Assembly: GCF_900103485.1 (NCBI RefSeq)
Contig: NZ_FNHW01000001.1
Coordinates: forward strand, 1,275,418 to 1,339,417
Direction: 5' to 3'
DNA from: Fictibacillus solisalsi
GTDB lineage: Bacteria; Bacillota; Bacilli; Bacillales; Fictibacillaceae
Length of the DNA: 64,000 nt
Below the pieces are notes generated by a model. The model saw only the letters and a program-made list of their open reading frames with translations. It did no database searches and was not told the DNA's origin. Positions 1 to 64,000 of the stretch are shown piece by piece; the first letter of the stretch is position 1; each line of letters begins with the position of its first letter. A program made the position numbers and the translations under genes.

Positions 1-444
1 CGGTTCGAAGCCTCCAACCAGCAGCTTCGCGTAAAAGGGTTTAAAGACGCCGTCTCAAGTGTCTCCCGCATTCAAATTGCCGGAATAGGAGAATCCAACA
101 TTACAAAAAGCGGTGCCATACAGGCAACATATGAACTGCTAAAAAACCATCGGGACATTACCGCGTTTTATGGTACCAGTGCTCTTGACGGACTGGGTAT
201 TAGTCAGGTGGCCTCTCTGTATCAGCAAAAGAAAAGGCCGTTTATTATCGCTTTTGACACCCTCCCTGAGACATTAACCCTTCTAAACAAGCATAAAATT
301 GATGCAACTGTTGCGCAATACCCTTTTATCATGGGAGAGCGGGCGGTCGAAACACTGTTTGCCATCAAAAAAGGAGCATACCCGGGTTCTCTTCAATATA
401 CCAAAACCGATATTATGACAAATTTGAAGGGGAGCCATCCATGA
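1..444 (+). CDS. Periplasmic-binding-protein-type sugar-binding protein (C-terminal part)
   Basis: The reading frame is open from the first base, so the gene starts left of the window. The visible 147 residues look like the C-terminal half of a type I periplasmic binding protein (RbsB/LacI-like fold). They include a segment reading AFYGTSALDGLGISQ (the usual 'which effector' loop) and a closing region with the QYPFIMGERAVETL pattern typical of ribose-type binding proteins. The stop codon overlaps the start of the following sensor kinase (ATGA), so the two are translationally coupled. In Bacillota such proteins next to a LytS/YesM kinase and an AraC-type regulator act as the sugar-sensing partner of the kinase rather than as a transporter component. 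The ligand cannot be deduced. The family call is good and the signalling role is inferred from context. Confidence 0.8.
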   Translation, partial: RFEASNQQLRVKGFKDAVSSVSRIQIAGIGESNITKSGAIQATYELLKNHRDITAFYGTSALDGLGISQVASLYQQKKRPFIIAFDTLPETLTLLNKHKIDATVAQYPFIMGERAVETLFAIKKGAYPGSLQYTKTDIMTNLKGSHP

Positions 445-1886
445 AAACAATACGAAGCAAGCTTATCCTCTATTTTTTTGTCTTTGTTGTGCTTTTTAAT
501 GTGGTTTCCATTTCTATTTTTTTCAGCAGCCGTTCCTTTCTCCAGGAATATGATTCCAGCTTTCGGCAATTTCTGCTGCTTAATCAAATCTCTCAAACGT
601 CCAACCAGCTTTATGAAAAAGCAAACCAATTTGTGCTCGGCAGGAATCAGCGTGTGCTGAATGATTTTCAGAAGCTCAGGGTGACATTAAACGAAAAAAC
701 AAAGCAGCTTCAAAACCAGAAAGGATTTGGGGAAATTCAGGTGAAATCCTATATCCACATGATTGAAACCTTAATCCAGGAGTGCGAAATGTCGATCGGC
801 TTTGCGATTCGGGATGATATCGACCAGTATTCCCTGCATATTAAGGAAGCCCGTAATACTTCTTCCTATCTTCAGGATACGACTATGTCATTGATCGATC
901 ATAAACTAACAGACTATCAAACGTTTTATGATGATTTGGAACGAAGAAAACGCTCTTTCATATGGTTTGCCTTATTTTTGTTCAATACTACCGTATTACT
1001 GGCTGTTTTTTTCGCATTATGGTTTTCAAGAGGAATCAACAAGCCGGTTCAAATTTTGTCAAAAGCCGCATCGGAAGTGTCTGCCGGAAAGCTGGATGGG
1101 CCTATCATACATATTGATTCAAACGATGAACTTAAGCTTCTGGGTGAGACGTTTAATTTAATGAGAAAAAACATCCGCCAGTATATCGCAGAAATAGAAG
1201 AAAAGTCAGAGCTTGATTCCTTATTGAAAGAGTTGGAGCTCAAACATTTGCAAAATCAGATCAACCCGCATTTTCTCTTCAATACACTGAATACAATCTC
1301 AAGGACGGCCTATTTTGAGAATGCGGAGGAGACATCCAGGCTTATTCATGCTGTTTCCACACTTCTCCGGTACAGTCTGGGCAATATTAATCAATCGGTT
1401 CGATTGCGTGAAGAAATAAAAGTCGTGACAGAGTACTTTTACATTCAAAAAACCCGCTTTTCCGACCGCATCACTTTTTCTGTAAACGTCGCTGAAGAGT
1501 GTAAGAAAATTCAGGTGCCCCGGCTTATTCTGCAGCCAATCGTGGAAAATGCATTTATCCATGGCGTCGAGGGGATGGAAGAAGGCGGAAACATCTTATT
1601 GAACATTTTTTCAGAGAATGGAAGGACGATTGCCGAGATTCATGATAACGGAGCAGGTATGACTGAAGAACTTGTGACACTGATTACCAATCATCAGGAA
1701 AAAAACAGCCAGCATGTAGGCCATTCAACAGGAATTGGCCTGCAGAACGTTATGAGAAGGATGGAGCTTTTTTATCAAGCTGAAAATCTCGTATCCATTT
1801 CTTCCGCAAAGGGTCGAGGCACAAGTGTTAAACTAATCTTTCCCATGGAGGAGGGTGATTCACTTGAAGGCAATAATTGTGGATGA
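441..1886 (+). CDS. Sensor histidine kinase, LytS/YesM-like
   Basis: This is a membrane two-component sensor kinase of 481 residues. One transmembrane segment lies at about residues 8-30 and a second at about 175-197, enclosing an extracytoplasmic region that could contact the preceding binding protein. A HAMP linker follows (about 198-250), then a His_kinase domain with the QINPHFLFNTLN signature. His277 is the predicted phosphorylation site. The HATPase_c domain shows PIVENAFIHG (N box) and NGAGM and GIGLQNV (G boxes). It overlaps both neighbours: ATGA with the upstream gene, and its 3' end contains the start of the regulator. The context, with a sugar ABC transporter just downstream, points to carbohydrate sensing. 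The kinase family is certain; the signal is not known. Confidence 0.93.
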   Translation: MKTIRSKLILYFFVFVVLFNVVSISIFFSSRSFLQEYDSSFRQFLLLNQISQTSNQLYEKANQFVLGRNQRVLNDFQKLRVTLNEKTKQLQNQKGFGEIQVKSYIHMIETLIQECEMSIGFAIRDDIDQYSLHIKEARNTSSYLQDTTMSLIDHKLTDYQTFYDDLERRKRSFIWFALFLFNTTVLLAVFFALWFSRGINKPVQILSKAASEVSAGKLDGPIIHIDSNDELKLLGETFNLMRKNIRQYIAEIEEKSELDSLLKELELKHLQNQINPHFLFNTLNTISRTAYFENAEETSRLIHAVSTLLRYSLGNINQSVRLREEIKVVTEYFYIQKTRFSDRITFSVNVAEECKKIQVPRLILQPIVENAFIHGVEGMEEGGNILLNIFSENGRTIAEIHDNGAGMTEELVTLITNHQEKNSQHVGHSTGIGLQNVMRRMELFYQAENLVSISSAKGRGTSVKLIFPMEEGDSLEGNNCG

Positions 1887-3300
1887 TGAATCAATTGAAA
1901 GGAAAGCACTAAGGAAAATCATTGAAAACCGTTTTCCTGATCTTGAGATTGCTGCTGAAGCGGCAAATGGCAAAATGGCAGTGGAGCTGGCAGAAAAGCA
2001 CAAGCCGCAACTCATGACGGTTGATATTAAAATGCCGGGCATGAATGGAATAGAAGCGATCCAGAAAATTCGCAAAAAGCTGCCACGCACACAGTTCATT
2101 ATGGTCACCGCTTATGAGTCTTTTGATTATGCCAAGGAAGCCATGAAACTGGGAGTAAGAGAATATCTATTAAAGCCGAGTACCCATGATGAAACATCAG
2201 CGGCAATTCACAGGGTGTTCCAATCCATTTTGGAGGAACAGGAGCGGGAGAGTCTGTTTAGTGAATCTACAGCTGTTGTATTGGAGAATATTCTGTTGAA
2301 AATTCTGCAGCACGAGCTGCAGGATGAACCCATTAATATGCTTCAACGACTGTACCCCCACATGGTGAATGCCTATATCACGGTGATGGAAGGAGAAGGA
2401 GACCTTTCGGCAGAAGCCATTAAAGGGTTGCTTGATGAACTTTCGCCTTCTCCCTTTATTGCTGTTCCCCATGGAAGTCAGCTGGTTGTTCTTTTCATCA
2501 GCGAAAAGAAAGATCCATCGGATGATGCTCTTCTTTTTGCCAAAAGGCTAATTTCCGCCAGTTTCGAAAAATGGAGAATTGGTATCGGGACAACTTACAC
2601 CCAGTTGAATAAGATCCGACGGTCCTATGAAGAAGCTCTGTATACCGTTATGCGTCTGAAAGTGCAGGACAGCCCCCGCTATGCCTTATTCTCTGAAAAT
2701 GGTCCAACGCATGAAAGCCCATTTGACAACCTTCTTTCGGCAATATTTAACAATCAACCTTTCGAAGCTTCAGCCATACTTGGCATGCTCATGAATCAGG
2801 GAAGATCAGCAGACCTTTATATCGAGCTGAAAGAACGGCTTATTCATGAAGGTTTTGAATCAGCCAATTTGCAATATCCACAGACCAGACAGGCATGGGA
2901 TGAACTCATTCATGGACTCTGCCAAATGATACAGGATGCTCAAAGAGCAAAGGATCCGGTGTCGCTCGCCAAAAAATACATAGATGAGCATTCACACGAA
3001 GCCCTTTCACTGGAGCAGATTGCAGAAATGGTTGGCCTGAGCCCGACCTACTTTACCAAACTCTTTAAAGAGGAAACCAATGTTACATTCATTGAATTTT
3101 TAACGGAAGTGCGGCTGAATAAAGCGGTCACGCTGCTGAACAAGAACAAGTACAGCCTGAAAGAGATTTGCTTTATGGTGGGCTATAAGGATCCCAATTA
3201 TTTTAGCCGTGTGTTCAAAAAGCAGTTTTTGCTCTCTCCAAAACAATATGTCAGGGAAAAGGCACTCAACCAGCACAGAAAGGGATGGGCCGCACCTTAA
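1864..3300 (+). CDS. Response regulator with AraC-type DNA-binding domain (YesN-like)
   Basis: The N-terminal receiver domain has the acidic pocket VDDE and phospho-acceptor Asp54 (VDIKMPG), followed by the conserved Thr and Lys (MVTAYES, YLLKPS). A middle region of about 250 residues resembles the linker of YesN-type regulators. The C-terminal 100 residues are a double helix-turn-helix AraC domain (LSPTYFTKLFKEE and MVGYKDPNYFSRVFKK). The frame also offers GTG at 1855, but that codon lies inside the GGAGGAGGG ribosome binding site (1847-1855). TTG at 1864 therefore has the proper spacing and gives 478 residues. It overlaps the kinase gene and is surely its cognate partner. The likely target is the sugar ABC operon that follows. 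Confidence 0.92.
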   Translation: MKAIIVDDESIERKALRKIIENRFPDLEIAAEAANGKMAVELAEKHKPQLMTVDIKMPGMNGIEAIQKIRKKLPRTQFIMVTAYESFDYAKEAMKLGVREYLLKPSTHDETSAAIHRVFQSILEEQERESLFSESTAVVLENILLKILQHELQDEPINMLQRLYPHMVNAYITVMEGEGDLSAEAIKGLLDELSPSPFIAVPHGSQLVVLFISEKKDPSDDALLFAKRLISASFEKWRIGIGTTYTQLNKIRRSYEEALYTVMRLKVQDSPRYALFSENGPTHESPFDNLLSAIFNNQPFEASAILGMLMNQGRSADLYIELKERLIHEGFESANLQYPQTRQAWDELIHGLCQMIQDAQRAKDPVSLAKKYIDEHSHEALSLEQIAEMVGLSPTYFTKLFKEETNVTFIEFLTEVRLNKAVTLLNKNKYSLKEICFMVGYKDPNYFSRVFKKQFLLSPKQYVREKALNQHRKGWAAP

Positions 3301-3345
3301 AAAAGTGAAGATAAAGATAAAAAAGTGCAGAAATTAACGTCCCAC

Positions 3346-3388
3346 TTGAGCGGGTTTCGTTTATATACTTTATTTGTAAGCGTTAACA
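3346..3388 (+). promoter_or_regulatory. Promoter with CcpA-binding cre box for the sugar ABC operon
   Basis: Positions 3375-3388 read TGTAAGCGTTAACA, which fits the cre consensus TGWNANCGNTNWCA at every position. A candidate -35 (TTGAGC, 3346-3351) and a weak -10 (TTTATT, 3369-3374) are spaced by 17 bp, so the cre box would overlap the transcription start region. That is the usual arrangement for carbon catabolite repression. The cre match is direct; the promoter assignment is less sure. Confidence 0.75.
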
Positions 3389-3407
3389 ATACAAAGGGGG
3401 AGTTCAT

Positions 3408-4685
3408 TTGAAAAAGAAGGCTTGGATATTGATCGCACTGGCGTTTACACTAATTCTTTCAGCCTGCAGCCAATCCAGCTCAAGCGAGCCGGACAATAAA
3501 AAAAGTTCTGGAAAACTGGAGATTTTTAGCTGGTGGACCGGAGCAGGTGAAGAGGACGGGCTGAAGGCACTCATCAAATTGTTTAAAGAAAAAAACCCCG
3601 ACATTCCGGTTGAAAATGCGGCAGTTGCCGGGGGAGCCGGAACAAATGCAAAAGCGGTTCTGGCGAGCAGAATGCAGGGAAATGATCCGCCTGCCACGTT
3701 TCAGGTCCATGGGGGAGCAGAGCTGAACGACGGCTGGGTAGCTGCTGACAAAATGGAACCGTTAGATGATTTGTATGATAAAGAAGGATGGAAGGATAAG
3801 TTTCCAAAACAACTGATCGACATGGTATCAAAAGATGGCAAAATCTATTCGGTTCCCGTTGATATTCACCGCGGCAATGTGCTTTGGTTCAATAAAAAGG
3901 TTTTTGCTGATAATAATCTTCAAGCGCCAAAAACCTTTGATGAATTTTTTAAAGTGGCCGACAAGTTGAAAGCAAAGGGAATCACTCCTCTTGCGCTTGG
4001 AGACAAAGAGCCTTGGACAGCGACCATGATTTTTGAAAACATTCTTCTAGGTACGCTGGGTAATGAAGATTACCAGAAGCTTTGGACCGGTGATTTGAAA
4101 TTTGATGATCCTAAAGTAAAAAAATCGGCTGAAACCTTTAAAAAGATGCTCTCTTATGTGAATGATGATCACAGCTCAAGAAACTGGCAGGATGCTTCTC
4201 AACTGGTCTCCAAGGGAGACGCGGCGATGAACATCATGGGCGACTGGGCAAAGGGCTATTTTGTAAACGACCTGAAATTGAAAGTTAATGAAGATTTTGG
4301 ATGGGTAGCAACTCCTGGTTCCGAGGGACAGTTTATGATTATCACCGATACATTCGGACTTCCTAAAGGAGTGAAAAACGTAAAAGACGTGAAGCAATTC
4401 TTGTCATTGCTTGGCTCTGTTGAAGGTCAGGATGCCTTTAACCCGTTAAAAGGATCCATTCCGGCACGTACGGACGCCGATGAATCCAAGTATGATGAAT
4501 ACGGAAAGCAAACGATAAAAGAATTTAAAGAAGCCAAGCTCGCTCCCAGCCTCGCGCATGGGTCCGCTGCCCCCGAAGGATTTGTAACAAAAGCGAACCA
4601 GGCTGTGAATATTTTTGTTACTCAGAAAAATGTGAATCAGCTGATCGATTCCTTGAATCAGGCAAGCAGCGAACTGAAAAAGTAA
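3408..4685 (+). CDS. Sugar ABC transporter substrate-binding lipoprotein
   Basis: This is a family 1 extracellular solute-binding protein of 425 residues. A lipoprotein signal peptide (KKK, hydrophobic stretch, lipobox LSAC) puts the lipidated cysteine at residue 20, so the mature protein is anchored on the outer face of the membrane. The fold signatures include FSWWTGAGEEDGLKAL near the N-terminus, IYSVPVDIHRGNVLWFNKK and MNIMGDWAKGYF. This set resembles glucose/mannose-type binding proteins of the GtsA class. The start is TTG with a GGGGGAG ribosome binding site. It is followed by a hairpin and then the two permease genes. No ATPase gene is in the operon, so a shared MsmX-type ATPase encoded elsewhere is likely. 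The sugar specificity is inferred only. Confidence 0.9.
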   Translation: MKKKAWILIALAFTLILSACSQSSSSEPDNKKSSGKLEIFSWWTGAGEEDGLKALIKLFKEKNPDIPVENAAVAGGAGTNAKAVLASRMQGNDPPATFQVHGGAELNDGWVAADKMEPLDDLYDKEGWKDKFPKQLIDMVSKDGKIYSVPVDIHRGNVLWFNKKVFADNNLQAPKTFDEFFKVADKLKAKGITPLALGDKEPWTATMIFENILLGTLGNEDYQKLWTGDLKFDDPKVKKSAETFKKMLSYVNDDHSSRNWQDASQLVSKGDAAMNIMGDWAKGYFVNDLKLKVNEDFGWVATPGSEGQFMIITDTFGLPKGVKNVKDVKQFLSLLGSVEGQDAFNPLKGSIPARTDADESKYDEYGKQTIKEFKEAKLAPSLAHGSAAPEGFVTKANQAVNIFVTQKNVNQLIDSLNQASSELKK

Positions 4686-4692
4686 AAAGTAT

Positions 4693-4725
4693 AAAAAGAG
4701 GAGGAGAAACAATCTTCCTCTTTTT
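4693..4725 (+). terminator. Intra-operon hairpin between binding protein and permeases
   Basis: A 10-bp perfect stem (4693-4702 with 4716-4725) ends in five T. Such leaky terminators or 3' stabilisers usually raise binding-protein mRNA over that of the permeases in ABC operons. Confidence 0.65.
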
Positions 4726-4761
4726 CATATCAGCAATCAAACATAGGGAGGAACGGTTTTA

Positions 4762-5736
4762 ATGGAACCCAAAGTCTTGCCTTCATTTCAATCCGGCTCT
4801 TCATTGGCCGTTTCAGCGAAGAAACGGAAAAAATGGAATGTCGATCAATGGCTCTCATTTGCTTTTATTCTGCCTTCAATCATCGCTGTTGCGGTATTTG
4901 TGTACGGCTTTATTGCCTGGTCAGGTTATGTATCCCTCTCCAACTGGAATTCGCTGGTGCCGGATCTATCGTTTGCCGGCCTGAAAAACTATTTGTTTTT
5001 GTTTAAAGATTTCCGCTTCCAGGCTGATTTGCGGAATACCCTTTTTTTTACTTTATTTTTTATTCTCGCTGTTTTGTTCATGGGGCTGCTACTTGCGGTG
5101 TTCCTCGATCAGAAAATAAGGGGGGAAAGCCTGTTTCGAAACATTTTCTTTTTTCCAATGGCATTATCGTTCATCGTAACAGGTGTCATCTGGCAATGGC
5201 TGTTAAACCCGGCAACCGGTGTGAATCTGTTTCTGAAAAAATTCGGCCTTGATTCTCTCTGGTACACATCAGTTACCGTTATTCCCGGTATTCAATGGAG
5301 CAAAATACAGTTTGGTATCCCGGTCGCTGTTATTGCTGTAGTCATTGCGGCCGCCTGGCAGATGACAGGATTTTCAGTTGCCATGTACCTCGCGGGCTTA
5401 AGGGCCATTCCGGAAGAAATAAGAGAAGCTGCACGTATGGATGGTGCGACCGAATTCCAAATTTACCGTAAAATTATTTTTCCAATGGTTGCCCCGATTA
5501 CCGTCAGTGTCGTAATCATTATGGCCCATATCTCACTTAAAATATTTGATCTGATTTATGCGATGACAGGTCCAGGGGCAAACTTCGTAACCGATGTTCC
5601 GGGTGTTTATATGTTTGAGACTACCTTCCGCGGCAACTATTATGCCAACGGCGCAGCCATCTCCATCATTATGCTGCTGTCGGTTGCTATCTTTATCGTC
5701 CCATATTTGATTTCGAGCAGAAAGGGGGAATCCTGA
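4762..5736 (+). CDS. Sugar ABC transporter permease, MalF/UgpA type
   Basis: This is a 324-residue inner-membrane permease with about six transmembrane helices. The first begins near residue 35, after a basic cytoplasmic N-terminus. The EAA loop that docks the ATPase is visible near residue 220 (IREAARMDGATEFQIYRKI). It is preceded by GGGAGG at 4746-4751 and overlaps the next permease gene by one base (TGATGG). It forms the membrane channel with the following gene product and works with the lipoprotein upstream. The family is certain. Confidence 0.93.
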   Translation: MEPKVLPSFQSGSSLAVSAKKRKKWNVDQWLSFAFILPSIIAVAVFVYGFIAWSGYVSLSNWNSLVPDLSFAGLKNYLFLFKDFRFQADLRNTLFFTLFFILAVLFMGLLLAVFLDQKIRGESLFRNIFFFPMALSFIVTGVIWQWLLNPATGVNLFLKKFGLDSLWYTSVTVIPGIQWSKIQFGIPVAVIAVVIAAAWQMTGFSVAMYLAGLRAIPEEIREAARMDGATEFQIYRKIIFPMVAPITVSVVIIMAHISLKIFDLIYAMTGPGANFVTDVPGVYMFETTFRGNYYANGAAISIIMLLSVAIFIVPYLISSRKGES

Positions 5737-6557
5737 TGGCAATCAGGACTGTCTCAAGAACCATATTGTATTTGCTGCTGATTGTGCTCAGCCTGTTTTA
5801 TCTCATGCCTGTGTATGTCATGCTGATTACGAGCTTGAAGCCACTGGACCAAATCTCGTTGAGCGAAATGTGGCAGCTGCCGCAAAGCCTTGATTTAAGC
5901 AACTATCAGCTGGCATTTGAAAAACTTGCACCGAATCTTATGAACAGCATTTATCTGGTAATACCTGCAACTCTGCTTTCCGCGTTGCTCGGCTCTTTAA
6001 ATGGCTACGTTCTTTCCAAGTGGAAATTCAGAGGTTCAGACTGGATCTTTACAGCGTTGCTGTTCGGCATGTTTATTCCCTATCAGAGTATTTTAATTCC
6101 TCTTATCCAATTTTTAAGGGAAGCCGGGCTTTACAATACCATACCGGGTCTTATTTTTGTTCATGTAGTGTATGGCATTCCGATTACAACGCTGATGTTC
6201 AGAAATTTTTATGCCAGCATTCCTGAGGAAATGATCGAGTCTGCAAAAATTGATGGAGCAGGCATTTTCAAAATCTATCAGCATATCATCATACCGTTAT
6301 CCATTACTGGATTTGTCGTGGTGGGAATCTGGCAGTTCACCAACATCTGGAACGAGTTTTTGTTTGCGGTAACCATCACAACCTCTTCCCAGCAGCCGAT
6401 CATGGTTGCGCTCCAAAACTTATCCGGCAGCCAGATTGTGCAATGGAATGTTCAAATGGCGGGAGCTTTGCTTGCTGCTCTTCCAACCTTGCTCGTCTAT
6501 ATCTTTTTAGGTAAATTTTTTGTGAAAGGTTTGCTGGCAGGATCCGTAAAGGGCTAA
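5736..6557 (+). CDS. Sugar ABC transporter permease, MalG/UgpE type
   Basis: This is a 273-residue permease with six predicted transmembrane helices, an N-terminal anchor (residues 10-30) and the EAA motif at about residue 165 (EMIESAKIDGAGIFKIYQHI). It is the last gene of the importer and is followed by an intrinsic terminator. Together with the preceding two genes it makes a complete importer apart from the ATP-binding subunit, which is not in this window. Confidence 0.93.
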   Translation: MAIRTVSRTILYLLLIVLSLFYLMPVYVMLITSLKPLDQISLSEMWQLPQSLDLSNYQLAFEKLAPNLMNSIYLVIPATLLSALLGSLNGYVLSKWKFRGSDWIFTALLFGMFIPYQSILIPLIQFLREAGLYNTIPGLIFVHVVYGIPITTLMFRNFYASIPEEMIESAKIDGAGIFKIYQHIIIPLSITGFVVVGIWQFTNIWNEFLFAVTITTSSQQPIMVALQNLSGSQIVQWNVQMAGALLAALPTLLVYIFLGKFFVKGLLAGSVKG

Positions 6558-6563
6558 AAGAGG

Positions 6564-6596
6564 CAGTCATCTCCAACAAGAGGTGGCTGTTTTTTT
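6564..6596 (+). terminator. Intrinsic terminator of the sugar ABC operon
   Basis: A 10-bp stem with two G-U pairs (6564-6573 with 6580-6589) is followed by seven T. Confidence 0.85.
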
Positions 6597-6656
6597 ATGA
6601 TATGATAAATTTATCAATCATTCATAAAAGTCAAAAAACGAAAGAGGAGAAACGTA

Positions 6657-7106
6657 TTGAAATACGATCTGTCAGAGCAAAACTTGCATGAAAGGTATAA
6701 AAAAGAAATCTTTGAACTGTTTGAAAATGAGCCTTATGCCAGCTTTTTGGGAATCAGGCTGACTGAACTGGGGAAGGGTACAGCAGTAGCTGAGATTGAG
6801 GTTAAAGATCATATGCTCAATTCGCATGGCACCGCCCATGGCGCCGTTTTGTTTGCACTGGCGGATTTTGTATTTGCGGCAGCCTGTAATTCCCATGGCA
6901 AAACATCTGTGGGTTTATCGACCACGATGAATTATATGGCAGCCGGAAAAGCAGGGTCGACCATAAAAGCAACAGCTGTGGAGGAAAAGAAAAATAACCG
7001 TACGGCCTGGTATAACATCCGGTTAGAAAGCGACGGAGAGCTTTTGGCGGTAATGGAAGCGCTCGCCTACAGGAAAAATGACTATTTTGTCCCTGTTCAA
7101 CCTTAA
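6657..7106 (+). CDS. PaaI-family hotdog thioesterase
   Basis: This is a 149-residue single-domain hotdog protein. The PaaI/YdiI pattern is clear: LNSHGTAHGAVLFALADFVFAAACNS, in which the HG...H..G...A..D stretch forms the acyl-CoA binding site. The usual enzymatic role is hydrolysis of aryl- or hydroxyaryl-acyl-CoA, or housekeeping of dead-end thioesters. The start is TTG at 6657 after an AAAGAGGAG site. It appears monocistronic, with the terminator of the ABC operon just upstream. The substrate is unknown. Confidence 0.85.
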   Translation: MKYDLSEQNLHERYKKEIFELFENEPYASFLGIRLTELGKGTAVAEIEVKDHMLNSHGTAHGAVLFALADFVFAAACNSHGKTSVGLSTTMNYMAAGKAGSTIKATAVEEKKNNRTAWYNIRLESDGELLAVMEALAYRKNDYFVPVQP

Positions 7107-7190
7107 TAAACCATTTCTTTTAATCTGTTTAGAACCTAAAGGAAATAGGGTAAATTCTCTAAAAACTCATAACCTTTTTGGAGGAATATA

Positions 7191-8471
7191 ATGAGCATTC
7201 AAATGATTGATCAAGAAAAACTGGCAAACGAGTACATGGGAGTCCGCTCCTTTACCGAAAGGCTTGTACAGCCTCTGAACATGGAGGATTTCATTATTCA
7301 ATCCATGGAGGATGCAAGCCCTCCTAAATGGCATCTCGCGCATACCACATGGTTTTTCGAAAGATTTTTATTGAAGGAGTTCCTGACAGACTATAACGGA
7401 TTTGATGATCATTTTGACTATCTGTTCAACTCTTATTATGAAACGGCGGGACCATTTCATCCGAGGATTGAGCGGGGGCTGATCACCCGTCCTTCTGTAG
7501 AGGAAGTTTTTGCTTACCGGAAGCATGTGGACAAATACATAAAAGAATTGATCATGTCAGACAGTATGGGCGAGATGGGCGATGAAATCGGAAGCCTGCT
7601 TGAAATTGGATTGAACCATGAGCAGCAGCATCAGGAACTCCTGCTAACAGATATTAAATACAATTTATCGAGAAACCCGTTTCTCCCCGCCTATCAAAGA
7701 AACGAATGTAATGCATCTGAACCTTCAACAGGGCCTGTTTCCTTCATTGAGATGGAGGGAGGTCTTGTCGAGATCGGAAACAATGGGAAGTCGTTTTGCT
7801 TTGACAATGAAAAGCCGGTTCATAAAGTATGGCTAGATTCCTACCGGCTCGCCAAAAGACCTGTAACCAACGATGAATTTTGTGCCTTCATCGAAGATGG
7901 AGGGTACAAAAAGCCCCAGTATTGGTTGAGTGACGGATGGAGTACCGTTCAGAAAAATCAATGGGAAGCCCCGCTTTATTGGTTTAAGCGGGAAGAGGAA
8001 TGGTATACCTATACACTAGCCGGGGAACAGCAATTAAATCCCAATGATCCAGTTTGCCATGTCAGTTTTTATGAGGCTGATGCTTTTGCCAGATGGTCGG
8101 GAAAACGCCTTCCAACGGAAGAAGAATGGGAAAACGCCTGTACCCTCCAAACCATAGAAGGGAACCTGGCTGATTCTGGAAAATTCCATCCGCAGGCTGC
8201 ACAACATACAAATGAGAAGCTGTTCTTACAGGCTTTTGGTGATGTTTGGGAATGGACGAAGAGCCCGTATGTATCCTATCCCGGAAACAAACCCTATGAA
8301 GGAACTCTTGGAGAATACAACGCCAAATTCATGTGTAATCAAATGGTGCTTCGCGGCGGTTCATGTGCCACACCTGCTTCACACATCAGGGCAACATACC
8401 GAAACTTTTTTCAGCCGGAAAAAAGGTGGCAGTTCAGTGGTTTCCGTTTAGCGGAGGACATTCATCAGTAA
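7191..8471 (+). CDS. egtB: EgtB-type non-heme iron sulfoxide synthase (DinB + FGE-sulfatase domains)
   Basis: The 426 residues have the two-domain layout of ergothioneine synthase EgtB. The N-terminal DinB-like helical bundle carries the three iron ligands as His51 (WHLAHTTW) and His143-x3-His147-x-Glu149 (NHEQQHQE). The C-terminal formylglycine-generating-enzyme-like domain contains VSFYEADAFARWSGKRLPTE, FGDVWEWT and RGGSC...SGFRLAED. EgtB joins a thiol (gamma-Glu-Cys or Cys) to the imidazole of hercynine by O2-dependent C-S bond formation. No EgtD-type histidine methyltransferase lies nearby, so the acceptor may be made elsewhere or be a different histidine derivative. The two genes downstream (CxxC flavin reductase, C-S lyase) would suit the later steps. 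The family call is strong; the exact substrate is uncertain. Confidence 0.85.
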   Translation: MSIQMIDQEKLANEYMGVRSFTERLVQPLNMEDFIIQSMEDASPPKWHLAHTTWFFERFLLKEFLTDYNGFDDHFDYLFNSYYETAGPFHPRIERGLITRPSVEEVFAYRKHVDKYIKELIMSDSMGEMGDEIGSLLEIGLNHEQQHQELLLTDIKYNLSRNPFLPAYQRNECNASEPSTGPVSFIEMEGGLVEIGNNGKSFCFDNEKPVHKVWLDSYRLAKRPVTNDEFCAFIEDGGYKKPQYWLSDGWSTVQKNQWEAPLYWFKREEEWYTYTLAGEQQLNPNDPVCHVSFYEADAFARWSGKRLPTEEEWENACTLQTIEGNLADSGKFHPQAAQHTNEKLFLQAFGDVWEWTKSPYVSYPGNKPYEGTLGEYNAKFMCNQMVLRGGSCATPASHIRATYRNFFQPEKRWQFSGFRLAEDIHQ

Positions 8472-8577
8472 TTTCCTTCTCGTTACATTTTCTCCCCTAA
8501 TCGGGCAAAAGGTTTAATACCATGAATGAAAGTGAAAAATTAAGGAATGAAAATCAGCATGAAACGGGGGAGACGAA

Positions 8578-9486
8578 TTGGAACGTGAATTTGATTGCAT
8601 TATTGTAGGTGGAGGAATAGCCGGCCTTCAGGCAGGCATCCAGCTTGGCAGGTATAAACGCAAAACGGTTATTCTCGATGCCAATGAGGGAAGATCAAAT
8701 CTTTGCAGAAATTACCGGAATATTTTGGGGTGGCCTGATGGTATCAGTGGTGAAGATCTCAGGCAACTGGGAAGAATTCAGGCCGAACGTGTCGGGGTGC
8801 AGTTTTTAAACCAAACGGCCATAAAAGCCGAAAATCAGAACGACGGATTTATCATAACTACTAATGCCAATGAAAAACTTATAGGAAAAACCCTGTTGAT
8901 TGCAACCGGCGTAACGGACAGGCTCCCAAATATTAAAAATATAAAAACCTGCCTTGGAGCTACGGTGTTTATCTGTCCTGATTGTGACGGGTATGAAGTG
9001 CAGAATAAAAAAGTCATCGTTCTCGGGTCCGGTGAAGCAGGTGCCAATATGGCAACAACTCTTCATTATTGGTCCTCTTCAATTATTTATATTAATCATG
9101 AACAAAAAAAGCTTGAGCCTTCCAAAGAACAAGAACTTACCAAACTGGGTATTGAACATGTACAAAAAGCTATTACCGAGGTTCTGGTAAAAGGAGAAGC
9201 TGTGATTGAAGGCGTTGTTTTAGATGATGGAACAACCATAAAGGGTGATCGTGCATTTGTCGCCTTCGGAGGCAACCGGGTGCACAGCGAACTGGCTGAG
9301 CAACTTGGTGTACAACTGGAGAATAAGCATATTATAGTAAATGCAAGAACAAAAGAAACAAACATTAAAAACGTTTGGGCGGCCGGTGATGTTGCTGCTC
9401 ATTCTGAACAGGTAACGATTGCGATGGGCGATGGGGTTCAAGCGGCAATCTGGATTCAGAAAGAGTTACGCAGGAGGGAAAAATGA
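8578..9486 (+). CDS. NAD(P)/FAD-dependent thioredoxin-reductase-like disulfide oxidoreductase
   Basis: This is a 302-residue flavoprotein with an N-terminal FAD Rossmann motif (GGGIAG, residues 11-16), a second dinucleotide motif (VLGSGEAGANMA, about 148) and the C-terminal FAD contact VWAAGDVA. A redox-active Cys133-Pro-Asp-Cys136 pair sits in CPDCDGYE, where classical thioredoxin reductases have CATCDG. The CPxCDGxE form is typical of the broader TrxR-like family that includes small-molecule dithiol oxidases such as GliT/HlmI. The start is TTG with GGGGGAG upstream. Its stop overlaps the start of the C-S lyase gene (ATGA), which implies a joint sulfur-related function. It is not a bacillithiol reductase of the YpdA type, since that family lacks the CxxC. 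Confidence 0.85.
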   Translation: MEREFDCIIVGGGIAGLQAGIQLGRYKRKTVILDANEGRSNLCRNYRNILGWPDGISGEDLRQLGRIQAERVGVQFLNQTAIKAENQNDGFIITTNANEKLIGKTLLIATGVTDRLPNIKNIKTCLGATVFICPDCDGYEVQNKKVIVLGSGEAGANMATTLHYWSSSIIYINHEQKKLEPSKEQELTKLGIEHVQKAITEVLVKGEAVIEGVVLDDGTTIKGDRAFVAFGGNRVHSELAEQLGVQLENKHIIVNARTKETNIKNVWAAGDVAAHSEQVTIAMGDGVQAAIWIQKELRRREK

Positions 9487-10670
9487 ACGATTTTGATACA
9501 CAGATCGAACGGTTAAACACCCATTCAGTGAAATGGGACCATACGAAAGAGATTTTTGGCAAAGAAGATCTGTTACCGATGTGGGTGGCAGATATGGATT
9601 TCAAAGCACCCCAAGAGGTTATTGATGCCATGAAAACAAGACTGGAGCACGGGGTATTCGGATATTCCAAAGCAACGGAAGATACGATAGACGCGGTAAA
9701 ACATTGGTTGAAGACCCGACACAACTGGGAAATCGAAAGTGATTGGATAGTGTTTACACCGGGAGTAGTACCCGCAATATCAGCAGCTATTAATACATAT
9801 ACCGAGCCAGGGGACGGAGTGCTGATCCAGTCTCCCGTCTATTATCCATTCGGGGATATGGTTAGAAAAAATGGACGTAAGCTGTATAAGAACTCGCTCC
9901 GGTATACAGGCGATAACTATGAAATGGATTTCGGCGATTTGGAGGATCAATTTAAGAACAATAAGATTAAATTGATGCTATTATGCAACCCTCATAATCC
10001 CGTTGGCCGGGTATGGAAGAGAGAAGAATTACGTAAGGTTGCAGAACTTTGTATTGCTTATGATGTTCTCCTTTTTTCTGATGATATTCATTTTGATTTG
10101 ATTTACAAACGGTATAAGCATACCTTGATATCATCTCTTTCAGATGAAATACAAAACCGGACCATTACCGGCATCGCGCCAAGTAAAACGTTCAATTTGG
10201 CGGGCCTGCAATTTTCCACCATTATCATTCCAAATGAACGCCTTCGGAACCAGTTTAACACCTATCTTGCGAAAATCGGCTTTTTCTCCCCGGGATCCAT
10301 GGGTATCATTGCAGCTGAAGCTGCCTATCGGCATGGGGAAGAATGGCTGCAAGGTCTGATGGATTATTTAGATGAAAACCTAAGTTATCTTAAACGGTTT
10401 ATCTCTGAAGAACTCCCAGAGATCAAAGTCATTGAACCTGAAGGTACCTATCTGGTCTGGCTGGACTGTACAGAATTGAACATGGAGCACAAAAAGCTGG
10501 AGGCCTTTATGCAGGATGAAGCAAAGATTGCTTTTGATGAAGGGTATATTTTTGGCAAAGAAGGCGAAGGATTTGAACGCATTAACATCGCCTGCCCTTT
10601 GGCCACCTTAAAAGAAGGCCTGAACCGGCTCGCACGAGCGATTAAAAAATATAAGATTGAAAAGCCCTGA
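9483..10670 (+). CDS. patB: PatB/MalY-family PLP-dependent C-S beta-lyase
   Basis: This is a 395-residue fold-type I aminotransferase-like enzyme of the MalY/PatB group. The N-terminal MWVADMDF signature is characteristic. LLCNPHNPVGR binds the cofactor ring, SDDIHFDL supplies the PLP-N1 Asp, and Lys235 (APSKTFNLAGL) is the Schiff-base lysine. These enzymes cleave the C-S bond of cystathionine or other cysteine conjugates, giving a thiol, pyruvate and ammonia. In ergothioneine synthesis a PLP C-S lyase (EgtE) performs the last step on the sulfoxide, so its position two genes after the EgtB homologue is suggestive. It is coupled to the upstream flavoprotein and followed by a terminator. The role in ergothioneine-like metabolism is inferred. 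Confidence 0.88.
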   Translation: MNDFDTQIERLNTHSVKWDHTKEIFGKEDLLPMWVADMDFKAPQEVIDAMKTRLEHGVFGYSKATEDTIDAVKHWLKTRHNWEIESDWIVFTPGVVPAISAAINTYTEPGDGVLIQSPVYYPFGDMVRKNGRKLYKNSLRYTGDNYEMDFGDLEDQFKNNKIKLMLLCNPHNPVGRVWKREELRKVAELCIAYDVLLFSDDIHFDLIYKRYKHTLISSLSDEIQNRTITGIAPSKTFNLAGLQFSTIIIPNERLRNQFNTYLAKIGFFSPGSMGIIAAEAAYRHGEEWLQGLMDYLDENLSYLKRFISEELPEIKVIEPEGTYLVWLDCTELNMEHKKLEAFMQDEAKIAFDEGYIFGKEGEGFERINIACPLATLKEGLNRLARAIKKYKIEKP

Positions 10671-10690
10671 TCCATCATCAGGGCTTTTTT
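10662..10690 (+). terminator. Intrinsic terminator after the C-S lyase gene
   Basis: The inverted repeat AAGCCCTGAT / ATCAGGGCTT has a five-base loop and is followed by a T run. The stop codon of the lyase gene lies in the left arm. Confidence 0.85.
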
Positions 10691-10794
10691 ATATGCCGTA
10701 AGGGTTGAAAAAAACCGGCAAAGCTAGTAGAATGGCAAACTGTGTGAAAGATGATGTATTTATAAATAATGTTTGAACAGAGGGGAGGGTCAGG

Positions 10795-11286
10795 ATGCAA
10801 TCCGTAATGGAACGAAAAGAACAGGAAACCGGACGGGACAGTTTGGAATTTCAGGTGCTGCGTATGCAGAATGATATGAAGGAAATTGCGAAAAAGTGGG
10901 ATGTTGTTGGTGTAGAACAAACAAAGGAAGAGAATTTGACCATTGTATACAAGGATGAGAACAAACACCAGTGCAAGATCATGCTGAATGACTGCTCCAC
11001 TTCTTTTCAGGGGATTTGGGATTTTTCAATAGATGCCGTTTATACCAGTGACGAGAGTATTTTTATTGGTGATATAAGAGGCCCTTCAAACAAGGGATAT
11101 GGATCCATTTGTATTCAGTATCTGAAAGAGCTGGCAGCTGATCATAATATACCTGTTATTCGGGGAGATATTGCCCCTAGGGACTGGGATCATGTGGACC
11201 GTTTAATCCATTTTTATGAGAAGCATAATTTTGAAATTGAAGTGAACACAAAAACAAAGACCGGATTTATTGAGTGGAGAGCGTAA
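10795..11286 (+). CDS. GNAT-like protein of unknown function
   Basis: This protein has 163 residues. The N-terminal 40 residues are charged and helical. The C-terminal half looks like a GNAT acetyltransferase core: a beta strand (FIGDIRGPSN) leading into KGYGSICIQYLKELAADH, which resembles the acetyl-CoA pyrophosphate loop and helix, then VIRGDIAPRDWDHVDRLIHFYEKHNFEI, which resembles the closing strand-helix segment. The GAGG ribosome binding site fits the ATG at 10795. It stands alone between two terminators. The stop codon TAA is itself the three-base loop of the terminator hairpin. The acetyltransferase fold is inferred from pattern only and the substrate is unknown. Confidence 0.6.
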   Translation: MQSVMERKEQETGRDSLEFQVLRMQNDMKEIAKKWDVVGVEQTKEENLTIVYKDENKHQCKIMLNDCSTSFQGIWDFSIDAVYTSDESIFIGDIRGPSNKGYGSICIQYLKELAADHNIPVIRGDIAPRDWDHVDRLIHFYEKHNFEIEVNTKTKTGFIEWRA

Positions 11287-11300
11287 CGCTCTCCTTTTTT
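11276..11300 (+). terminator. Intrinsic terminator with the stop codon as its loop
   Basis: The stem GGAGAGCG (11276-11283) pairs with CGCTCTCC (11287-11294), with TAA between, followed by T6. Confidence 0.85.
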
Positions 11301-11314
11301 ATTGAAAAAAACAT

Positions 11315-11347
11315 AAAAAAGAACGCCTTTTTGAAGAAAAAGCGTTC
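11315..11347 (-). terminator. Intrinsic terminator for the minus-strand transporter gene
   Basis: GAACGC (11321-11326) pairs with GCGTTC (11342-11347). On the minus strand the stem is followed by a T run. Confidence 0.65.
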
Positions 11348-11358
11348 AGAAATGTGTT

Positions 11359-12615
11359 TTAACAAAAATGGTCAGTCGATTTGGGAACTGACATACCAAA
11401 CAGTGGCCTTAAATAAAGCGCTGTGTAGGTACCGAGCATCGCCATGATTCCCCATACATATCCGTGAAGACTGAACGAGGCAATCCCACTGAAATAGGCC
11501 CCAACATTACAACCGAATGCTAAACGTGCCCCATAACCCATCAGTAAACCGCCAATAATGGCCGCTATTGCACGCTTCATCGGAATTTTTTTTAATACAA
11601 AGAGTCCGCCTAGTGTGGAAGCCAAAAGGGCTCCAACAATTACACCAAAATTCATGACTGAAGTGGCGTCTGTAAAAACGGACTGATGCAGAGGAGCTGC
11701 TTTTTCTCCGCCCCAATAGCTCCATTTTGTCACATCGATTCCAAGGGCCATCGCTGCTTTTGAACCCCATAAGGTAAATCCTGAAGTAATTCCCCATGGA
11801 GATCCTTTAACGTATAGAGTTGCAGCATTCAATACAGCAAGTACTACAGCTGCGGACATGAGTGGCCATGAACCTAAAAAGATCCGTTTCCAGCCGGATG
11901 CGGCAGGAAGTGCTGCCATTTTGGGAGAACGTCTCCTTTTTTCAACGATAACGGTCAATACGGTGATAGCACCAAGTATGACCATTTGCAGCGCCCATCC
12001 GCCAAATAAGCCAAGACCGCTGTCATTAATAAGTGAAAACGACTGGAAGGACGGAGTGTCGTTCATCCAGAATCCATAATGCCATGCACCTAAAACCGAG
12101 CCTGCGATAAACGCAATCAATGTTAAAAACATTTCAGATCGTCCACCGCCGACTGCGTATAATGTCCCTGATGCACAGCCTCCGCCTAGCTGCATGCCGA
12201 TACCAAAAAGAAAAGCACCTACAATCAAGCTCGTGCCGACCGGTGACACATTGCCGGCGGGCTCTGCGCCGAACAAAGTGGTGTTTAATGAAAATATGAT
12301 AGCAAATAAGGTACTGGCTACAGCGAGCATAAGCATGTGCGCCCGGATAGCCTCGCCATTTCCAACAGCCATAAATCGTCTGAAAGCGGATGTAAAACCA
12401 AACCTTGCATGAAAGAGTGTAAAACCAAGCAGAAGTCCCAGCCATAGCAGAAGACCCTGCTCCATTCCGCCAATCCTGATTGCGAATATACTAAGGATTA
12501 CCGCAGCAGCCAAAGCTGAAATAACAATTTTCCGCTGCGGGGAGCCTAAACCGCTATTCTTTTTATTTGAGACAGCCTCCGTTTTTTTCGGAAGAGCATT
12601 TGCTGTCATCCCCAT
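11359..12615 (-). CDS. YeeE/YedE-family sulfur-compound (thiosulfate-type) transporter
   Basis: This is a polytopic membrane protein of about 418 residues with roughly nine to ten hydrophobic segments. Two copies of the family's cysteine motif are visible: GGGCASGTLYAVGGG in the N-terminal half and GYGARLAFGCNVGAYFSG near the C-terminus. These conserved cysteines are the ones used by TsuA to relay thiosulfate through the membrane. The preferred start is ATG at 12615, spaced 8 bases from AGGAG; a TTG one codon upstream is possible. It lies convergent to the sulfur-related genes at 7.2-10.7 kb, suggesting supply of sulfur. Family assignment is firm and the substrate is inferred from TsuA. Confidence 0.88.
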   Translation of the reverse strand: MGMTANALPKKTEAVSNKKNSGLGSPQRKIVISALAAAVILSIFAIRIGGMEQGLLLWLGLLLGFTLFHARFGFTSAFRRFMAVGNGEAIRAHMLMLAVASTLFAIIFSLNTTLFGAEPAGNVSPVGTSLIVGAFLFGIGMQLGGGCASGTLYAVGGGRSEMFLTLIAFIAGSVLGAWHYGFWMNDTPSFQSFSLINDSGLGLFGGWALQMVILGAITVLTVIVEKRRRSPKMAALPAASGWKRIFLGSWPLMSAAVVLAVLNAATLYVKGSPWGITSGFTLWGSKAAMALGIDVTKWSYWGGEKAAPLHQSVFTDATSVMNFGVIVGALLASTLGGLFVLKKIPMKRAIAAIIGGLLMGYGARLAFGCNVGAYFSGIASFSLHGYVWGIMAMLGTYTALYLRPLFGMSVPKSTDHFC

Positions 12616-12738
12616 CAAATCAACTCCTGATATTTATTTGATACAATTAATTATTTTATACTACAATCAATTTAAAATAAACCATATTGATCAGATATGA
12701 ATTGTATGTTTTATTTCAGATTACAAAAGATAGTAATG

Positions 12739-12767
12739 TTGAAGATACTTACCCTTTGTGTTATAAT
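12739..12767 (+). promoter_or_regulatory. Sigma-A-type promoter of the STAS gene pair
   Basis: TTGAAG (12739-12744) and a perfect TATAAT (12762-12767) are separated by exactly 17 bp. Transcription would start near 12774. Confidence 0.75.
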
Positions 12768-12808
12768 CTATATATAAGATCATTATCAAATTGTTATACA
12801 GACTTGCA

Positions 12809-12839
12809 GCGGGGAACACATTCGATTCCTCGCTTTTTT
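12809..12839 (+). terminator. Leader terminator / possible attenuator upstream of the STAS genes
   Basis: GCGGGGAA (12809-12816) pairs with TTCCTCGC (12826-12833), one pair being G-U, and is followed by six T. It lies between the promoter and the first gene, so most transcripts may stop after about 65 nt unless anti-terminated. Confidence 0.65.
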
Positions 12840-12866
12840 ATTACCAATTGAAGGACTAGGAGGTGT

Positions 12867-13670
12867 ATGATGAACAACGTACATGGCTCAAACATTAAAC
12901 ATTTGCCGATTGCTTATTTTGAGATTGACGAGCAATTGAATATTCTCGCCCGCTCCGATAAGTCACGTGAAACGTTCACTTCTAAGGAAAACTTTTTGGA
13001 TCTGGTGGATCTGGAGAGCAGGGAGAAAGCGATTTTTCTTCTCGTTTCCGAAAAATTAACGCAAGAAATAGAACTAGTCCTTCAAACGGTAAATTCTCCT
13101 TACTCCCTATTCAGCTGCTCCATTCAGTGGGATGACGGAGTCGGTCACCTCGTTTGCATTGAGCAGAGCGGCAAATTAAAGGCATTGGAAAACAAAGTGG
13201 AGCAGCAATGCAAAAGGCTGGCTGAAACTGACTTCCAACTGCTGGAACAAAAAGAGGAGCTTGAACAATCGTTAAAGCGTATTTTGGAATTGTCGGCCAA
13301 TTTTATCCGGTTATCTGAACATGCGGGCTTAGTGCCGCTTTCCGGTGAACTATCTCCGCAGCTTATTAAAGAAAACCATTTATCGCTGACAAACGCAGCC
13401 CATGACGGTGATTTCAACATGGTATTCTTTGACTTCAGCAATTTAAACAAACTGACAACCGATGGAATAACTTCACTAAAAGAGCTTATTCACAGTCTGA
13501 ACCTGGTCGGGGTAATTTGCTATGTCATAGGATTAAAGCCGAGCCATGCTTCCTATATGAAAAACAAAGATATGTATGATAAAACCTATTTTTTAAGAAA
13601 CCTGGATGAGTTTATACAAATTGATTTGGAATATAATCCGCAACAAAAAGATAATATGATGCTTCATTAA
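12867..13670 (+). CDS. RsbR-like co-antagonist: PAS-like sensor plus STAS domain
   Basis: This protein has about 267 residues. The N-terminal 110 residues look like a PAS-type sensor (LPIAYFEIDEQLNILARSD). A coiled coil of about 40 residues follows (ALENKVEQQCKRLAETDFQLLEQKEELEQ), then a C-terminal STAS domain beginning near LVPLSGELSP. This is the layout of RsbR paralogues in stressosomes. In the STAS domain the second of two threonines in LTTDGITS aligns with the RsbR Thr205 phosphosite, while the Thr171 position appears to be Gln. ATG codons at 12867 and 12870 are both possible; the second has better spacing from GGAGG. It is followed after 44 bp by an RsbS-like gene. The stimulus is unknown. 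Confidence 0.78.
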   Translation: MMNNVHGSNIKHLPIAYFEIDEQLNILARSDKSRETFTSKENFLDLVDLESREKAIFLLVSEKLTQEIELVLQTVNSPYSLFSCSIQWDDGVGHLVCIEQSGKLKALENKVEQQCKRLAETDFQLLEQKEELEQSLKRILELSANFIRLSEHAGLVPLSGELSPQLIKENHLSLTNAAHDGDFNMVFFDFSNLNKLTTDGITSLKELIHSLNLVGVICYVIGLKPSHASYMKNKDMYDKTYFLRNLDEFIQIDLEYNPQQKDNMMLH

Positions 13671-13713
13671 GTAAAAAACATTCGATGATCGAATTCGTTG
13701 GGAGGTTTATCTG

Positions 13714-14079
13714 TTGAGTATCCCTATCTTAAAAGTCAATCATTCATTACTGATTTCCATACAGGAGGAGTTGGATGATCAATCAGCTCTTCGCCTGCAG
13801 GAAGATTTGCTTAATAAAATTCAGGCTACAAATGCTAACGGGGTCGTGATTGATTTATCGCTGGTTGACCTGGTAGATTCCTTTATCGCCAAGATTATTG
13901 GAGATATGGTGGGGATGTCAGATTTGATGGGAGCGAAGGTGGTGTTGACAGGCGTACAGCCTTCTGTTGCCATTACTTTAAATGAAATGGGAATATCGAT
14001 GAGAAACATATCCACTGCAGTTGATTTCGAAAAAGGTCTGGCGGCGTTGAATTCACAAAACGACCGGTTTCCAAACTGA
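13714..14079 (+). CDS. RsbS-like STAS antagonist protein
   Basis: This is a 121-residue single STAS domain very close to the stressosome scaffold protein RsbS ([22 protein letters not shown], then GANGVVIDL-like and MGAKVVLTG-like segments). Ser56 in VDSFIAK corresponds to Ser59 of B. subtilis RsbS, the site phosphorylated by RsbT. The start is TTG with a GGGAGG site. RsbS normally sits in an operon with rsbT, which is absent here, as are rsbU, rsbV and rsbW. The protein may join the main stressosome or serve a separate switch together with the RsbR-like protein encoded just upstream. A terminator follows, so the pair is transcriptionally separate from the formate dehydrogenase genes. Confidence 0.9.
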
Positions 14080-14090
14080 CAAAGATGAAA

Positions 14091-14126
14091 AGCAGGCATG
14101 CCCTTCATGGGCTGCCTGCTTTTTTA
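14091..14126 (+). terminator. Intrinsic terminator of the STAS gene pair
   Basis: A 13-base left arm (14091-14103) pairs with 14109-14120 with one mismatch, followed by a T run. Confidence 0.85.
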
Positions 14127-14196
14127 TTTTCAATCACGTTTAAAGATGAATTGATAGGGAATGGGTTTGAGAGATGATTAAAACTAATGAAAAGCG

Positions 14197-17151
14197 GTGA
14201 GGTATGTGACAATCAGAGTAACAGTGAATGGTGTAGAAACAGAAGCATCAGATAAATCATCCGTACTGCAGCATTTGACAGCGAGTGATCTAGATATTCC
14301 CCATGTTTGCTATCATCCAAGCTTAGGAGCTATTGAAACATGTGATACCTGTATTGTGAGCGTCAATGGTGAGCTTGTTCGGTCTTGCTCTACCGGCCTG
14401 AAAAATGGAGACATCATCGAAACGGCTTCTGAAGAGGTAAGAAAAGCGCAAGTGATCGGAATGGATCGGATATTACATAACCACGAATTATATTGCACGG
14501 TCTGTGACTATAACAACGGGAATTGCGAGGTCCACAATACCGTTAAGGAAATGAAAATCAACCATCAAAGCATTCCTTTTGAACCCAAAAAGCCATATGA
14601 AGCAGACCGGTCTCATCCATATTACCGCTATGATCCCGATCAGTGCATTCTTTGCGGGCGTTGTGTGGAAGCATGCCAGGATGTACAGGTTACCGAGACA
14701 TTGTCGATTGACTGGGAGCGTGAACGTCCACGTGTTATTTGGGATAATGATGTCCCCATTAATGAATCTTCCTGCGTTTCCTGCGGCCATTGTTCAACCG
14801 TGTGTCCATGCAATGCAATGATGGAAAAAGGCATGGAAGGTGAAGCTGGCTATTTGACCGGAATTGACAGGGACACGTTACGTCCCATGATTGAAATTAC
14901 AAAAGCGGTTGAAACCGGGTACGGTTCCATCCTGGCCATTTCAGACATGGAATCAGCCATGCGCGATGAACGGATTAATAAAACAAAAACCGTTTGCACC
15001 TACTGCGGGGTAGGGTGCAGCTTTGAAATCTGGACAAAAGGCCGGGAGATCCTTAAAGTGGAACCACATGCTGAAGCCCCGGCGAACGGCATTTCCACAT
15101 GTGTAAAAGGGAAGTTCGGCTGGGAATTTGTGAACAGTGAAGAGCGATTAACAAAGCCTCTCATTCGTGAGGGGGATGCCTTCAGAGAAGCGGAATGGGA
15201 TGAAGCTATTTCACTGATTGCGCGCAAATTTGGTGAAATTAAAAACACCTATGGCCCTGATGCTTTCGGGTTTATCAGTTCGTCCAAATGTACCAATGAG
15301 GAAGCGTATTTAATGCAAAAACTCGGCAGGGGTATTATCGGGACAAACAACATTGACAATTGCTCAAGGTACTGCCAGACGCCGGCTACCCTTGGGCTTT
15401 TCCGAACGGTCGGTCATGGTGGAGATTCCGGCGGCATCAAGGATATTCAAAACTCAGACCTGGTCATAGGAGTAGGCACAAATACATCAGAGTCGCACCC
15501 TGTTTTGGCTACGAGAATCAAGCGTGCACATAAACTTAAAGGACAGAAGCTGATTGTAGCTGATTTGCGAAAACATGAAATGGCCGAACGTGCCGATCTT
15601 TTCGTTCGTCCAGCCCCGGGGTCCGATCTTGTCTGGCTGTCAGCTGTCGCCAAATATATCATTGACCAGGGATGGGCGGATGAAGAATTCATCCAAAACC
15701 GGGTGAATGGCTATGGCAATTATGTGGAAAGCCTCGCTCCATTTACCTTGGAATTTGCCGAACAGGAAACCGGTATTTCAAAAGAAGAGCTGATTCGCAT
15801 CGCGGAAATGATTCATGACGCGAAAACCGTTTGTGTTTTGTGGGCCATGGGTGTTACCCAGCACAGCGGAGGCAGTGATACAAGTACAGCCATTTCCAAC
15901 CTGATGCTGATCACCGGAAACTACGGAAAACCAGGGGCTGGGACTTATCCGTTGCGCGGACATAATAACGTACAGGGAGCAAGTGATTTTGGCAGTATGC
16001 CGAACAGACTGCCTGGATACCAGCACATAGAAGAAGAACGAGTACGCAAAAATTTTGAACATGGATGGGGAGTAAAACTTCCGGAGAAACCAGGCTTGAA
16101 CAATCATGAAATGGTGGAAGGCATGCATTCCGGTACGCTAAAGGCCATGTATTTAAAAGGTGAGGATATGGGGATTGTTGATTCCAATATCAATCATGTT
16201 CATTCCGGATTTGAAAAACTCGATTTTTTCGTGGTTCAGGATATATTTCTTTCCAGAACGGCTCAATTTGCTGATGTTGTTCTTCCAGCCAGCCCGAGTC
16301 TTGAAAAAGAGGGAACCTTTACGAATACTGAGCGGCGAATTCAGCGCCTTTATCAGGTGCTAGAGCCGCTTGGGGAATCCAAACCGGATTGGCAGATCAT
16401 ACAGGAAGTCGCAAATGCTGTTGGGGCCAATTGGGACTATAAACATCCAAGCGATATCATGGAAGAGGCTGCTCAGTTAACTCCATTATTTGCAGGAGTG
16501 ACATACGAACGTCTAGAGGGCTTTAAAAGTCTTCAGTGGCCGGTCGCGGAAGACGGAACAGATACACCAAATTTATTCATGGAAGAATTCCCGTTCCCTG
16601 ATGGAAAAGCCATCGTGTTCCCGCTTCAGTGGACAAAGCCTGTTCATTTTGGAGAAGAATATGATATCCATGTGAACAATGGCCGTTTGCTTGAACATTT
16701 CCATGAAGGAAACCTGACGTATAAAGCAAAAGGGATAACGTCCAAAACGCCAAGTGTTTTCCTTGAGGTATCTCCGGAGCTGGCAGCGGAGCGCGGATTG
16801 AAAAATGGAACCCTTGTCCGTTTGACTTCACCTTACGGAAATGTAAAAGTGAAATGTCATATTACCGACCGTGTCCAAGGGAAAGAAGTCTACCTGCCGA
16901 TGAACGATAATGGCGATGCTGCCATCAACCTGCTGACAAGCAGCTATGCGGATAAAGATACGGATACGCCCGCCTATAAGGAAACCATGGCCAAAATGGA
17001 AATCTTGCAATCAGAAGGTACAGATCCATTGCCAAGCATCAATCACCGAAATGGAAATCCTCAGCCGCAAATTGGAGTTAATGTTCAGAAAAAGTGGGCA
17101 AGAAAAGATTATATATTCCCGGGAGATCTCGTGAAAAAGGAGATGAGATAA
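14197..17151 (+). CDS. Formate dehydrogenase, molybdopterin-dependent alpha subunit (YjgC-like, Cys form)
   Basis: This is a 984-residue oxidoreductase. Domains in order: a 2Fe-2S plant-type domain (residues about 1-80; CDTC), a NuoG-like 3-Cys/His segment ([17 protein letters not shown]), two 4Fe-4S motifs ([11 protein letters not shown] and [13 protein letters not shown]), the molybdopterin oxidoreductase 4Fe-4S motif ([13 protein letters not shown]) and the large Mo-bisMGD domain with a C-terminal dinucleotide-binding part. The active-site position has cysteine rather than selenocysteine (RYCQTPAT). This layout fits cytoplasmic NAD- or other-acceptor-linked formate dehydrogenases such as YjgC/YrhE. 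The exact start is unclear: GTG at 14197 sits in the probable ribosome binding site and GTG at 14206 is very close to it. The partner gene follows one base downstream. Confidence 0.92.
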
Positions 17152-17152
17152 G

Positions 17153-17692
17153 ATGGCTAAAGCGACAAAAACCGTCTATCGGCAGGAATTCACGCAAGAA
17201 GAACTGCGCAGCAAGGATTTAAGGGAAGTCGAGGATGCTCTCATTGATAATAAAGACGCTCTGCTGGAATCACTGAGCATTTTGAACCACATGCACGAAA
17301 GAGGTATTCTTACTCTTTTAAATGGACTCTTCGGCCAGGGAGACAAAGTGCTGAATATACTGGTGAAAACAGCAGATACCCCTGAGACATCGAATACATT
17401 GAAAAACCTCCTTCTGTTGACAGGTGTACTGGGAACATTAAATGTAAAACAAATTGAACCTCTGCTTCTTAAAGTGAACTCGGGTGTAGCCAGAGTAGCA
17501 GAGATGAATGATACGGAAGAAAAAACGAGTTATTTCAGCCTGGTAAAGGCGCTGAAAGACCCGGAAATCAATCGTGCGATTACCCTGCTTTTGTCCTTTT
17601 TGAAGGGAATGGGCGAAAAAACCGAACAAAAAGAACGTCAAACAGAAGAATTTAGTGTTCAAAGAAGAGATCCAGGGAAAAGCCTGGGCTGA
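17153..17692 (+). CDS. DUF1641 protein, formate dehydrogenase partner (YjgD-like)
   Basis: This is a 179-residue helical protein of the DUF1641 family, with the typical ALLESLSILNHMHERGILTLLNGLFGQG segment and a later helical LLLLTGVLGTLN part. It starts one base after the stop of the formate dehydrogenase gene, the same pairing as yjgC-yjgD in B. subtilis, and is presumably an accessory or electron-transfer subunit or assembly partner. There is no cofactor motif. The last 30 residues are charged and likely disordered. Confidence 0.85.
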   Translation: MAKATKTVYRQEFTQEELRSKDLREVEDALIDNKDALLESLSILNHMHERGILTLLNGLFGQGDKVLNILVKTADTPETSNTLKNLLLLTGVLGTLNVKQIEPLLLKVNSGVARVAEMNDTEEKTSYFSLVKALKDPEINRAITLLLSFLKGMGEKTEQKERQTEEFSVQRRDPGKSLG

Positions 17693-17708
17693 TTCTCTAA
17701 AGATGAAG

Positions 17709-17738
17709 GGCTCTCCAAAAAAAATGGAGAGCCTTTTT
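17709..17738 (+). terminator. Intrinsic terminator of the formate dehydrogenase operon
   Basis: GGCTCTCC (17709-17716) pairs with GGAGAGCC (17726-17733), with an A-rich loop and a T tail. Confidence 0.85.
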
Positions 17739-17905
17739 CTTTTTTTCTCCGTCAATTTTCGGCAAAATTAGAAGAAAAACGCTTCTTATTCCCTATCTTT
17801 TAACAGATAAGTAATCAAAAGCAGATCTTTTTTTGTTGATTTAAAGAGAACAAAAGGGAAAAGTAAGTGGAAGCAATATGTTTGGTAATTTTAGGAGGTG
17901 GTAAT

Positions 17906-17989
17906 ATAAAGATACGCTCAAAAAACAAAGGTAAAATTATAGATGGTTTAAAGGAAGGACAGGGAAATAAAAAGGAGGAACTAACATGA
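17906..17989 (+). CDS. Possible 27-residue peptide with AUA start, coupled to the next ORF
   Basis: A near-perfect ribosome binding site AGGAGGTGG (17893-17901) is followed at normal spacing by ATA, not by ATG, GTG or TTG. Reading from this ATA gives 27 codons (strongly basic, lysine-rich; IKIRSKNKGKIIDGLKEG near its start) that end in a TGA overlapping the ATG of the next small gene. The alternatives are that the Shine-Dalgarno is decayed, or that this is a leader without translation. No homologue is recognised. Reported as a possibility only. Confidence 0.25.
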   Translation: MKIRSKNKGKIIDGLKEGQGNKKEELT

Positions 17990-18090
17990 AGTACAAAGTA
18001 AAAGATTGGCTTCGGCTGACTCCCCGTGAGAGATATCTGCTTTTGTACGCTGTTGCCTTGCTTCAGAAAGAACAAAGAGCTGCTTCCTGA
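17986..18090 (+). CDS. Small 34-residue protein of unknown function
   Basis: An AAAGGAGGA site (17971-17979) lies 6 bases before ATG 17986. The product begins MKYKVKDWLRLTPRERYL and ends LLQKEQRAAS, an amphipathic helix-rich peptide with a central hydrophobic stretch (LLLYAVALL). The good Shine-Dalgarno, the strong terminator directly behind it and its isolation between two transcription units favour a real gene. No family is recognised. Confidence 0.6.
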   Translation: MKYKVKDWLRLTPRERYLLLYAVALLQKEQRAAS

Positions 18091-18102
18091 TTCCGCTAAA
18101 TG

Positions 18103-18150
18103 AAAAGCCTTGAAAAAGCACGGTGCTGGGTGCTTTTTCAAGGCTTTTTT
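18103..18150. terminator. Strong bidirectional terminator
   Basis: A perfect 18-bp stem (18104-18121 with 18130-18147) is flanked by A and T runs. It serves both the small gene and the convergent gltC. Confidence 0.9.
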
Positions 18151-19051
18151 ATTGATATTGTTCAAGTTTAGAAAAGAAGTCAATTACAAAATCATAGAAT
18201 ACATTTTCAGCCGGCGCCAATTCTCGCCTTTTCGGCGTGATCAGTCCTACAGTACGCTGCACAAGGGGGAATTCAATCGGCTTTTTTACGGTGTAGCGGG
18301 GTGTTGTTTCATAAAATGAACTATCGGGTAAAAGAGTAACACCTATTCCGGCGGTCACCAGTCCTTTGATCGCATCCATGTCTTCACCTTCTGAAGAGAT
18401 TTTTGGAGTGAAGCCGGCCTCCCTGCAGGCATTCACAACCACTTCTTGCAGCACATACCCCTCCGGAAACAGGACAAAAGAATCATTTCTAAGATCACTG
18501 AGCATAAGGCTGTTTTTTTCTGCAAGAGGATGATCAGCCGGCATAAGGGCTGAAATTCTTTCTGTAAACAAGATATGCCCTTGTACATCTGACTGATTGG
18601 CTGGAACCGGACCTAAAAAAGCCAGGTCAATGTCCCCTTTTTTTACAGCGTCTATTAAAAAATGATAAGAGCCTTGTCTTAAATGAAACGCGATGTTTGG
18701 ATGTTCTTCCTTAAATGCGGAAATAATGGTCGGGAGCAAGTGGCTTGCCAAACTGGTAGGAAATCCGATTTTAATGGTACCGCGTTCTGGATCCAAATAT
18801 TCATCAATCTGCTTTTTTGCATAATCGATGGCCTTTAACGCGGTCGCAGCGTGAGTTAAAAAAAGTTTGCCAACAGGAGTTAACTTTACATTCCTTCCTT
18901 CTCTTTCAAACAATTCAACATTTAATTCTGCCTCAAGGTTGGCAATCTGCCGGCTGACGGCAGACTGTGCAACATGCAAATGCTGCGCCGCCTCAGATAC
19001 GTGCTCACGTTCCGCCACCTCAATAAAATACTGCAATTGCCGCAGCTCCAT
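18149..19051 (-). CDS. gltC: LysR-type activator of glutamate synthase
   Basis: This is a 300-residue LysR-family regulator. The N-terminal winged helix-turn-helix reads MELRQLQYFIEVAEREHVSEAAQHLHVAQSAVSRQIANLE, followed by the effector-binding domain (about 90-295). It is transcribed divergently from gltA across a 129-bp spacer holding a LysR-type dyad, exactly as gltC/gltA in B. subtilis, where GltC activates gltAB in response to 2-oxoglutarate and is antagonised by glutamate. The start ATG is preceded by GGAGGG. The gene symbol rests on both sequence and synteny. Confidence 0.92.
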   Translation of the reverse strand: MELRQLQYFIEVAEREHVSEAAQHLHVAQSAVSRQIANLEAELNVELFEREGRNVKLTPVGKLFLTHAATALKAIDYAKKQIDEYLDPERGTIKIGFPTSLASHLLPTIISAFKEEHPNIAFHLRQGSYHFLIDAVKKGDIDLAFLGPVPANQSDVQGHILFTERISALMPADHPLAEKNSLMLSDLRNDSFVLFPEGYVLQEVVVNACREAGFTPKISSEGEDMDAIKGLVTAGIGVTLLPDSSFYETTPRYTVKKPIEFPLVQRTVGLITPKRRELAPAENVFYDFVIDFFSKLEQYQ

Positions 19052-19091
19052 TTGTCAACCCTCCATTACTTTTCTCTTATTATTCTCAAAA

Positions 19092-19110
19092 TTAGATCAA
19101 TCTTATCTAA
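19092..19110. promoter_or_regulatory. LysR-type operator (GltC box) between gltC and gltA
   Basis: The dyad TTAGAT-N7-ATCTAA includes the T-N11-A core of LysR sites. It sits about 40 bp from the gltC start and 70 bp from the gltA start, as expected for a site controlling both. Confidence 0.7.
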
Positions 19111-19180
19111 ATTATATATTGTTTGGATGAATTATAAAACCTAAACTATAAAAAAGACAACAGAAACGGGGGAGCGAACA

Positions 19181-22100
19181 ATGACATTTCATCAATTACC
19201 AAAACGACAGGGCCTCTACCGTCCCGAATTTGAACATGATGCATGCGGTATTGGCTTATACGCCCACATTAAAGGACTAGCTACCCATGATATTGTGAAG
19301 AAGGGTTTAAGCATGCTTTGCCAGCTGGACCATCGAGGAGGACAGGGAAGTGATCCACTTACCGGCGACGGTGCCGGGCTTATGGTTCAACTGCCAGACG
19401 CGTTTTTCCGAGAAAACTGCAAGGAATTTTCACTTCCCGAAAAAGGAAGCTATGGAGTCGGGATGCTGTTCCTGCCGCAGGACGAGGAAGAACAACTGAT
19501 CATTAAAGATAAAATCAATCGTTTAATTGAACAAGAAGGCCAAGTCCTTTTAGGATGGAGAAGTGTACCTGTAATTGACGAAAAAATCGGAATACTGGCA
19601 CAAGAAAGTTGCCCATCGATTCATCAGGTATTTATAAAGGTTTCAGGTGAAGTGAAGAATGGTTTGCCTTTTGAACGGAAATTATACCTGATCCGTAAAC
19701 AAGCCGAAAGCTGGGGCAAGGAAAGAGACTTGCGTTTTTATTTTTCAAGCCTTTCATCCGAAACCATTGTTTACAAAGGACTGCTAACGCCTGAACAAGT
19801 GGATTCCTTTTATGTGGACCTGCAGAATGATGCTTTTGTATCGGCTTTTGCTTTAGTCCATTCCCGCTTTAGTACAAATACATTTCCAAGCTGGGAGCGT
19901 GCACATCCAAACCGCTACTTGATCCATAATGGTGAAATCAATACACTGCGCGGCAACATCAATTGGATGAAGGCCCGTGAACAGCAATTTGCTTCAGAAG
20001 CCTTCGGAGATGATTTGGCAAAGCTTCTGCCGATTTTGGATACAGATGGCAGTGACTCTGCTGTTTTGGACAATGCCCTTGAATTTTTCGTTCTGGCGGG
20101 CAGGGAGCTTGCCCATGCAGCAATGATGCTTATTCCGGAACCTTGGTCCGAAAATAACCCGCATATGACAGAAGAAAAGAAGGCCTTTTATGAATATCAC
20201 AGCACACTAATGGAACCTTGGGACGGACCTACGGCCATTTCCTTTACTAACGGTCGTCAGATTGGAGCAATTCTTGATCGCAATGGGTTGCGCCCTGCAC
20301 GTTATTATGTAACAAAAGACGACTATATCATCTTTTCTTCAGAAGTTGGCGTGATTGATGTAGAGCCTGAAAATGTACTATACAAAGATCGTCTCAGCCC
20401 GGGTAAAATGCTGCTGATCGACTTGGAGAAAGGCAGAATTGTTTCTGATAAGGAAATAAAGACCGAGCTTTCCATGGCGAATCCTTATCGCAAATGGCTC
20501 GATGAGAATTTGATTCGTCTTGATGATGAAGGTCAACCGGAAGAACCACAAGCAGTGGATAACATGACCTTACGCCAAAAAGCGTTTGGCTATACGTATG
20601 AAGATGTTCAAAAGTATTTGGTGCCCATTATTAATGAAGGAAAAGATCCGGTGGGATCCATGGGGAATGATACCCCGTTGGCTGTATTATCTGACCGCTC
20701 CCAATCCTTGTTTAACTATTTTAAGCAATTATTTGCACAAGTAACAAACCCGCCGATTGATTCTCTAAGGGAGCAGGTGGTTACTTCGACGATTGGCTAC
20801 CTTGGAGCAGAAGGGAATCTACTGCATACAGAAGCTTCTAACTGCAGGCGCATCCAGCTCGATACTCCAATTTTACCAAGCAGCACACTGAAACTGTTAA
20901 AACAAAATTTGCTGCCTGAATTTAAAAGCTGTACATTGCCCACTCTATTTTCTGAAGATTTGGAATCTGCATTAAATACTTTATTCAAAGAAGCGGAGAA
21001 AGCCATTGAAGATGGGCATACTCTCCTCATTCTTTCAGACCGAGAAATGGATGAAAAACGCACACCGATGCCTATTTTGCTGGCAACCAGCGGTCTGCAC
21101 CATCATCTTGTACGTGCAGGATTGCGTACGAAAGTAAGCTTGATTGTGGATTCTGGAGAAACACGTGAAGTTCACCACTTTGCCGCTCTGATCGGTTATG
21201 GAGCAGACGCCATTCATCCTTATTTGGCATATGCCACATACCAACAGGCCATTCTGGACGGACACCTTGAAATGTCCTTCGATTCCGTTGTGAAAAAATA
21301 TATTAAAGGTGTTACAGACGGTGTAGTAAAAGTCATGTCCAAAATGGGGATTTCAACCATTCAGAGCTATCGCGGAGCGCAAATCTTTGAAGCAGTCGGA
21401 ATTGGTGAAGATGTAATAGACCGCTACTTTACCGGTACTGCTTCTCAGATCGATGGAATTGATCTTGCGACCATTGCTCAGGAAGCGCTGCAGCGCCACG
21501 GTGAAGCCTACAATAAGCGGGATACTGAGGCACTGGATTCAGGGAGCGAGTTTCAGTGGAGAAAAACAGGTGAGCACCATGCCTTTAATCCTAAAACGAT
21601 TCATACGCTGCAGTGGGCTTGCCGCAGAAACGATTACAATTTGTTCAAACAATATTCCTCAGCAGCAAACGAAGAGCGATTGAATTTCTTGCGCAACCTC
21701 TTTTCGTTTCCTGCCGGCCAGGGAGTTCCGATTGAAGAAGTTGAGTCTGTGGAAGATATTGTAAAACGATTTAAAACAGGGGCCATGTCCTTTGGGTCAT
21801 TGAGCAGTGAAGCTCATGAAGCCTTGGCGATTGCCATGAACCGTTTAGGAGGCAAAAGCAACAGTGGGGAAGGCGGAGAAGATGCATCCCGTTATATCCC
21901 GGATGAGAATGGGGATTTCCGTCGCAGTGCGATCAAGCAAATCGCTTCTGGCCGCTTTGGTGTCAAAAGCCATTACCTGGTGAACGCTGATGAACTGCAA
22001 ATTAAAATGGCTCAAGGAGCAAAACCTGGTGAAGGCGGCCAGCTTCCGGGTAATAAAGTATATCCTTGGGTGGCTGATGTCCGTGGGTCTACTCCTGGTG

Positions 22101-23743
22101 TTGGACTGATCTCACCGCCTCCTCACCATGATATTTACTCGATCGAGGATTTGGCGCAACTGATTCATGATTTGAAGAACTCCAACAGGGACGCGCGAAT
22201 TTCCGTCAAACTGGTGGCCAAGGCGGGCGTCGGCACAATCGCTGCCGGTGTTGCAAAAGGCTCTGCTGATGTCATTGTTATCAGCGGATACGACGGGGGT
22301 ACTGGCGCATCACCTAAAACAAGTATCAAGCACACTGGCCTGCCTTGGGAACTTGGCCTTGCCGAAGCCCATCAGACACTGATGCTGAACGGATTGCGTG
22401 ACCGCGTGGTATTAGAAACTGACGGAAAACTGATGACAGGTAAAGATGTAGTGCTCGCAGCTTTACTTGGCGCAGAAGAATATGGATTTGCCACTGCACC
22501 GCTTGTCGTATTGGGCTGTGTTATGATGCGCGCCTGTCACTTGGATACATGTCCGGTTGGCGTTGCCACACAAAACCCTGAACTGCGCAAAAAGTTTATG
22601 GGAGATCCTGATCATGTCGTCAACTATATGCGCTTCGTTGCTCAGGAAGTCCGCGAGATTATGGCTGAGCTCGGATTTAGAACGATGGATGAAATGGTCG
22701 GGCGCAGTGACATTCTTGAAATGTCAGAACGTGCGAAGAACCATTGGAAAGCAAAACAATTAAATTTGAACAATTTGATTCATACCGTGGATGGTTCAGT
22801 AAGAACGTTCCAGACGCCTCAGAATCATAAAATTGAAGAATCACTGGATATGACAACCATACTACCGGCGATCGAACAAGCGCTTGAAGAGCAGGAAAGA
22901 GTTTATCTTTCTTTCAATCTTAATAACACCAACCGTGTGACGGGGACGATTTGCGGAAGTGAGGTCTCCAAGCGTTATGGTGAAGAAGGGCTTCCGGAAG
23001 ATACGATCAATCTGCAATTCAAAGGTTCTGCCGGCCAATCATTTGGTGCCTTTATTCCTAAAGGTATGAGCTTGTACTTGACGGGAGATGCCAACGACTA
23101 CGTGGGCAAAGGGCTGTCAGGCGGTAAAATTATCGTCACTGCGCCAAAAGAATCCGACTTTTTGTCTGACACAAACGTGATTGCCGGAAATGTTGCGTTT
23201 TATGGGTCAACAAGTGGAGAAGCGTATATTAATGGAGCTGCCGGTGAACGATTTGCGGTAAGAAACAGCGGAGCCAATATCGTCACTGAAGGAATCGGCG
23301 ACCATGGCTGCGAGTATATGACAGGCGGAAAAGTTGTTGTTCTTGGGGAAACAGGAAAGAACTTTGCAGCAGGTATGTCGGGTGGAGTAGCTTATATTCT
23401 TGCCAGCGATAAGGAAGCCTTTTTATCACTATGTAATAAAGAGAGCGTGGAGTTTGAATCTTTTGCAACGCATGAGGAGGAAGAAGAGGTAAGGCAGATG
23501 ATTCTGAGCCATTATCATTATACACTCAGCTCAAAAGCGGCGATTATCCTGAGTAACTGGGATGAATATGCTTCTCAATTTGTAAAAGTCATTCCGAAGG
23601 ATTATAAACAAATGATCCAACGGATTGCGGAACAGGAAAACTCCGGAAAAAGTCATGATGAAGCCGTAATGAGTGCGTTTCTTGAATCATCATCTTTAAA
23701 AAAAAGTCCTTCAGCAAAGAGAAATCAGCTAATTCTTAATTAG
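19181..23743 (+). CDS. gltA: Glutamate synthase [NADPH] large subunit
   Basis: The full-length 1520-residue alpha subunit converts glutamine plus 2-oxoglutarate to two glutamates. A 21-residue propeptide precedes the catalytic Cys22 (EHDACGIGLYAH) of the class II glutaminase domain. The central domain, the FMN-binding synthase domain (GGKSNSGEGGED, SGYDGGTGASPKTS) and the 3Fe-4S cluster cysteines (CVMMRACHLDTCPVGVATQNP) follow. The C-terminal GXGXG beta-helix domain (about 1230-1430) ends the protein. It is directly followed by the small subunit gene, and GltC is encoded divergently upstream. The family length and all catalytic motifs are intact. Confidence 0.97.
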   Translation: MTFHQLPKRQGLYRPEFEHDACGIGLYAHIKGLATHDIVKKGLSMLCQLDHRGGQGSDPLTGDGAGLMVQLPDAFFRENCKEFSLPEKGSYGVGMLFLPQDEEEQLIIKDKINRLIEQEGQVLLGWRSVPVIDEKIGILAQESCPSIHQVFIKVSGEVKNGLPFERKLYLIRKQAESWGKERDLRFYFSSLSSETIVYKGLLTPEQVDSFYVDLQNDAFVSAFALVHSRFSTNTFPSWERAHPNRYLIHNGEINTLRGNINWMKAREQQFASEAFGDDLAKLLPILDTDGSDSAVLDNALEFFVLAGRELAHAAMMLIPEPWSENNPHMTEEKKAFYEYHSTLMEPWDGPTAISFTNGRQIGAILDRNGLRPARYYVTKDDYIIFSSEVGVIDVEPENVLYKDRLSPGKMLLIDLEKGRIVSDKEIKTELSMANPYRKWLDENLIRLDDEGQPEEPQAVDNMTLRQKAFGYTYEDVQKYLVPIINEGKDPVGSMGNDTPLAVLSDRSQSLFNYFKQLFAQVTNPPIDSLREQVVTSTIGYLGAEGNLLHTEASNCRRIQLDTPILPSSTLKLLKQNLLPEFKSCTLPTLFSEDLESALNTLFKEAEKAIEDGHTLLILSDREMDEKRTPMPILLATSGLHHHLVRAGLRTKVSLIVDSGETREVHHFAALIGYGADAIHPYLAYATYQQAILDGHLEMSFDSVVKKYIKGVTDGVVKVMSKMGISTIQSYRGAQIFEAVGIGEDVIDRYFTGTASQIDGIDLATIAQEALQRHGEAYNKRDTEALDSGSEFQWRKTGEHHAFNPKTIHTLQWACRRNDYNLFKQYSSAANEERLNFLRNLFSFPAGQGVPIEEVESVEDIVKRFKTGAMSFGSLSSEAHEALAIAMNRLGGKSNSGEGGEDASRYIPDENGDFRRSAIKQIASGRFGVKSHYLVNADELQIKMAQGAKPGEGGQLPGNKVYPWVADVRGSTPGVGLISPPPHHDIYSIEDLAQLIHDLKNSNRDARISVKLVAKAGVGTIAAGVAKGSADVIVISGYDGGTGASPKTSIKHTGLPWELGLAEAHQTLMLNGLRDRVVLETDGKLMTGKDVVLAALLGAEEYGFATAPLVVLGCVMMRACHLDTCPVGVATQNPELRKKFMGDPDHVVNYMRFVAQEVREIMAELGFRTMDEMVGRSDILEMSERAKNHWKAKQLNLNNLIHTVDGSVRTFQTPQNHKIEESLDMTTILPAIEQALEEQERVYLSFNLNNTNRVTGTICGSEVSKRYGEEGLPEDTINLQFKGSAGQSFGAFIPKGMSLYLTGDANDYVGKGLSGGKIIVTAPKESDFLSDTNVIAGNVAFYGSTSGEAYINGAAGERFAVRNSGANIVTEGIGDHGCEYMTGGKVVVLGETGKNFAAGMSGGVAYILASDKEAFLSLCNKESVEFESFATHEEEEEVRQMILSHYHYTLSSKAAIILSNWDEYASQFVKVIPKDYKQMIQRIAEQENSGKSHDEAVMSAFLESSSLKKSPSAKRNQLILN

Positions 23744-23760
23744 GAAAGGGGAGAGGACGT

Positions 23761-25242
23761 ATGGGTAAAACAACAGGATTTATGGAATATGCGAGAGAAG
23801 AAGCAAAAGAACGTAATCCTCTCACTCGCTTAAACGACTGGAAAGAACATACCGAACGGATGGATGATGAGACCCTTCATCAACAGAGTGCAAGGTGCAT
23901 GGATTGTGCAACCCCATTTTGCCACATTGGTATGGATATTGGAGGGATGACTTCAGGTTGTCCCATCCATAACCTGATCCCGGAATGGAATGACCTGGTT
24001 TACCGGGGAAAATGGAAAGATGCACTCGAGCGGCTAATGAAAACCAATAATTTCCCTGAATTTACGGGCCGTGTATGCCCGGCGCCATGTGAAGGATCTT
24101 GCACCGTAGAGATTTCTTCGCCGGCAGTTACCATTAAGAATATTGAACAAGCCATTATCGATAAAGGCTTTGAGAACGGATGGATTACCCCGCGGATTCC
24201 TGAAATCAGGACGGGCAAAAAAATTGCAGTCGTTGGTTCAGGTCCAGCAGGAATGGCAGCGGCTGACCAGCTAAATCAAGCGGGCCATTCCGTGACCGTC
24301 TATGAAAGAGCAGAACGTGCCGGCGGACTATTAACCTATGGAATTCCGAATATGAAGCTTGAAAAAGAGGTTGTGGAAAGGCGCATCCAGCTCCTGACAC
24401 AGGAAGGCATTGATTTTATCTGTTCTACTGAAGTAGGCAAAGATATTACTGCCGATCAACTGAAAGATCAATATGACGCTGTTATTCTCTGTGTGGGTGC
24501 CCAAAAACAAAGAGATTTGGTATTGGAGGGCCGTGAAGCAACAGGTGTACATTATGCAATGGATTATCTCACAGGTTCGACACGAAGCCTTCTTAACGAG
24601 AATGTTCCGGTTCATCAGCAAATCGATGCAAAGGACAAAGATGTCATTGTTATTGGCGGAGGAGATACAGGTGCAGACTGCGTGGCTACTGCTCTCCGCC
24701 AAAATTGCAGAAGCATTGTACAATTCGGCAAGTATCCAAAACTTCCGGAAGCAAGAACACCCGATAACATGTGGCCGGAGCTTCCTAACATTTTTACGAT
24801 GGATTATGCTTATGAGGAAGCCGAAGCAAAGTTTGGCAAAGATCCCAGACAGTATACAGTTCAGACTAAAAAGCTGGTTGCAGATGAGGAAGGAAATCTC
24901 AAGGAACTTCATACTGTACAAACTGTATTTACAACAGACGAAGAAGGAAAAGCGGTACTAAAGGAAGTGCCGGGAACTGAAAAGGTATGGCCGGCGCAGT
25001 TAGTGTTCATCGCAATCGGTTTTGAAGGTACTGAACAGCCGCTGCTCCAACAATTCGGCGTAAATTCAAACAATCAAAAAATTGAGGCCAAACATGGAGA
25101 TTACCGCACCAATGTGGAAGGTGTGTTTGCAGCAGGTGATGCCAGAAGAGGGCAAAGCCTGATCGTATGGGCTATTCAGGAAGGCCGTGAAGCGGCAAGA
25201 GAAGTGGATAAATACTTGATGGGAAGTACTGTGCTTGCATAA
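23761..25242 (+). CDS. gltB: Glutamate synthase [NADPH] small subunit
   Basis: This 493-residue beta subunit passes electrons from NADPH through FAD to the large subunit. The N-terminal cysteine-rich region provides the 4Fe-4S clusters (CMDCATPFCHIGMDIGGMTSGCPIHN and CPAPCEGSC). The FAD motif VVGSGPAGMAAADQL lies at about residue 157 and the NADPH motif VIGGGDTGADCVATA at about 297. The C-terminal FAD contact reads FAAGDARRGQSLIVWAI. It lies 17 bp after gltA with a GGGGAGAGG site. In enterobacterial nomenclature this is gltD. Confidence 0.96.
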   Translation: MGKTTGFMEYAREEAKERNPLTRLNDWKEHTERMDDETLHQQSARCMDCATPFCHIGMDIGGMTSGCPIHNLIPEWNDLVYRGKWKDALERLMKTNNFPEFTGRVCPAPCEGSCTVEISSPAVTIKNIEQAIIDKGFENGWITPRIPEIRTGKKIAVVGSGPAGMAAADQLNQAGHSVTVYERAERAGGLLTYGIPNMKLEKEVVERRIQLLTQEGIDFICSTEVGKDITADQLKDQYDAVILCVGAQKQRDLVLEGREATGVHYAMDYLTGSTRSLLNENVPVHQQIDAKDKDVIVIGGGDTGADCVATALRQNCRSIVQFGKYPKLPEARTPDNMWPELPNIFTMDYAYEEAEAKFGKDPRQYTVQTKKLVADEEGNLKELHTVQTVFTTDEEGKAVLKEVPGTEKVWPAQLVFIAIGFEGTEQPLLQQFGVNSNNQKIEAKHGDYRTNVEGVFAAGDARRGQSLIVWAIQEGREAAREVDKYLMGSTVLA

Positions 25243-25243
25243 A

Positions 25244-25306
25244 AAAACAGCCGTTTGTGAACTGTTGCCCTCTGTTACAGAGGTGACAGTCACTGTCGGC
25301 TGTTTT
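25244..25306. terminator. Branched bidirectional terminator between gltB and the yhfH-like gene
   Basis: The closing stem AAAACAGCCG (25244-25253) pairs with CGGCTGTTTT (25297-25306). Inside it are a perfect six-pair hairpin CCTCTG-TTA-CAGAGG (25269-25283) and a short ACAGT-C-ACTGT hairpin, so the element can fold as a multi-branched structure. Confidence 0.7.
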
Positions 25307-25326
25307 CTTGTTAAAGGGGGTGAAAA

Positions 25327-25455
25327 CTAGGCTTCTTGCTGTGTGGCGCAATGTTCGCATTCCTGAACATAGCATTCATGTTGTTCATCCATCTTTTTCC
25401 CGCATTCCCGGCATTGTTTCTCAGGCAAGTTACGATAAAATTCCAATGTCAACAT
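25327..25455 (-). CDS. YhfH-like small zinc-ribbon-type protein
   Basis: This 42-residue ORF was found by reading the minus strand. ATG 25455 follows AGGAGGT at a spacing of 8. The product begins MLTLEFYRNLPEKQCRECGKK and continues MDEQHECYVQECEHC. The paired cysteines (CRECG and CEHC) and the FYRNLP...EQHECY pattern match the YhfH family of short Bacillus proteins, which are typically about 40-45 residues long. The function of the family is unknown; metal binding is likely from the cysteines. It is convergent with gltAB and shares the branched terminator. Confidence 0.8.
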   Translation of the reverse strand: MLTLEFYRNLPEKQCRECGKKMDEQHECYVQECEHCATQQEA

Positions 25456-25774
25456 TCAGCATTACCTCCTGTTTTCTGTTAAACACATTGTATTATAACA
25501 GTTCCGGAACGTCAATATCTGTTATAGATTATTTTGAAAACACGACAAAAAGACTAGTGCAGCTTAAGAAGATCAGAAAGAACGAGGTACAAAGTCACGC
25601 CTTGTGCCTTCGATTTGGTTTATACTAAAGTATATGTGCGCAAGTTCTGTTTTACCCAAGCTTCAGGAAATGCTAAAATAATAACGTTGAGTGAAACAGT
25701 GGATGTCCATCTGTTCTAGTACTGTTTTACCTGGAGAATACATTTTTAGAGGACAAAGGAGAAGAAGTTTACGT
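25456..25774. other. Intergenic region upstream of ppaC
   Basis: This 319-bp spacer between the yhfH-like gene and ppaC holds an imperfect hairpin (25585-25609, stem interrupted near the loop), a perfect 14-bp palindrome TATACT-AA-AGTATA (25621-25634) and the AAAGGAGAAG ribosome binding site of ppaC. No coding potential was seen. Confidence 0.6.
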
Positions 25775-26707
25775 ATGGAAAAAATATTGATATTTGGACA
25801 CAAAAACCCGGATACAGACACAATTTGTTCAGCGCTTGTTTATGCTGATCTGAAAACAAAACTCGGTGTCAACGCAGAAGCGGTCCGTCTTGGAGAGGTC
25901 AATGGAGAAACACAATATGCACTTGATCAATTTGGCACATCTGCTCCACGTCTTGTTGAAACGGTTGCCAACGAAGTGGACAAGGTCATTTTGGTGGACC
26001 ATAACGAACGCCAACAGAGTGTTTCTGATATTGCCTCTGTGCAAGTACTTGAAGTGATTGACCACCACAGAATTGCTAACTTTGAAACAAGTGATCCATT
26101 GTATTATCGCGCCGAGCCGGTTGGATGTACAGCCACTATCTTGAATAAAATGTACAAAGAAAACGGAGTGGCTGTAGATAAGAACATCGCAGGTCTGATG
26201 CTTTCCGCAATTATTTCTGATTCCCTGCTGTTCAAATCTCCGACGTGTACAGAACAGGACATTGCAGCAGCGAAAGAGCTTGCTGAAATTGCCGGTGTGG
26301 ATGCTGAGAGCTTTGGTTTGGAAATGCTGAAAGCGGGTGCGGACCTTAGCGACAAATCAGTGAACCAGCTGATTGCACTTGATGCGAAAGAATTCCAAAT
26401 GGGAGACAGCAAGGTTGAAATCGCCCAGGTGAATACAGTCGATACAGATGAAGTGTTTGAAAGAAAACAAGAACTTGAAAATGCGATCAACAGTATCGTT
26501 CAGGAAAAAGGTCTTGACCTATTCCTGTTCGTTGTGACGGATATCCTGACCAATGATTCCACCGGACTTGCGATTGGTAACAAGGCAGGGGTTGTGGAAA
26601 AAGCTTATAATGTAAAACTTGAGGACAATACTGCTGTACTCAAAGGGGTAGTCTCCCGAAAAAAACAAATTGTACCTGTACTTACAGATACATTCAACAT
26701 TCAGTAA
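25775..26707 (+). CDS. ppaC: Manganese-dependent inorganic pyrophosphatase
   Basis: This 310-residue DHH-family enzyme hydrolyses pyrophosphate to two phosphates. The metal ligands are evident in GHKNPDTDT (His and two Asp), LVDHNE and [10 protein letters not shown] (the DHH motif). The C-terminal DHHA2 domain contains the substrate-binding SRKKQ ([10 protein letters not shown]). The frame is open for 28 codons upstream, but only ATG 25775 has a proper ribosome binding site (AAAGGAGAAG) and the family's usual N-terminus [15 protein letters not shown]. It is a soluble cytoplasmic housekeeping enzyme transcribed alone. Confidence 0.96.
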
Positions 26708-26711
26708 AAAT

Positions 26712-26739
26712 AAAAGAAGCCGGTCTTCCGGCTTCTTTT
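26712..26739. terminator. Bidirectional terminator between ppaC and the CAP-domain gene
   Basis: AAAAGAAGCCGG (26712-26723) pairs with CCGGCTTCTTTT (26728-26739) around a TCTT loop. Confidence 0.9.
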
Positions 26740-27433
26740 ATTTTTTGATAAACTCCTGTGTCCAGCAATCGTCATTGCCGGTATAACCGATTCCGATATG
26801 GGTGTAATCAGGATTTAGAATATTCTTCCGGTGTCCCTCGCTGTTCATCCAGTCGTTGACGACTTGTTCAGGGGACTGTTGGCCGATGGCGATATTTTCT
26901 CCAGCCGAATCGTAATCAATGTTCATTTTATCCATTTGGTCAAAAGGGGAACCTTGCGTCGGGCTGTTGTGTGAAAAATAATTATTGTTATCCATGTCAT
27001 TTGCTTTGGATTGTGCCATATTGGTCAATTGTGGATCGTATTTCAGGTCAGAAAGTCCATGTTTCCTCCGTTCCTGATTGGTGAGTTCTACTACCTGCTG
27101 AATCATTTCCTGGCTGAATCCCTGGTTGCCAGAAGGTGGGGCAGCCGGCGGAACAGTTCCATTCATGTCAGGATTGGTTTCCATTTGGGTATCAGGGTTG
27201 TTATATGAAATATTTTCTTTTTTTATTTTCGATGTCGTTTTATGCCCTGTGGATGAGCGATAAGGTTGGTTTTCCGATGTGAGATAACCATTGCTCGTTT
27301 TAATCGTTTTTTGACCGGATAATGACTTATGATCTTTCTGATCGCTGCGAAGTTCATCCTTACTTACATTGTTGCAGCCTGCAAGAAAGAGAATAATCGC
27401 GAAGAATGAAAAGATGATCTGGGAACGCTTCAT
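26738..27433 (-). CDS. CAP/SCP-domain lipoprotein (YkwD-like)
   Basis: This is a 231-residue secreted lipoprotein. ATG 27433 is chosen because GGAGGAC lies just upstream; an in-frame ATG 54 bases further out has no such site. The signal peptide ends in the lipobox LAGC. A low-complexity region rich in Ser, Lys and Asn (about 25-110) links to the C-terminal CAP domain (about 115-231), with ELTNQERRKHGLSDL, YFSHNSPTQGSPFD, AGENIA and WMNSEGHRKNILNPDYTHIGIG. This is the pattern of bacterial YkwD-type CAP proteins found on the cell or spore surface. The function of the family in Bacillus is not settled. Confidence 0.9.
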   Translation of the reverse strand: MKRSQIIFSFFAIILFLAGCNNVSKDELRSDQKDHKSLSGQKTIKTSNGYLTSENQPYRSSTGHKTTSKIKKENISYNNPDTQMETNPDMNGTVPPAAPPSGNQGFSQEMIQQVVELTNQERRKHGLSDLKYDPQLTNMAQSKANDMDNNNYFSHNSPTQGSPFDQMDKMNIDYDSAGENIAIGQQSPEQVVNDWMNSEGHRKNILNPDYTHIGIGYTGNDDCWTQEFIKK

Positions 27434-27653
27434 GTTTGTCCTCCTTTCAAGATGTGCTATTTTTTCCAGACGTCCATAGTATTTCACAATCGGAAAAACC
27501 CATACATGATCAGCTTACAGCATCATACAACTGGTCCATTAAGGGAAGTTTATAACCATTGCGATAAGAAAAACGGTCAGTGAGCACTTTTCGTGCTTAA
27601 ATTACTTTTTGAAAGTATGATGGATGACAGACAGAGAAAAAAGGAGTGTCTTT

Positions 27654-28796
27654 ATGACAAATCAATATCAGCCCTTATTGGATGATTTTACTTTTGATAA
27701 TGGAATCTCATTGAAAAACCGGGTAGTCATGGCTCCCATGACCAATTTTTCTTCCAACGAAGATGGCACGGTTTCAGAAAGTGAAGTGAACTATTACATC
27801 CGGCGGTCCAAGGGCGCTGGAATGGTCATTACGGCCTGTGCTTATGTCAGTCCAAGCGGAAAAGGATTTCCAGGAGAATTTGGCACCCACAATGATGAAA
27901 TGATCCCAAGCCTTCGAAGACTGGCGGAGAGCATCAAAAAAGAAGGCGCGAAAGCTATTCTCCAAGTTTTTCATGGCGGCCGTATGTGTCCTCCTGAATT
28001 GGTGCCTGAAGGCGATGTTGTCAGTGCGAGTGCGGTGGCTCCTGAGCAGCAGACGCCAACCGGTGAGCAACCGCTCCCCCGTGAACTTACAGATGAAGAA
28101 ATCCAGTCGATCATCCGGGACTTTGGTGAATCGGCTAGAAGAGCTATTGAAGCTGGGTTTGACGGAATTGAAATTCATGGAGCCAACGGCTATCTGATAC
28201 AGCAGTTCTTTTCCCCGCACTCAAATCAGCGTACGGACAGGTGGGGAGGAACAATTAAAGAGCGTATGGCGTTCCCGCTTGCTGTGATCGACGAAGTGAA
28301 AAGTGCAGTGAAGAAGCATGCGAAGGAGCCGTTTCTGGTCGGATACAGGTTTTCACCTGAAGAACCAGAGACACCAGGAATTACAATGGATGAAACATTG
28401 TTATTAGTGGATGAACTTGCGAAAAAGCAATTGGACTATGTTCACGTTTCACTGATGGACTTTTGGTCTGTTCCAAGAAGAGGAGTGAATGATACCCGTT
28501 CTCGAATGGAAATTATCCAGGAAAGAGTGGGCAGCAAGGTTCCTGTAATCGGTGTCGGCTCCATCTACTCAGCAGATGATGCCTTAAAGGCCATCAAAAC
28601 GGGAGTACCGCTTATTGCAATTGGCAGGGAATTAATCATCGATCCAGACTGGGTCCAAAAAATTGAAGAAGGGCGCGCTTCTGAAATACAAACAAAGCTA
28701 AAAAAAGACGCTCAACATGAATTGGTGGTCCCTGACGCATTATGGCAGGCGATTATTAATACTCCAGGGTGGTTCCCAATAGAGGAAAATCAATAA
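27654..28796 (+). CDS. NADH-dependent flavin oxidoreductase, Old Yellow Enzyme family
   Basis: This is a 380-residue FMN-binding TIM barrel. It shows the N-terminal LKNRVVMAPMTNFSS, the mid-protein EIHGANGYLIQQFFSPHSNQRTD (catalytic-site His/Asn pair and substrate loop) and the C-terminal PLIAIGRELIIDPDW phosphate-binding region. The start at ATG 27654 follows AAGGAG; an upstream in-frame start 30 bases earlier is less well placed. It reduces activated C=C bonds such as enones and nitro compounds. It most resembles the YqiG-like branch. It is monocistronic with its own terminator. Confidence 0.92.
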   Translation: MTNQYQPLLDDFTFDNGISLKNRVVMAPMTNFSSNEDGTVSESEVNYYIRRSKGAGMVITACAYVSPSGKGFPGEFGTHNDEMIPSLRRLAESIKKEGAKAILQVFHGGRMCPPELVPEGDVVSASAVAPEQQTPTGEQPLPRELTDEEIQSIIRDFGESARRAIEAGFDGIEIHGANGYLIQQFFSPHSNQRTDRWGGTIKERMAFPLAVIDEVKSAVKKHAKEPFLVGYRFSPEEPETPGITMDETLLLVDELAKKQLDYVHVSLMDFWSVPRRGVNDTRSRMEIIQERVGSKVPVIGVGSIYSADDALKAIKTGVPLIAIGRELIIDPDWVQKIEEGRASEIQTKLKKDAQHELVVPDALWQAIINTPGWFPIEENQ

Positions 28797-28802
28797 GAAA
28801 TG

Positions 28803-28838
28803 AAACCCCTTTTGTCTTCAGGCAAAAAGGGGTTTTTT
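28803..28838 (+). terminator. Intrinsic terminator after the OYE gene
   Basis: AAACCCCTTTT (28803-28813) pairs with AAAAGGGGTTT (28825-28835), followed by T. Confidence 0.85.
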
Positions 28839-28917
28839 TCATGGACATGTATTCAATCTTTGAATGATGCGGCTTCATATTATGGTAGTACCCTACAAAA
28901 CAGGAGGGCAGATTGGT

Positions 28918-29013
28918 ATGATCCTCCGACATATCTCTTTGGGTCAAAACAAATGTACGGAACAATATAGGGGATGGCTTACTGTATTATGTTCGGTTCA
29001 ACCTTTAACTTAA
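28918..29013 (+). CDS. Possible 31-residue peptide
   Basis: ATG 28918 follows AGGAGGG (28902-28908) at a good distance. The reading frame gives MILRHISLGQNKC... ending CSVQPLT, then TAA at 29011-29013, about 20 bp before a strong terminator. No family is recognised. The Shine-Dalgarno and terminator argue for a small transcript; whether it is translated is uncertain. Confidence 0.35.
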   Translation: MILRHISLGQNKCTEQYRGWLTVLCSVQPLT

Positions 29014-29033
29014 ACACACCCGAATGATAAAAA

Positions 29034-29066
29034 AAACATCCCGGATTCGTCCGGGATGTTTTTTTA
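29034..29066. terminator. Bidirectional terminator before the minus-strand MDR gene
   Basis: AAACATCCCGGA (29034-29045) pairs with TCCGGGATGTTT (29050-29061), TTCG tetraloop and T run. Confidence 0.9.
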
Positions 29067-29068
29067 TA

Positions 29069-30061
29069 TCATACTATCTTAAAACCGATTTTTCCAAACT
29101 GAGAAGCGTTCTCCATCCGGTCAAAGGCATCTTTATATTGTGACAGCTCATACACCTTGTCAACAATAGGTTTAATATTGTGTTCTTCAATAAATTGCAG
29201 CATTTCTCTGTATTCTTCCCCGCTGCCCATCGTTGACCCCAAAAAGTTGAACTGGCCGTAAAAGAACTTTCGGAGATCCAGCTTCACTTCATCACCTGCC
29301 GAGGCACCAAATGCCACGATAGTTCCTCCGGTCCTGAGCTGATCGAGCGATTGATTGAACGTGGCAGCTCCTACGCTTTCGATTACAAGATCCATCTTCT
29401 GATTTTCAAGCTGGTCGTTCCAATTCTCATTGCTGTCAATGGCTTTTACAGCCCCAAGCTTGAGTGCGGCGTCTCCTTTTTCTTTTGAGCGGGAGGTGAC
29501 ATACACCTCAGCTCCGGCTGCTTTGGCAAACTGAAGTAAAAAGGTCGCGACCCCGCTTCCAATGCCGGGAATCAAAACTTTTTGATTTTCCTTTATTTTG
29601 GCCCTCGTGAACAAGACACGATAGGCAGTAAGTGCAGCCAATGATAAGACACCTGCTTCCTCCCATGTAAGGTGAGAAGGTTTTGGCAGGGCGTTTTCCT
29701 CAGGGATGACAATCTTTTCGGCGAACGTGCCATGAAACGGAAGGCCAAGAATTTCAAATCCTTTTGGGGGCGCATCACTCGTGTTTCTCCAGCCTGTTCC
29801 AGGATTAATAATCACTTCATCTCCGACCTGCACGGAAGTGACGTTTTCACCTACGGCGTCCACAATCCCTGCACCATCGGAACCTATTACCAACGGCGGA
29901 TCTTCTGGTTGATGTCTTTGAAGAACGAACAAATCACGATGGTTTAATCCTGCGGTTTTCAGTTTAACTCTTACTTCTCCAGCTTGGGGTGTCAGTTCTT
30001 CCATTTCTGAAAGATGAAGGCCTTCCAGTCCTTTTTGTTTTTGATGAATAAGTGCTTTCAT
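29069..30061 (-). CDS. Medium-chain dehydrogenase/reductase, zinc-independent quinone-oxidoreductase-like (YogA-like)
   Basis: This is a 330-residue MDR-superfamily enzyme. The N-terminal GroES-like domain includes LNHRDLFVLQ and IGSDGAGIVDAVGENV. The Rossmann domain has the dinucleotide motif PGIGSGVATFLLQFAKAAGAEVYVTS. The four cysteines of the structural zinc site are missing. ATG 30061 has a GGGAGG site; the extra 14 codons upstream lack one. It probably uses NADPH to reduce quinones, enals or alcohol-type carbonyls. Its divergent neighbour is an aromatic ring dioxygenase-like gene. Confidence 0.88.
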   Translation of the reverse strand: MKALIHQKQKGLEGLHLSEMEELTPQAGEVRVKLKTAGLNHRDLFVLQRHQPEDPPLVIGSDGAGIVDAVGENVTSVQVGDEVIINPGTGWRNTSDAPPKGFEILGLPFHGTFAEKIVIPEENALPKPSHLTWEEAGVLSLAALTAYRVLFTRAKIKENQKVLIPGIGSGVATFLLQFAKAAGAEVYVTSRSKEKGDAALKLGAVKAIDSNENWNDQLENQKMDLVIESVGAATFNQSLDQLRTGGTIVAFGASAGDEVKLDLRKFFYGQFNFLGSTMGSGEEYREMLQFIEEHNIKPIVDKVYELSQYKDAFDRMENASQFGKIGFKIV

Positions 30062-30162
30062 AACAACCTCCCGTGAATGTAATACTATATGTACGATTAT
30101 CATTCAGTGTATCAAAGTGAGTGGGAGATGTCCGCTATGTTGTTTTCCATCGGATATTTTTC

Positions 30163-30209
30163 TTGCTTTTTGTGTTAAGAAGCATATAATATATAGTAAC
30201 AAACTTACT
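30163..30209 (+). promoter_or_regulatory. Promoter and operator-like dyad of the catE-like gene
   Basis: TTGCTT (30163-30168) and TATAAT (30185-30190) are spaced 16 bp. Immediately downstream AGTAA-CAAAC-TTACT (30195-30209) is a perfect dyad overlapping the transcription start, reminiscent of DUF24/HxlR-type repressor sites (YodB/CatR) that control catE in B. subtilis. The regulator assignment is inferred. Confidence 0.55.
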
Positions 30210-30240
30210 TTTTGTATGTGAAAAGTTAAAGGAGAATCTC

Positions 30241-31101
30241 ATGAATTTTCATACTGCACCGCAAACCTTTGTTCAGCAAGTTCATTTAATCGTGAAGGAT
30301 TTGGATCGTTCCTTATCGTTTTATGATGATATATTAGGATTTTCCATTCTCAATCGAAAAGATAACAAGGTCGAACTTACACTGGATGGCACAAGCACCA
30401 TTTTAACGATTGAACAGCCCCAGAACGCCCAGCCTAAGCAGCCACGCACTGCTGGCTTGTACCACTTTGCATTGCTTGTTCCAACCCGGAAGGAGCTGGC
30501 CAAAGTCTTGCGGCATTTGCTCAATATTGGTTATCCGCTTCAGGGAGCGTCTGATCATCTTGTCAGTGAAGCGTTGTATCTGGCTGACCCGGATGGCAAC
30601 GGAATCGAGATTTACCGGGACCGAGACTCAGGTGATTGGCAATGGAATAACGGACAGGTGGTCATGACAACTGAACCACTCGATGCAGAAGGGTTGCTTG
30701 CTGAAAGTATGGGTATGGTATTTGAAGGGCTGCCACCGGAAACCATTATGGGCCATCTCCATCTTCATGTTTCACACTTGGAAGAGGCCGAAGCTTTTTA
30801 TTGCAAAGGACTTGGCTTTGAGGTTGTCCAGCGACTCGGCAACCAAGCGCTTTTCATTTCAACAGGCAAGTACCACCATCATCTCGGCCTGAATATCTGG
30901 AATGGAAAAGGTGCTCCTGCTCCTGCTTCCAATGCTGTGGGAATCGACGAATTTTTGGTTGTATATCCAACGAATGAAGCTAGAAAAGAGGCAGTCATCC
31001 GCCTTGAAACTTTAGGATTTGTTTCAACACAAACAGAGACGGATTTTTACCTGACTGATCCGTCCGGAACAAAAATGAAACTTGCTGTAGAATATCAGTA
31101 A
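30241..31101 (+). CDS. catE: VOC-family extradiol dioxygenase, CatE-like (catechol 2,3-dioxygenase type)
   Basis: These 286 residues form two tandem vicinal-oxygen-chelate modules. The first has VQQVHLIVKDLDRSLSFYDDILGF and GLYHFALLVPTRKELAKVL. The second has GHLHLHVSHLEEAEAFYCKGLGFE with the conserved metal His. The length and motifs match CatE (YfiE) of B. subtilis, which opens the ring of catechols. In Bacillus it is induced by catechol or quinone stress and repressed by MarR/DUF24 proteins, in keeping with the dyad over the promoter. The symbol is given by family resemblance; activity on catechol is not proven here. Confidence 0.82.
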   Translation: MNFHTAPQTFVQQVHLIVKDLDRSLSFYDDILGFSILNRKDNKVELTLDGTSTILTIEQPQNAQPKQPRTAGLYHFALLVPTRKELAKVLRHLLNIGYPLQGASDHLVSEALYLADPDGNGIEIYRDRDSGDWQWNNGQVVMTTEPLDAEGLLAESMGMVFEGLPPETIMGHLHLHVSHLEEAEAFYCKGLGFEVVQRLGNQALFISTGKYHHHLGLNIWNGKGAPAPASNAVGIDEFLVVYPTNEARKEAVIRLETLGFVSTQTETDFYLTDPSGTKMKLAVEYQ

Positions 31102-31111
31102 CAAACATTCA

Positions 31112-31153
31112 AAAACCTCATCACATCGTATAGTATGTGATGAGGTTTTTTTA
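31112..31153. terminator. Bidirectional terminator between catE-like and yitT-like genes
   Basis: A 15-bp perfect stem (31112-31126 with 31135-31149) with flanking A and T runs. Confidence 0.9.
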
Positions 31154-31732
31154 TGATAGAAACAAATTGACCGATTGATATGAAGTCAAAAGTGCTGTTA
31201 CAAATCCCGCAATCAAAATGGTCACAAATGAAAACAACAAATAGGGATCTTTCAAGACAAGCATGCCCGTTGTAATAATGATTGCATCCAGGATAATCAT
31301 GAGAAGACCCGGGTTGAATCGAAACCATTTGGACATCAGGAGTGCGAGCAGATCAAGCCCGCCGACACAAGTATTATATCTCATCATTACCCCGACTCCT
31401 GTTCCGATCAATGTCCCGCCAATACAGGCACTGATCCAAATGGGAAGGTGGAACAGTCCTTGCAAGGGGAACATACCGTCAATCAGCAGGGAGGAAAGTA
31501 GCATACCCATCAGACTGTTAAAAAAATAGAGTTTATTATAGTGCAGCGCCATCAAAAAGATTGGAGCGCTGAGACAGATGATCGTCATCCCCACCTGAAA
31601 TCCGGCAGTGTACTTCAACAGGAGGGCAAGGCCGATAAAACCTCCGTTCAATATATGCTGTGGCAGGATAAAACCATTAATTCCAATTCCCATTAATGTA
31701 CTTCCGCAGCCGATGGCTATAAGTTTATTCAT
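31151..31732 (-). CDS. YitT-family membrane protein lacking the C-terminal domain
   Basis: This 193-residue protein has five to six hydrophobic segments. It shows the family signature GINGFILPQHILNGGFIGLALLL and the second repeat GVGVMMRYNTCVGGLDLLALLM. YitT-family proteins (DUF161) normally have about 280 residues with a cytoplasmic DUF2179 domain. Here the protein ends after the membrane part, which is the short form of the family. The function is unknown. It is divergent from the glutaminase gene. Confidence 0.8.
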   Translation of the reverse strand: MNKLIAIGCGSTLMGIGINGFILPQHILNGGFIGLALLLKYTAGFQVGMTIICLSAPIFLMALHYNKLYFFNSLMGMLLSSLLIDGMFPLQGLFHLPIWISACIGGTLIGTGVGVMMRYNTCVGGLDLLALLMSKWFRFNPGLLMIILDAIIITTGMLVLKDPYLLFSFVTILIAGFVTALLTSYQSVNLFLS

Positions 31733-31868
31733 AGTTCTTCATCCCTGTCCCTTTATTTATATTACTTTATGTTCAACCACTCTTTATTATTAATTTTCAT
31801 CCGTTTTCCGTATGAACCGGACAATGAAGTGAAAACTAATTCTATGAAACAGAAACGGAGAAACAATT

Positions 31869-32798
31869 ATGCCCTGTACATCAAGTGAAGAGCTAAAGCA
31901 GATTATGATGAAAGCAAAAGAATATACCAAGTTTGGTAAGGTGGCAGACTATATCCCTGCGCTACATAAGGCGGATCCGGACGAGTTGTCTGTTGCAATA
32001 TCTTATCCTGACGGAAACTGCCTGTCTGCCGGTGATGTGAAGATGAAAATTTCACTTCAAAGCATTTCAAAAGTTTTGGCACTTGCACTGGCGCTTATGG
32101 ACCAGGGGGAAGATCACGTGTTTTCCAAAGTGGGATACGAACCAACTGGAGATCCATTCAATTCCATCGTAAAACTCGAAATCAGCAAACCATCCAAACC
32201 GCTTAACCCGATGATTAATGCAGGGGCGCTTGCTGTTACTCATATGATTAAAGGAGAATCCGTTCAGGAGAGATTTAACCGGCTGCTTGATTTTATAAGG
32301 AAGCTCGCTGGTAATCCTGCCATTTCCTACTGTGAGGATGTAGCAGCCTCGGAGCATGAGACTGCGCATCTTAACCGTGCACTGTGTTATTTTATGAAGC
32401 AGCACGGTATTATCAATGAAGATGTGGAGCGTTTCATTTATCTGTATACGAAACAATGTGCGATTGAGATGAATTGCCTGGACCTAGCACGAATCGGACT
32501 GGTGTTTGCGTTTGACGGAGCCGAGCCGTTAACCAAAGAACAGATTATTCCTGTTTCCGTTGCCCGGATCTGTAAAACCTTTATGGTGACATGCGGGATG
32601 TATAATGCATCCGGCGAGTTTGCTGTACGTGTAGGGATACCTGCAAAAAGCTGCGTTTCCGGGGGCATCATGGGAGCTGTTCCGAACCGGTTTGGCATCG
32701 GAATTTTTGGTGCAGCCCTAGATAATAAAGGAAACAGCATCGCGGGGGTAAAAATACTTGAAATGCTGTCCAAACAGTATGATTTAAGCATGTTTTAA
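31869..32798 (+). CDS. glsA: Glutaminase A
   Basis: This is a 309-residue serine-dependent beta-lactamase-fold glutaminase that converts glutamine to glutamate and ammonia. The key motifs are present: the nucleophile Ser in [15 protein letters not shown] (SxxK), the [11 protein letters not shown] segment, [18 protein letters not shown] and the C-terminal [26 protein letters not shown]. Full family length. With gltAB earlier in the window and the ammonium transporter later it adds to local nitrogen metabolism, but it is transcribed separately. Confidence 0.95.
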
Positions 32799-32804
32799 GT
32801 AGAA

Positions 32805-32838
32805 AAGGGCTTTCCTGCTGATAAGGAAGCTGTTTTTT
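32805..32838 (+). terminator. Probable intrinsic terminator of glsA
   Basis: An imperfect hairpin (GGCTTTCCT with AAGGAAGCT, one bulge) is followed by T7. Confidence 0.5.
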
Positions 32839-32916
32839 TATGCACGATGGAGGGTATCTTAAAACTATTTAATGGACCTGTCATCAAAAACTATCGGAAA
32901 TAAGGGGACATCATTC

Positions 32917-33729
32917 ATGAACATAACGCCAAACCAGCGAATACAATTGCATGGATTCAATAATCTAACGAAATCATTAAGTTTTAATATGTACGATATT
33001 TGTTATACGAAAACGAGAGAGGAAAGAGAAGCTTACATTGCCTACATTGATGAAGAGTACAGTGCTGAGCGGTTAACCCGCATCCTTCAGGGGGTCTCCG
33101 ACCGGATCGGGGCTCATGTCTTGAACATCGCCAAGCAGGATTATGTGCCTCAGGGAGCAAGCGTTACTGTATTAGTATCAGAAGGGCCGGTAGTGGAAGT
33201 GCCGACCGATCACCTCGAAGAAAAGCCGGCTGCAATGCCGGAATCCGTCGTTATGCAGCTAGATAAAAGCCATTTGACGGTTCATACGTATCCAGAATAC
33301 CATCCGGAAGAGGGAATCAGTACGTTCAGGGCAGATATAGATGTTTCTACCTGCGGTGAGATTTCGCCGCTGAAAGCGCTGAATCATTTGATAGATTCTT
33401 TCGACACGGATATTATGACGATTGATTACAGGGTAAGAGGTTTTACACGAGATTTTAAAGGACGAAAGCTTTTTATTGACCATGATATCCATTCCATTCA
33501 AAATTACATTGATGAAGAACATAAAGAAGAATTTGACATGATCGATTCCAACATTTATCAGGAAAATATCTTTCACACCAAATGCAAATTAAAAAAATTT
33601 GATCTAAACAATTACCTGTTCGGCTATAAGAGTGAATCGCTGAGTGAAGAGGAAAAAACAGCAATCACTTCAAGGATTACTGAAGAGATGGATGAAATCT
33701 ATTTTGGGCGAAATATGAACCGCCGGTAA
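32917..33729 (+). CDS. speD: S-adenosylmethionine decarboxylase proenzyme, E. coli-type (class 1A)
   Basis: This 270-residue protein is strikingly like E. coli SpeD (264 residues): [41 protein letters not shown] and [12 protein letters not shown]. Self-cleavage at Lys117-Ser118 ([13 protein letters not shown]) creates the pyruvoyl group. The conserved Cys lies in [12 protein letters not shown]. The product decarboxylates SAM for spermidine synthesis. ATG 32917 is chosen because AAGGGGA is 8 bases upstream; the frame is open 45 bases further. B. subtilis SpeD is the short 126-residue class 1B form, so this is the other lineage. No speE is adjacent. Confidence 0.93.
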
Positions 33730-33732
33730 AAG

Positions 33733-33762
33733 AAAAGAGACCCGAGAGGGGTCTCTTTTTTT
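33733..33762. terminator. Bidirectional terminator between speD and the SASP gene
   Basis: AAAGAGACCC / GGGTCTCTTT stem with a short loop and a T8 tail. Confidence 0.85.
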
Positions 33763-33773
33763 GAAATCCAGCT

Positions 33774-33965
33774 TTAACGAGGCTGGTTTCTGAGCTGTTG
33801 TTCTCCCATAGCGACTAAACGTTTCGTCATTTCACCGCCGACAGAACCATTCGCTCTCGAAGTTGTGTCTGCACCAAGCTTTACTCCAAACTCATTGGCA
33901 ATTTCCTCCTTCATCTGCCCTAGAGCATTTTCAGAACCCGGTACCAAAAGTTTGTTTCTTGCCAT
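33774..33965 (-). CDS. Alpha/beta-type small acid-soluble spore protein
   Basis: This 63-residue protein saturates DNA in the spore core and protects it from UV and heat. The family core is evident: [32 protein letters not shown], including the germination-protease cleavage region (EIA / EFGV). The ribosome binding site CGGAGGTG is strong. A short palindrome ACAGCG-AAT-CGCTGT (33992-34006 on the minus strand) lies in the untranslated leader. Expression is expected in the forespore under SigG, though I could not identify a convincing SigG promoter. Confidence 0.95.
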
Positions 33966-34172
33966 GCTTCAACACCTCCGCTTAAAGTTGAACAGCGATT
34001 CGCTGTCCGTTATATAAGATTTCCGAAAATGGGCAGGGGCATTCGTTCTAGGGACAACACTTGTTCAAGAATGGAAAAGAAGGAATAATGCACACACTTA
34101 GCCCGGGTGGAGTTCCTGCGTTATAATGAGAAGGAATAAGACATAAGTTCAAGTAAAAAAGGGTGAAGCTGC

Positions 34173-34742
34173 ATGGACATTTTTGATGCAATAAAAACAA
34201 GAAGAAGTATCGGGAAAGTGAAAGATCAACCTGTACCGAAAGAGTATATCGAAAAAATCCTGGAATCCGGAACGTATGCGCCAAATCATCACCGTACAAA
34301 TCCTTGGCGTTTCTTTGTACTGACAGGAGAAGGCAGAAACCGATTCGGGGAACATCTTTCCAGTGTAACCAAGCTTTCAATGAAAGAGCCGCTTTCTGAA
34401 GAAGATATTCAAAAACTCGAAAAGACGAAGAAAAAACCGCTTCGAGCCCCAGTCATTATTGCGGTTGGCGTGGAGCCAAATGATGGCCAGAAAATCATCC
34501 GTGAGGAAGAAGTTGCTGCGGTAAATGCGGCTGTTCAGAATATGCTTTTGGCAGCACATGCGTTGGGCCTTGGTGCCGTTTGGCGAACGGGAGCCATTTG
34601 CTATCATGAAAAAATGAAGGATTTTTTCCAGCTTTCATCTAACGGGGAGATGGCGGGCTTCATTTATCTGGGTTTTCCGGAGGTTAATCCGACAGATCTA
34701 AAAAAACAACATTTCAACGAAGTTACTCAATGGATAAACTAG
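34173..34742 (+). CDS. Nitroreductase-family flavoprotein
   Basis: These 189 residues form one nitroreductase domain. The N-terminal DIFDAIKTRRSIGKV motif binds the FMN phosphate, APNHHRTNPWRFFVLTGEG is the loop near the flavin, and AAVQNMLLAAHALGLGAVWRTG is the conserved helix followed by the GFIYLGFPE flavin contact. It reduces nitroaromatics or quinones with NAD(P)H, or acts in cofactor metabolism; the substrate is unknown. It resembles YdgI/YfhC-type Bacillus proteins. Monocistronic, with a terminator. Confidence 0.88.
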   Translation: MDIFDAIKTRRSIGKVKDQPVPKEYIEKILESGTYAPNHHRTNPWRFFVLTGEGRNRFGEHLSSVTKLSMKEPLSEEDIQKLEKTKKKPLRAPVIIAVGVEPNDGQKIIREEEVAAVNAAVQNMLLAAHALGLGAVWRTGAICYHEKMKDFFQLSSNGEMAGFIYLGFPEVNPTDLKKQHFNEVTQWIN

Positions 34743-34751
34743 TTTTGCAAG

Positions 34752-34788
34752 CGAAGAGGCGCTGATTCAATGCTCTCTTCGTTTTTTT
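34752..34788 (+). terminator. Intrinsic terminator after the nitroreductase gene
   Basis: CGAAGAG (34752-34758) pairs with CTCTTCG (34775-34781), followed by seven T. Confidence 0.75.
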
Positions 34789-34848
34789 GTTGCGAATTGG
34801 GGTAAAGGTATCTGTATGTCCAAATCCAGTTGCAAGAGAGGATGACCA

Positions 34849-35838
34849 TTGGTGAAAAAAAGGAAACTTGGCAGTCAGGGCCTGGAAGTATCGGCACTCG
34901 GTTTAGGATGCATGGGAATGTCTGACTTTTACAGCGGACAAGACGATGAGGAATCGGTGCGCACGATTCACCGGGCCTTGGAACTGGGTGTGAATTTTCT
35001 TGATACGGCCGACATGTATGGTGTAGGGAAAAACGAAGAACTGGTTGGTAACGCCATCAGAGACCGGAGGCAGGATGTGATCCTTGCCACGAAATTCGGC
35101 AATGTAAGAGGAGATGACGGTTCTTTTTTAGGAATAAACGGCCACCCGAAATACGTAAAGGAAGCGTGTGAAAAGAGCTTAAGACGGCTTGGAACTGATT
35201 ATATTGATCTTTATTATCAGCACCGGGTGGATCCGGGCGTGCCTATTGAAGAAACAGTTGGCGCAATGTCCATCCTTGTTCAGGAGGGAAAGGTACGATT
35301 TCTTGGCCTTTCGGAGGCTGGGCCGGAAACGATCAGGCGTGCCAATGATGTTCATCCCATCACAGCGCTCCAAACGGAATACTCGTTATGGAGCCGGGAT
35401 GTGGAGGATCAAAATCTTCCCGCCGTGCGCGATCTGGGAATCGGTTTTGTCCCTTATAGTCCGCTTGGCCGGGGATTTTTAACCGGTCAGATCCAGAACT
35501 TTAATGACTTGGCAGAGGATGATTACCGCCGTAATTCGCCACGTTTTCAAGGAGAGAATTTTCAAAAAAATCTCGATCTTGTTCAAAAGATTAAGGAAAT
35601 TGCCAAAGAAAAAGAATGCACAGCTTCACAGCTCGCACTTGCCTGGCTGCTGGCGCAGGGAGAAGACATTGTGCCGATTCCGGGAACAAAGAGAACCAAG
35701 TTTCTGGAAGAAAATATAGATGCACTGGGAGTTCAAGTCACTCAAGAAGATACTAGACGCATAAATGAGGTAGCCCCAAAAGGAGCAGCCGCGGGAGAAC
35801 GCTATCCGGCAGAAGGCATGAAAAGTGTAAACATTTAA
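34849..35838 (+). CDS. Aldo/keto reductase
   Basis: This 329-residue NADPH-dependent TIM barrel has the catalytic tetrad visible as Asp and Tyr in [15 protein letters not shown], Lys in ILATKFG and His in [10 protein letters not shown]. The C-terminal cofactor-binding segment is [17 protein letters not shown]. It belongs to the IolS/YajO-like AKR group reducing aldehydes and ketones. TTG 34849 and GTG 34852 are both possible starts after GAGAGGATG. A terminator follows directly. Confidence 0.92.
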
Positions 35839-35845
35839 TCTACCC

Positions 35846-35874
35846 AGGAACTCTCTTAGAGAGTTCCTTTTTTA
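35846..35874 (+). terminator. Intrinsic terminator after the aldo/keto reductase gene
   Basis: AGGAACTCT (35846-35854) pairs with AGAGTTCCT (35860-35868), with a T tail. Confidence 0.85.
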
Positions 35875-35879
35875 TTTAT

Positions 35880-36209
35880 TTGAAAACGGTAGGAGTTCCC
35901 TTAAAACCAATCAAGCAGCAGCTTGAAAAGCGGAATCTGGATTCGTTTCTTGAAGTGCTTCAGAAGCAAAAAGCAGATGCTGAAGTCAAAATCAAAGAAC
36001 TGGTACTCGTTACGAAACGGTTGGACTACCGCATAGCTGAAATTGAGAGAACCAAAACCAATCAACCTCCGGGCCAGGCTGAATTGAAATTCTGTAATAA
36101 AAGACCCGTTGTTCAGATCAGGGAACAGGTCGTTTCCCAGTATGAGCTGGAATACTTCATCAGGAGTGGCTTTTTTTTGCGTACAGATTCACGTTTCCGT
36201 GCTGTTTAA
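35880..36209 (+). pseudogene. Truncated MerR-family regulator remnant
   Basis: The 109-residue frame begins directly after a terminator with VGVPLKPIKQQLEKRNLDSFLEVLQKQKADAE, the typical end of a MerR helix-turn-helix plus the dimerisation coiled coil. It then enters RIAEIERTKTNQPPGQAELKFC, the linker to an effector domain. The N-terminal DNA-binding domain (about 45 residues) and most of the effector-binding domain are missing. No ribosome binding site is visible, since the preceding bases form the terminator tail. The 3' end overlaps a convergent gene. It is best read as a gene remnant; an independently expressed dimerisation fragment is unlikely. Confidence 0.7.
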
Positions 36210-36474
36210 TAAATAAAACATGATCTCCCTGTTCAACTGAATGAAAATCCGGGTAAGATACCGAAAGACTCTCGCCTGAAGAGAGGCGGAGCATATAACG
36301 GGGCTGGGTTTGAACGTTCATTCCCCGGTCAACAGCAATTTCAGTATATTCCTTTTGCAGAACGCGGCCTTCCACTTTTGAAAGGTAGAGCTCCTGATCT
36401 ATATAACCTGACCATGCGGCATAAAGAAAAAAGAGAGCTGAGGCCCAGGCAAGAAGAGTTTTCGTAGTGCTCAT
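36160..36474 (-). CDS. Small membrane-anchored protein of unknown function
   Basis: This 104-residue protein starts at ATG 36474 after GGAGGTG. One N-terminal hydrophobic segment (TLLAWASALFFLYAAWSGYI) is probably a signal anchor. It is followed by about 75 residues predicted as beta-rich (EGRVLQKEYTEIAV, YMLRLSSGESLSVSYPDF, GDHVLFIKQHGNVNLYAKK). No family is recognised; the shape recalls small DUF3592/DUF7489-like exported beta domains. The last 50 bases overlap the MerR remnant on the other strand. Confidence 0.7.
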   Translation of the reverse strand: MSTTKTLLAWASALFFLYAAWSGYIDQELYLSKVEGRVLQKEYTEIAVDRGMNVQTQPRYMLRLSSGESLSVSYPDFHSVEQGDHVLFIKQHGNVNLYAKKSHS

Positions 36475-36577
36475 TATTTCACCTCCGGTAATAGTATGTC
36501 CTATACCCGAATTCCAACTTAAGTGCACAAACAATAAAGGACTTTATGAGTAATTTTCTGAATAATCGGTTAATTAT

Positions 36578-36638
36578 TTGAAATTTAAAAGGAAAAGAGT
36601 ATACTGTAAGTAATCTTACATACCGACCGGTTAGTAAG
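36578..36638 (+). promoter_or_regulatory. Promoter plus perfect 24-bp TetR-type operator of the acyl-CoA operon
   Basis: TTGAAA (36578-36583) and TATACT (36600-36605) are spaced 16 bp. Just downstream, 36615-36638 reads CTTAC-AT-ACCG-AC-CGGT-TA-GTAAG, a perfectly symmetric dyad whose ACCG..CGGT core is typical of TetR-family operators. It would cover the transcription start. The obvious candidate repressor is the TetR protein encoded within the operon (40402-40968). The dyad is seen directly; the binding partner is inferred. Confidence 0.8.
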
Positions 36639-36657
36639 TTGAAAGGAGATGAAGCAT

Positions 36658-37881
36658 ATGGATTTTTCATATTCTGAGCGGGTTAACAGCCTTCGTAAAC
36701 GAATTGCAGATTTTATGGAGCAGCATGTTTATCCGAATGAACAGCTTTATGAGGAACAACTTAATCAGCAGGAAAGCCGTTGGAGCGATGTTCCTCCCAT
36801 TATGGAAGAGCTGAAAGAGAAAGCAAAAAATGAAGGGCTCTGGAATCTTTTTCTCCCTGAGAGTGAATACGGTGCTGGATTGAACAATCAGGAATATGCG
36901 CCGCTTTGTGAAGTTATGGGTCGTTCGTTAATCGGTCCAGAAGTGTTCAATTGCAATGCACCGGATACCGGAAACATGGAGGTGCTCGTTCGCTATGGGA
37001 CAGAGCAACAAAAAGAACAATGGCTAAAACCATTGCTCGACGGAAAAATCCGTTCCTGTTTTTCGATGACCGAGCCTGATGTAGCATCATCGGACGCAAC
37101 CAATATTGAGGCCCGAATTGAAAAAGACGGTGATGAGTATATAATAAATGGACGCAAATGGTGGTCCTCGGGTGCAGGGGATCCACGCTGTAAAATAGCC
37201 ATCGTGATGGGAAAGACAAATCCGTCCATGAACCGTTATGAACAGCAATCGATGATTTTGGTTCCACTGGATAGTCCAGGGATAAAAATCGACCGTCTGC
37301 TGCCGGTTTTTGGCTATGATCATGCCCCACACGGACACGCCGAAATTACCTATGAAAACGTCAGAGTTCCTGCAGAAAATATTCTTTTGGGGGAAGGAAA
37401 GGGATTTGCGATTGCCCAGGGAAGACTGGGACCCGGAAGAATTCACCATTGCATGCGCCTGATCGGTGCAGCAGAACGTGCGCTTGAGGAATTATGTAAG
37501 CGTGTTCAAGATCGCGAAGCTTTTGGCAAGCTGATAGCCGAACAGGGGGTGGTCCGCGAATGGATCGCAGATTCACGGATTGAGATCGAACAAGCGCGGC
37601 TTTTAACGCTTAAAGCGGCGTATATGATGGACACGGTGGGCAATAAAGCGGCGAAAGCAGAAATTGCGATGATTAAAGTCGTTGCTCCTTCCATGGCTCT
37701 TCGTGTCATCGACCGTGCCATCCAGGCTTTCGGAGGTGCTGGAGTTTCCAATGATGTTACGCTTGCCGCGCAATGGGCCAACGCCCGGACCCTTCGTCTT
37801 GCTGATGGACCGGACGAGGTACACCGAGCCCAGCTGGCAAAACTTGAATTAAAGAAATATGAAGAACAAGTGGTCCATTAG
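36658..37881 (+). CDS. Acyl-CoA dehydrogenase of the ACAD10/ACAD11 type
   Basis: This is a 407-residue FAD-dependent acyl-CoA dehydrogenase-like enzyme. It closely follows the C-terminal domain of human ACAD11: [17 protein letters not shown], the [21 protein letters not shown] block, [14 protein letters not shown] and [11 protein letters not shown]. The usual catalytic-site EGT(N)EI sequence is replaced by ADGPDEVH, as in ACAD10/11. In those enzymes the dehydrogenase domain works with an APH kinase domain to turn 4-hydroxyacyl-CoA into 3-hydroxyacyl-CoA via a phosphorylated intermediate. Here the kinase is a separate gene six genes downstream. ATG 36658 is preferred over 36649, which abuts the GGAG. 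First gene of the operon. Confidence 0.9.
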
Positions 37882-37892
37882 GAGATGAAACC

Positions 37893-38666
37893 ATGAATGT
37901 TATGAAGCTTTTTGACCTGACTGGCAAAACGGCCATTGTCACAGGCGGCGGCAGAGGCCTGGGCCGGCAAATTGCTGAAGCCCTGGCTGAAGCAGGAGCA
38001 AACGTGGTGCTTTGTTCAAGAGATGTAGAAGCATGCCACGAAAGCGCGGAGCAGCTCGCCGGCCTGGGTATACGCACGCTTGCATTGAGGTGTGACATCA
38101 CCAACCCGGATGATGTAAAAAACGTGGTGAGCGAAACCATCCGCACCTTCGGGACCATTGATATATTAGTAAACAACAGCGGGGCCACATGGGGAGCTCC
38201 TGTTGCAGAAATGCCATACGAAGCCTGGAAAAAAGTCATCGATGTGAATGTCACAGGGACTTTCCTTATGAGCCAGGAAGCTGGTAAAAAGATGATTAAA
38301 CAAAAATCCGGCAAAATTATCAATATTTCTTCCGTTGCAGGCCTCGGCGGCACTGATCCCCGCTTCATGGATACCATTGGCTACAACACAAGCAAGGGAG
38401 CAGTCATCACCTTTACAAAAGATCTGGCTGTGAAATGGGGACAGCACAATATCAATGTGAATGCCATCGCTCCGGGCTTTTTTCCAACCAAAATGTCAAA
38501 GGTACTAATGGAACGCGGAAAGGATGCCATATTGGGAGGAACACCGCTTAATCGGTTTGGTAATGCAGATGACCTGAAAGGAGCAGCTCTGTTTCTTGCT
38601 TCCGGCGCTTCCAATTACATTACAGGAGATGTATTGATTATAGACGGCGGAGCTCATGCCATGTAG
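37893..38666 (+). CDS. Short-chain dehydrogenase/reductase (first copy)
   Basis: This is a 257-residue classical SDR with the cofactor motif TGGGRGLGRQIA, the NNSG structural motif, catalytic Ser in NISSVAG and Tyr-x3-Lys in YNTSKGAV. The C-terminal GDVLIIDGGAHAM closes the fold. It resembles gluconate 5-dehydrogenase/FabG-like enzymes and lies 11 bp after the ACAD gene. In the suggested pathway it could oxidise or reduce a hydroxy/keto-acyl intermediate. Pseudomonas levulinate clusters also carry an SDR. Substrate unknown. Confidence 0.9.
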   Translation: MNVMKLFDLTGKTAIVTGGGRGLGRQIAEALAEAGANVVLCSRDVEACHESAEQLAGLGIRTLALRCDITNPDDVKNVVSETIRTFGTIDILVNNSGATWGAPVAEMPYEAWKKVIDVNVTGTFLMSQEAGKKMIKQKSGKIINISSVAGLGGTDPRFMDTIGYNTSKGAVITFTKDLAVKWGQHNINVNAIAPGFFPTKMSKVLMERGKDAILGGTPLNRFGNADDLKGAALFLASGASNYITGDVLIIDGGAHAM

Positions 38667-38708
38667 GTTAACGTAATAAATTCCATTTTATCTTCTGGAG
38701 GGTGAATA

Positions 38709-40334
38709 ATGAGTGAGGTAAATACCTGGAAAAGCCATTATCCCAAAACCATTCAGCCAGAGATTCAGATTCCCGAGTATACCATTCCGCAGCTTCTTGA
38801 ACATACAGCAGAAAAGTATCCCGACAATATTGCCTTGTCCTTTTTTGGTCATAAGTCCACCTATAAAGAGCTGCAGAATCTTGTGCACCGTTTCGCTTCA
38901 GCCCTGCAAAAAGAAGGATTGAAGGAAGGGGACAGGGTGGCCGTCATGCTGCCAAACTGTCCGCAATATACCATTGCCTATTACGGAATTCTTGCGGCAG
39001 GCGGCATTGTCACACAGGTGAATCCAATGCTTGTTGAACGGGAATTGCTGCATATTATCGAAGACAGTGGTGCGGAGATGATGATTGTCTATGAACCGCT
39101 TGTTGACCAGGTGAACAAGGTTGAACAGTTGTTTTTGTTAAAAACGGTAATTTCTGTAAGTTTTGATCAGCAGCCAAAGCTGCAAAATGTTCCCTCTTTC
39201 TATCAATTTTTGCAAAAAGGGGATCTCCCATTTCAAAGGGTTCCCGTTTCTCCAGATGAAACAGCGGTTTTACAGTATACAGGCGGTACGACAGGAAGGT
39301 CCAAGGGGGCCATGCTGACCCATCGCAACCTCGTCGCCAATGTACTGCAATCGTATGAGTTTTTTAAACTTACTATAGAAATCGGCAAGGAAAAGTATTT
39401 AACGGTCATTCCTCTTTTTCATGTGTTTGGAATGACTTCCTGTATGAACATGGCCGTTTACACAGCATCCGAGAGCATCCTGCTTCCAAGGTTTGATCTG
39501 GAGGAAGTGCTGGAAACAATCAAAATTGAACAGCCTACTGTCTTTCCCGGTGTGCCGACCATGTACGTGGCCATCACCAATCATCCCCTGGCCGAAAACT
39601 ATTCGATTGACTCTATTAAAGTATGCAACAGCGGAAGTGCCCCCATGCCGGTGGAATTGCTTCAGGAGTTTGAGAGAAAAACAGGTTCCGCTATTTTGGA
39701 AGGCTACGGGTTGTCGGAAGCGTCACCAACAACGCATTGCAATCCTCTCTTTGCCGACAGGAAACCAGGGAGTGTGGGAATCGGGCTGCCTTCAACAGAC
39801 TATCTGGTGGTAGATCTGGGTTCGGGAACCAAGGAGGTAGAAACCGGTGAACTCGGTGAGCTGATTATCAAAGGCCCGCAAGTTATGAAAGGGTATTGGA
39901 ACATGCCGGAGGAAACCGAGCATGCCCTGCGGGATGGGTGGCTCTATACAGGGGATATCGCCAAAATCGACGAAGATGGCTACGTTTTTATTATGGATCG
40001 TAAAAAGGACTTGATTATTGCGAGCGGTTACAATGTTTATCCCCGAGAGGTTGAAGAAGTCCTTTATGAACATCCTGCGGTCAGGGAAGCTGTGGTGATT
40101 GGCGTTCCCGATCCATACCGTGGCGAAGAAGTGAAGGCGATTCTTGTACTGAAAGAAGGAAGAGGCGTGACAGAAGAAGAGATCTTCCATTATTGCAAAC
40201 AAAACCTGTCCGCCTATAAAGTGCCTCATCTCATCGAGTTCAGAAGTGAGCTTCCCAAAACGAATGTGGGCAAAATCTTACGAAGAGCTCTTCGGGATGA
40301 AGCAAGAATTCAATCAAATCAATACAGGAGATGA
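38709..40334 (+). CDS. Long/medium-chain acyl-CoA ligase (first copy)
   Basis: This 541-residue adenylate-forming enzyme activates a carboxylic acid to its CoA ester with ATP. It has the core motif YTGGTTGRSKGAMLTH, the A5-like EGYGLSEASP, the hinge DRKKDLIIASGYNVYPREVE and the C-terminal catalytic Lys in PKTNVGKILRRALRDE. A GGAGGG site precedes ATG 38709. It provides the entry step of the operon's pathway. The chain length preferred cannot be read from sequence. Confidence 0.93.
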   Translation: MSEVNTWKSHYPKTIQPEIQIPEYTIPQLLEHTAEKYPDNIALSFFGHKSTYKELQNLVHRFASALQKEGLKEGDRVAVMLPNCPQYTIAYYGILAAGGIVTQVNPMLVERELLHIIEDSGAEMMIVYEPLVDQVNKVEQLFLLKTVISVSFDQQPKLQNVPSFYQFLQKGDLPFQRVPVSPDETAVLQYTGGTTGRSKGAMLTHRNLVANVLQSYEFFKLTIEIGKEKYLTVIPLFHVFGMTSCMNMAVYTASESILLPRFDLEEVLETIKIEQPTVFPGVPTMYVAITNHPLAENYSIDSIKVCNSGSAPMPVELLQEFERKTGSAILEGYGLSEASPTTHCNPLFADRKPGSVGIGLPSTDYLVVDLGSGTKEVETGELGELIIKGPQVMKGYWNMPEETEHALRDGWLYTGDIAKIDEDGYVFIMDRKKDLIIASGYNVYPREVEEVLYEHPAVREAVVIGVPDPYRGEEVKAILVLKEGRGVTEEEIFHYCKQNLSAYKVPHLIEFRSELPKTNVGKILRRALRDEARIQSNQYRR

Positions 40335-40401
40335 AAAATAAGAGAATAACGCAGGATGCCTAATTTTTTCTGTAAACAAAAAAGATTGTGAGGATACGAA
40401 C

Positions 40402-40968
40402 ATGAAAGAAAAAATTACTGAATGCAGCATCTCTTTATTTGAGAAAAATGGATTCAGTGAAACATCCATCCAGGATATCGTGGATGCGCTTGGCGTAACA
40501 AAAGGAACGTTTTACTATTATTTTTCCAGCAAAGAGGAATTGCTGATGAATATTCACAATGGGTATATAGATGAACTGTTGTTTCAGCAGGGAAAAATTC
40601 TGGAAGATTCTTCAATGACGAGTAAACAAAAGCTGTTTGAAATGGTATATACCTTGATCGGCAGTATCAGACAGGCAGGCGCGAGCGCCAAGGTGTTTTT
40701 TCGGGAAATCAAAAACCTGAACGAAGAACGGCTTTCCCAAATTGTGCCTAAGCGGGACCGCTTCCGCTTTAATCTTGAAAAGCTTATTGAGGAAGGGATC
40801 ATACGCGGGGAATTTCGCGGAGATCTGAATCCGTCCATCGTCACATTCGGAGTACTTGGTGCGGCCAATTGGAGCTACCAATGGTATAACCCGGACGGGG
40901 AGCTGTCTGAAAAAGAAGTGGCTGGAATTTTTGTTGAAATGATACTCAACGGCATTGCCAATCATTAA
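40402..40968 (+). CDS. TetR-family transcriptional regulator
   Basis: This 188-residue regulator has an N-terminal helix-turn-helix (CSISLFEKNGFSETSIQDIVDALGVTKGTFYYYFSSKEELL) and an all-helical C-terminal ligand domain ending GVLGAANWSYQWYNPDGELS, the type seen in acyl-CoA-responsive TetR repressors of fatty and branched acid catabolism. It sits inside the operon between the ligase and the hydroxyacyl-CoA dehydrogenase. The only strong dyad in the region lies at the operon promoter, so autorepression relieved by an acyl-CoA is the simplest model. Confidence 0.9.
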   Translation: MKEKITECSISLFEKNGFSETSIQDIVDALGVTKGTFYYYFSSKEELLMNIHNGYIDELLFQQGKILEDSSMTSKQKLFEMVYTLIGSIRQAGASAKVFFREIKNLNEERLSQIVPKRDRFRFNLEKLIEEGIIRGEFRGDLNPSIVTFGVLGAANWSYQWYNPDGELSEKEVAGIFVEMILNGIANH

Positions 40969-40993
40969 TAAAGGATTAGAAGGAGGGCAAAAA

Positions 40994-41878
40994 ATGAGAG
41001 TGGAGGATTTGCAGCAAATTACCGTGTTGGGAGCCGGCCAGATGGGGCATCAGATTGCCATGCTCTGTGCGCTTGGAGGATTTGAAACCGTGATTCAGGA
41101 TATCAATGAACCGGCCCTTAAATCAGCGGAAAGCATACTGCAAGACATTATGAACCGCTGGGTATCCAAGGGACGGTTGTCAGCAGAAGAGAAGGAGAGT
41201 GCGTTCAAAAGGCTGCGATTTACAAGCAATTTTGAAGATGCCGTCAGAAATACCGATTTTGTTATCGAAGCGGTAGTGGAAAAATTGGAGGTCAAACGGG
41301 ATGTGTTCGCCAAGCTGGATGAATTGGCTCCGCCTCATGCCGTCTTTGCCTCCAACAGCTCGACGATCGTCAACAGTCTGATCGCGTCGGAAACCGGCCG
41401 TCCGGATAAAGTTGTCAACATGCACTTTTTCTTTCCACCGCTTGTGATGGATTGCGTGGAAGTAGTAATGAGCGAGAAAACGTCAGAAGAAACTGCCCAG
41501 CTTGCCATGGATATTTGCAAAAAGATCAACCGCACAGCTGTATTGCTCAAAAAAGAGATATCCGGTTTCATCGCCAACCGGATTTTGGGTGCTTTACAAA
41601 AAGAGGCTCTGAATTTGTATGAACAGGGAATCGCGGATTTTAAGGACATTGACATCATCTGCAAAAAAGCACTTAACCATCCGATCGGACCGTTTGAATT
41701 AATGGACCTGTCGGGGATTGATGTTGGATATTACGTATCCGAGCAGCGTTATAAGGAAACAGGTAACCCGGAAGACAAGCCGGCTGCCTGCATCGAGGAA
41801 AAGGTGAACCAAGGGCATTTGGGCAGAAAAACAGGACAAGGCTGGTACACATACAAAAAAGAAGGAGTGAAATCATAA
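40994..41878 (+). CDS. 3-hydroxyacyl-CoA dehydrogenase
   Basis: This is a 294-residue NAD-dependent enzyme of the Hbd/PaaH type. The dinucleotide motif is VLGAGQMGHQIA, the catalytic region is SNSSTIVNSLIA with MHFFFPPLVMDCVEV (His), followed by Glu in the canonical position, and the C-terminal helical domain carries NRILGALQKEALNLYEQGIAD. The ATG at 40994 follows AGGAGGG; the frame runs upstream into tetR but without a good start. It oxidises 3-hydroxyacyl-CoA, the expected product of the kinase/ACAD pair. It shares one base with the next gene. Confidence 0.93.
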   Translation: MRVEDLQQITVLGAGQMGHQIAMLCALGGFETVIQDINEPALKSAESILQDIMNRWVSKGRLSAEEKESAFKRLRFTSNFEDAVRNTDFVIEAVVEKLEVKRDVFAKLDELAPPHAVFASNSSTIVNSLIASETGRPDKVVNMHFFFPPLVMDCVEVVMSEKTSEETAQLAMDICKKINRTAVLLKKEISGFIANRILGALQKEALNLYEQGIADFKDIDIICKKALNHPIGPFELMDLSGIDVGYYVSEQRYKETGNPEDKPAACIEEKVNQGHLGRKTGQGWYTYKKEGVKS

Positions 41879-42657
41879 TGGGAAAATTCCTTGATGTCGT
41901 GAAAGAAAATGCGGTGGCGGTTATCACCATTCAAAATCCGCCTCTGAATGTTTTGAGTAAAGCAGTTTTTCAGGAACTGGATGATGTGTTCATGGAATTG
42001 GAACAAGATCCAGAAACGGTAGCTGTAATAGTAACTGGAGCCGGAGAGAAGGCCTTTGTTGCAGGAGCAGATATTAAAGAATTTCCACAGATGATGGGAA
42101 ATCCGGACATGAAGAGCTATGTTATGGATGTTCATATGATTCTAAACCGGATTGATTTCTTTCCTAAGCCAACGATTGCGGTATTGAACGGCCTGACGTT
42201 TGGCGGCGGGTGTGAACTGGCACTTGCCTGTGATATAAGAATTGCTGAAGAGCATGCACAGATCGGTCTGCCAGAAGTGACGCTCGGATTGTTTCCCGGA
42301 GGAGGGGGAACACAGCGGCTTCCGCGTCTCGTAGGCGTAGCAAAAGCAAAGGAAATGATGTTTACGGGGGAACCTGTTACGTCGGAGACGGCTCTCGGAA
42401 TCGGACTTGTCAATCATGTTGTTCCGTCCGGCGAGGGGCTCAATGAGTCGAAAAAGCTTGCTGCCAAGATTACACGCCATTCCCTGCAGGCCTTATCGAG
42501 AATCAAGCGGTCCGTGGATGAAGGCTTGGAAAAACCATTGACTGAAGGCATTGAGCTGGAAGCTTCTCTTTTTCAGGAAGTGTTTCAGACAGAAGACATC
42601 AAAGAAGGGGTGCAAGCCTTTTTTGAGAAGCGAAAACCCGCATTTATGCATCGTTAA
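41878..42657 (+). CDS. Enoyl-CoA hydratase (first copy)
   Basis: This 259-residue crotonase-fold enzyme has the oxyanion hole residues in [12 protein letters not shown] and [12 protein letters not shown], and the catalytic-region glutamates in [23 protein letters not shown]. It hydrates trans-2-enoyl-CoA to 3-hydroxyacyl-CoA. The start codon overlaps the previous stop by one base (TAATG), so the two are coupled. Confidence 0.93.
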
Positions 42658-42681
42658 GCACACAAATAAGGAGAGAACGGT

Positions 42682-43101
42682 ATGCATACCATTGATCTGA
42701 CCGTACGCTTTTGTGAAACGGACGCTTTAGGCCACGTTAATAATACCAGTTATTTTATTTACCTTGAGGAGGCCAGAGTAAAGTTCTTTGAATCTCTCGG
42801 TTTTGGGGTCAGCACGGAAGAATGGAATTTCATTCTCGCCTCCACCACGTGTGATTTTAAGGCACAAGGATATTTCAACGATAAGCTCACCGTTGATACC
42901 AGTGTTTCCTCTGTCGGCAATAAGAGCTTTGTTCTCACGCATGAAGTCCGGAGAACAGAGACGAAGGAACTGGTCGCCAAAGGGAGCGCCACCCTTGTAT
43001 ACTTCGATTTTAAAGCCCAAACGACAGAAATTATTCCCGATGAATTGCGCGCGGCCCTGACCCGTCATGCAGGGAGGCTGCCGGTTGAATCGGAATCTTA
43101 A
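42682..43101 (+). CDS. Acyl-CoA thioesterase, 4HBT hotdog family
   Basis: This is a 139-residue hotdog protein with the 4-hydroxybenzoyl-CoA thioesterase motif RFCETDALGHVNNTSYFIYLEEARVKFF, whose Asp is the catalytic acid/base. It likely hydrolyses acyl-CoA intermediates to free CoA. It is encoded 24 bp after the hydratase with a GGAGAG site. The closest known relatives in Bacillus are YneP-like thioesterases. Confidence 0.88.
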   Translation: MHTIDLTVRFCETDALGHVNNTSYFIYLEEARVKFFESLGFGVSTEEWNFILASTTCDFKAQGYFNDKLTVDTSVSSVGNKSFVLTHEVRRTETKELVAKGSATLVYFDFKAQTTEIIPDELRAALTRHAGRLPVESES

Positions 43102-43129
43102 TTCATTTTCGGATTGAGGAGGGTAACAC

Positions 43130-44188
43130 ATGAGTCAGGATACCATCGCGGTCAGAAGTGGAGAAGAGCTCGACACAGGAACACTTGAGCGGTTCCTTCG
43201 CCGGTCGTTACACGATCTGCCGGAGGAGCCTTTGGAAATACAGCAATTTTCCGGTGGACATTCCAATTTAACCTATCAGCTGAAAATGGGAAGCTGGGAA
43301 GCGGTTCTGCGGCGGCCGCCCCTCGGTCCTGTTGCGCCAAAAGCGCATGACATGGAACGGGAATACAGAATTTTGTCTGAAATCCATGAACTTTTTTCTC
43401 CTGCGCCGAAGCCTCTTCTTTTTTCAAATGGAGAGGAAGTGATCGGAAAACCATTCTTTCTTATGGAAAGAAAGCATGGACTTGTGGTCGATTCGGTTTT
43501 TCCGGAAGATGTGAATGCCACAGAAAGCTTATGTACACATATTTCCCAAGAAATGGTGAGGCAGCTTGTCCGGCTGCACAGCATTGATTATACAAAAACA
43601 GAGCTGATAAACATCAGTAAGCCGGAGGGTTTTATGGAACGGCAGGTACACGGGTGGATCTCCCGATATGAACGTTCAAAAACAGAGGATATTCCCGAAG
43701 TGGATCACCTTACACGATGGCTCGCTTCCCACATTCCGGACAACACTGAAGCCTGTTTGATTCACTATGATTATAAACTAAACAACAGCATGTTTGACGC
43801 AAACCTGAATGAAATGACCGGTTTGTTTGACTGGGAGATGAGCACGGTCGGCGATCCGCTCGCGGATCTTGGCGTTGCTATGAGCTACTGGATGGAAGCA
43901 GATGACCCAGAGCTTTTAATAACAGGGCTTGGAAAACCATCCGTTACGGTCATGAAAGGCTTTTATTCCAGGAATCAGTTTATTGAGGATTATGCGAGTC
44001 TAAGCGGCAGAGATGTCAGCTCGATTTCTTTTTACCTGACCTTTGCCTATTTCAAGCTGGCCGTCATCTGCCAGCAGATTTATTACCGTTACCGTAAAGG
44101 ACAGACTCGTGATTCCCGCTTCTCCGGTTTTCACCATTTTGTAAAAAGCTTGATACTGCACGCATCAGATACGGCGTTTCGGAATTAG
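43130..44188 (+). CDS. APH-family kinase of the ACAD10/ACAD11 type (putative hydroxyacyl-CoA kinase)
   Basis: This 352-residue protein has the aminoglycoside-phosphotransferase fold and matches the N-terminal kinase domain of ACAD10/11: QQFSGGHSNLTYQL, VLRRPPLGPVAPKAHDMEREYRIL and FDWEMSTVGDPLADLG. The catalytic loop is HYDYKLNN (Asp214), with Tyr in place of the usual Gly in HGDxxxxN; the catalytic Asp and Asn are kept. The DWE of the metal site is at 234-236. In mammals the kinase domain phosphorylates the 4-hydroxyl of 4-hydroxyacyl-CoA, and in Pseudomonas LvaA does this as a separate protein. Co-operonic with the matching ACAD, so the same chemistry is inferred. Confidence 0.88.
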   Translation: MSQDTIAVRSGEELDTGTLERFLRRSLHDLPEEPLEIQQFSGGHSNLTYQLKMGSWEAVLRRPPLGPVAPKAHDMEREYRILSEIHELFSPAPKPLLFSNGEEVIGKPFFLMERKHGLVVDSVFPEDVNATESLCTHISQEMVRQLVRLHSIDYTKTELINISKPEGFMERQVHGWISRYERSKTEDIPEVDHLTRWLASHIPDNTEACLIHYDYKLNNSMFDANLNEMTGLFDWEMSTVGDPLADLGVAMSYWMEADDPELLITGLGKPSVTVMKGFYSRNQFIEDYASLSGRDVSSISFYLTFAYFKLAVICQQIYYRYRKGQTRDSRFSGFHHFVKSLILHASDTAFRN

Positions 44189-44224
44189 GGGTTGAATTAA
44201 AAAGCGTGCGATACAAGAGGTGAA

Positions 44225-45001
44225 ATGATGAAGGTACATGTGCTGTTAACAAAGGAAGAAATCAATGCAGAGAGGTTAAGAGAGAATGGAAAAGTGGCGG
44301 TTGTTCTTGATGTGCTTCTCGCCACAACAACCATTATTTCAGCCTTGAACGAAGGCGCAAAGGAAGTTATTCCTGTTATGGATGAAAATGAAGCATTTTC
44401 TCTCTCTCAATCTCTCAAACACGAAAATTTCATATTAGCTGGAGAACGTGACGCCCGACCGATTGAACACTTTCACTATCCTAGCCCGACCATGCTTTCT
44501 CCGCTCGTTCTGGGCAAATCTCTTATTCTCTCTACAACCAACGGAACGATTGCGCTTAAGAAAGCGGAATCAGCGGAACGTGTTTATATTTCATCTCTTC
44601 TCAACAATAAAAGAACGGCACAGCAGCTACTGGATTGTCACCTGGAAAGCACGATTGTGATCATTTGTTCAGGCAATGCAGGGGAGGTCAGTCTTGAAGA
44701 CGTGTACGGAGCCGGACACCTTATCCACTCCTTATTGTACCTCTCGCAACAGAGCATAAATATGAGTGATGCCGCTAAAATGGCCTTTTATTTGTTTTTG
44801 GGAAACCAGTACAAAGCCTCTGAGCTGTTGTCCTCTTCCTCTGTGGGGAATCTTTTTGAAAGGTACGGGCTGTTTGACGATCTCCAGCTTGCTGCCACTG
44901 CAAATACAGTATCGGTATTGGCGGTGATGAAAAACGGGACTGCCCTGCTGGAAGAGGAGCATGCCTCTCAATCCGAGATCAGAAAAGTGAGGGATATATG
45001 A
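44225..45001 (+). CDS. ComB-family (2-phosphosulfolactate phosphatase-like) protein
   Basis: This 258-residue protein has the ComB pattern: VAVVLDVLLATTTIISALNEGA (family consensus DVLRATT; the Arg is Leu here), LAGERDARPIEHF, LILSTTNGTIAL and IICSGNAGEVSLEDVYGAGHL. ComB proteins are Mg-dependent acid phosphatases acting on 2-phosphosulfolactate and similar alpha-phospho acids. It overlaps the next dehydrogenase gene (ATGA), so it belongs to the operon. No other sulfolactate or coenzyme M gene is nearby. A role in removing a phosphate from a phospho-hydroxyacid made by the kinase upstream is possible but speculative. The Arg-to-Leu change may mean a different substrate. Confidence 0.82.
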   Translation: MMKVHVLLTKEEINAERLRENGKVAVVLDVLLATTTIISALNEGAKEVIPVMDENEAFSLSQSLKHENFILAGERDARPIEHFHYPSPTMLSPLVLGKSLILSTTNGTIALKKAESAERVYISSLLNNKRTAQQLLDCHLESTIVIICSGNAGEVSLEDVYGAGHLIHSLLYLSQQSINMSDAAKMAFYLFLGNQYKASELLSSSSVGNLFERYGLFDDLQLAATANTVSVLAVMKNGTALLEEEHASQSEIRKVRDI

Positions 45002-46766
45002 TGGAAGATATCCGTACGAGAATCAAAGGATCGCAATTTTTGTTAAAGGGGATGAAGTCGCAAGACATTTTTACCCCCGAAGACTTTTCCGATGAGCACC
45101 GGATGATTGAGAAGACCGCCCGGCAATTTATTGAAAAAGAAGTGGAACCTTTCCGGGAACCTATTGAAAAGCAAGATTTTAAAAAAATCATCTCTCTACT
45201 GAAAAAAGCTGGGGATCTTGGCCTTCTTGCACACAGTATACCGGAAAGCTATGGCGGTCTTGGACTGGATAAAATCAGCAAGGGCATTGTAGGGGAGGCG
45301 ATCGGTCACTCCAGCGGCTATGGTGTGGCCCATTCCAATCACACGTGCATTGCGACGCTGCCGATTACTTATTTTGGAACACCGGAGCAAAAAAAAAATA
45401 TCTTCCGAAAATGGCATCCGGTGAATACATCGGTGCCTATTGCCTAACTGAACCGAACGCCGGTTCCGATGCACTTGCCTCCAGGACAACCGCTGTTCTT
45501 AATGAGGAAGGTACTCATTACATCCTGAACGGAACAAAAATTTATATTACAAATGCGGCTTTTTCCGATACGTTTATCGTTTATGCAAAAGTAGATGGAG
45601 AGAGGTTCACAGCCTTTATTGTTGAGAAAAGTTTCCCCGGATTGTCACTTGGTCCGGAAGAAAACAAAATGGGAATCAAAGGCTCGTCCACCCGTTCGGT
45701 CATTCTTGAAGATTGCCGGGTTCCTGCAGAAAATCTTCTTGGCGAAGTAGGAAAAGGACATGTCATCGCCTTGAACGTATTAAATCTGGGACGATTTAAT
45801 CTTGGATCGGCGTGCATGGGTGCAGCCAAACACGGTTTGAAAAAAGCGGTCCATTTTGTTCAGGAACGCAAACAGTTTAAACAGCGTATCGCCGATTTTG
45901 CGGCCAGCAAAGAAAAAATTGCCAAGCTTGCCGCCCGGCTTTATGCAGCAGAATCACTGCAATACCGAACCGCCCATCTGCTCGAAGATGCGCTTGGGAG
46001 CCTTGATGAACATGCGGATTTGAAAACAGTGGGAAACGCGATGAGCGAGTACGCTATGGAATGTGCCATCTGCAAAGTGTACGGGTCGGAAACTCTCGAT
46101 GTGACGGCAGACGAAGCCTTGCAGCTGCATGGCGGAGCAGGGTTCATTCAGGAATATGGCATGGAACAGCTGTACAGGGATTCCAGGATCAACCGGATAT
46201 TTGAAGGGACCAATGAGATTAACCGCCTGCTGATCCCCACCCACTTTTTTAGAAAGGAAATGAAGGGCGAGGTGGATTTAGAATCAGCTCTCCTAGAGGC
46301 TGCTAGTTATCTGGAGAAGGAGAACGATGATGAGAAAGACGATATGCTGAAAAGCGTGGAAACACTTCGGCACCTGTTTCTTCTTTCAGCCGGACTGGCC
46401 TACAAGCGTTTCGGTGAAAAGCTTATGCATGAGCAGGAAATTTTGATGATGCTGGCCGATCTCGCCATTCTCACCTATGCAGCAGAGTCTGCAATTCTTC
46501 GCACCATGAAGGAAGCAAAGCAGAACGGGGAAGAACAAGCCTCTCTTAAAATCGCTCTGTCACAGACTTTGCTTGAGGAAAGCTTGTGGGAAGCTGAAAA
46601 GCTATCACGGAAACTAATTCTGGAACTGGCCGGGGGAGAAAAAGCACAGCAGCTGCACTTGCTTGTTGTTCAATCGTGTAACCGCTGTCATTCTTATGGT
46701 CAAGAAATAAAACGCAACCGGATGATTGCCGAAAAACTATATGATGCAAATCGCTATATTTGCTAA
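44998..46766 (+). CDS. Acyl-CoA dehydrogenase (second copy) split by a frameshift at an A10 tract
   Basis: Two overlapping frames together encode one VLCAD-like dehydrogenase. The first frame (44998-45447) gives the N-terminal 130 residues up to GTPEQKK, then leaves register and stops. The second frame resumes with KYLPKMASGEYIGAYCLTEPNAGSDA and runs to 46766. The break is a run of ten A (45389-45398). One added A restores a continuous 589-residue protein with the expected GTPEQKKKYLPKMASGE. Downstream motifs are intact (FAD region GTKIYITNA, catalytic Glu in FEGTNEINR), as is a C-terminal helical extension. It may be a sequencing slip, a real mutation, phase variation or transcriptional slippage. 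Start at ATG 44998 or 45001. Confidence 0.88.
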
Positions 46767-46778
46767 AGGAGACAAAGG

Positions 46779-47558
46779 ATGAAATTTGGAGGTTCGATTG
46801 CACTTGTAACAGGGGCAGGAAGCGGTATTGGAAGAGCAGCAGCGATCAAACTGGCAGAAGGCGGAGCAACGGTTCTCCTTGTTGGAAGAACGGTGTCCAA
46901 ACTGGAAGCTGCGGCTTCAGAAATCAGCAAAATAAGCGGAGCCCAGAAGCCGGAAATCTTTTCTGCCGACGTAACGAAAGAAAAAGATGTGGAAAAACTG
47001 GCAGAATATGTTCAAACTCGTTTCGGTGATCTGCACATTCTTGTGAACAATGCTGGCGGCAGCAGCCAGACCTCCATCCTGAACACACCAGTCAGTGAAT
47101 GGGATTACGTGCAAAGCGCGAACTTAAAAAGTGTCTTTCTCGTTTCTCGCATTCTTGGCAAAGTGATAATCAAAGGTGTAAAAACGGAAAACGAACACAA
47201 AGCCAACCGTGCCATTGTGAATGTTGCCAGCTTATCAGGGCATCAGGCTGGTGCACATATCCCCCATTACAGTGCGGCCAAAGCAGGGGTGATCAATTTT
47301 ACAAGAGCACTCGCCTTGGAGCTTTCCCCCTACAGTATACGGGTGAACTCGGTATCACCAGGATTTATCGAGACACCACTGACCGAGGAAGGACTCGAAA
47401 ACGAACAATTCGTCAAAGCGATTGAAAAAAATACGGCATTGCGAAGGATCGGCAAGCCTGAGGAGATTGCGAGCATCATCTCTTTTCTCGCGAGCAGTGA
47501 GGCTTCCTATATGACCGGATCGGATGTTCTGGCCGACGGAGGCTGGCTAATTAAATAA
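46779..47558 (+). CDS. Short-chain dehydrogenase/reductase (second copy)
   Basis: This 259-residue classical SDR has the cofactor motif TGAGSGIGRAAA, NNAGG, catalytic Ser in NVASLSGHQ and Tyr-x3-Lys in YSAAKAGV, and the C-terminal GSDVLADGGWLIK. It is FabG-like, probably acting on 3-hydroxy/3-oxoacyl substrates. It is encoded 12 bp after the split dehydrogenase, on the same transcript. Confidence 0.9.
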   Translation: MKFGGSIALVTGAGSGIGRAAAIKLAEGGATVLLVGRTVSKLEAAASEISKISGAQKPEIFSADVTKEKDVEKLAEYVQTRFGDLHILVNNAGGSSQTSILNTPVSEWDYVQSANLKSVFLVSRILGKVIIKGVKTENEHKANRAIVNVASLSGHQAGAHIPHYSAAKAGVINFTRALALELSPYSIRVNSVSPGFIETPLTEEGLENEQFVKAIEKNTALRRIGKPEEIASIISFLASSEASYMTGSDVLADGGWLIK

Positions 47559-47579
47559 AACATAGCAGGAGGAATTTGT

Positions 47580-48359
47580 ATGGAACAAGATCATCTATTA
47601 ATTGAAGCAAAAGGCCCGATTTTAACACTAACACTAAACCGTCCGGAACGCTTGAATTCATTCAGTGAGGAAATGATTACAAGTTTGACAGAAGCTCTGA
47701 GAGAGGCTCAGAATTCTGGTGAAATTAAAGTGATTATCCTGAAAGGAGCCGGCCGTTCGTTCAGTGCTGGCGGAGACGTAAAAACGATGGGACAGGCCAC
47801 ACCACAGGATGTTTATGAACATATTGGTAAGCTGAACCAATGTATTTTAACTATGAAAGAAACCGAGATTCCGATCATTGCGGCTGTGCATGGCTTTGCG
47901 GCAGGAGCCGGATTTAATCTCGCGATGGCGTGCGATTTGATCGTTGCAGCCGAGAACAGCAAATTTGCGCTCAGCTTTTCACAGGTGGGTTTGATTTCGG
48001 ATGGAGGAGGATCATACTTTTTGCCAAAACTGATCGGCCCTCACCTTGCCAAGCAGTTCTTTTTCAGCGCAGAGCCGATTCCTGCCGAACGGCTTTATCA
48101 GCTCGGGGTGATCAACTATTTGTCGCCGCTTGAGCGAATAGAAGAGGAGGTGGGTCAACTGGCAGCAAAACTTGCCAATGGTCCGGTTGGAGCGTATGGA
48201 AAAATGAAAAAGCTGATTGATGCTTCTTATCAGTCTACCCTTGAGGAGATGCTGGAGCAGGAACGGCTGAATCAAACGCTGATGATCACAACAGAGGACC
48301 ATCAGGAAGGCATTTCGGCCTTCAAAGAAAAAAGGCAGCCTGTATTTACCGGCAAATAG
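47580..48359 (+). CDS. Enoyl-CoA hydratase/isomerase (second copy)
   Basis: This 259-residue crotonase-family protein has oxyanion hole segments in RSFSAGGDVKTM and HGFAAGAGFNLAMACD. The usual catalytic glutamate around position 140 seems to be replaced in the FSQVGLISDGGGSYFLPKLIG stretch (PaaG-like pattern with an Asp), which points to isomerase-type or PaaG-like activity rather than classic hydration. AGGAGG precedes the ATG. Confidence 0.88.
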   Translation: MEQDHLLIEAKGPILTLTLNRPERLNSFSEEMITSLTEALREAQNSGEIKVIILKGAGRSFSAGGDVKTMGQATPQDVYEHIGKLNQCILTMKETEIPIIAAVHGFAAGAGFNLAMACDLIVAAENSKFALSFSQVGLISDGGGSYFLPKLIGPHLAKQFFFSAEPIPAERLYQLGVINYLSPLERIEEEVGQLAAKLANGPVGAYGKMKKLIDASYQSTLEEMLEQERLNQTLMITTEDHQEGISAFKEKRQPVFTGK

Positions 48360-48402
48360 ATGTAAAACGCATGCAGGATGAACCATTGACAGGAGGGTCA
48401 AA

Positions 48403-50091
48403 ATGAACACAAGCCACTATCCTTATTGGCCGAAACGAGTCAGCAAAACGCTGACTGTCCCTGAAACAACACTGTATGATAACTTGCTCTTTTCCGCACG
48501 CCGGTATCCAAAAAAGACAGCGTTATCTTTTTACGGAGCCAGCATGACCTATGAAAAGCTGCTACAGCAGGTGGATCGTATTGCCGGATATCTGCAGCAG
48601 GAAATGAACGTTGGGCAGGGTGACCGTGTCATGCTGTTTATGCAAAATTCCCCTCAGTACATCATCTCTTGTTATGCCATCATGAGGGCGGGTGCGGTTG
48701 TAGTCCCGTTAAATCCAATGAACACGGTGCATGAGCTGGAGTTCTATATCAAAGACTGTAAGATCGAAGCCGGGATTGTAAGCCAGGAGCTATACCCCCA
48801 GATTCAGCCGCTCTTATCAGGCACTTCCTTGCAGCATATTTTAATCGGAGCATATTCTGATTACCTTAGCAGCGAAAGAATCCCTCACCATGTTCCAGCT
48901 TCTGTTCTGGAAAGCCGGCATCCGGTGAACCGGAAAAACCATCATTGCTGGCAAGAAGCTCTTGATCGGGAAGTCCCTCCTTCTGACTATGAGGGCCATG
49001 CGGATGATATCGTTTGTCTGCCTTACACATCTGGAACAACAGGATTGCCAAAAGGCTGTGTACATACAAACCGGACGATACAGGCCAATGTTACAGGTGC
49101 GGTGAACTGGATGAACACCATGTCGGACAGCATTCACCTTGCGACTCTTCCGCTTTTTCATGTGACGGGGATGCTTCACAGTATGCATGCTCCCATTTTT
49201 GCAGGTTCCCAAATCGCTGTGCTCACCCGGTGGGACCGAAACGCGGCTGCAGAAACCATTCAATCCGAGAGCGTAAGCCACTGGGTAAGCATCAGCACAA
49301 TGGTGATCGACTTTCTGTCTCATCCTGACCTTATGGATTATAATTTTTCGTCACTGTCCAGCATCGCAGGAGGAGGAGCGGCCCTTCCGAAGGCAGTGGG
49401 AGAAAAACTTTATCAGCTTCTAGGGGTGAAGTTTGTCGAAGGGTACGGCCTTTCCGAGACGATCTCTCATACGCATTTCAATCCGCCTGACCGGCCAAAG
49501 CTTCAGTGTCTCGGTATTCCTTCCTTTGATGTGGACGCCCGCATTGTGGACCCTGCTTCATTAAAAGAGCTGGGAGTTGGTGAAATCGGGGAGATCGTCG
49601 TGGCCGGTCCGCAAGTGTTTTTAGAATATTATAACCGTCCGGAAAAGACGAAGCAGGCCTTCTTTGAAAAAGACGGTAAACGCTTTTTCAGAACAGGAGA
49701 TATAGGACGCTTTGATGAGGAAGGCTATTATTTTATGGTGGACCGGGTGAAACGGATGATCAACGCCTCGGGCTTTAAAGTGTGGCCGACTGAGGTGGAA
49801 TCTTTCCTTTACAACCATTCTGCTGTACTGCAGGCTTGTGTAGTCGGCATTCCTGATCCGAAACGAGGAGAAACGGTAAAAGCTTTCATTATTTTAAAGG
49901 AAGAACACAAGGGGAAAATAACGGAACAGGAGATCATTGACTGGTCCAAAGAGCACCTGGCTGCCTATAAATACCCGAGAACCATTGAGTTTAGAGAATC
50001 GTTTCCAACAACAGCCAGCGGCAAAATTCTTTGGAGAAAGCTGCAAGAAGAAGAAAAGTCCAAAAGGGAATCTATTTCAGCTTCTAAGTAG
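48403..50091 (+). CDS. Long/medium-chain acyl-CoA ligase (second copy)
   Basis: This is a 562-residue adenylate-forming enzyme: YTSGTTGLPKGCVHTN core, VEGYGLSETISHTH, DRVKRMINASGFKVWPTEVE hinge and the C-terminal lysine in TTASGKILWRKLQEEE. It is the last gene of the operon, followed by a bidirectional terminator. Having a second ligase in the same operon implies either two related substrates or two steps separated by hydrolysis. Confidence 0.92.
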   Translation: MNTSHYPYWPKRVSKTLTVPETTLYDNLLFSARRYPKKTALSFYGASMTYEKLLQQVDRIAGYLQQEMNVGQGDRVMLFMQNSPQYIISCYAIMRAGAVVVPLNPMNTVHELEFYIKDCKIEAGIVSQELYPQIQPLLSGTSLQHILIGAYSDYLSSERIPHHVPASVLESRHPVNRKNHHCWQEALDREVPPSDYEGHADDIVCLPYTSGTTGLPKGCVHTNRTIQANVTGAVNWMNTMSDSIHLATLPLFHVTGMLHSMHAPIFAGSQIAVLTRWDRNAAAETIQSESVSHWVSISTMVIDFLSHPDLMDYNFSSLSSIAGGGAALPKAVGEKLYQLLGVKFVEGYGLSETISHTHFNPPDRPKLQCLGIPSFDVDARIVDPASLKELGVGEIGEIVVAGPQVFLEYYNRPEKTKQAFFEKDGKRFFRTGDIGRFDEEGYYFMVDRVKRMINASGFKVWPTEVESFLYNHSAVLQACVVGIPDPKRGETVKAFIILKEEHKGKITEQEIIDWSKEHLAAYKYPRTIEFRESFPTTASGKILWRKLQEEEKSKRESISASK

Positions 50092-50118
50092 TTTTTGCAC
50101 CAGTTCAGGCAATACAAG

Positions 50119-50150
50119 AGAAGACAGCGGACAAAAACCGCTGTCTTCTT
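50119..50150. terminator. Bidirectional terminator ending the acyl-CoA operon
   Basis: AGAAGACAGCGG (50119-50130) pairs perfectly with CCGCTGTCTTCT (50138-50149). The right arm overlaps the 3' end of the convergent oxidase gene. Confidence 0.85.
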
Positions 50151-51267
50151 ACATTTCCATTGCACCTTGTACGTTATAAGGAGAAAGATCGAGGTCCGGC
50201 TCTTGTCCAAGGGCAAGCATGGCCAGCTGCTTTCCGATGAACGGCCCCATGGTAAGTCCGGAAGCGCCAAGCCCATTGGCAAACAGCAATCCTTCCCATC
50301 CGGGAATGGGGCCCACGACCGGAAGGAAACCGGGAGTAAATGGGCGGAAGCCGGTGCGTGCTTCTGAAAATTCCGCATCTGCCAGACCGGGAGCAGTGGC
50401 TATTCCTTTTGCAAAAACCTCATTCAATCCGCCGGCAGTAATCCTGGTGTCATAACCCTCAGAATCGTTTTCATGTGTAGCTCCGATTACAATTTTCCCA
50501 TGATCAAACGCAAGAACATATTGATCACTAGGCGGCATGACAACCGGCCAGGACTTTGTTTTTTTCGAAATATTCAGGTGGGCGATTTGTGCTTTTTGGA
50601 AGGTGACCTTCATGTTCATGCCAAGTGGCTCGAGCAATGCATTGGCCCATGCACCCGCACAAATCATCACAGTTTCTGCTTCATACGTTTTCTCCCCTGC
50701 TTGAACTCCGGTTATCCTTTTCCCCGTAAAAAGCAGAGAAGCGCTATCCCGAACATGTTGTGCCCCGTGTTTGACCGCACCGCGAATTAATGCATCCCGA
50801 AGTGCCCGGCCATCGACGCGGGCAGCTCCGCTTACATGAACCGACCCCATATCACCAGGCAGGAGAGGAAACTTCCGCTTTGTTTCTTCAGGTGTTAACT
50901 GTGTAATCTTTCCCATTTCCGGTGCCTCTTCTTTTCGTTTCAAGGCACGTTCTTCCATTTTAATCAATTTTTCTTCGTCCTGATGCAAGCTGATGGCCCC
51001 TACTTGGGCATAGCCGGTGTCAACTTCACCATCTGCTTCAAGCTGGCGGATAAGTTCGGGGTAAAATGCTGCTCCATTTTTCGCAAGAGAATACCACGCT
51101 TTGTTCCGGCGCTGGGAGATCCACGGACAAATGATGCCTGCAGCGGCATCAGTTGCCTGGCCTTTGTCTTTTCTGTCAATGAGCACAACCTTCACATTTT
51201 TTTTACTTAACAGATAAGCAGCGGAGGCACCAAGAATTCCGCCGCCGATAATAATAAAGTTTTGCAT
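50149..51267 (-). CDS. FAD-dependent oxidoreductase, DAO / glycine-oxidase-like
   Basis: This 372-residue flavoprotein of the D-amino-acid oxidase family has the N-terminal motif FIIIGGGILGASAAYLLSKK, a Glu/Asp that binds the ribose (LIDRKDKGQATDAAAG) and the C-terminal segment ARTGFRPFTPGFLPVVGP...LFANGLGASGLTMGP typical of the family. It likely oxidises an amine or amino acid, transferring electrons to O2 or a quinone. ATG 51267 has AAAGG at the right distance; three extra codons upstream are less well placed. The substrate is unknown. Confidence 0.88.
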   Translation of the reverse strand: MQNFIIIGGGILGASAAYLLSKKNVKVVLIDRKDKGQATDAAAGIICPWISQRRNKAWYSLAKNGAAFYPELIRQLEADGEVDTGYAQVGAISLHQDEEKLIKMEERALKRKEEAPEMGKITQLTPEETKRKFPLLPGDMGSVHVSGAARVDGRALRDALIRGAVKHGAQHVRDSASLLFTGKRITGVQAGEKTYEAETVMICAGAWANALLEPLGMNMKVTFQKAQIAHLNISKKTKSWPVVMPPSDQYVLAFDHGKIVIGATHENDSEGYDTRITAGGLNEVFAKGIATAPGLADAEFSEARTGFRPFTPGFLPVVGPIPGWEGLLFANGLGASGLTMGPFIGKQLAMLALGQEPDLDLSPYNVQGAMEM

Positions 51268-51407
51268 GATCAGCATCCTTTGTTTAGAAAATTCCTCTTT
51301 TATTATAACCGAATCCTTTCATGGAGAAAAAAGTCCATTTTATGTATAATAAAAGATGTTGAACACTTTGACAGAATGAAAACGAAGTTGAAAGAGAGTG
51401 GAACATA

Positions 51408-52127
51408 ATGGGACGTAAATGGAATAATATCAAAGAAAAAAAAGCGTCAAAGGACGCAAATACAAGCCGAATCTATGCTAAGTTCGGCCGTGAGATTTAC
51501 GTGGCAGCCAAGCAGGGCGAACCCGATCCTGAATCCAACCAGGCATTAAAAGTCGTGCTGGAGCGTGCAAAAACATACAGTGTGCCGAAAACGATAATTG
51601 ACCGTGCGATTGAAAAAGCGAAGGGTGGTTCTGATGAAACGTATGATGAACTGCGCTATGAGGGATTCGGCCCTAACGGTTCGATGGTGATTGTCGATGC
51701 GCTTACCAATAACGTGAACCGTACCGCAGCAGAAGTTCGTGCCGCTTTTACGAAAAACGGCGGTAACATGGGTGTGTCCGGATCAGTCGCTTATATGTTT
51801 GATGCGACGGCCGTTTTTGGAGTTGAAGACAAATCAGAAGAAGAAGCAATGGAAATCCTTCTCGAAGCCGATGTCGATGCGCGTGATATTGTACAAGAAG
51901 ATGATGCTGTGATCGTCTATGCTGAACCGGATCAGTTTCATGCGGTTCAGGAAGCGTTCAAGCAGGCAGGCGTCACCGACTTTACAACCGCTGAGCTAAC
52001 CATGCTCGCACAAAACGATGTCAGTTTGCCAGAAGATTCTCTGGTGCAGTTTGAAAAGCTGATCGATACTCTTGAAGATTTGGAAGATGTCCGACAGGTG
52101 TACCATAACGTTGATTTAGGTGAATAA
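51408..52127 (+). CDS. yeeN: YebC/PmpR-family protein (YeeN-like)
   Basis: This 239-residue protein has three domains of the YebC family, beginning [30 protein letters not shown], with [14 protein letters not shown] and [10 protein letters not shown] in the central part. The N-terminal motif ([12 protein letters not shown] rather than MAGHSKW) is that of the shorter YeeN branch. Recent work assigns YebC-family proteins a ribosome-associated role in translation through difficult sequences such as polyproline; older work calls them transcription regulators. Transcribed alone. Confidence 0.93.
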
Positions 52128-52134
52128 TGATAGT

Positions 52135-52165
52135 AAAAGACCTTGATAGCCAAGGTCTTTTTTTT
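52135..52165 (+). terminator. Intrinsic terminator after yeeN
   Basis: AAAAGACCTTG (52135-52145) pairs with CAAGGTCTTTT (52151-52161), T9 tail. Confidence 0.9.
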
Positions 52166-52170
52166 TGCTC

Positions 52171-52464
52171 TCATTTTCTCTCTCTTGATTTCCGGGTTCG
52201 GATCAATCTCGTAGCCGGCTGTTTTCTGATCCATTTAATGAATTTGTTTATTTTTTCGTCCTCTCTGAGCAACCGAATGGTATTTAGCCGTGCCGCCAGC
52301 TCCTCATTGGTGTATAGAGCATGGATTTGCTTATGACAGGGCAAACAAAGGGAGGACGTCGGTTTAAATGTGCCGCCCATTTCCTTTGGTGTCAGATGAT
52401 GTATTGTCGTTTCTACGTTTTCTCTCCCGCATAATTCACACTTTCCATGCACGTTTTTTGGCAT
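52171..52464 (-). CDS. HNH endonuclease-domain protein (YisB-like)
   Basis: This 97-residue protein has a treble-clef HNH core: CELCGRENVETTIHHLTPKEMGG and LCLPCHKQIHALYTNEELA. Two CxxC pairs bind a structural zinc and the HH...H residues form the nuclease centre. The C-terminus is strongly basic (WIRKQPATRLIRTRKSRERK). It resembles B. subtilis YisB. It stands alone and there are no signs of a phage or intron around it. The cellular role is unknown. Confidence 0.85.
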   Translation of the reverse strand: MPKNVHGKCELCGRENVETTIHHLTPKEMGGTFKPTSSLCLPCHKQIHALYTNEELAARLNTIRLLREDEKINKFIKWIRKQPATRLIRTRKSRERK

Positions 52465-52645
52465 GTTAATACCTCACTTTTTTCTCTTCTTAACTATGTC
52501 ACCTTTTTTTGTGAAAATTAAACGTTGAAGGTGCAGACACATGAAACTAGCAATTTTTACACTGAAAAACTTCTTCCAAATTCAGAATAAACTCTCGCAA
52601 TCTGAATATAGTTTACTAGAAACGAAATGGAAGAAGGGAAATGAA

Positions 52646-52825
52646 ATGAGACTTCAGGAAGTTTACTTCTGGCTGTTGATGATGATCGTTACCACCGTTT
52701 ACAGTTATTTGTATCTCTCGCCCTTGTTTACTGTCAGCTTTTTTATTACCGGCCTAATTATGGCCAGTCTGGTGTATATGGCGGTCGAGATTAAGGAGGA
52801 AGAATGGGATGAGAAACAGCAATAA
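52646..52825 (+). CDS. Small two-helix membrane protein upstream of the SpoIIP paralogue
   Basis: This 59-residue protein begins MRLQEVYFWLLMMIVTTVYSY and has two hydrophobic segments, then a charged tail EIKEEEWDEKQQ. The AGAAGGG site fits ATG 52646; an in-frame ATG at 52541 would add 35 residues but has a weaker site (GAAGGTG). Its 3' end overlaps the start of the SpoIIP-family gene by 17 bases, so the two are coupled. No family is recognised. Confidence 0.6.
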   Translation: MRLQEVYFWLLMMIVTTVYSYLYLSPLFTVSFFITGLIMASLVYMAVEIKEEEWDEKQQ

Positions 52826-53957
52826 CCGGGTGTTCTCTACAGGTTTGAAGATTTCTCTTTTGAGCGTTCTTCTTTTTTTTATTGCCGGGTTTATCTCATC
52901 CGCAGAATTCAAATTTGATGTTTCATCTTCTATTGTAAAAAAATGGTTCAATAACTTTACCGCTGAAGCGATGGTATATGCAATTGGTTCAGAGAATCCG
53001 TACTATACGCAGGTGTTACCTAAAGAAAGCAAGCCGCCCGCCCTTTCTTCTGTGATGCTGCAGCTTATGACGAGCCTGCGTCCTGGAGATCCACGCAGCC
53101 TTCTCGGGTCGGAGCTTCCTGGCTTTGCCATTTTTGATTCTGAAATTTATATTGCCGGTAAAGGGACCAATTATTCCACATTGCCGATCGAGCCTACGCT
53201 TCCTCTGCAGGAGGTGCTGCAGCCGAATGAACCGAACGAAAAAAACGCGGAAGTGCAGCAACCTGAAAAAAATCTTCCGCCTCCTAAGCAAAACACAGAA
53301 GGACAAGTTGTTTATATCTACCATTCCCACAGCTATGAATCATTTCGACCTGTGTTAAAAGGAGGAAAGTTCACGAGCACGGATCCGAAGACGAATATTA
53401 TTTCTGTCGGTGACCGGCTGAAACAGGATTTAGAGACGCGGGGAATCGGGGCAACCCATGATACTTCGAATGTAGGGGAAAAGCTGAACGCAAGGAAATG
53501 GGGAACAGGCAAGGCCTATGCACTTTCCCGAGAAACTGTACAGCAGGCTATTTCCCAAAACCGAAAGCTTTCTTATTTCGTTGATATTCATCGCGATTCG
53601 CAGCCAAGAAAGTTGACCACCATTTCCATCAAAAACCAAGATTATGCCAGGATTTGTTTTATTGTTGGGCGTGAGCATCCTTCGTTTGAAAAGAATCTGC
53701 AGCTTGCCGAAGAGCTCAACCGCCAGGTTAACCAAAAATATCCACACCTGAGCAGAGGAGTCATCATTAAAAACAAATACGAAGGAAACGGCATCTATAA
53801 CCAGGATCTTTCCAACAATGCCATGCTGATTGAAATCGGCGGCATTGATAATGACTTCCGTGAATTGTATCGAACTACCGACGCGTTTGCCGATGTGTTT
53901 GGCGATTTTTACTGGCAGGCGGAGAAGGTGAACGGCGGTGAAACAAAGAAAGAATAA
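52809..53957 (+). CDS. SpoIIP-family peptidoglycan amidase/endopeptidase
   Basis: This 382-residue protein has a signal anchor at about residues 12-32 (ISLLSVLLFFIAGFISS), an extracytoplasmic stalk with a Pro/Glu/Gln-rich stretch, and a C-terminal SpoIIP domain with VVYIYHSHSYESF, FVDIHRDSQPRK and NAMLIEIGGIDNDFREL (zinc-binding His and Glu). SpoIIP works with SpoIID and SpoIIM to thin septal peptidoglycan during engulfment. The classical spoIIP lies next to gpr elsewhere in Bacillus genomes, so this is probably a second paralogue. It is coupled to a small membrane protein upstream and followed by a terminator. Confidence 0.88.
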   Translation: MRNSNNRVFSTGLKISLLSVLLFFIAGFISSAEFKFDVSSSIVKKWFNNFTAEAMVYAIGSENPYYTQVLPKESKPPALSSVMLQLMTSLRPGDPRSLLGSELPGFAIFDSEIYIAGKGTNYSTLPIEPTLPLQEVLQPNEPNEKNAEVQQPEKNLPPPKQNTEGQVVYIYHSHSYESFRPVLKGGKFTSTDPKTNIISVGDRLKQDLETRGIGATHDTSNVGEKLNARKWGTGKAYALSRETVQQAISQNRKLSYFVDIHRDSQPRKLTTISIKNQDYARICFIVGREHPSFEKNLQLAEELNRQVNQKYPHLSRGVIIKNKYEGNGIYNQDLSNNAMLIEIGGIDNDFRELYRTTDAFADVFGDFYWQAEKVNGGETKKE

Positions 53958-53984
53958 AGAGCTGGAATTGTCAGCTCTTTTTTT
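53956..53984 (+). terminator. Intrinsic terminator after the SpoIIP paralogue
   Basis: AAAGAGCTG (53956-53964) pairs with CAGCTCTTT (53972-53980), T7 tail. Confidence 0.8.
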
Positions 53985-54003
53985 GTACAAAGGAGAGGAA
54001 GAT

Positions 54004-54504
54004 ATGGAAACGATTGAATATGAATGGGTGAAACAGACAAGAAAAATCATGCTGGACGTTTGTGGTAACCTGACAACCGAAATACTTACTGCGAACGTGG
54101 AGGGATTTGGCTATCCATCGATCCGCAATCTACTGGTTCATACAGCCGATTGCTACCATGCCTGGCTAGGTTCCTTTCTCTTGTTGCGGACCAGGAACCC
54201 GCTCACTCCAAAAGACAGGTTTATGGAGATGAGCCTGGACGACATCCGGGATAGGTTCTTACAAGTTGACCGTTATGTGAAAGAGGTGTGGAGTGAGTAT
54301 GAAGGAATGATGGAAGAGCCTGTTAAGAGAATTATCCCATGGAGAGATACCGGAGAATCTCTTTCCATGACGCCCCGACAGTTGCTGTTTCATACGGTGA
54401 GTCATGAATTTCATCATAAAGGGCAAGTCATGGCAATGATGCGGCAATTGGGCTTAGAACCGCCAAATACTGACGTTTTGGGTGTTGGGAAAGTTGATGA
54501 ATAA
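54004..54504 (+). CDS. DinB-family protein (YisT-like)
   Basis: This 166-residue four-helix bundle begins METIEYEWVKQTRKI. The DinB-type metal-binding histidines are visible in LLVHTADCYHAWLGS and FHTVSHEFHHKGQ. It resembles B. subtilis YisT. The start at ATG 54004 follows AAAGGAGAGG; the frame extends upstream across the terminator without a good start. DinB-fold proteins are often bacillithiol-dependent transferases or unknown metal enzymes. Function unassigned. Confidence 0.87.
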   Translation: METIEYEWVKQTRKIMLDVCGNLTTEILTANVEGFGYPSIRNLLVHTADCYHAWLGSFLLLRTRNPLTPKDRFMEMSLDDIRDRFLQVDRYVKEVWSEYEGMMEEPVKRIIPWRDTGESLSMTPRQLLFHTVSHEFHHKGQVMAMMRQLGLEPPNTDVLGVGKVDE

Positions 54505-54513
54505 AATTTCAGG

Positions 54514-54542
54514 TTGACATCGTAAAGCTATTTCTTTAGTAT
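54514..54542 (+). promoter_or_regulatory. Promoter of the SAM-riboswitch operon
   Basis: A perfect -35 TTGACA (54514-54519) and TAGTAT (54537-54542) are spaced 17 bp, giving a start near 54549, about 40 bp before the aptamer. Confidence 0.65.
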
Positions 54543-54586
54543 GTTGGTTATAATTAAAATGTTGTGATAATTTCATATTTTTCATT

Positions 54587-54745
54587 TTCTATCAAGAGAG
54601 GTGGAGGGACTGGCCCTTTGAAGCCTCGGCAGCATCGTTTCAGGTGTGCCAATTCCAGCAAGCCCGCGGCTTGAAAGATAGGAAAGGTGTCGGTGATTTT
54701 TTTAAAAAATTCAGTAACTCTTTCCTTTTGGAAAGAGTTTTTTTA
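54587..54745 (+). ncRNA. SAM-I (S-box) riboswitch with terminator
   Basis: The conserved S-box core is present: CTATCAAGAGAGGTGGAGGG, then ACTGGCCC, GAAGCC, CGGCAGC, GTGCCAATTCC and the closing TTGAAAGATAG. P1 is CTATC (54589-54593) with GATAG (54677-54681). The expression platform is a perfect terminator AACTCTTTCC-TTTT-GGAAAGAGTT (54716-54739) with a long T run. SAM binding stabilises P1 and so promotes termination, meaning the downstream genes are on when SAM is low. The downstream gene is not a methionine gene but a 2-hydroxyacid dehydrogenase. Confidence 0.95.
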
Positions 54746-54770
54746 ATACATAAAAAAGGTTGTGTTTAGC

Positions 54771-55799
54771 ATGACAGTATTAGTAACAGCGCCATACAAC
54801 AAACAGGGCAGAGACGAACTCGAAGAGATGTTTGGAAAAGTGGTCTATTGTTCATGGAAAGACCATGGCCAAGCCTTTCGTGAGGATGAGCTCATTGCTT
54901 TGTTAAACGAGACGGGTGCGTCCGGACTGATTGCAGAACTGGATCAAGTTACAGAAAATGTATTTACAGAAGCGGCCGGGCTTGAATTTGTCGGTGTGTG
55001 CAGAGGGATGCCCTCCAATGTAAATATAGAAGCAGCCACAAAGCGGGGCATTCCCGTCTTTTATACGCCAGCAAGAAATGCACAGGCTGTGGCAGAAATG
55101 GTAGTCGGCTCTCTTATTACGTTTTACAGGCATATTATTGAGGCTTCTAAGTGGCTGAGAGAAAAAAACTGGAAAGACGACTATTTGCAAGCTTACTTAA
55201 AATTCAAAGGCCATGAAATTACCGGTAAAACAGTAGGTTTTGTCGGTTTCGGAGCCGTCGGACGTCGGATTGCGACGCTGTTGTCTGCTTTTGAATGCAG
55301 AATTTTTTATTACGATCCGTATGTGGATGAACAGGAATTCCCGCAATATGAACAAAAAACACTGAAGGAAGTATTTGCAGAGAGCGATGTCGTATCCGTC
55401 CATCTGCCCCGTACAGAAGAAACCATCGACCTGATTTCCAAAGAGTATTTTTCGTTGATGAAAAAAGAGGCCATTTTCGTTAATACATCCCGAGCCGTCG
55501 TCGTCAATCGTGAGGATTTGATCTCCGCCTTAAAACAAGAAAAAATCGGCGGTGCTATACTGGATGTCTTTTACCACGAACCTCCAGAAGAACCCGACTA
55601 TGAGATTATACATCTCAGCAATGTCCTTCCTGTGCCCCACCTTGCCGGCGCAACATATGAAGTCGAGGATCATCACGTAAAGATCATGAACGGTGCGCTG
55701 AGAAGATGGCTGGAGGAGAAAACTCTCGATATTCCTGTTTTGTTTAACCGGAACGAATTACAAAGGGAAAAGAAAGGAGCAGTTTCAAATGAGCGATAA
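54771..55799 (+). CDS. D-isomer-specific 2-hydroxyacid dehydrogenase
   Basis: This 342-residue NAD(P)-dependent enzyme has the Rossmann motif VGFVGFGAVGRRIATLL (about residue 150), the catalytic Arg in FVNTSRAVVVNREDLI, Glu in DVFYHEPPEE and His in PVPHLAGATYE. It interconverts a 2-hydroxy acid and 2-oxo acid, as in phosphoglycerate or erythronate-type dehydrogenases; the substrate is unknown. ATG 54771 has AAAGGT 10 bases upstream; GTG 54762 is less likely. It is controlled by the SAM riboswitch and overlaps the kinase gene by 11 bases. Confidence 0.9.
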   Translation: MTVLVTAPYNKQGRDELEEMFGKVVYCSWKDHGQAFREDELIALLNETGASGLIAELDQVTENVFTEAAGLEFVGVCRGMPSNVNIEAATKRGIPVFYTPARNAQAVAEMVVGSLITFYRHIIEASKWLREKNWKDDYLQAYLKFKGHEITGKTVGFVGFGAVGRRIATLLSAFECRIFYYDPYVDEQEFPQYEQKTLKEVFAESDVVSVHLPRTEETIDLISKEYFSLMKKEAIFVNTSRAVVVNREDLISALKQEKIGGAILDVFYHEPPEEPDYEIIHLSNVLPVPHLAGATYEVEDHHVKIMNGALRRWLEEKTLDIPVLFNRNELQREKKGAVSNER

Positions 55800-57255
55800 A
55801 AAGGGATATCTAGTGTTTGATATTGGAACAGGTAACGCCCGGGTGGCTGTTGTGTCGGTTAATGGGGAGGTTCTCGTTATAGAACGAGACGACATACAGT
55901 ATGAAACGGAGTCACTTTATCCGGACAGCCGCTATTTTTCTCCGAAGCGCTTATGGAATCAGGTGGTCGGACTGGCCAAACAGGCACTTTTAAAAGCAGC
56001 GCATATAGAAATAATCGGTATTACATCAACAAGCCAGCGGCAGGGAATTGTGCTTCTTGACGATAATGGCGATCCTTTTTTGGGACTGCCCAATATTGAT
56101 AACCGTGGACGGGAATGGGAAGCGTCCATTACTGACCGCGATCAATTATTCCGGCTTACGGGCCGTTTGCCTTCAGCTCTTTTTTCCGGTTTGAAATTGT
56201 ATGGCCTCAAACAGCGCCAGCCGGAACTGTTTGAACGCGTTCGTCAATTTACGAGCATAAGTGAATGGGTGTTGTACCAGCTGAATGGAACAGTGGTGTA
56301 TGAACCTTCCCAGGCAACTGAAACGCTGCTCTATGATGTTGCCAATAACGAATGGTCACCTTATCTTTGTGATGTATTCGATGTTCCGCTTTCGTTTTTA
56401 CCAAAAATTAAAGCGTCAGGTACAGTTGTTGGAACGATAACAGAAGAAGCACGACGAAAGATCGGCATTGAACAATCAATCCCTGTTATTGTTGGCGGAG
56501 GAGATACACAGCTTGCTGTAAAAAGTACCGGAGCAAATGCAGGTGACATTGTTGTGGTGTCTGGAACAACAACGCCCATCGTACAGATCTCGGACCATTT
56601 TGGGACGTCAGAGGAACAGTCCTACTGGACCAATACCCATTCAGAGAAGGGGCAATGGCTTTTTGAGACCAACCCGGGTATCACGGGTTTAAACTATCAA
56701 AAGCTAAAATCAATTTTTTATCAGAATGATAGCTATGAAACGATGGATGCTGAAATAAGTGAAATCAAGGGGGACAATGCCTGTGTCTCCGCTCTGGGCT
56801 CCTATGTATCCAGCGATAAAAATGCCCTTGCCAAAGGTGGCTTTATCTTTGAAACGCCCATCTCACCAAATTTAAAGAGGGCCCACTTTGTCTGCGCGGC
56901 TTTAAAAGAAATCGCCTTTTCAGTGAAATGGAATTATGACTTTCTTACCAAGCAGCAGAAAGATCTTAAGATATGGGGCTGCGGCGGCGGTTTTCAAAGC
57001 CGGTTCCTTACCCAGTTTATGGCCAACCTTTTAAACAAGCCGATCCACGTGAAAGAGGGCTTTGAGCACGGATCCATAGCTGGTGCAGCTGTTATTTGCA
57101 ATGAAACACTTAATCTAGATCAAGAGACAGCAACTTCGCTATCTATTTATGAACCAGAGGGTCATAATATCGAATTTGCACTGTATGAAGAATGGAAACA
57201 AACACAGCATTTTTTTGCGGAACTCAGAAATAAAACTGCCGTAACAAGCAGCTGA
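55789..57255 (+). CDS. FGGY-family carbohydrate kinase (LsrK/YgcE-like)
   Basis: This 488-residue sugar kinase has the N-terminal phosphate-1 motif YLVFDIGTGNARVAVVS, the substrate segment STSQRQGIVLLDDNG with NIDNRG, and the C-terminal ATP-binding segment VIVGGGDTQLAVKSTGANAGD plus IWGCGGGFQSRFLTQFMAN. The FGGY family phosphorylates pentuloses, polyols, glycerol or autoinducer-2. Overall it looks most like the AI-2 kinase/YgcE branch, but I cannot fix the substrate. It is coupled to the preceding dehydrogenase. Confidence 0.87.
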   Translation: MSDKKGYLVFDIGTGNARVAVVSVNGEVLVIERDDIQYETESLYPDSRYFSPKRLWNQVVGLAKQALLKAAHIEIIGITSTSQRQGIVLLDDNGDPFLGLPNIDNRGREWEASITDRDQLFRLTGRLPSALFSGLKLYGLKQRQPELFERVRQFTSISEWVLYQLNGTVVYEPSQATETLLYDVANNEWSPYLCDVFDVPLSFLPKIKASGTVVGTITEEARRKIGIEQSIPVIVGGGDTQLAVKSTGANAGDIVVVSGTTTPIVQISDHFGTSEEQSYWTNTHSEKGQWLFETNPGITGLNYQKLKSIFYQNDSYETMDAEISEIKGDNACVSALGSYVSSDKNALAKGGFIFETPISPNLKRAHFVCAALKEIAFSVKWNYDFLTKQQKDLKIWGCGGGFQSRFLTQFMANLLNKPIHVKEGFEHGSIAGAAVICNETLNLDQETATSLSIYEPEGHNIEFALYEEWKQTQHFFAELRNKTAVTSS

Positions 57256-57333
57256 ACGATGCAACCCAGCATCTTTGTCTGCGCGTTTGCTTTAGTCATT
57301 TAACGCTTTATTTGAAAAAAGGAGGAGAAGAGA

Positions 57334-58581
57334 GTGTTAGACAAAATAGGGATACACCCCAAATTAGGTTGGGGTTTTTTAGGAGTAGTGATTTTCATGA
57401 TGGGCGACGGGCTGGAACAAGGCTGGCTCAGTCCGTTTCTGGTAGACAATGGCGTCACTTTGCAGCAGTCAGCTGCCATTTTTACCGTATACGGTATATC
57501 ACTTGCCATAGCGTCATGGTTTTCCGGAGTCTGCCTTGAGGCTTTTGGAGCGAAACGGACAATGTTCCTGGGATTGTTGTTCTATGTGATCGGAACAGCT
57601 GGCTTTATTACGTTTGGTTTTAATCAATTGAACATTCCTGTTATGTATGTCACTTATTTCATCAAAGGGTTTGGTTACCCGCTGTTTGCTTATTCGTTTT
57701 TGACGTGGGTGATTTACCGTACCCCACAACAAAAGCTCAGTACCGCAGTCGGCTGGTTCTGGATTGCGTACTGCCTTGGCATGTTTGTTCTCGGCTCGTG
57801 GTACTCCAGTTATGCCATTAAAGAATTCGGTTATCTTCCGACTTTATGGTCCTCGATTTTTTGGGTGGGACTCGGAGCGGTTTTCGCGCTTGTTGTGAAC
57901 CGTGACCGATTTGAAAAGAAGAAAATCAGCCCGGGGGATACAGCGAAAGAACTATTAAAAGGGATTACCATCTTGAAAACCAACCCCGGAGTGCTAACCG
58001 GAGGGATCGTCCGAATTATAAACAGCGTGGGCACCTACGGGTTTCCGATTTTTCTTCCGATGCATATGGCCAAACACGGCATATCAACCAGTGTCTGGCT
58101 GCAAATTTGGGGCACCATCTTTCTAGGAAACATTGTCTTTAACCTGATTTTCGGAATTGTCGGAGACAAATTTGGCTGGAAAAACACGGTCATCTGGTTT
58201 GGCGGTGTGGGGTGCGGTGTATTTACGCTCCTTCTATACTATTCACCTGTATTATTCAGCGGCAATGTACTTCTGGTGGGTACGATCGGATTCATCTGGG
58301 GGGGCCTCCTGGCCGGATATGTACCAATCGGAGCCATTGTTCCTACGGTTGCCGGAAAAGATAAGGGAGCGGGAATGAGTATTCTAAATCTGGCAGCGGG
58401 GTTATCGGCTTTTGTTGCTCCACTGGTCGTCAGCCTTTTCATCAATTCGCTTGGAGGAGAGGGAGTTGTCTGGATCTTTGCTGTTCTATATTTTGCCAGT
58501 GCGGTTATGACATACTTTATCAAAGTGCCTGGCCAGAATGAGCAGACAGCTCAAAAAGCGGATGCCAATTTCGCATCTTAA
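57334..58581 (+). CDS. RbtT/DalT/CsbX-family MFS transporter
   Basis: This is a 415-residue major facilitator with about twelve transmembrane helices. The N-terminal WGFLGVVIFMMGDGLEQGWLSPFL segment is typical of the ribitol/arabitol (RbtT, DalT) and CsbX branch. A DRFEKKK cytoplasmic loop divides the two halves. The start is GTG with GGAGGAG upstream. It probably imports a polyol or deoxy-sugar for the two enzymes before it. A terminator follows, so it ends the SAM-regulated operon. Confidence 0.87.
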   Translation: MLDKIGIHPKLGWGFLGVVIFMMGDGLEQGWLSPFLVDNGVTLQQSAAIFTVYGISLAIASWFSGVCLEAFGAKRTMFLGLLFYVIGTAGFITFGFNQLNIPVMYVTYFIKGFGYPLFAYSFLTWVIYRTPQQKLSTAVGWFWIAYCLGMFVLGSWYSSYAIKEFGYLPTLWSSIFWVGLGAVFALVVNRDRFEKKKISPGDTAKELLKGITILKTNPGVLTGGIVRIINSVGTYGFPIFLPMHMAKHGISTSVWLQIWGTIFLGNIVFNLIFGIVGDKFGWKNTVIWFGGVGCGVFTLLLYYSPVLFSGNVLLVGTIGFIWGGLLAGYVPIGAIVPTVAGKDKGAGMSILNLAAGLSAFVAPLVVSLFINSLGGEGVVWIFAVLYFASAVMTYFIKVPGQNEQTAQKADANFAS

Positions 58582-58596
58582 AAAAAGAAGAAGAAG

Positions 58597-58630
58597 AAGA
58601 GCATTTTCAAGAAAATGAAGTGCTCTTTTT
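58597..58630 (+). terminator. Intrinsic terminator of the SAM-riboswitch operon
   Basis: AAGAGCA (58597-58603) pairs with TGCTCTT (58621-58627). Inside, TTTTC with GAAAA can extend the stem; T tail. Confidence 0.75.
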
Positions 58631-58745
58631 ATTTCATAATTTCACGTACCGTATTTATAATCTTTTAAATAATAATTCAATAAAAAATATTCCATCATAA
58701 TTACTGTTATAATTCAAATATTTCTGAAAAGGTGGTACACTAAAT

Positions 58746-58774
58746 TTGAAATATCGAAAACTGAGTTTTATATT
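58746..58774 (+). promoter_or_regulatory. Promoter of the YagE-like aldolase gene
   Basis: TTGAAA (58746-58751) and TATATT (58769-58774) are spaced 17 bp, leaving a leader of about 65 nt with no evident riboswitch. Confidence 0.6.
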
Positions 58775-58847
58775 ATAGAACATGGTCGTTACATAACAAC
58801 CTCAGTTGATATTTTCTTAAGCCCAACCAGCACATGAAAGAGGAGAG

Positions 58848-59774
58848 ATGAAAATGCCTGTAAAATTTCAGGGAGTGATCCCGCCAATTCCAACCATCCT
58901 GCATAAAGAAGGGAAATTAGATGAAAAGGGAATGGGAGCACTTATCGACTTTTTAATTGAATCAAAGGTTGATGGGTTATTTTTTCTTGGATCCGGCGGA
59001 GAATTCAGCCAGATGCCAATCGAACTTAGAAAGGAAGTCGCAGCCTTTGCAATCCGTTATGTCAATGGACGGGTTCCGGTATTAATTGGAACAGGGACCC
59101 CGAGTACACTGGACACCCTTGAGTTAAGCCACCACGCTAAAAATGCGGGAGCCGATGGCATCGTTGTCATTAATCCATATTATTGGACTCTGACAGAGGA
59201 GAACCTTTTCAAGCATTTTGCCGATATCGCTGAAGCTATCGATCTGCCTATCTTACTGTATAACTTTCCGGGTCTAACGGGACAGGACCTTACGCCTGAA
59301 TTTGTACTCCGATTGGTGAAAGCGTATCCAAATATTGTTGGAATTAAAGAAACAGTAGAATCTGTGGGACATACCAGGGAAATGATTTATACTGTTAAGG
59401 CATTTAAAGAAGATTTTGCTGTGTTTTCCGGTTATGATGATCATTTTCTTAATACCTTATCTCTGGGAGGAGATGGTTCGATCCCTCTTACCGCCTCATT
59501 TGTACCGGAATTCTCTGTAGGTATCTACCAGGCGTTTAAGAAAGGTGATTACAAAAAGGCGATTGAATTGCACAGAAAACTGGCACCAACCCTTTCGCTG
59601 TATAAACTGGACTCTCCGTTTGTGAATGTGGCCAAAGAGGCGATTGCTCTTCGCGGGATTGATATCTCGACGGATGTGTTGGCACCCGCGCGGCCATTAA
59701 ATGAGGAAAAGAAAGCACAAATAAAAGGATTTTTGGAGCAGCTGCTGGATAAATCTGCTGTTTTAGTAAAATAA
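58848..59774 (+). CDS. DapA-superfamily aldolase, YagE/YjhH-like (2-keto-3-deoxy acid aldolase)
   Basis: This 308-residue TIM barrel belongs to the DHDPS/NAL superfamily. It is much closer to E. coli YagE than to DapA: NPYYWTLTEENLFKHFADIA, YNFPGLTGQDLTPEFV, VGIKETVESVGH (Schiff-base Lys), FSGYDDHFLNTLSLGGDG and LDSPFVNVAKEAIALRG. YagE and YjhH cleave 2-keto-3-deoxy sugar acids to pyruvate plus an aldehyde. It has its own promoter just behind the SAM-regulated operon and may act on a product of that pathway. The start may be ATG 58848 or 58854. Confidence 0.88.
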   Translation: MKMPVKFQGVIPPIPTILHKEGKLDEKGMGALIDFLIESKVDGLFFLGSGGEFSQMPIELRKEVAAFAIRYVNGRVPVLIGTGTPSTLDTLELSHHAKNAGADGIVVINPYYWTLTEENLFKHFADIAEAIDLPILLYNFPGLTGQDLTPEFVLRLVKAYPNIVGIKETVESVGHTREMIYTVKAFKEDFAVFSGYDDHFLNTLSLGGDGSIPLTASFVPEFSVGIYQAFKKGDYKKAIELHRKLAPTLSLYKLDSPFVNVAKEAIALRGIDISTDVLAPARPLNEEKKAQIKGFLEQLLDKSAVLVK

Positions 59775-60169
59775 CCATTTGCCACGAGCAAATACGAAAA
59801 TGCCCAATTTCTTAGGATTACTCCATAGAAATTGGGCTTTTTACTCTGGTTGTTAACTCATAAATTGTATTCCCCAATTTTTCATCGATTCACTAACAGG
59901 AGAAATCAAGCCATCCTTAATCAGTTCCTCACATGAAAGATTTATATAAAAGATATGTGTTTAAGTACATAGATTAAAGAGAAGTAAATATTTAATATCT
60001 GTACACAAAAAAAGCTTGATTTCTCAGCATTTAAGTTGAAAAATCAGCCTTTTTATGAGGTTTAAGAATCCAAAAACAATAATATTCTTAACATTCGGTT
60101 ATTGACGAAACAGAAACCCTTCCGATATAATGTTAGAAAATATAACATTGAATTGTAAGGGGTATTTAC
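59775..60169. other. Gene-poor spacer with two terminator-like hairpins
   Basis: This 395-bp AT-rich spacer contains the aldolase terminator (59802-59842) and a second terminator-like hairpin at about 60008-60055 with no gene before it. Between them, the minus strand at roughly 59855-59950 reads as a short open stretch (SCEELIKDGLISPVSES...GIQFMS) without a start. It could be a decayed gene end or chance. Nothing else was recognised. Confidence 0.5.
59802..59842. terminator. Intrinsic terminator after the aldolase gene
   Basis: GCCCAATTTCT (59802-59812) pairs with AGAAATTGGGC (59827-59837), T5 tail; also usable from the minus strand. Confidence 0.85.
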
Positions 60170-60580
60170 ATGATAGTACAGGATGAGCTTAATCAAAATG
60201 TGAATATGCATATGTCGGAAACCGAATTACTTGAGATCCTTCACTTTATTCGAACAAAAAAGGAACAAGAAATTGATAAAATTAAAAGCAAGATTAATAA
60301 GTATGTGCAAAAGAAAAATGCTGAGGAAACCTTCTATCAATCACTGTCCCCCATGAGAAAATTATTTACCGGCCGTTCACCGAGCCATCACCAAGCGGTT
60401 GAATATATCGCTCATGTAAAAGAGCCTTTACAGCAAATTGAGCACCTAAAGCAAGGGCTTTTTGAACTCAATCATTCCATACGCTCTTTGCAGGAAGAAC
60501 ACAAGAAAGAAATAACGCTATCAACATCCATTTTTAGAGAAGTAAGGAAGAATCATAGAATGGAGAACTTTTCATCATGA
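60170..60580 (+). CDS. Coiled-coil protein of unknown function coupled to the ammonium transporter
   Basis: These 136 residues are almost entirely predicted helix with heptad-like stretches (ELLEILHFIRTKKEQEIDKIKSKINKYVQKK and KEPLQQIEHLKQGLFELNHSIRSLQEEHKKE), separated by a loop MRKLFTGRSPSHHQ. There is no transmembrane segment or known motif. The stop overlaps the amt start (ATGA), so the two are made together. Usually the partner gene of amt encodes a PII protein (NrgB/GlnK); this protein has no PII features. Function unknown; interaction with the transporter is an inference. Confidence 0.75.
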   Translation: MIVQDELNQNVNMHMSETELLEILHFIRTKKEQEIDKIKSKINKYVQKKNAEETFYQSLSPMRKLFTGRSPSHHQAVEYIAHVKEPLQQIEHLKQGLFELNHSIRSLQEEHKKEITLSTSIFREVRKNHRMENFSS

Positions 60581-61848
60581 CGATACAAACATTACATACA
60601 GGAATTGATACCATATGGGTGGTTTTAACCGCCGCCATGATTATTTTAATGGAAGGTGGTTTTGCACTGCTTGAAGCAGGGTTTGTACGCCACAAAAATA
60701 ATGTCAACATCATTATGAAGGTATTTGCGGATATTACCATTGGCACGCTTTGCTTTTATTTGATCGGTTTTGGCCTGATGTATGGAAAAGACGCTTATGG
60801 GTTAATCGGAACCAATGGGTTCATGATTAAAGGGGATTTATCCCATTTGAACTTTCTGATTTCTACGGATACATTTTGGCTGTTCCAGGCAGCTTTTGTT
60901 ATAGCGGTCATTTCGATCGTATCCGGCGCAGTCGCGGAGCGAATCAACTTTCGTGCTTATATTCTTTATGCCGTCCTCATGACCATTTTTATATACCCTG
61001 TCGCCGGGCATTGGGTCTGGGGCGGAGGCTGGCTTGGCAGACTCGGAATGCAGGATTTTGCCGGGTCTGGGGTCATCCATGCGCTTGGCGGTTTTTCAGC
61101 ACTTGCAGCCGCGATGTTTATCGGACCACGGAAAGGGAAATTCACTCCGCAAGGGATGAGTACAGTTTCGTTGCCTAGTAACCTTCCGTTGGCATCGGTC
61201 GGAGCTTTTTTGCTTTGGTTCGGCTGGTTTGGATTTAATGCAGGAAGTACGTTGAGCGCAACGGATGCCAGGATTGGCCACATTGCAATTGTAACCATGC
61301 TGTCCGCAGCATCAGGAGGAGCGACAGCGATGCTCTTTACATTATTTCGGTACAAGCGGTCTGACGCACCTTCCGTCATTAATGGTTCACTGGCAGGACT
61401 TGTAGGAATAACCGCCGGATGTGCCTTTGTCAGTGACGCATCGGCGATAGTTATCGGTGTCGTTTCAGGACTGGTTATGCTGCTTGCGACCCACTGGCTG
61501 GAAATCAAACAGATTGATGATCCGGTCGGCGCGTTTCCTGTTCATGCAGCCTCAGGTATTTGGGGAACGATTGCGGTTGGCCTGTTTGCAACCGATAACG
61601 GTTTTTTTACTACAGGAAGCTGGCACTTACTAGGGGTTCAATTACTCGGTCTTTTGGTGCTATGCACGTGGGGATTTGTATTAACTTGGTTAAGTTTGAA
61701 ATTTATTCAGCTATGGATTCCTGTCCGCTCCACTGAAGAAGAAGAAGAAGTGGGACTGGATATCAGCTACCACGGCATGGTCGCCGCCTTTCAGGAACAA
61801 GAGTTTATCAAGTATGAGAGCAACTACCTCCATTACAAAGAAGATTAA
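60577..61848 (+). CDS. amt: Ammonium transporter
   Basis: This is a 423-residue Amt/Mep/Rh-family channel with about eleven transmembrane helices. Recognisable elements are LMEGGFALLEAGFVRHKNNVNIIMK, AERINFRAYILYAVLMTIFIYPVAGHWVWGGGWL, DFAGSGVIHALGGFSALAAAMFIGPRKGKF (with the twin-His channel region) and the later GAFPVHAASGIWGTIAVGLF. The short acidic cytoplasmic C-terminus ends in KYESNYLHYKED. It follows the coiled-coil gene and no glnB-type gene is adjacent. Its N-terminus differs from NrgA of B. subtilis, so it may be a second amt. Confidence 0.93.
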   Translation: MTIQTLHTGIDTIWVVLTAAMIILMEGGFALLEAGFVRHKNNVNIIMKVFADITIGTLCFYLIGFGLMYGKDAYGLIGTNGFMIKGDLSHLNFLISTDTFWLFQAAFVIAVISIVSGAVAERINFRAYILYAVLMTIFIYPVAGHWVWGGGWLGRLGMQDFAGSGVIHALGGFSALAAAMFIGPRKGKFTPQGMSTVSLPSNLPLASVGAFLLWFGWFGFNAGSTLSATDARIGHIAIVTMLSAASGGATAMLFTLFRYKRSDAPSVINGSLAGLVGITAGCAFVSDASAIVIGVVSGLVMLLATHWLEIKQIDDPVGAFPVHAASGIWGTIAVGLFATDNGFFTTGSWHLLGVQLLGLLVLCTWGFVLTWLSLKFIQLWIPVRSTEEEEEVGLDISYHGMVAAFQEQEFIKYESNYLHYKED

Positions 61849-61857
61849 TGCCTGTGC

Positions 61858-61889
61858 AAAAAAACGCCTTTTGAGGAAGGGCGTTTTTT
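61858..61889. terminator. Intrinsic terminator after amt
   Basis: AAAAACGCC and GGCGTTTTT flank a short loop and are followed by T. Confidence 0.8.
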
Positions 61890-61984
61890 TACTATACTTT
61901 CATTCTTTTTGAAGCACAAATGTTTCTTTATAAAGAACAAAAGTGATATAATAGCAGTACTATCAAACAGGCGGGTGCAAGAGA

Positions 61985-62191
61985 ATGAAATCATGCAAAA
62001 TGGAAGGGTGCGACAAACCTGTGGCAGGGAGAGGACTTTGCCACATGCATTATAAACGGTGGGCAAGGCATGGTGATCCCGAAGTTACTATGGTAAAAAA
62101 GGAATGCAAAGAAGAAGGCTGTGAACGCCGCCATTTTTGCAAGGGATATTGTGAGCCGCACTACCGGCGCATGCGGAAAAGAAAAGCGTAG
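61985..62191 (+). CDS. Small protein with two tandem Cys/His zinc motifs
   Basis: This 68-residue basic protein is built of two similar units: CKMEGCDKPVAGRGLCHMHYKRW and CKEEGCERRHFCKGYCEPHYRRM. Each has the C-x4-C-x(n)-C-x2-H-Y pattern, expected to bind one zinc. The HYxRW..HGDP element resembles the treble-clef motif found in phage-encoded HNH-type and related proteins. The preceding GGCGGGTGCAAGAGA is a weak ribosome binding site. It stands alone. A nucleic-acid-binding role is likely from the basic charge, but unproven. Confidence 0.75.
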   Translation: MKSCKMEGCDKPVAGRGLCHMHYKRWARHGDPEVTMVKKECKEEGCERRHFCKGYCEPHYRRMRKRKA

Positions 62192-62241
62192 AAAGTAGAG
62201 ATCGACCAAATCAACCAGCAAAATAAAATATAAGAATTTTC

Positions 62242-62271
62242 TTGACAATAATAGATCACGTGCAGCATAAT
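62242..62271 (+). promoter_or_regulatory. Promoter of the proBA T-box leader
   Basis: TTGACA (62242-62247) and CATAAT (62266-62271) spaced 18 bp. Confidence 0.7.
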
Positions 62272-62277
62272 ATATTT

Positions 62278-62531
62278 TAAAAATTGCTAAACGCGTTAAC
62301 AGGAACCAGTAAATTGGAACGCATGCGTAAGAGAGTGGAATCCACCGGCTGAAAGATTCCATCGTCATGAACCAATTGAGCCTACTCCTCGAGCTGTCAG
62401 ATGAAAAACCTGACCGTTTACCCACGTTACGGGATCAAAGAGAGCCTCATCATCAGATGATGCTAATCAAGGTGGTACCGCGGATATCAGACTCTTTCCG
62501 TCCTTATTACAGGATGGGAAGGGTCTTTTTT
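62278..62531 (+). ncRNA. T-box riboswitch of proBA (tRNA-Pro sensing)
   Basis: The T-box sequence AAGGTGGTACCGCGG is at 62469-62483. It is followed by the terminator, stem 62489-62503 with 62512-62526, and a T tail. Stem I features include the AGAGAG stretch and GGCTGAAAG. The 3' side of the specifier domain reads TTGAGCCTACTC, giving CCU (proline) as the probable specifier codon, in keeping with the proline-biosynthesis genes that follow. Uncharged tRNA-Pro should prevent termination. The T-box class is certain; the specifier placement is by eye. Confidence 0.93.
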
Positions 62532-62554
62532 AGTTAAGGAAAGGGGCCGGGTTT

Positions 62555-63679
62555 ATGGGCAAAAAACGAATTGTGATCAAAATCGGAAGCAGCTCGCTTA
62601 CTAACAAAAACGGCGGTCTGAGCCAAAATAAAATCTTGGAACATGCCAGTGCCATCGCTGAACTTCGCAACAAGGGGCATGAAGTGGTTTTGATTTCATC
62701 AGGAGCTGTTTCGGCAGGATTCGCAGATCTGGGATATCCGTCCCGTCCGGTGACGACAGCAGGTAAACAAGCGGCAGCTGCAGTCGGCCAAGGACTGCTG
62801 ATTCAGGCGTACACAGAGGTATTTAAGCAGCACGGCATAATTGCTGCACAACTGCTCTTAACACGAAATGACTTTTATAAAAATGAACAATACACGAACG
62901 CTTATGCTACGTTAACCGAGCTTTTAAAGCGGTCAATATTGCCGATCATCAATGAAAATGATTCAGTATCCATTGATGAATTAACCTTTGGAGACAATGA
63001 TATGCTTTCTGCCCTTGTCAGCGGGCTCGTTCATGCAGATCATCTCATCATTTTGACCGATATCAATGGTTTGTATGACCAAAATCCCCGTACTATACCA
63101 ACAGCGCGGCGGTATGATTTTCTTGAAGAAATCACAGATAAACACCTTGGGATGACAAATAACCCGTCATCTTCAAAGTTTGGAACCGGTGGAATGAAAT
63201 CCAAGCTGTTGGCGGCAAAAACCGCTTTAGCCCTTGGGGTTCAGGTATTCGTGGGGACAGGAACCGGTAAATCCAAGCTTCTTCAAATATTGGAAGGCAG
63301 GGGTGACGGGACTTATATCGGCAGACAACTAGCTCCGGCGTTAAAAAAACAGAAGCAGTGGATTGCTTTTCACTCTCCGCTCAGTGGTGCGATTGAGGTC
63401 GATGATGGAGCAGCCCATGCTATTTTATATGAGGGAAAAAGCCTGCTTCCAGCTGGTGTTAAAAAGATTAGTGGGATGTTTGCTGCGGGTGATGTTGTTG
63501 AAATCGTTAATTCAAATGAAGAAGTGATCGGAAAAGGCCAGGTCCAATACTCATCCGATGAACTGCAAAGTATTAAAGGAATGGCGAGCCGGGATGCGAA
63601 ACTGCACACCAACAATCCACATTCGGAAGTCATTCATCGAAACAAATGGCTATCCATGGCAAAGGAGAAAACAATATGA
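62555..63679 (+). CDS. proB: Glutamate 5-kinase
   Basis: This 374-residue enzyme makes gamma-glutamyl phosphate, the first step of proline synthesis. The amino acid kinase domain (1-260) has [24 protein letters not shown]-type loop ([11 protein letters not shown]), [21 protein letters not shown] and [15 protein letters not shown]. The C-terminal PUA domain (about 275-365) is present, as in the longer form of the enzyme. It overlaps proA (ATGA). Control by the T-box implies the proBA unit responds to proline starvation rather than to osmotic stress. Confidence 0.96.
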
Positions 63680-64000
63680 GTGAACTGCTAATGAAAGCGA
63701 AAAAAGCAAAAGAAGCCGTAAGTGACATGCTTACAAAAACCACCGCACAAAAAGATGAAGCACTCAGGCTTATTGCCCGTCAGTTAATTCAGGAAACGCC
63801 TTTTATACTCGAGGAAAATACAAAGGACATTGAAACAGCCAGGAAAAAGGGAGTTCATGAATCGTTGGTTGACCGTCTTATGCTTAATGAAGCAAGAATT
63901 GAGGATATGGCTGGAGCGCTCAAGCAGCTCACCCACTTAACTGATCCAACTGGTAAGGTCCTGGAGCGATTTGAACGTCCCAACGGTCTTTCAGTAGAAA
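63676..64000 (+). CDS. proA: Gamma-glutamyl phosphate reductase (5' part)
   Basis: The start ATG overlaps the proB stop. The 108 visible residues ([15 protein letters not shown]..., [35 protein letters not shown]) match the N-terminus of ProA, which reduces gamma-glutamyl phosphate to glutamate semialdehyde with NADPH. The gene runs out of the right end of the window. Confidence 0.95.

Follow-up and report, generated by a model that had tools for sequence, protein, structure and literature searches.

The 64,000-nucleotide stretch of Fictibacillus solisalsi DNA analysed here (the window) raises the question of whether it encodes a bacterial version of the ACAD10/ACAD11 route, which was explained only in 2024-2025, and what accompanies the two enzymes of that route. 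The initial annotation had proposed an ACAD10/11-type acyl-CoA dehydrogenase and a separate, matching APH kinase, encoded in one operon and serving a complete catabolic pathway for 4-hydroxy acids. The genes suggest a TetR-controlled catabolic operon, which likely feeds 4-hydroxy acids into beta-oxidation while a ComB-like protein may limit the phosphorylated intermediate. The split kinase/dehydrogenase arrangement is not new. What sets the operon apart from known systems is the ComB-like partner.

Kinase and dehydrogenase

The dehydrogenase gene had been placed at 36658. The gene is there, but its reading frame begins nine bases earlier and occupies 36649-37881 on the forward strand. The kinase gene lies at 43130-44188 on the same strand, as annotated, and the six motifs quoted for the two proteins are all found in the translated sequence.

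The dehydrogenase matches the Pfam acyl-CoA dehydrogenase domains. In the PDB its best matches are ACAD11 and a bacterial protein, 4hr3, at 483-502 bits, the next ACAD scoring 150 bits. Residues R259, R264, H267, R270 and D386 correspond to R626, R631, H634, R637 and D753 of mouse ACAD11; the phosphate-binding R259, H267 and R270 are thus kept, and the catalytic aspartate D386 stands in place of a glutamate. The motif GRLGPGRxHHCMR is kept in 62 of 63 dehydrogenases of relatives and LADG(P/T)D in 58. These data support the assignment of the protein to the ACAD10/11 group and place it nearer to ACAD11 than to the remaining ACADs.

The kinase matches the Pfam family APH (E = 2.2e-46). Its nearest solved structure is PDB entry 9o56 (491 bits), followed by mouse ACAD11 and 3dxp (159-162 bits) and then by entries at 62 and 30 bits. 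Its 159.9 bits make it the first of the 11 APH-family matches in the genome, the runner-up reaching 80.7. The catalytic residues are H212-Y-D214...N219, and R171 is equivalent to R176 of ACAD11. All but one of the key ACAD11 residues could be mapped and the mapped ones are present, the published R86 being unmapped by number; an arginine (R77) stands beside the alphaC glutamate. The pattern HxDxxxxN is held by the kinases of all 80 relatives. In a phylogenetic tree the kinase groups with that of ACAD11; the split from the outgroup has a support of 93/86 on long branches, the outgroup consisting of two of the seven candidate APHs of the genome, one of them covering 25% of the columns, with LvaA outside the tree.

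The kinase might instead be of the antibiotic type, paired incidentally with an ordinary beta-oxidation dehydrogenase. The Pfam family is APH, and 9o56 is publicly named 'aminoglycoside phosphotransferase' (a literature search found no paper naming 9O56), yet the scores, the tree, the conserved active sites and the conserved operon contradict this reading and make it exceedingly improbable. Grouping with unrelated APH proteins, named by the initial annotation as evidence against its proposal, appeared neither in the scores nor in the genome ranking nor in the tree. Membership of the ACAD10/11 kinase group, encoded apart from the dehydrogenase, is therefore supported for this protein. When 199 Bacillota genomes were searched across the phylum, a kinase of this type (E up to 1e-40) was found in five: that of the window, another of the same class, and three from one genus of a different class.

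Operon and operator

The two genes belong to a run of 13, situated between 36649 and 50091, all on the forward strand and separated by at most 67 bases or overlapping slightly, so that by layout they form one operon, as had been proposed. Downstream of the dehydrogenase gene lie genes for a short-chain dehydrogenase (SDR1, 37893-38666, above the cut-off of NCBIfam subfamily PRK08213), an AMP-binding acyl-CoA ligase (LIG1, 38709-40334), a TetR-family regulator (40402-40968), presumably the local repressor, a 3-hydroxyacyl-CoA dehydrogenase (40955-41878), an enoyl-CoA hydratase (ECH1, 41878-42657) and a 4HBT acyl-CoA thioesterase (42682-43101). The kinase gene is followed by the ComB-like gene (44225-45001), a FadE-type acyl-CoA dehydrogenase gene with a broken frame (ACAD2, 44998-46766), and genes for a second short-chain dehydrogenase (SDR2, 46779-47558), an enoyl-CoA hydratase/isomerase (ECH2, 47580-48359) and a second ligase (LIG2, 48403-50091, above the cut-off of NCBIfam subfamily PRK08314). 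Pfam matches bear out the ligases, hydratases, hydroxyacyl-CoA dehydrogenase and thioesterase that had been named as neighbours. The ACAD2 frame is disrupted near 45390, inside a homopolymer of A; its homologue in F. enclensis is intact and 589 residues long. This broken frame, the ComB-like gene, the TetR gene and the operator described below had gone unmentioned in the initial annotation.

A palindrome, TACCGACCGGTTAGTA, is situated upstream of the operon at 36621-36636 and occurs in exact form nowhere else in the window or the rest of the genome. In 66 of 80 relatives it is found again ahead of pathway genes. In total, 98 sites were found in the 80 loci, as against 0-10 for each of 25 control palindromes, and for 92 of the 98 a pathway gene follows within 250 bases. 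The TetR protein of the operon probably binds this operator, although the palindrome is still present in 9 of the 11 loci that lack a TetR gene. Searched across the genome, the palindrome gave the one exact site and three further places differing at a single base, compared with 20 and 19 matches for the control pattern read backwards, so the genome-wide count alone does not amount to an enrichment. The regulon is treated provisionally as this operon alone; of the three one-mismatch places, the one inspected lies inside a gene (flagellar by our reading). Scans of promoters and terminators gave matches at chance level only. A B. subtilis FadR-type box matched the window twice; these were both strands of one site, with 1.8 matches expected, and the candidate was dropped in favour of the palindrome above.

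Proposed pathway and its substrate

The observations comprise sequence membership, active-site residues, operon layout, the operator, conserved linkage and altered active sites; the catalytic steps, the substrate and the part played by the ComB-like protein are proposed from them. That a kinase/dehydrogenase pathway is encoded is highly probable. Its 4-hydroxy acids would come most likely from gamma-lactones, or from hydroxylation, and a ligase would convert them into 4-hydroxyacyl-CoA. The APH kinase would then phosphorylate the 4-hydroxyl group with ATP, and the ACAD11-like enzyme would use an internal redox reaction of its flavin to eliminate the phosphate, giving 2-enoyl-CoA, from which a hydratase and then the 3-hydroxyacyl-CoA dehydrogenase would continue. 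SDR1 may reduce a 4-oxoacyl-CoA or oxidize a 3-hydroxyacyl-CoA. No thiolase gene occurs within the 13-gene operon, and thiolase would be supplied from elsewhere in the genome. The genes named for the route are present, but calling it complete was too strong because of this missing thiolase gene. The ComB-like protein would partner the kinase and limit 4-phosphoacyl-CoA, either by slow hydrolysis or by binding it and restraining the kinase.

In mammalian ACAD10 and ACAD11, the kinase is likewise combined with an atypical ACAD having the same active-site residues (PMC12440821, PMC11342911); Fictibacillus encodes the two separately, and its phosphatase-fold partner comes from an unrelated family, ComB. 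Split proteins, namely Lva of P. putida and the Burkholderia pseudomallei orthologues, have already been assayed by others, as PMC11342911 describes. The Lva system resembles the present operon in having a separate kinase (LvaA) and ACAD (LvaC), with a ligase and an SDR. It differs in that Fictibacillus has TetR for LvaR, extra beta-oxidation genes, the ComB-like partner and, probably, a lactone-derived substrate. Judged from the gene layout, there is no room for LvaB in the operon, where no gap exceeds 67 bases and each gene has an assignment; as to an LvaD-type reductase, the candidate is an SDR whose best subfamily is PRK08213. The lva cluster of P. citronellolis LA18T also has no LvaB and has a phosphatase-family gene beside the kinase, which is a histidine phosphatase (PMC6692424), whereas in Fictibacillus it is ComB-like.

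Levulinate- or lactone-derived acids had both been suggested as substrates. Levulinate is weakly supported, since there is no room for LvaB, TetR stands instead of LvaR, and lactonases occur in relatives; the lactone-derived acids fared better. Genes for phosphotriesterase-like (PLL) lactonases are found in 10 of the 80 loci. The F. terranigra copy counts GkaP of G. kaustophilus (3orw) among its top PDB matches, and the other nine are 73-76% identical to it. No PLL lactonase is encoded in the window's operon; the one homologue in the genome is 33% identical and located elsewhere. GkaP hydrolyses gamma- and delta-lactones with a preference for medium-chain delta-lactones (PMC4338136), which leaves room for 5-hydroxy acids. 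Because lactonase genes occur in some related operons, lactone-derived 4- (or 5-) hydroxy acids are favoured over levulinate as the candidate substrate.

The same kinase/dehydrogenase chemistry might act on a different hydroxyacyl substrate, such as 5-hydroxy acids, hydroxylated aromatic side chains or branched acids. The preference of GkaP, a cytochrome P450 gene directly after the kinase gene in a Planococcus locus, and accessory genes that differ between genera are all consistent with this. The exact retention of the phosphate-contact residues of ACAD11, and the redox elimination proposed for ACAD10 (PMC11342911), which puts the leaving group at C4, argue against it, and a different substrate is on balance unlikely.

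A ComB homologue linked to the kinase

The ComB-like gene lies immediately downstream of the kinase gene. Among 80 loci it shares the gene run of the kinase in 50, in 48 of them as the very next gene, and this linkage spans many genera. A literature search, mostly of journals open without subscription and of papers apart from their supplements, found neither this pathway in Bacillales nor a ComB-kinase link among the matches listed.

The protein matches PF04029 with 201.8 bits (cut-off 26.4) and falls under all eight NCBIfam ComB equivalog cut-offs (for example 158.2 where 330 is required and 109.1 where 175.05 is). It is of the same family as the ComB structures 1vr0, 2yyv and 2z0j and retains the core motifs, D29, G73-E74, T104-T108, N127 and E158-D159 being present in all 65 linked sequences. 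It differs from ComB in that L32 and P86 replace an arginine and an asparagine present in all seven ComBs compared (four from the neighbourhood of ComA, including a highly divergent one, and three from the PDB). The kinase-linked ComBs form a clade separate from those near ComA, with a support of 97/90. In a set of 60 genomes, members of this clade were found in 20 of the 22 with the kinase and in none of those placed among the 38 without (Fisher p = 5.5e-14, uncorrected for relatedness).

Sporulating bacilli make sulfolactate, and an ordinary sulfolactate gene lying in the operon by chance would account for its being the only PF04029 match of the genome and for two kinase genomes (G040 and G054) that have ComA together with ComB of the clade type only; in those two a sulfolactate role is conceivable. 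Against this, ComA (PF02679) has no match in the window's genome or in six congeners and is found in only three of the 22 kinase genomes; with the linkage in many genera, the separate clade and the low NCBIfam scores, a chance neighbour is very improbable. That the protein acts on the phospho-intermediate of the pathway, or on the kinase, is a rather better than even prospect.

In 30 of the 80 loci the run lacks a ComB-like gene. Of these genomes, 18 have no PF04029 match, 8 have low-scoring matches only and 4 have a stronger one elsewhere, which points to a partner that in many genomes is dispensable, unlinked or replaced. A two-step valve of thioesterase plus phosphatase was rejected, since ComB presence showed no association with the thioesterase across loci (28/50 versus 12/30, p = 0.25). 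When 13 genes were compared with ComB presence, the smallest p value was 0.010 (SDR1), which is non-significant after correction.

Altered phosphatase folds

A histidine phosphatase accompanies the kinase in 14 of 25 plasmid loci examined, and all 14 have a serine at the second catalytic histidine. At one locus the kinase occurs with a HAD protein without the second aspartate, as published for ACAD10. No histidine phosphatase homologue was found in the 80 loci with five queries at E 1e-4. One kinase is thus associated with three unrelated phosphatase-fold partners (ComB, histidine phosphatase and HAD), each altered. The HAD domain of ACAD10, which has a phosphatase fold without one catalytic residue, restrains the kinase, and the authors who found this effect leave its role open (PMC12440821, PMC11342911).

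At least three unrelated phosphatase folds may have independently become partners of 4-hydroxyacyl-CoA kinases, each losing conserved active-site residues and retaining the others, so that the remaining half-site would bind 4-phosphoacyl-CoA and slow the kinase. Such a convergent product-sensing brake, which would also explain the puzzling HAD domain of human ACAD10, is proposed tentatively.

Alternatively, the ComB-like protein may be a fully active phosphatase, a relief valve clearing 4-phosphoacyl-CoA or a dead-end 4-phospho acid, its residue changes only shifting substrate choice towards an acyl chain in place of a small sulfonate. Its acidic and TTNGT residues are retained in all 65 linked sequences, free 4-phospho acid is present in mammalian cells (PMC11342911), and removal of phosphate is suggested for the P. 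citronellolis histidine phosphatase in PMC6692424. Arg32 and Asn86 are, however, also kept in 2z0j (TTHA1438, Thermus by its tag), and a Thermus control genome has PF04029 with no ComA match, so that the two residues look non-specific for sulfolactate. The missing catalytic histidine of the kinase-adjacent histidine phosphatases speaks against the valve as well, which is left as a real possibility of less than even probability. Between the two modes of limiting the intermediate, a brake, in which the intermediate is bound and the kinase held back as by the ACAD10 HAD domain, appears slightly more likely than slow hydrolysis.

The bacterial operon offers small separate proteins on which the brake idea, and the parallel losses in three folds, can be tested directly. 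If true, the proposed function would give a specific and testable role to widespread bacillar genes whose present annotation is phosphotransferase or 2-phosphosulfolactate phosphatase.

Operon organization and the kinase-dehydrogenase pair

Thirteen genes occupy the + strand between 36649 and 50091, with intergenic gaps of at most 67 bases. By Pfam and NCBIfam, the first seven encode an acyl-CoA dehydrogenase (ACAD; 36649-37881), an SDR, an AMP-binding ligase, a TetR regulator, a 3-hydroxyacyl-CoA dehydrogenase, an enoyl-CoA hydratase and a thioesterase. The other six encode an APH kinase (43130-44188), a PF04029 phosphatase (44225-45001), a FadE-type ACAD, an SDR, a hydratase and a ligase; the same databases identify no thiolase among the 13 genes. 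The frame of the FadE-type gene (44998-46766) is broken near 45390, inside an A run, and is intact (589 aa) in F. enclensis, a close relative with a 97% identical kinase. The break may be a sequencing error, a true loss or slippage on the A run.

The initial annotation had proposed a split ACAD10/11-type kinase and dehydrogenase in one operon, and this is upheld by the database matches, the mapped residues and the uninterrupted + strand run. Scores of 483-502 bits link the dehydrogenase to human and mouse ACAD11 and bacterial 4hr3, the next PDB ACAD reaching only 150 bits. In mouse ACAD11, R626, H634 and R637 hold the 4-phosphate, D753 is catalytic and R631 is shared (PMC12440821). R626, H634, R637, R631 and D753 correspond to R259, H267, R270, R264 and D386 of the window dehydrogenase. 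In the kinase, D214 and N219 are the catalytic residues and R171 corresponds to ACAD11 R176; R86 falls outside the number-based mapping. A kinase tree was calculated from 20 of the 80 named loci, further fetched loci and three PDB chains, five of seven candidate outgroup APHs having fallen out beforehand. The window kinase joins other Bacillales kinases and 9o56 (support 100/98), placing it within an ACAD11-like set that is split from the two alignable APHs of the same genome (93/86, long branches). In four loci (L143, L144, L146, L147) a remoter ACAD variant, about 40% identical and with the motif GPGRITHAMRW, adjoins the kinase and retains the phosphate-holding His and Arg of ACAD11.

Among 60 near genomes, one of which is the window's own, 22 have the kinase, as do 5 of 199 genomes sampled across the phylum. 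A scan of named genomes confirmed 409 relatives, of which the best 80 were analyzed. The kinase's own gene run includes an ACAD11-type gene in at least 55 of these 80 loci, a TetR gene in at least 63 and the first ligase in at least 55, all minima because contig ends cut several loci. The Bacillales operon, with a kinase 66% identical to that of the window, is also present in a record named Pseudomonas sp. ISL-84 (L031), a name that is probably wrong.

Operator

The inverted repeat TACCGACCGGTTAGTA is situated at 36621-36636, immediately 5' of the first gene. The window has a single match to the loose form of this repeat, and 100 shuffles have none. The 80 loci contain 98 sites, against 0-10 for 25 control palindromes (three or fewer for 24 of them), and 92 of the 98, spread over 66 loci, are at most 250 bases upstream of a pathway gene. 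The window's genome has one exact site and three further places at one mismatch, the backwards control pattern being commoner. This pattern suggests a TetR switch reserved for a single operon. The site is kept in 9 of 11 loci that have no TetR homologue in the stretch, so in these the regulator must be encoded elsewhere.

Substrate

Hydrolysis of gamma-lactones gives 4-hydroxy acids, and lactonase-type neighbours therefore fit a 4-hydroxy acid substrate class. A phosphotriesterase-family (PTE) gene is present in 10 of the 80 loci, in nine of them within the same run, and the congener F. terranigra is included. The F. terranigra copy (L024) belongs to PF02126, and its top PDB matches include GkaP of G. 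kaustophilus (3orw, 517 bits), which cleaves gamma-hexyl-gamma-butyrolactone, and medium-chain delta-lactones better (PMC4338136). A PTE-family gene is also found in the Tsukamurella cluster, and an SMP-30/gluconolactonase gene in one Deinococcus cluster. The window's operon has no lactonase gene; the genome's one homologue, 33% identical, lies elsewhere. The 4-hydroxy acid class proposed earlier agrees with related clusters; levulinate, one of the sources named, finds no support.

In one Planococcus locus a cytochrome P450 gene directly follows the kinase. Four Planococcus loci (L070, L077, L089, L099) share a gene downstream of the kinase or close to it; the L089 copy is a P450 by Pfam, and the other copies cluster with it. 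The runs of L089 and L099 contain nothing beyond ACAD11, kinase and this gene, an arrangement that suggests hydroxylation of fatty acids inside the cell. In six loci (L055, L074, L081, L095, L097, L098) the run continues past the kinase with genes named by eye as an ABC transporter of the branched-chain amino-acid type, possibly a substrate uptake system. Two Deinococcus loci (L198 1-1001; L132 1-512) have a superoxide dismutase family gene (~1.4 kb, upstream of the kinase cluster, same strand); a D. radiodurans superoxide dismutase fused to a beta-propeller lactonase is reported in a 2025 paper (PMC12362111).

The ComB-like partner

The PF04029 protein encoded directly after the kinase matches 1vr0 at E = 1.6e-29, and scores under all eight listed NCBIfam ComB cut-offs. 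The kinase's run includes this gene in 50 of the 80 loci, directly after the kinase in 48 and elsewhere in two. In the 60-genome set a PF04029 match is present in all 22 kinase genomes and in 11 of the 38 genomes without the kinase. In 19 of the 22 it shares the kinase's strand and is no more than 3 kb away (in G036 as a fragment only). In the PF04029 tree, 65 linked and two unlinked sequences from kinase-bearing genomes form one clade (97/90), apart from ComBs near ComA and PDB ComBs. Clade members occur in 20 of 22 kinase genomes and 0 of 38 others (p = 5.5e-14, kinship ignored). Of the 11 kinase-less genomes with a PF04029 match, nine were placed in the tree, all outside the clade; for G011 and G033, and for the second matches in G031 and G032, the assignment is by score alone. 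The linkage persists at kinase identities of just 41-45%, and in L146 and L147 the ACAD, kinase and ComB-like genes stand side by side.

All 65 linked sequences keep the core residues D29, G73-E74, T104-T108, N127 and E158-D159. At position 32, 63 of them have Leu and one each Met and Phe; at position 86 all 65 have Pro. The comparison ComBs have Arg and Asn at these positions: four of four near ComA (L156 very divergent), two of two PDB sequences and, likewise, a third, 2z0j. The 30 genomes whose kinase run has no ComB-like gene comprise 18 with no PF04029 match, eight with low-scoring matches only (79-90 bits) and four with a stronger match elsewhere, which shows the Leu/Pro signature by eye and lies outside the tree sampling. 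One congener, G001, has neither kinase nor PF04029 match, as expected if the two were lost together. A second, remote PF04029 paralogue (L126-L130; S/R/L at 32/74/86) is found mainly in genomes that lack ComA, and L184-L191, which score similarly low, are outside the alignment.

ComA (PF02679) has no match in the window's genome or six congeners. It is present in 10 of the 60 near genomes, three of them kinase-bearing. In one, G038, a second PF04029 match adjoins ComA, and in G040 and G054 the sole PF04029 match belongs to the kinase clade. This pattern makes sulfolactate an unlikely job for the protein here, although some members, such as those of G040 and G054, may have it. Four relatives (G048, G049, G052, G059) have ComA and no PF04029 match; their sulfolactate route may therefore use a different phosphatase.

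Phosphatase folds in other phyla

The plasmid sample comprised 25 loci: 16 of 40 listed rows (246 records) and 9 of 16 from an Ideonella-kinase search, biased towards that kinase's kin. In 14 of the 25 the kinase has a histidine phosphatase gene as its neighbour (with one gene between them in L199): Deinococcus 6, Pseudoalteromonas 2, Streptomyces 2, and Rhodobacteraceae, Ideonella, Sulfitobacter and Azospirillum one each. Of the other 11, one has a HAD gene in the cluster, nine have no phosphatase annotated beside the kinase and one record is unannotated. All 14 histidine phosphatases retain R8, H9, G10, R54 and E79. In all 14, Ser (TSGG, TSAG or SSGG) replaces a His, the second catalytic one of this family, which is present in PGAM5 and in two ordinary family members from the window's genome (the only two of its six PF00300 matches with usable rows; L201, L203 and L204 left out).

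The Tsukamurella HAD protein, read from the open frame, has LFDYGGVL, keeping the first Asp of DxD and lacking the second. The HAD domain of ACAD10 has lost the same Asp, shows negligible phosphatase activity and restrains the kinase (PMC11342911); beyond ACAD10 the HAD case is a single locus.

Three unrelated phosphatase folds thus recur beside one kinase, each without residues kept by compared relatives. The simplest account would be that the three have a job in common, one that bears on the phosphorylated intermediate. Pure hydrolysis of that intermediate is kept alive by the intact core residues of the ComB-like protein, and phosphate removal has been suggested for a histidine phosphatase adjoining an LvaA homologue where LvaB is absent (PMC6692424). 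The repeated residue loss tilts the reading towards a partner that would act as a binding brake. Both roles are weakened by the 30 of 80 loci without a partner in the kinase's run and by the nine of 25 plasmid loci without an annotated phosphatase beside it. The kinase and dehydrogenase form a pair of known type; the novelty is the ComB-like partner, which may serve as such a brake.
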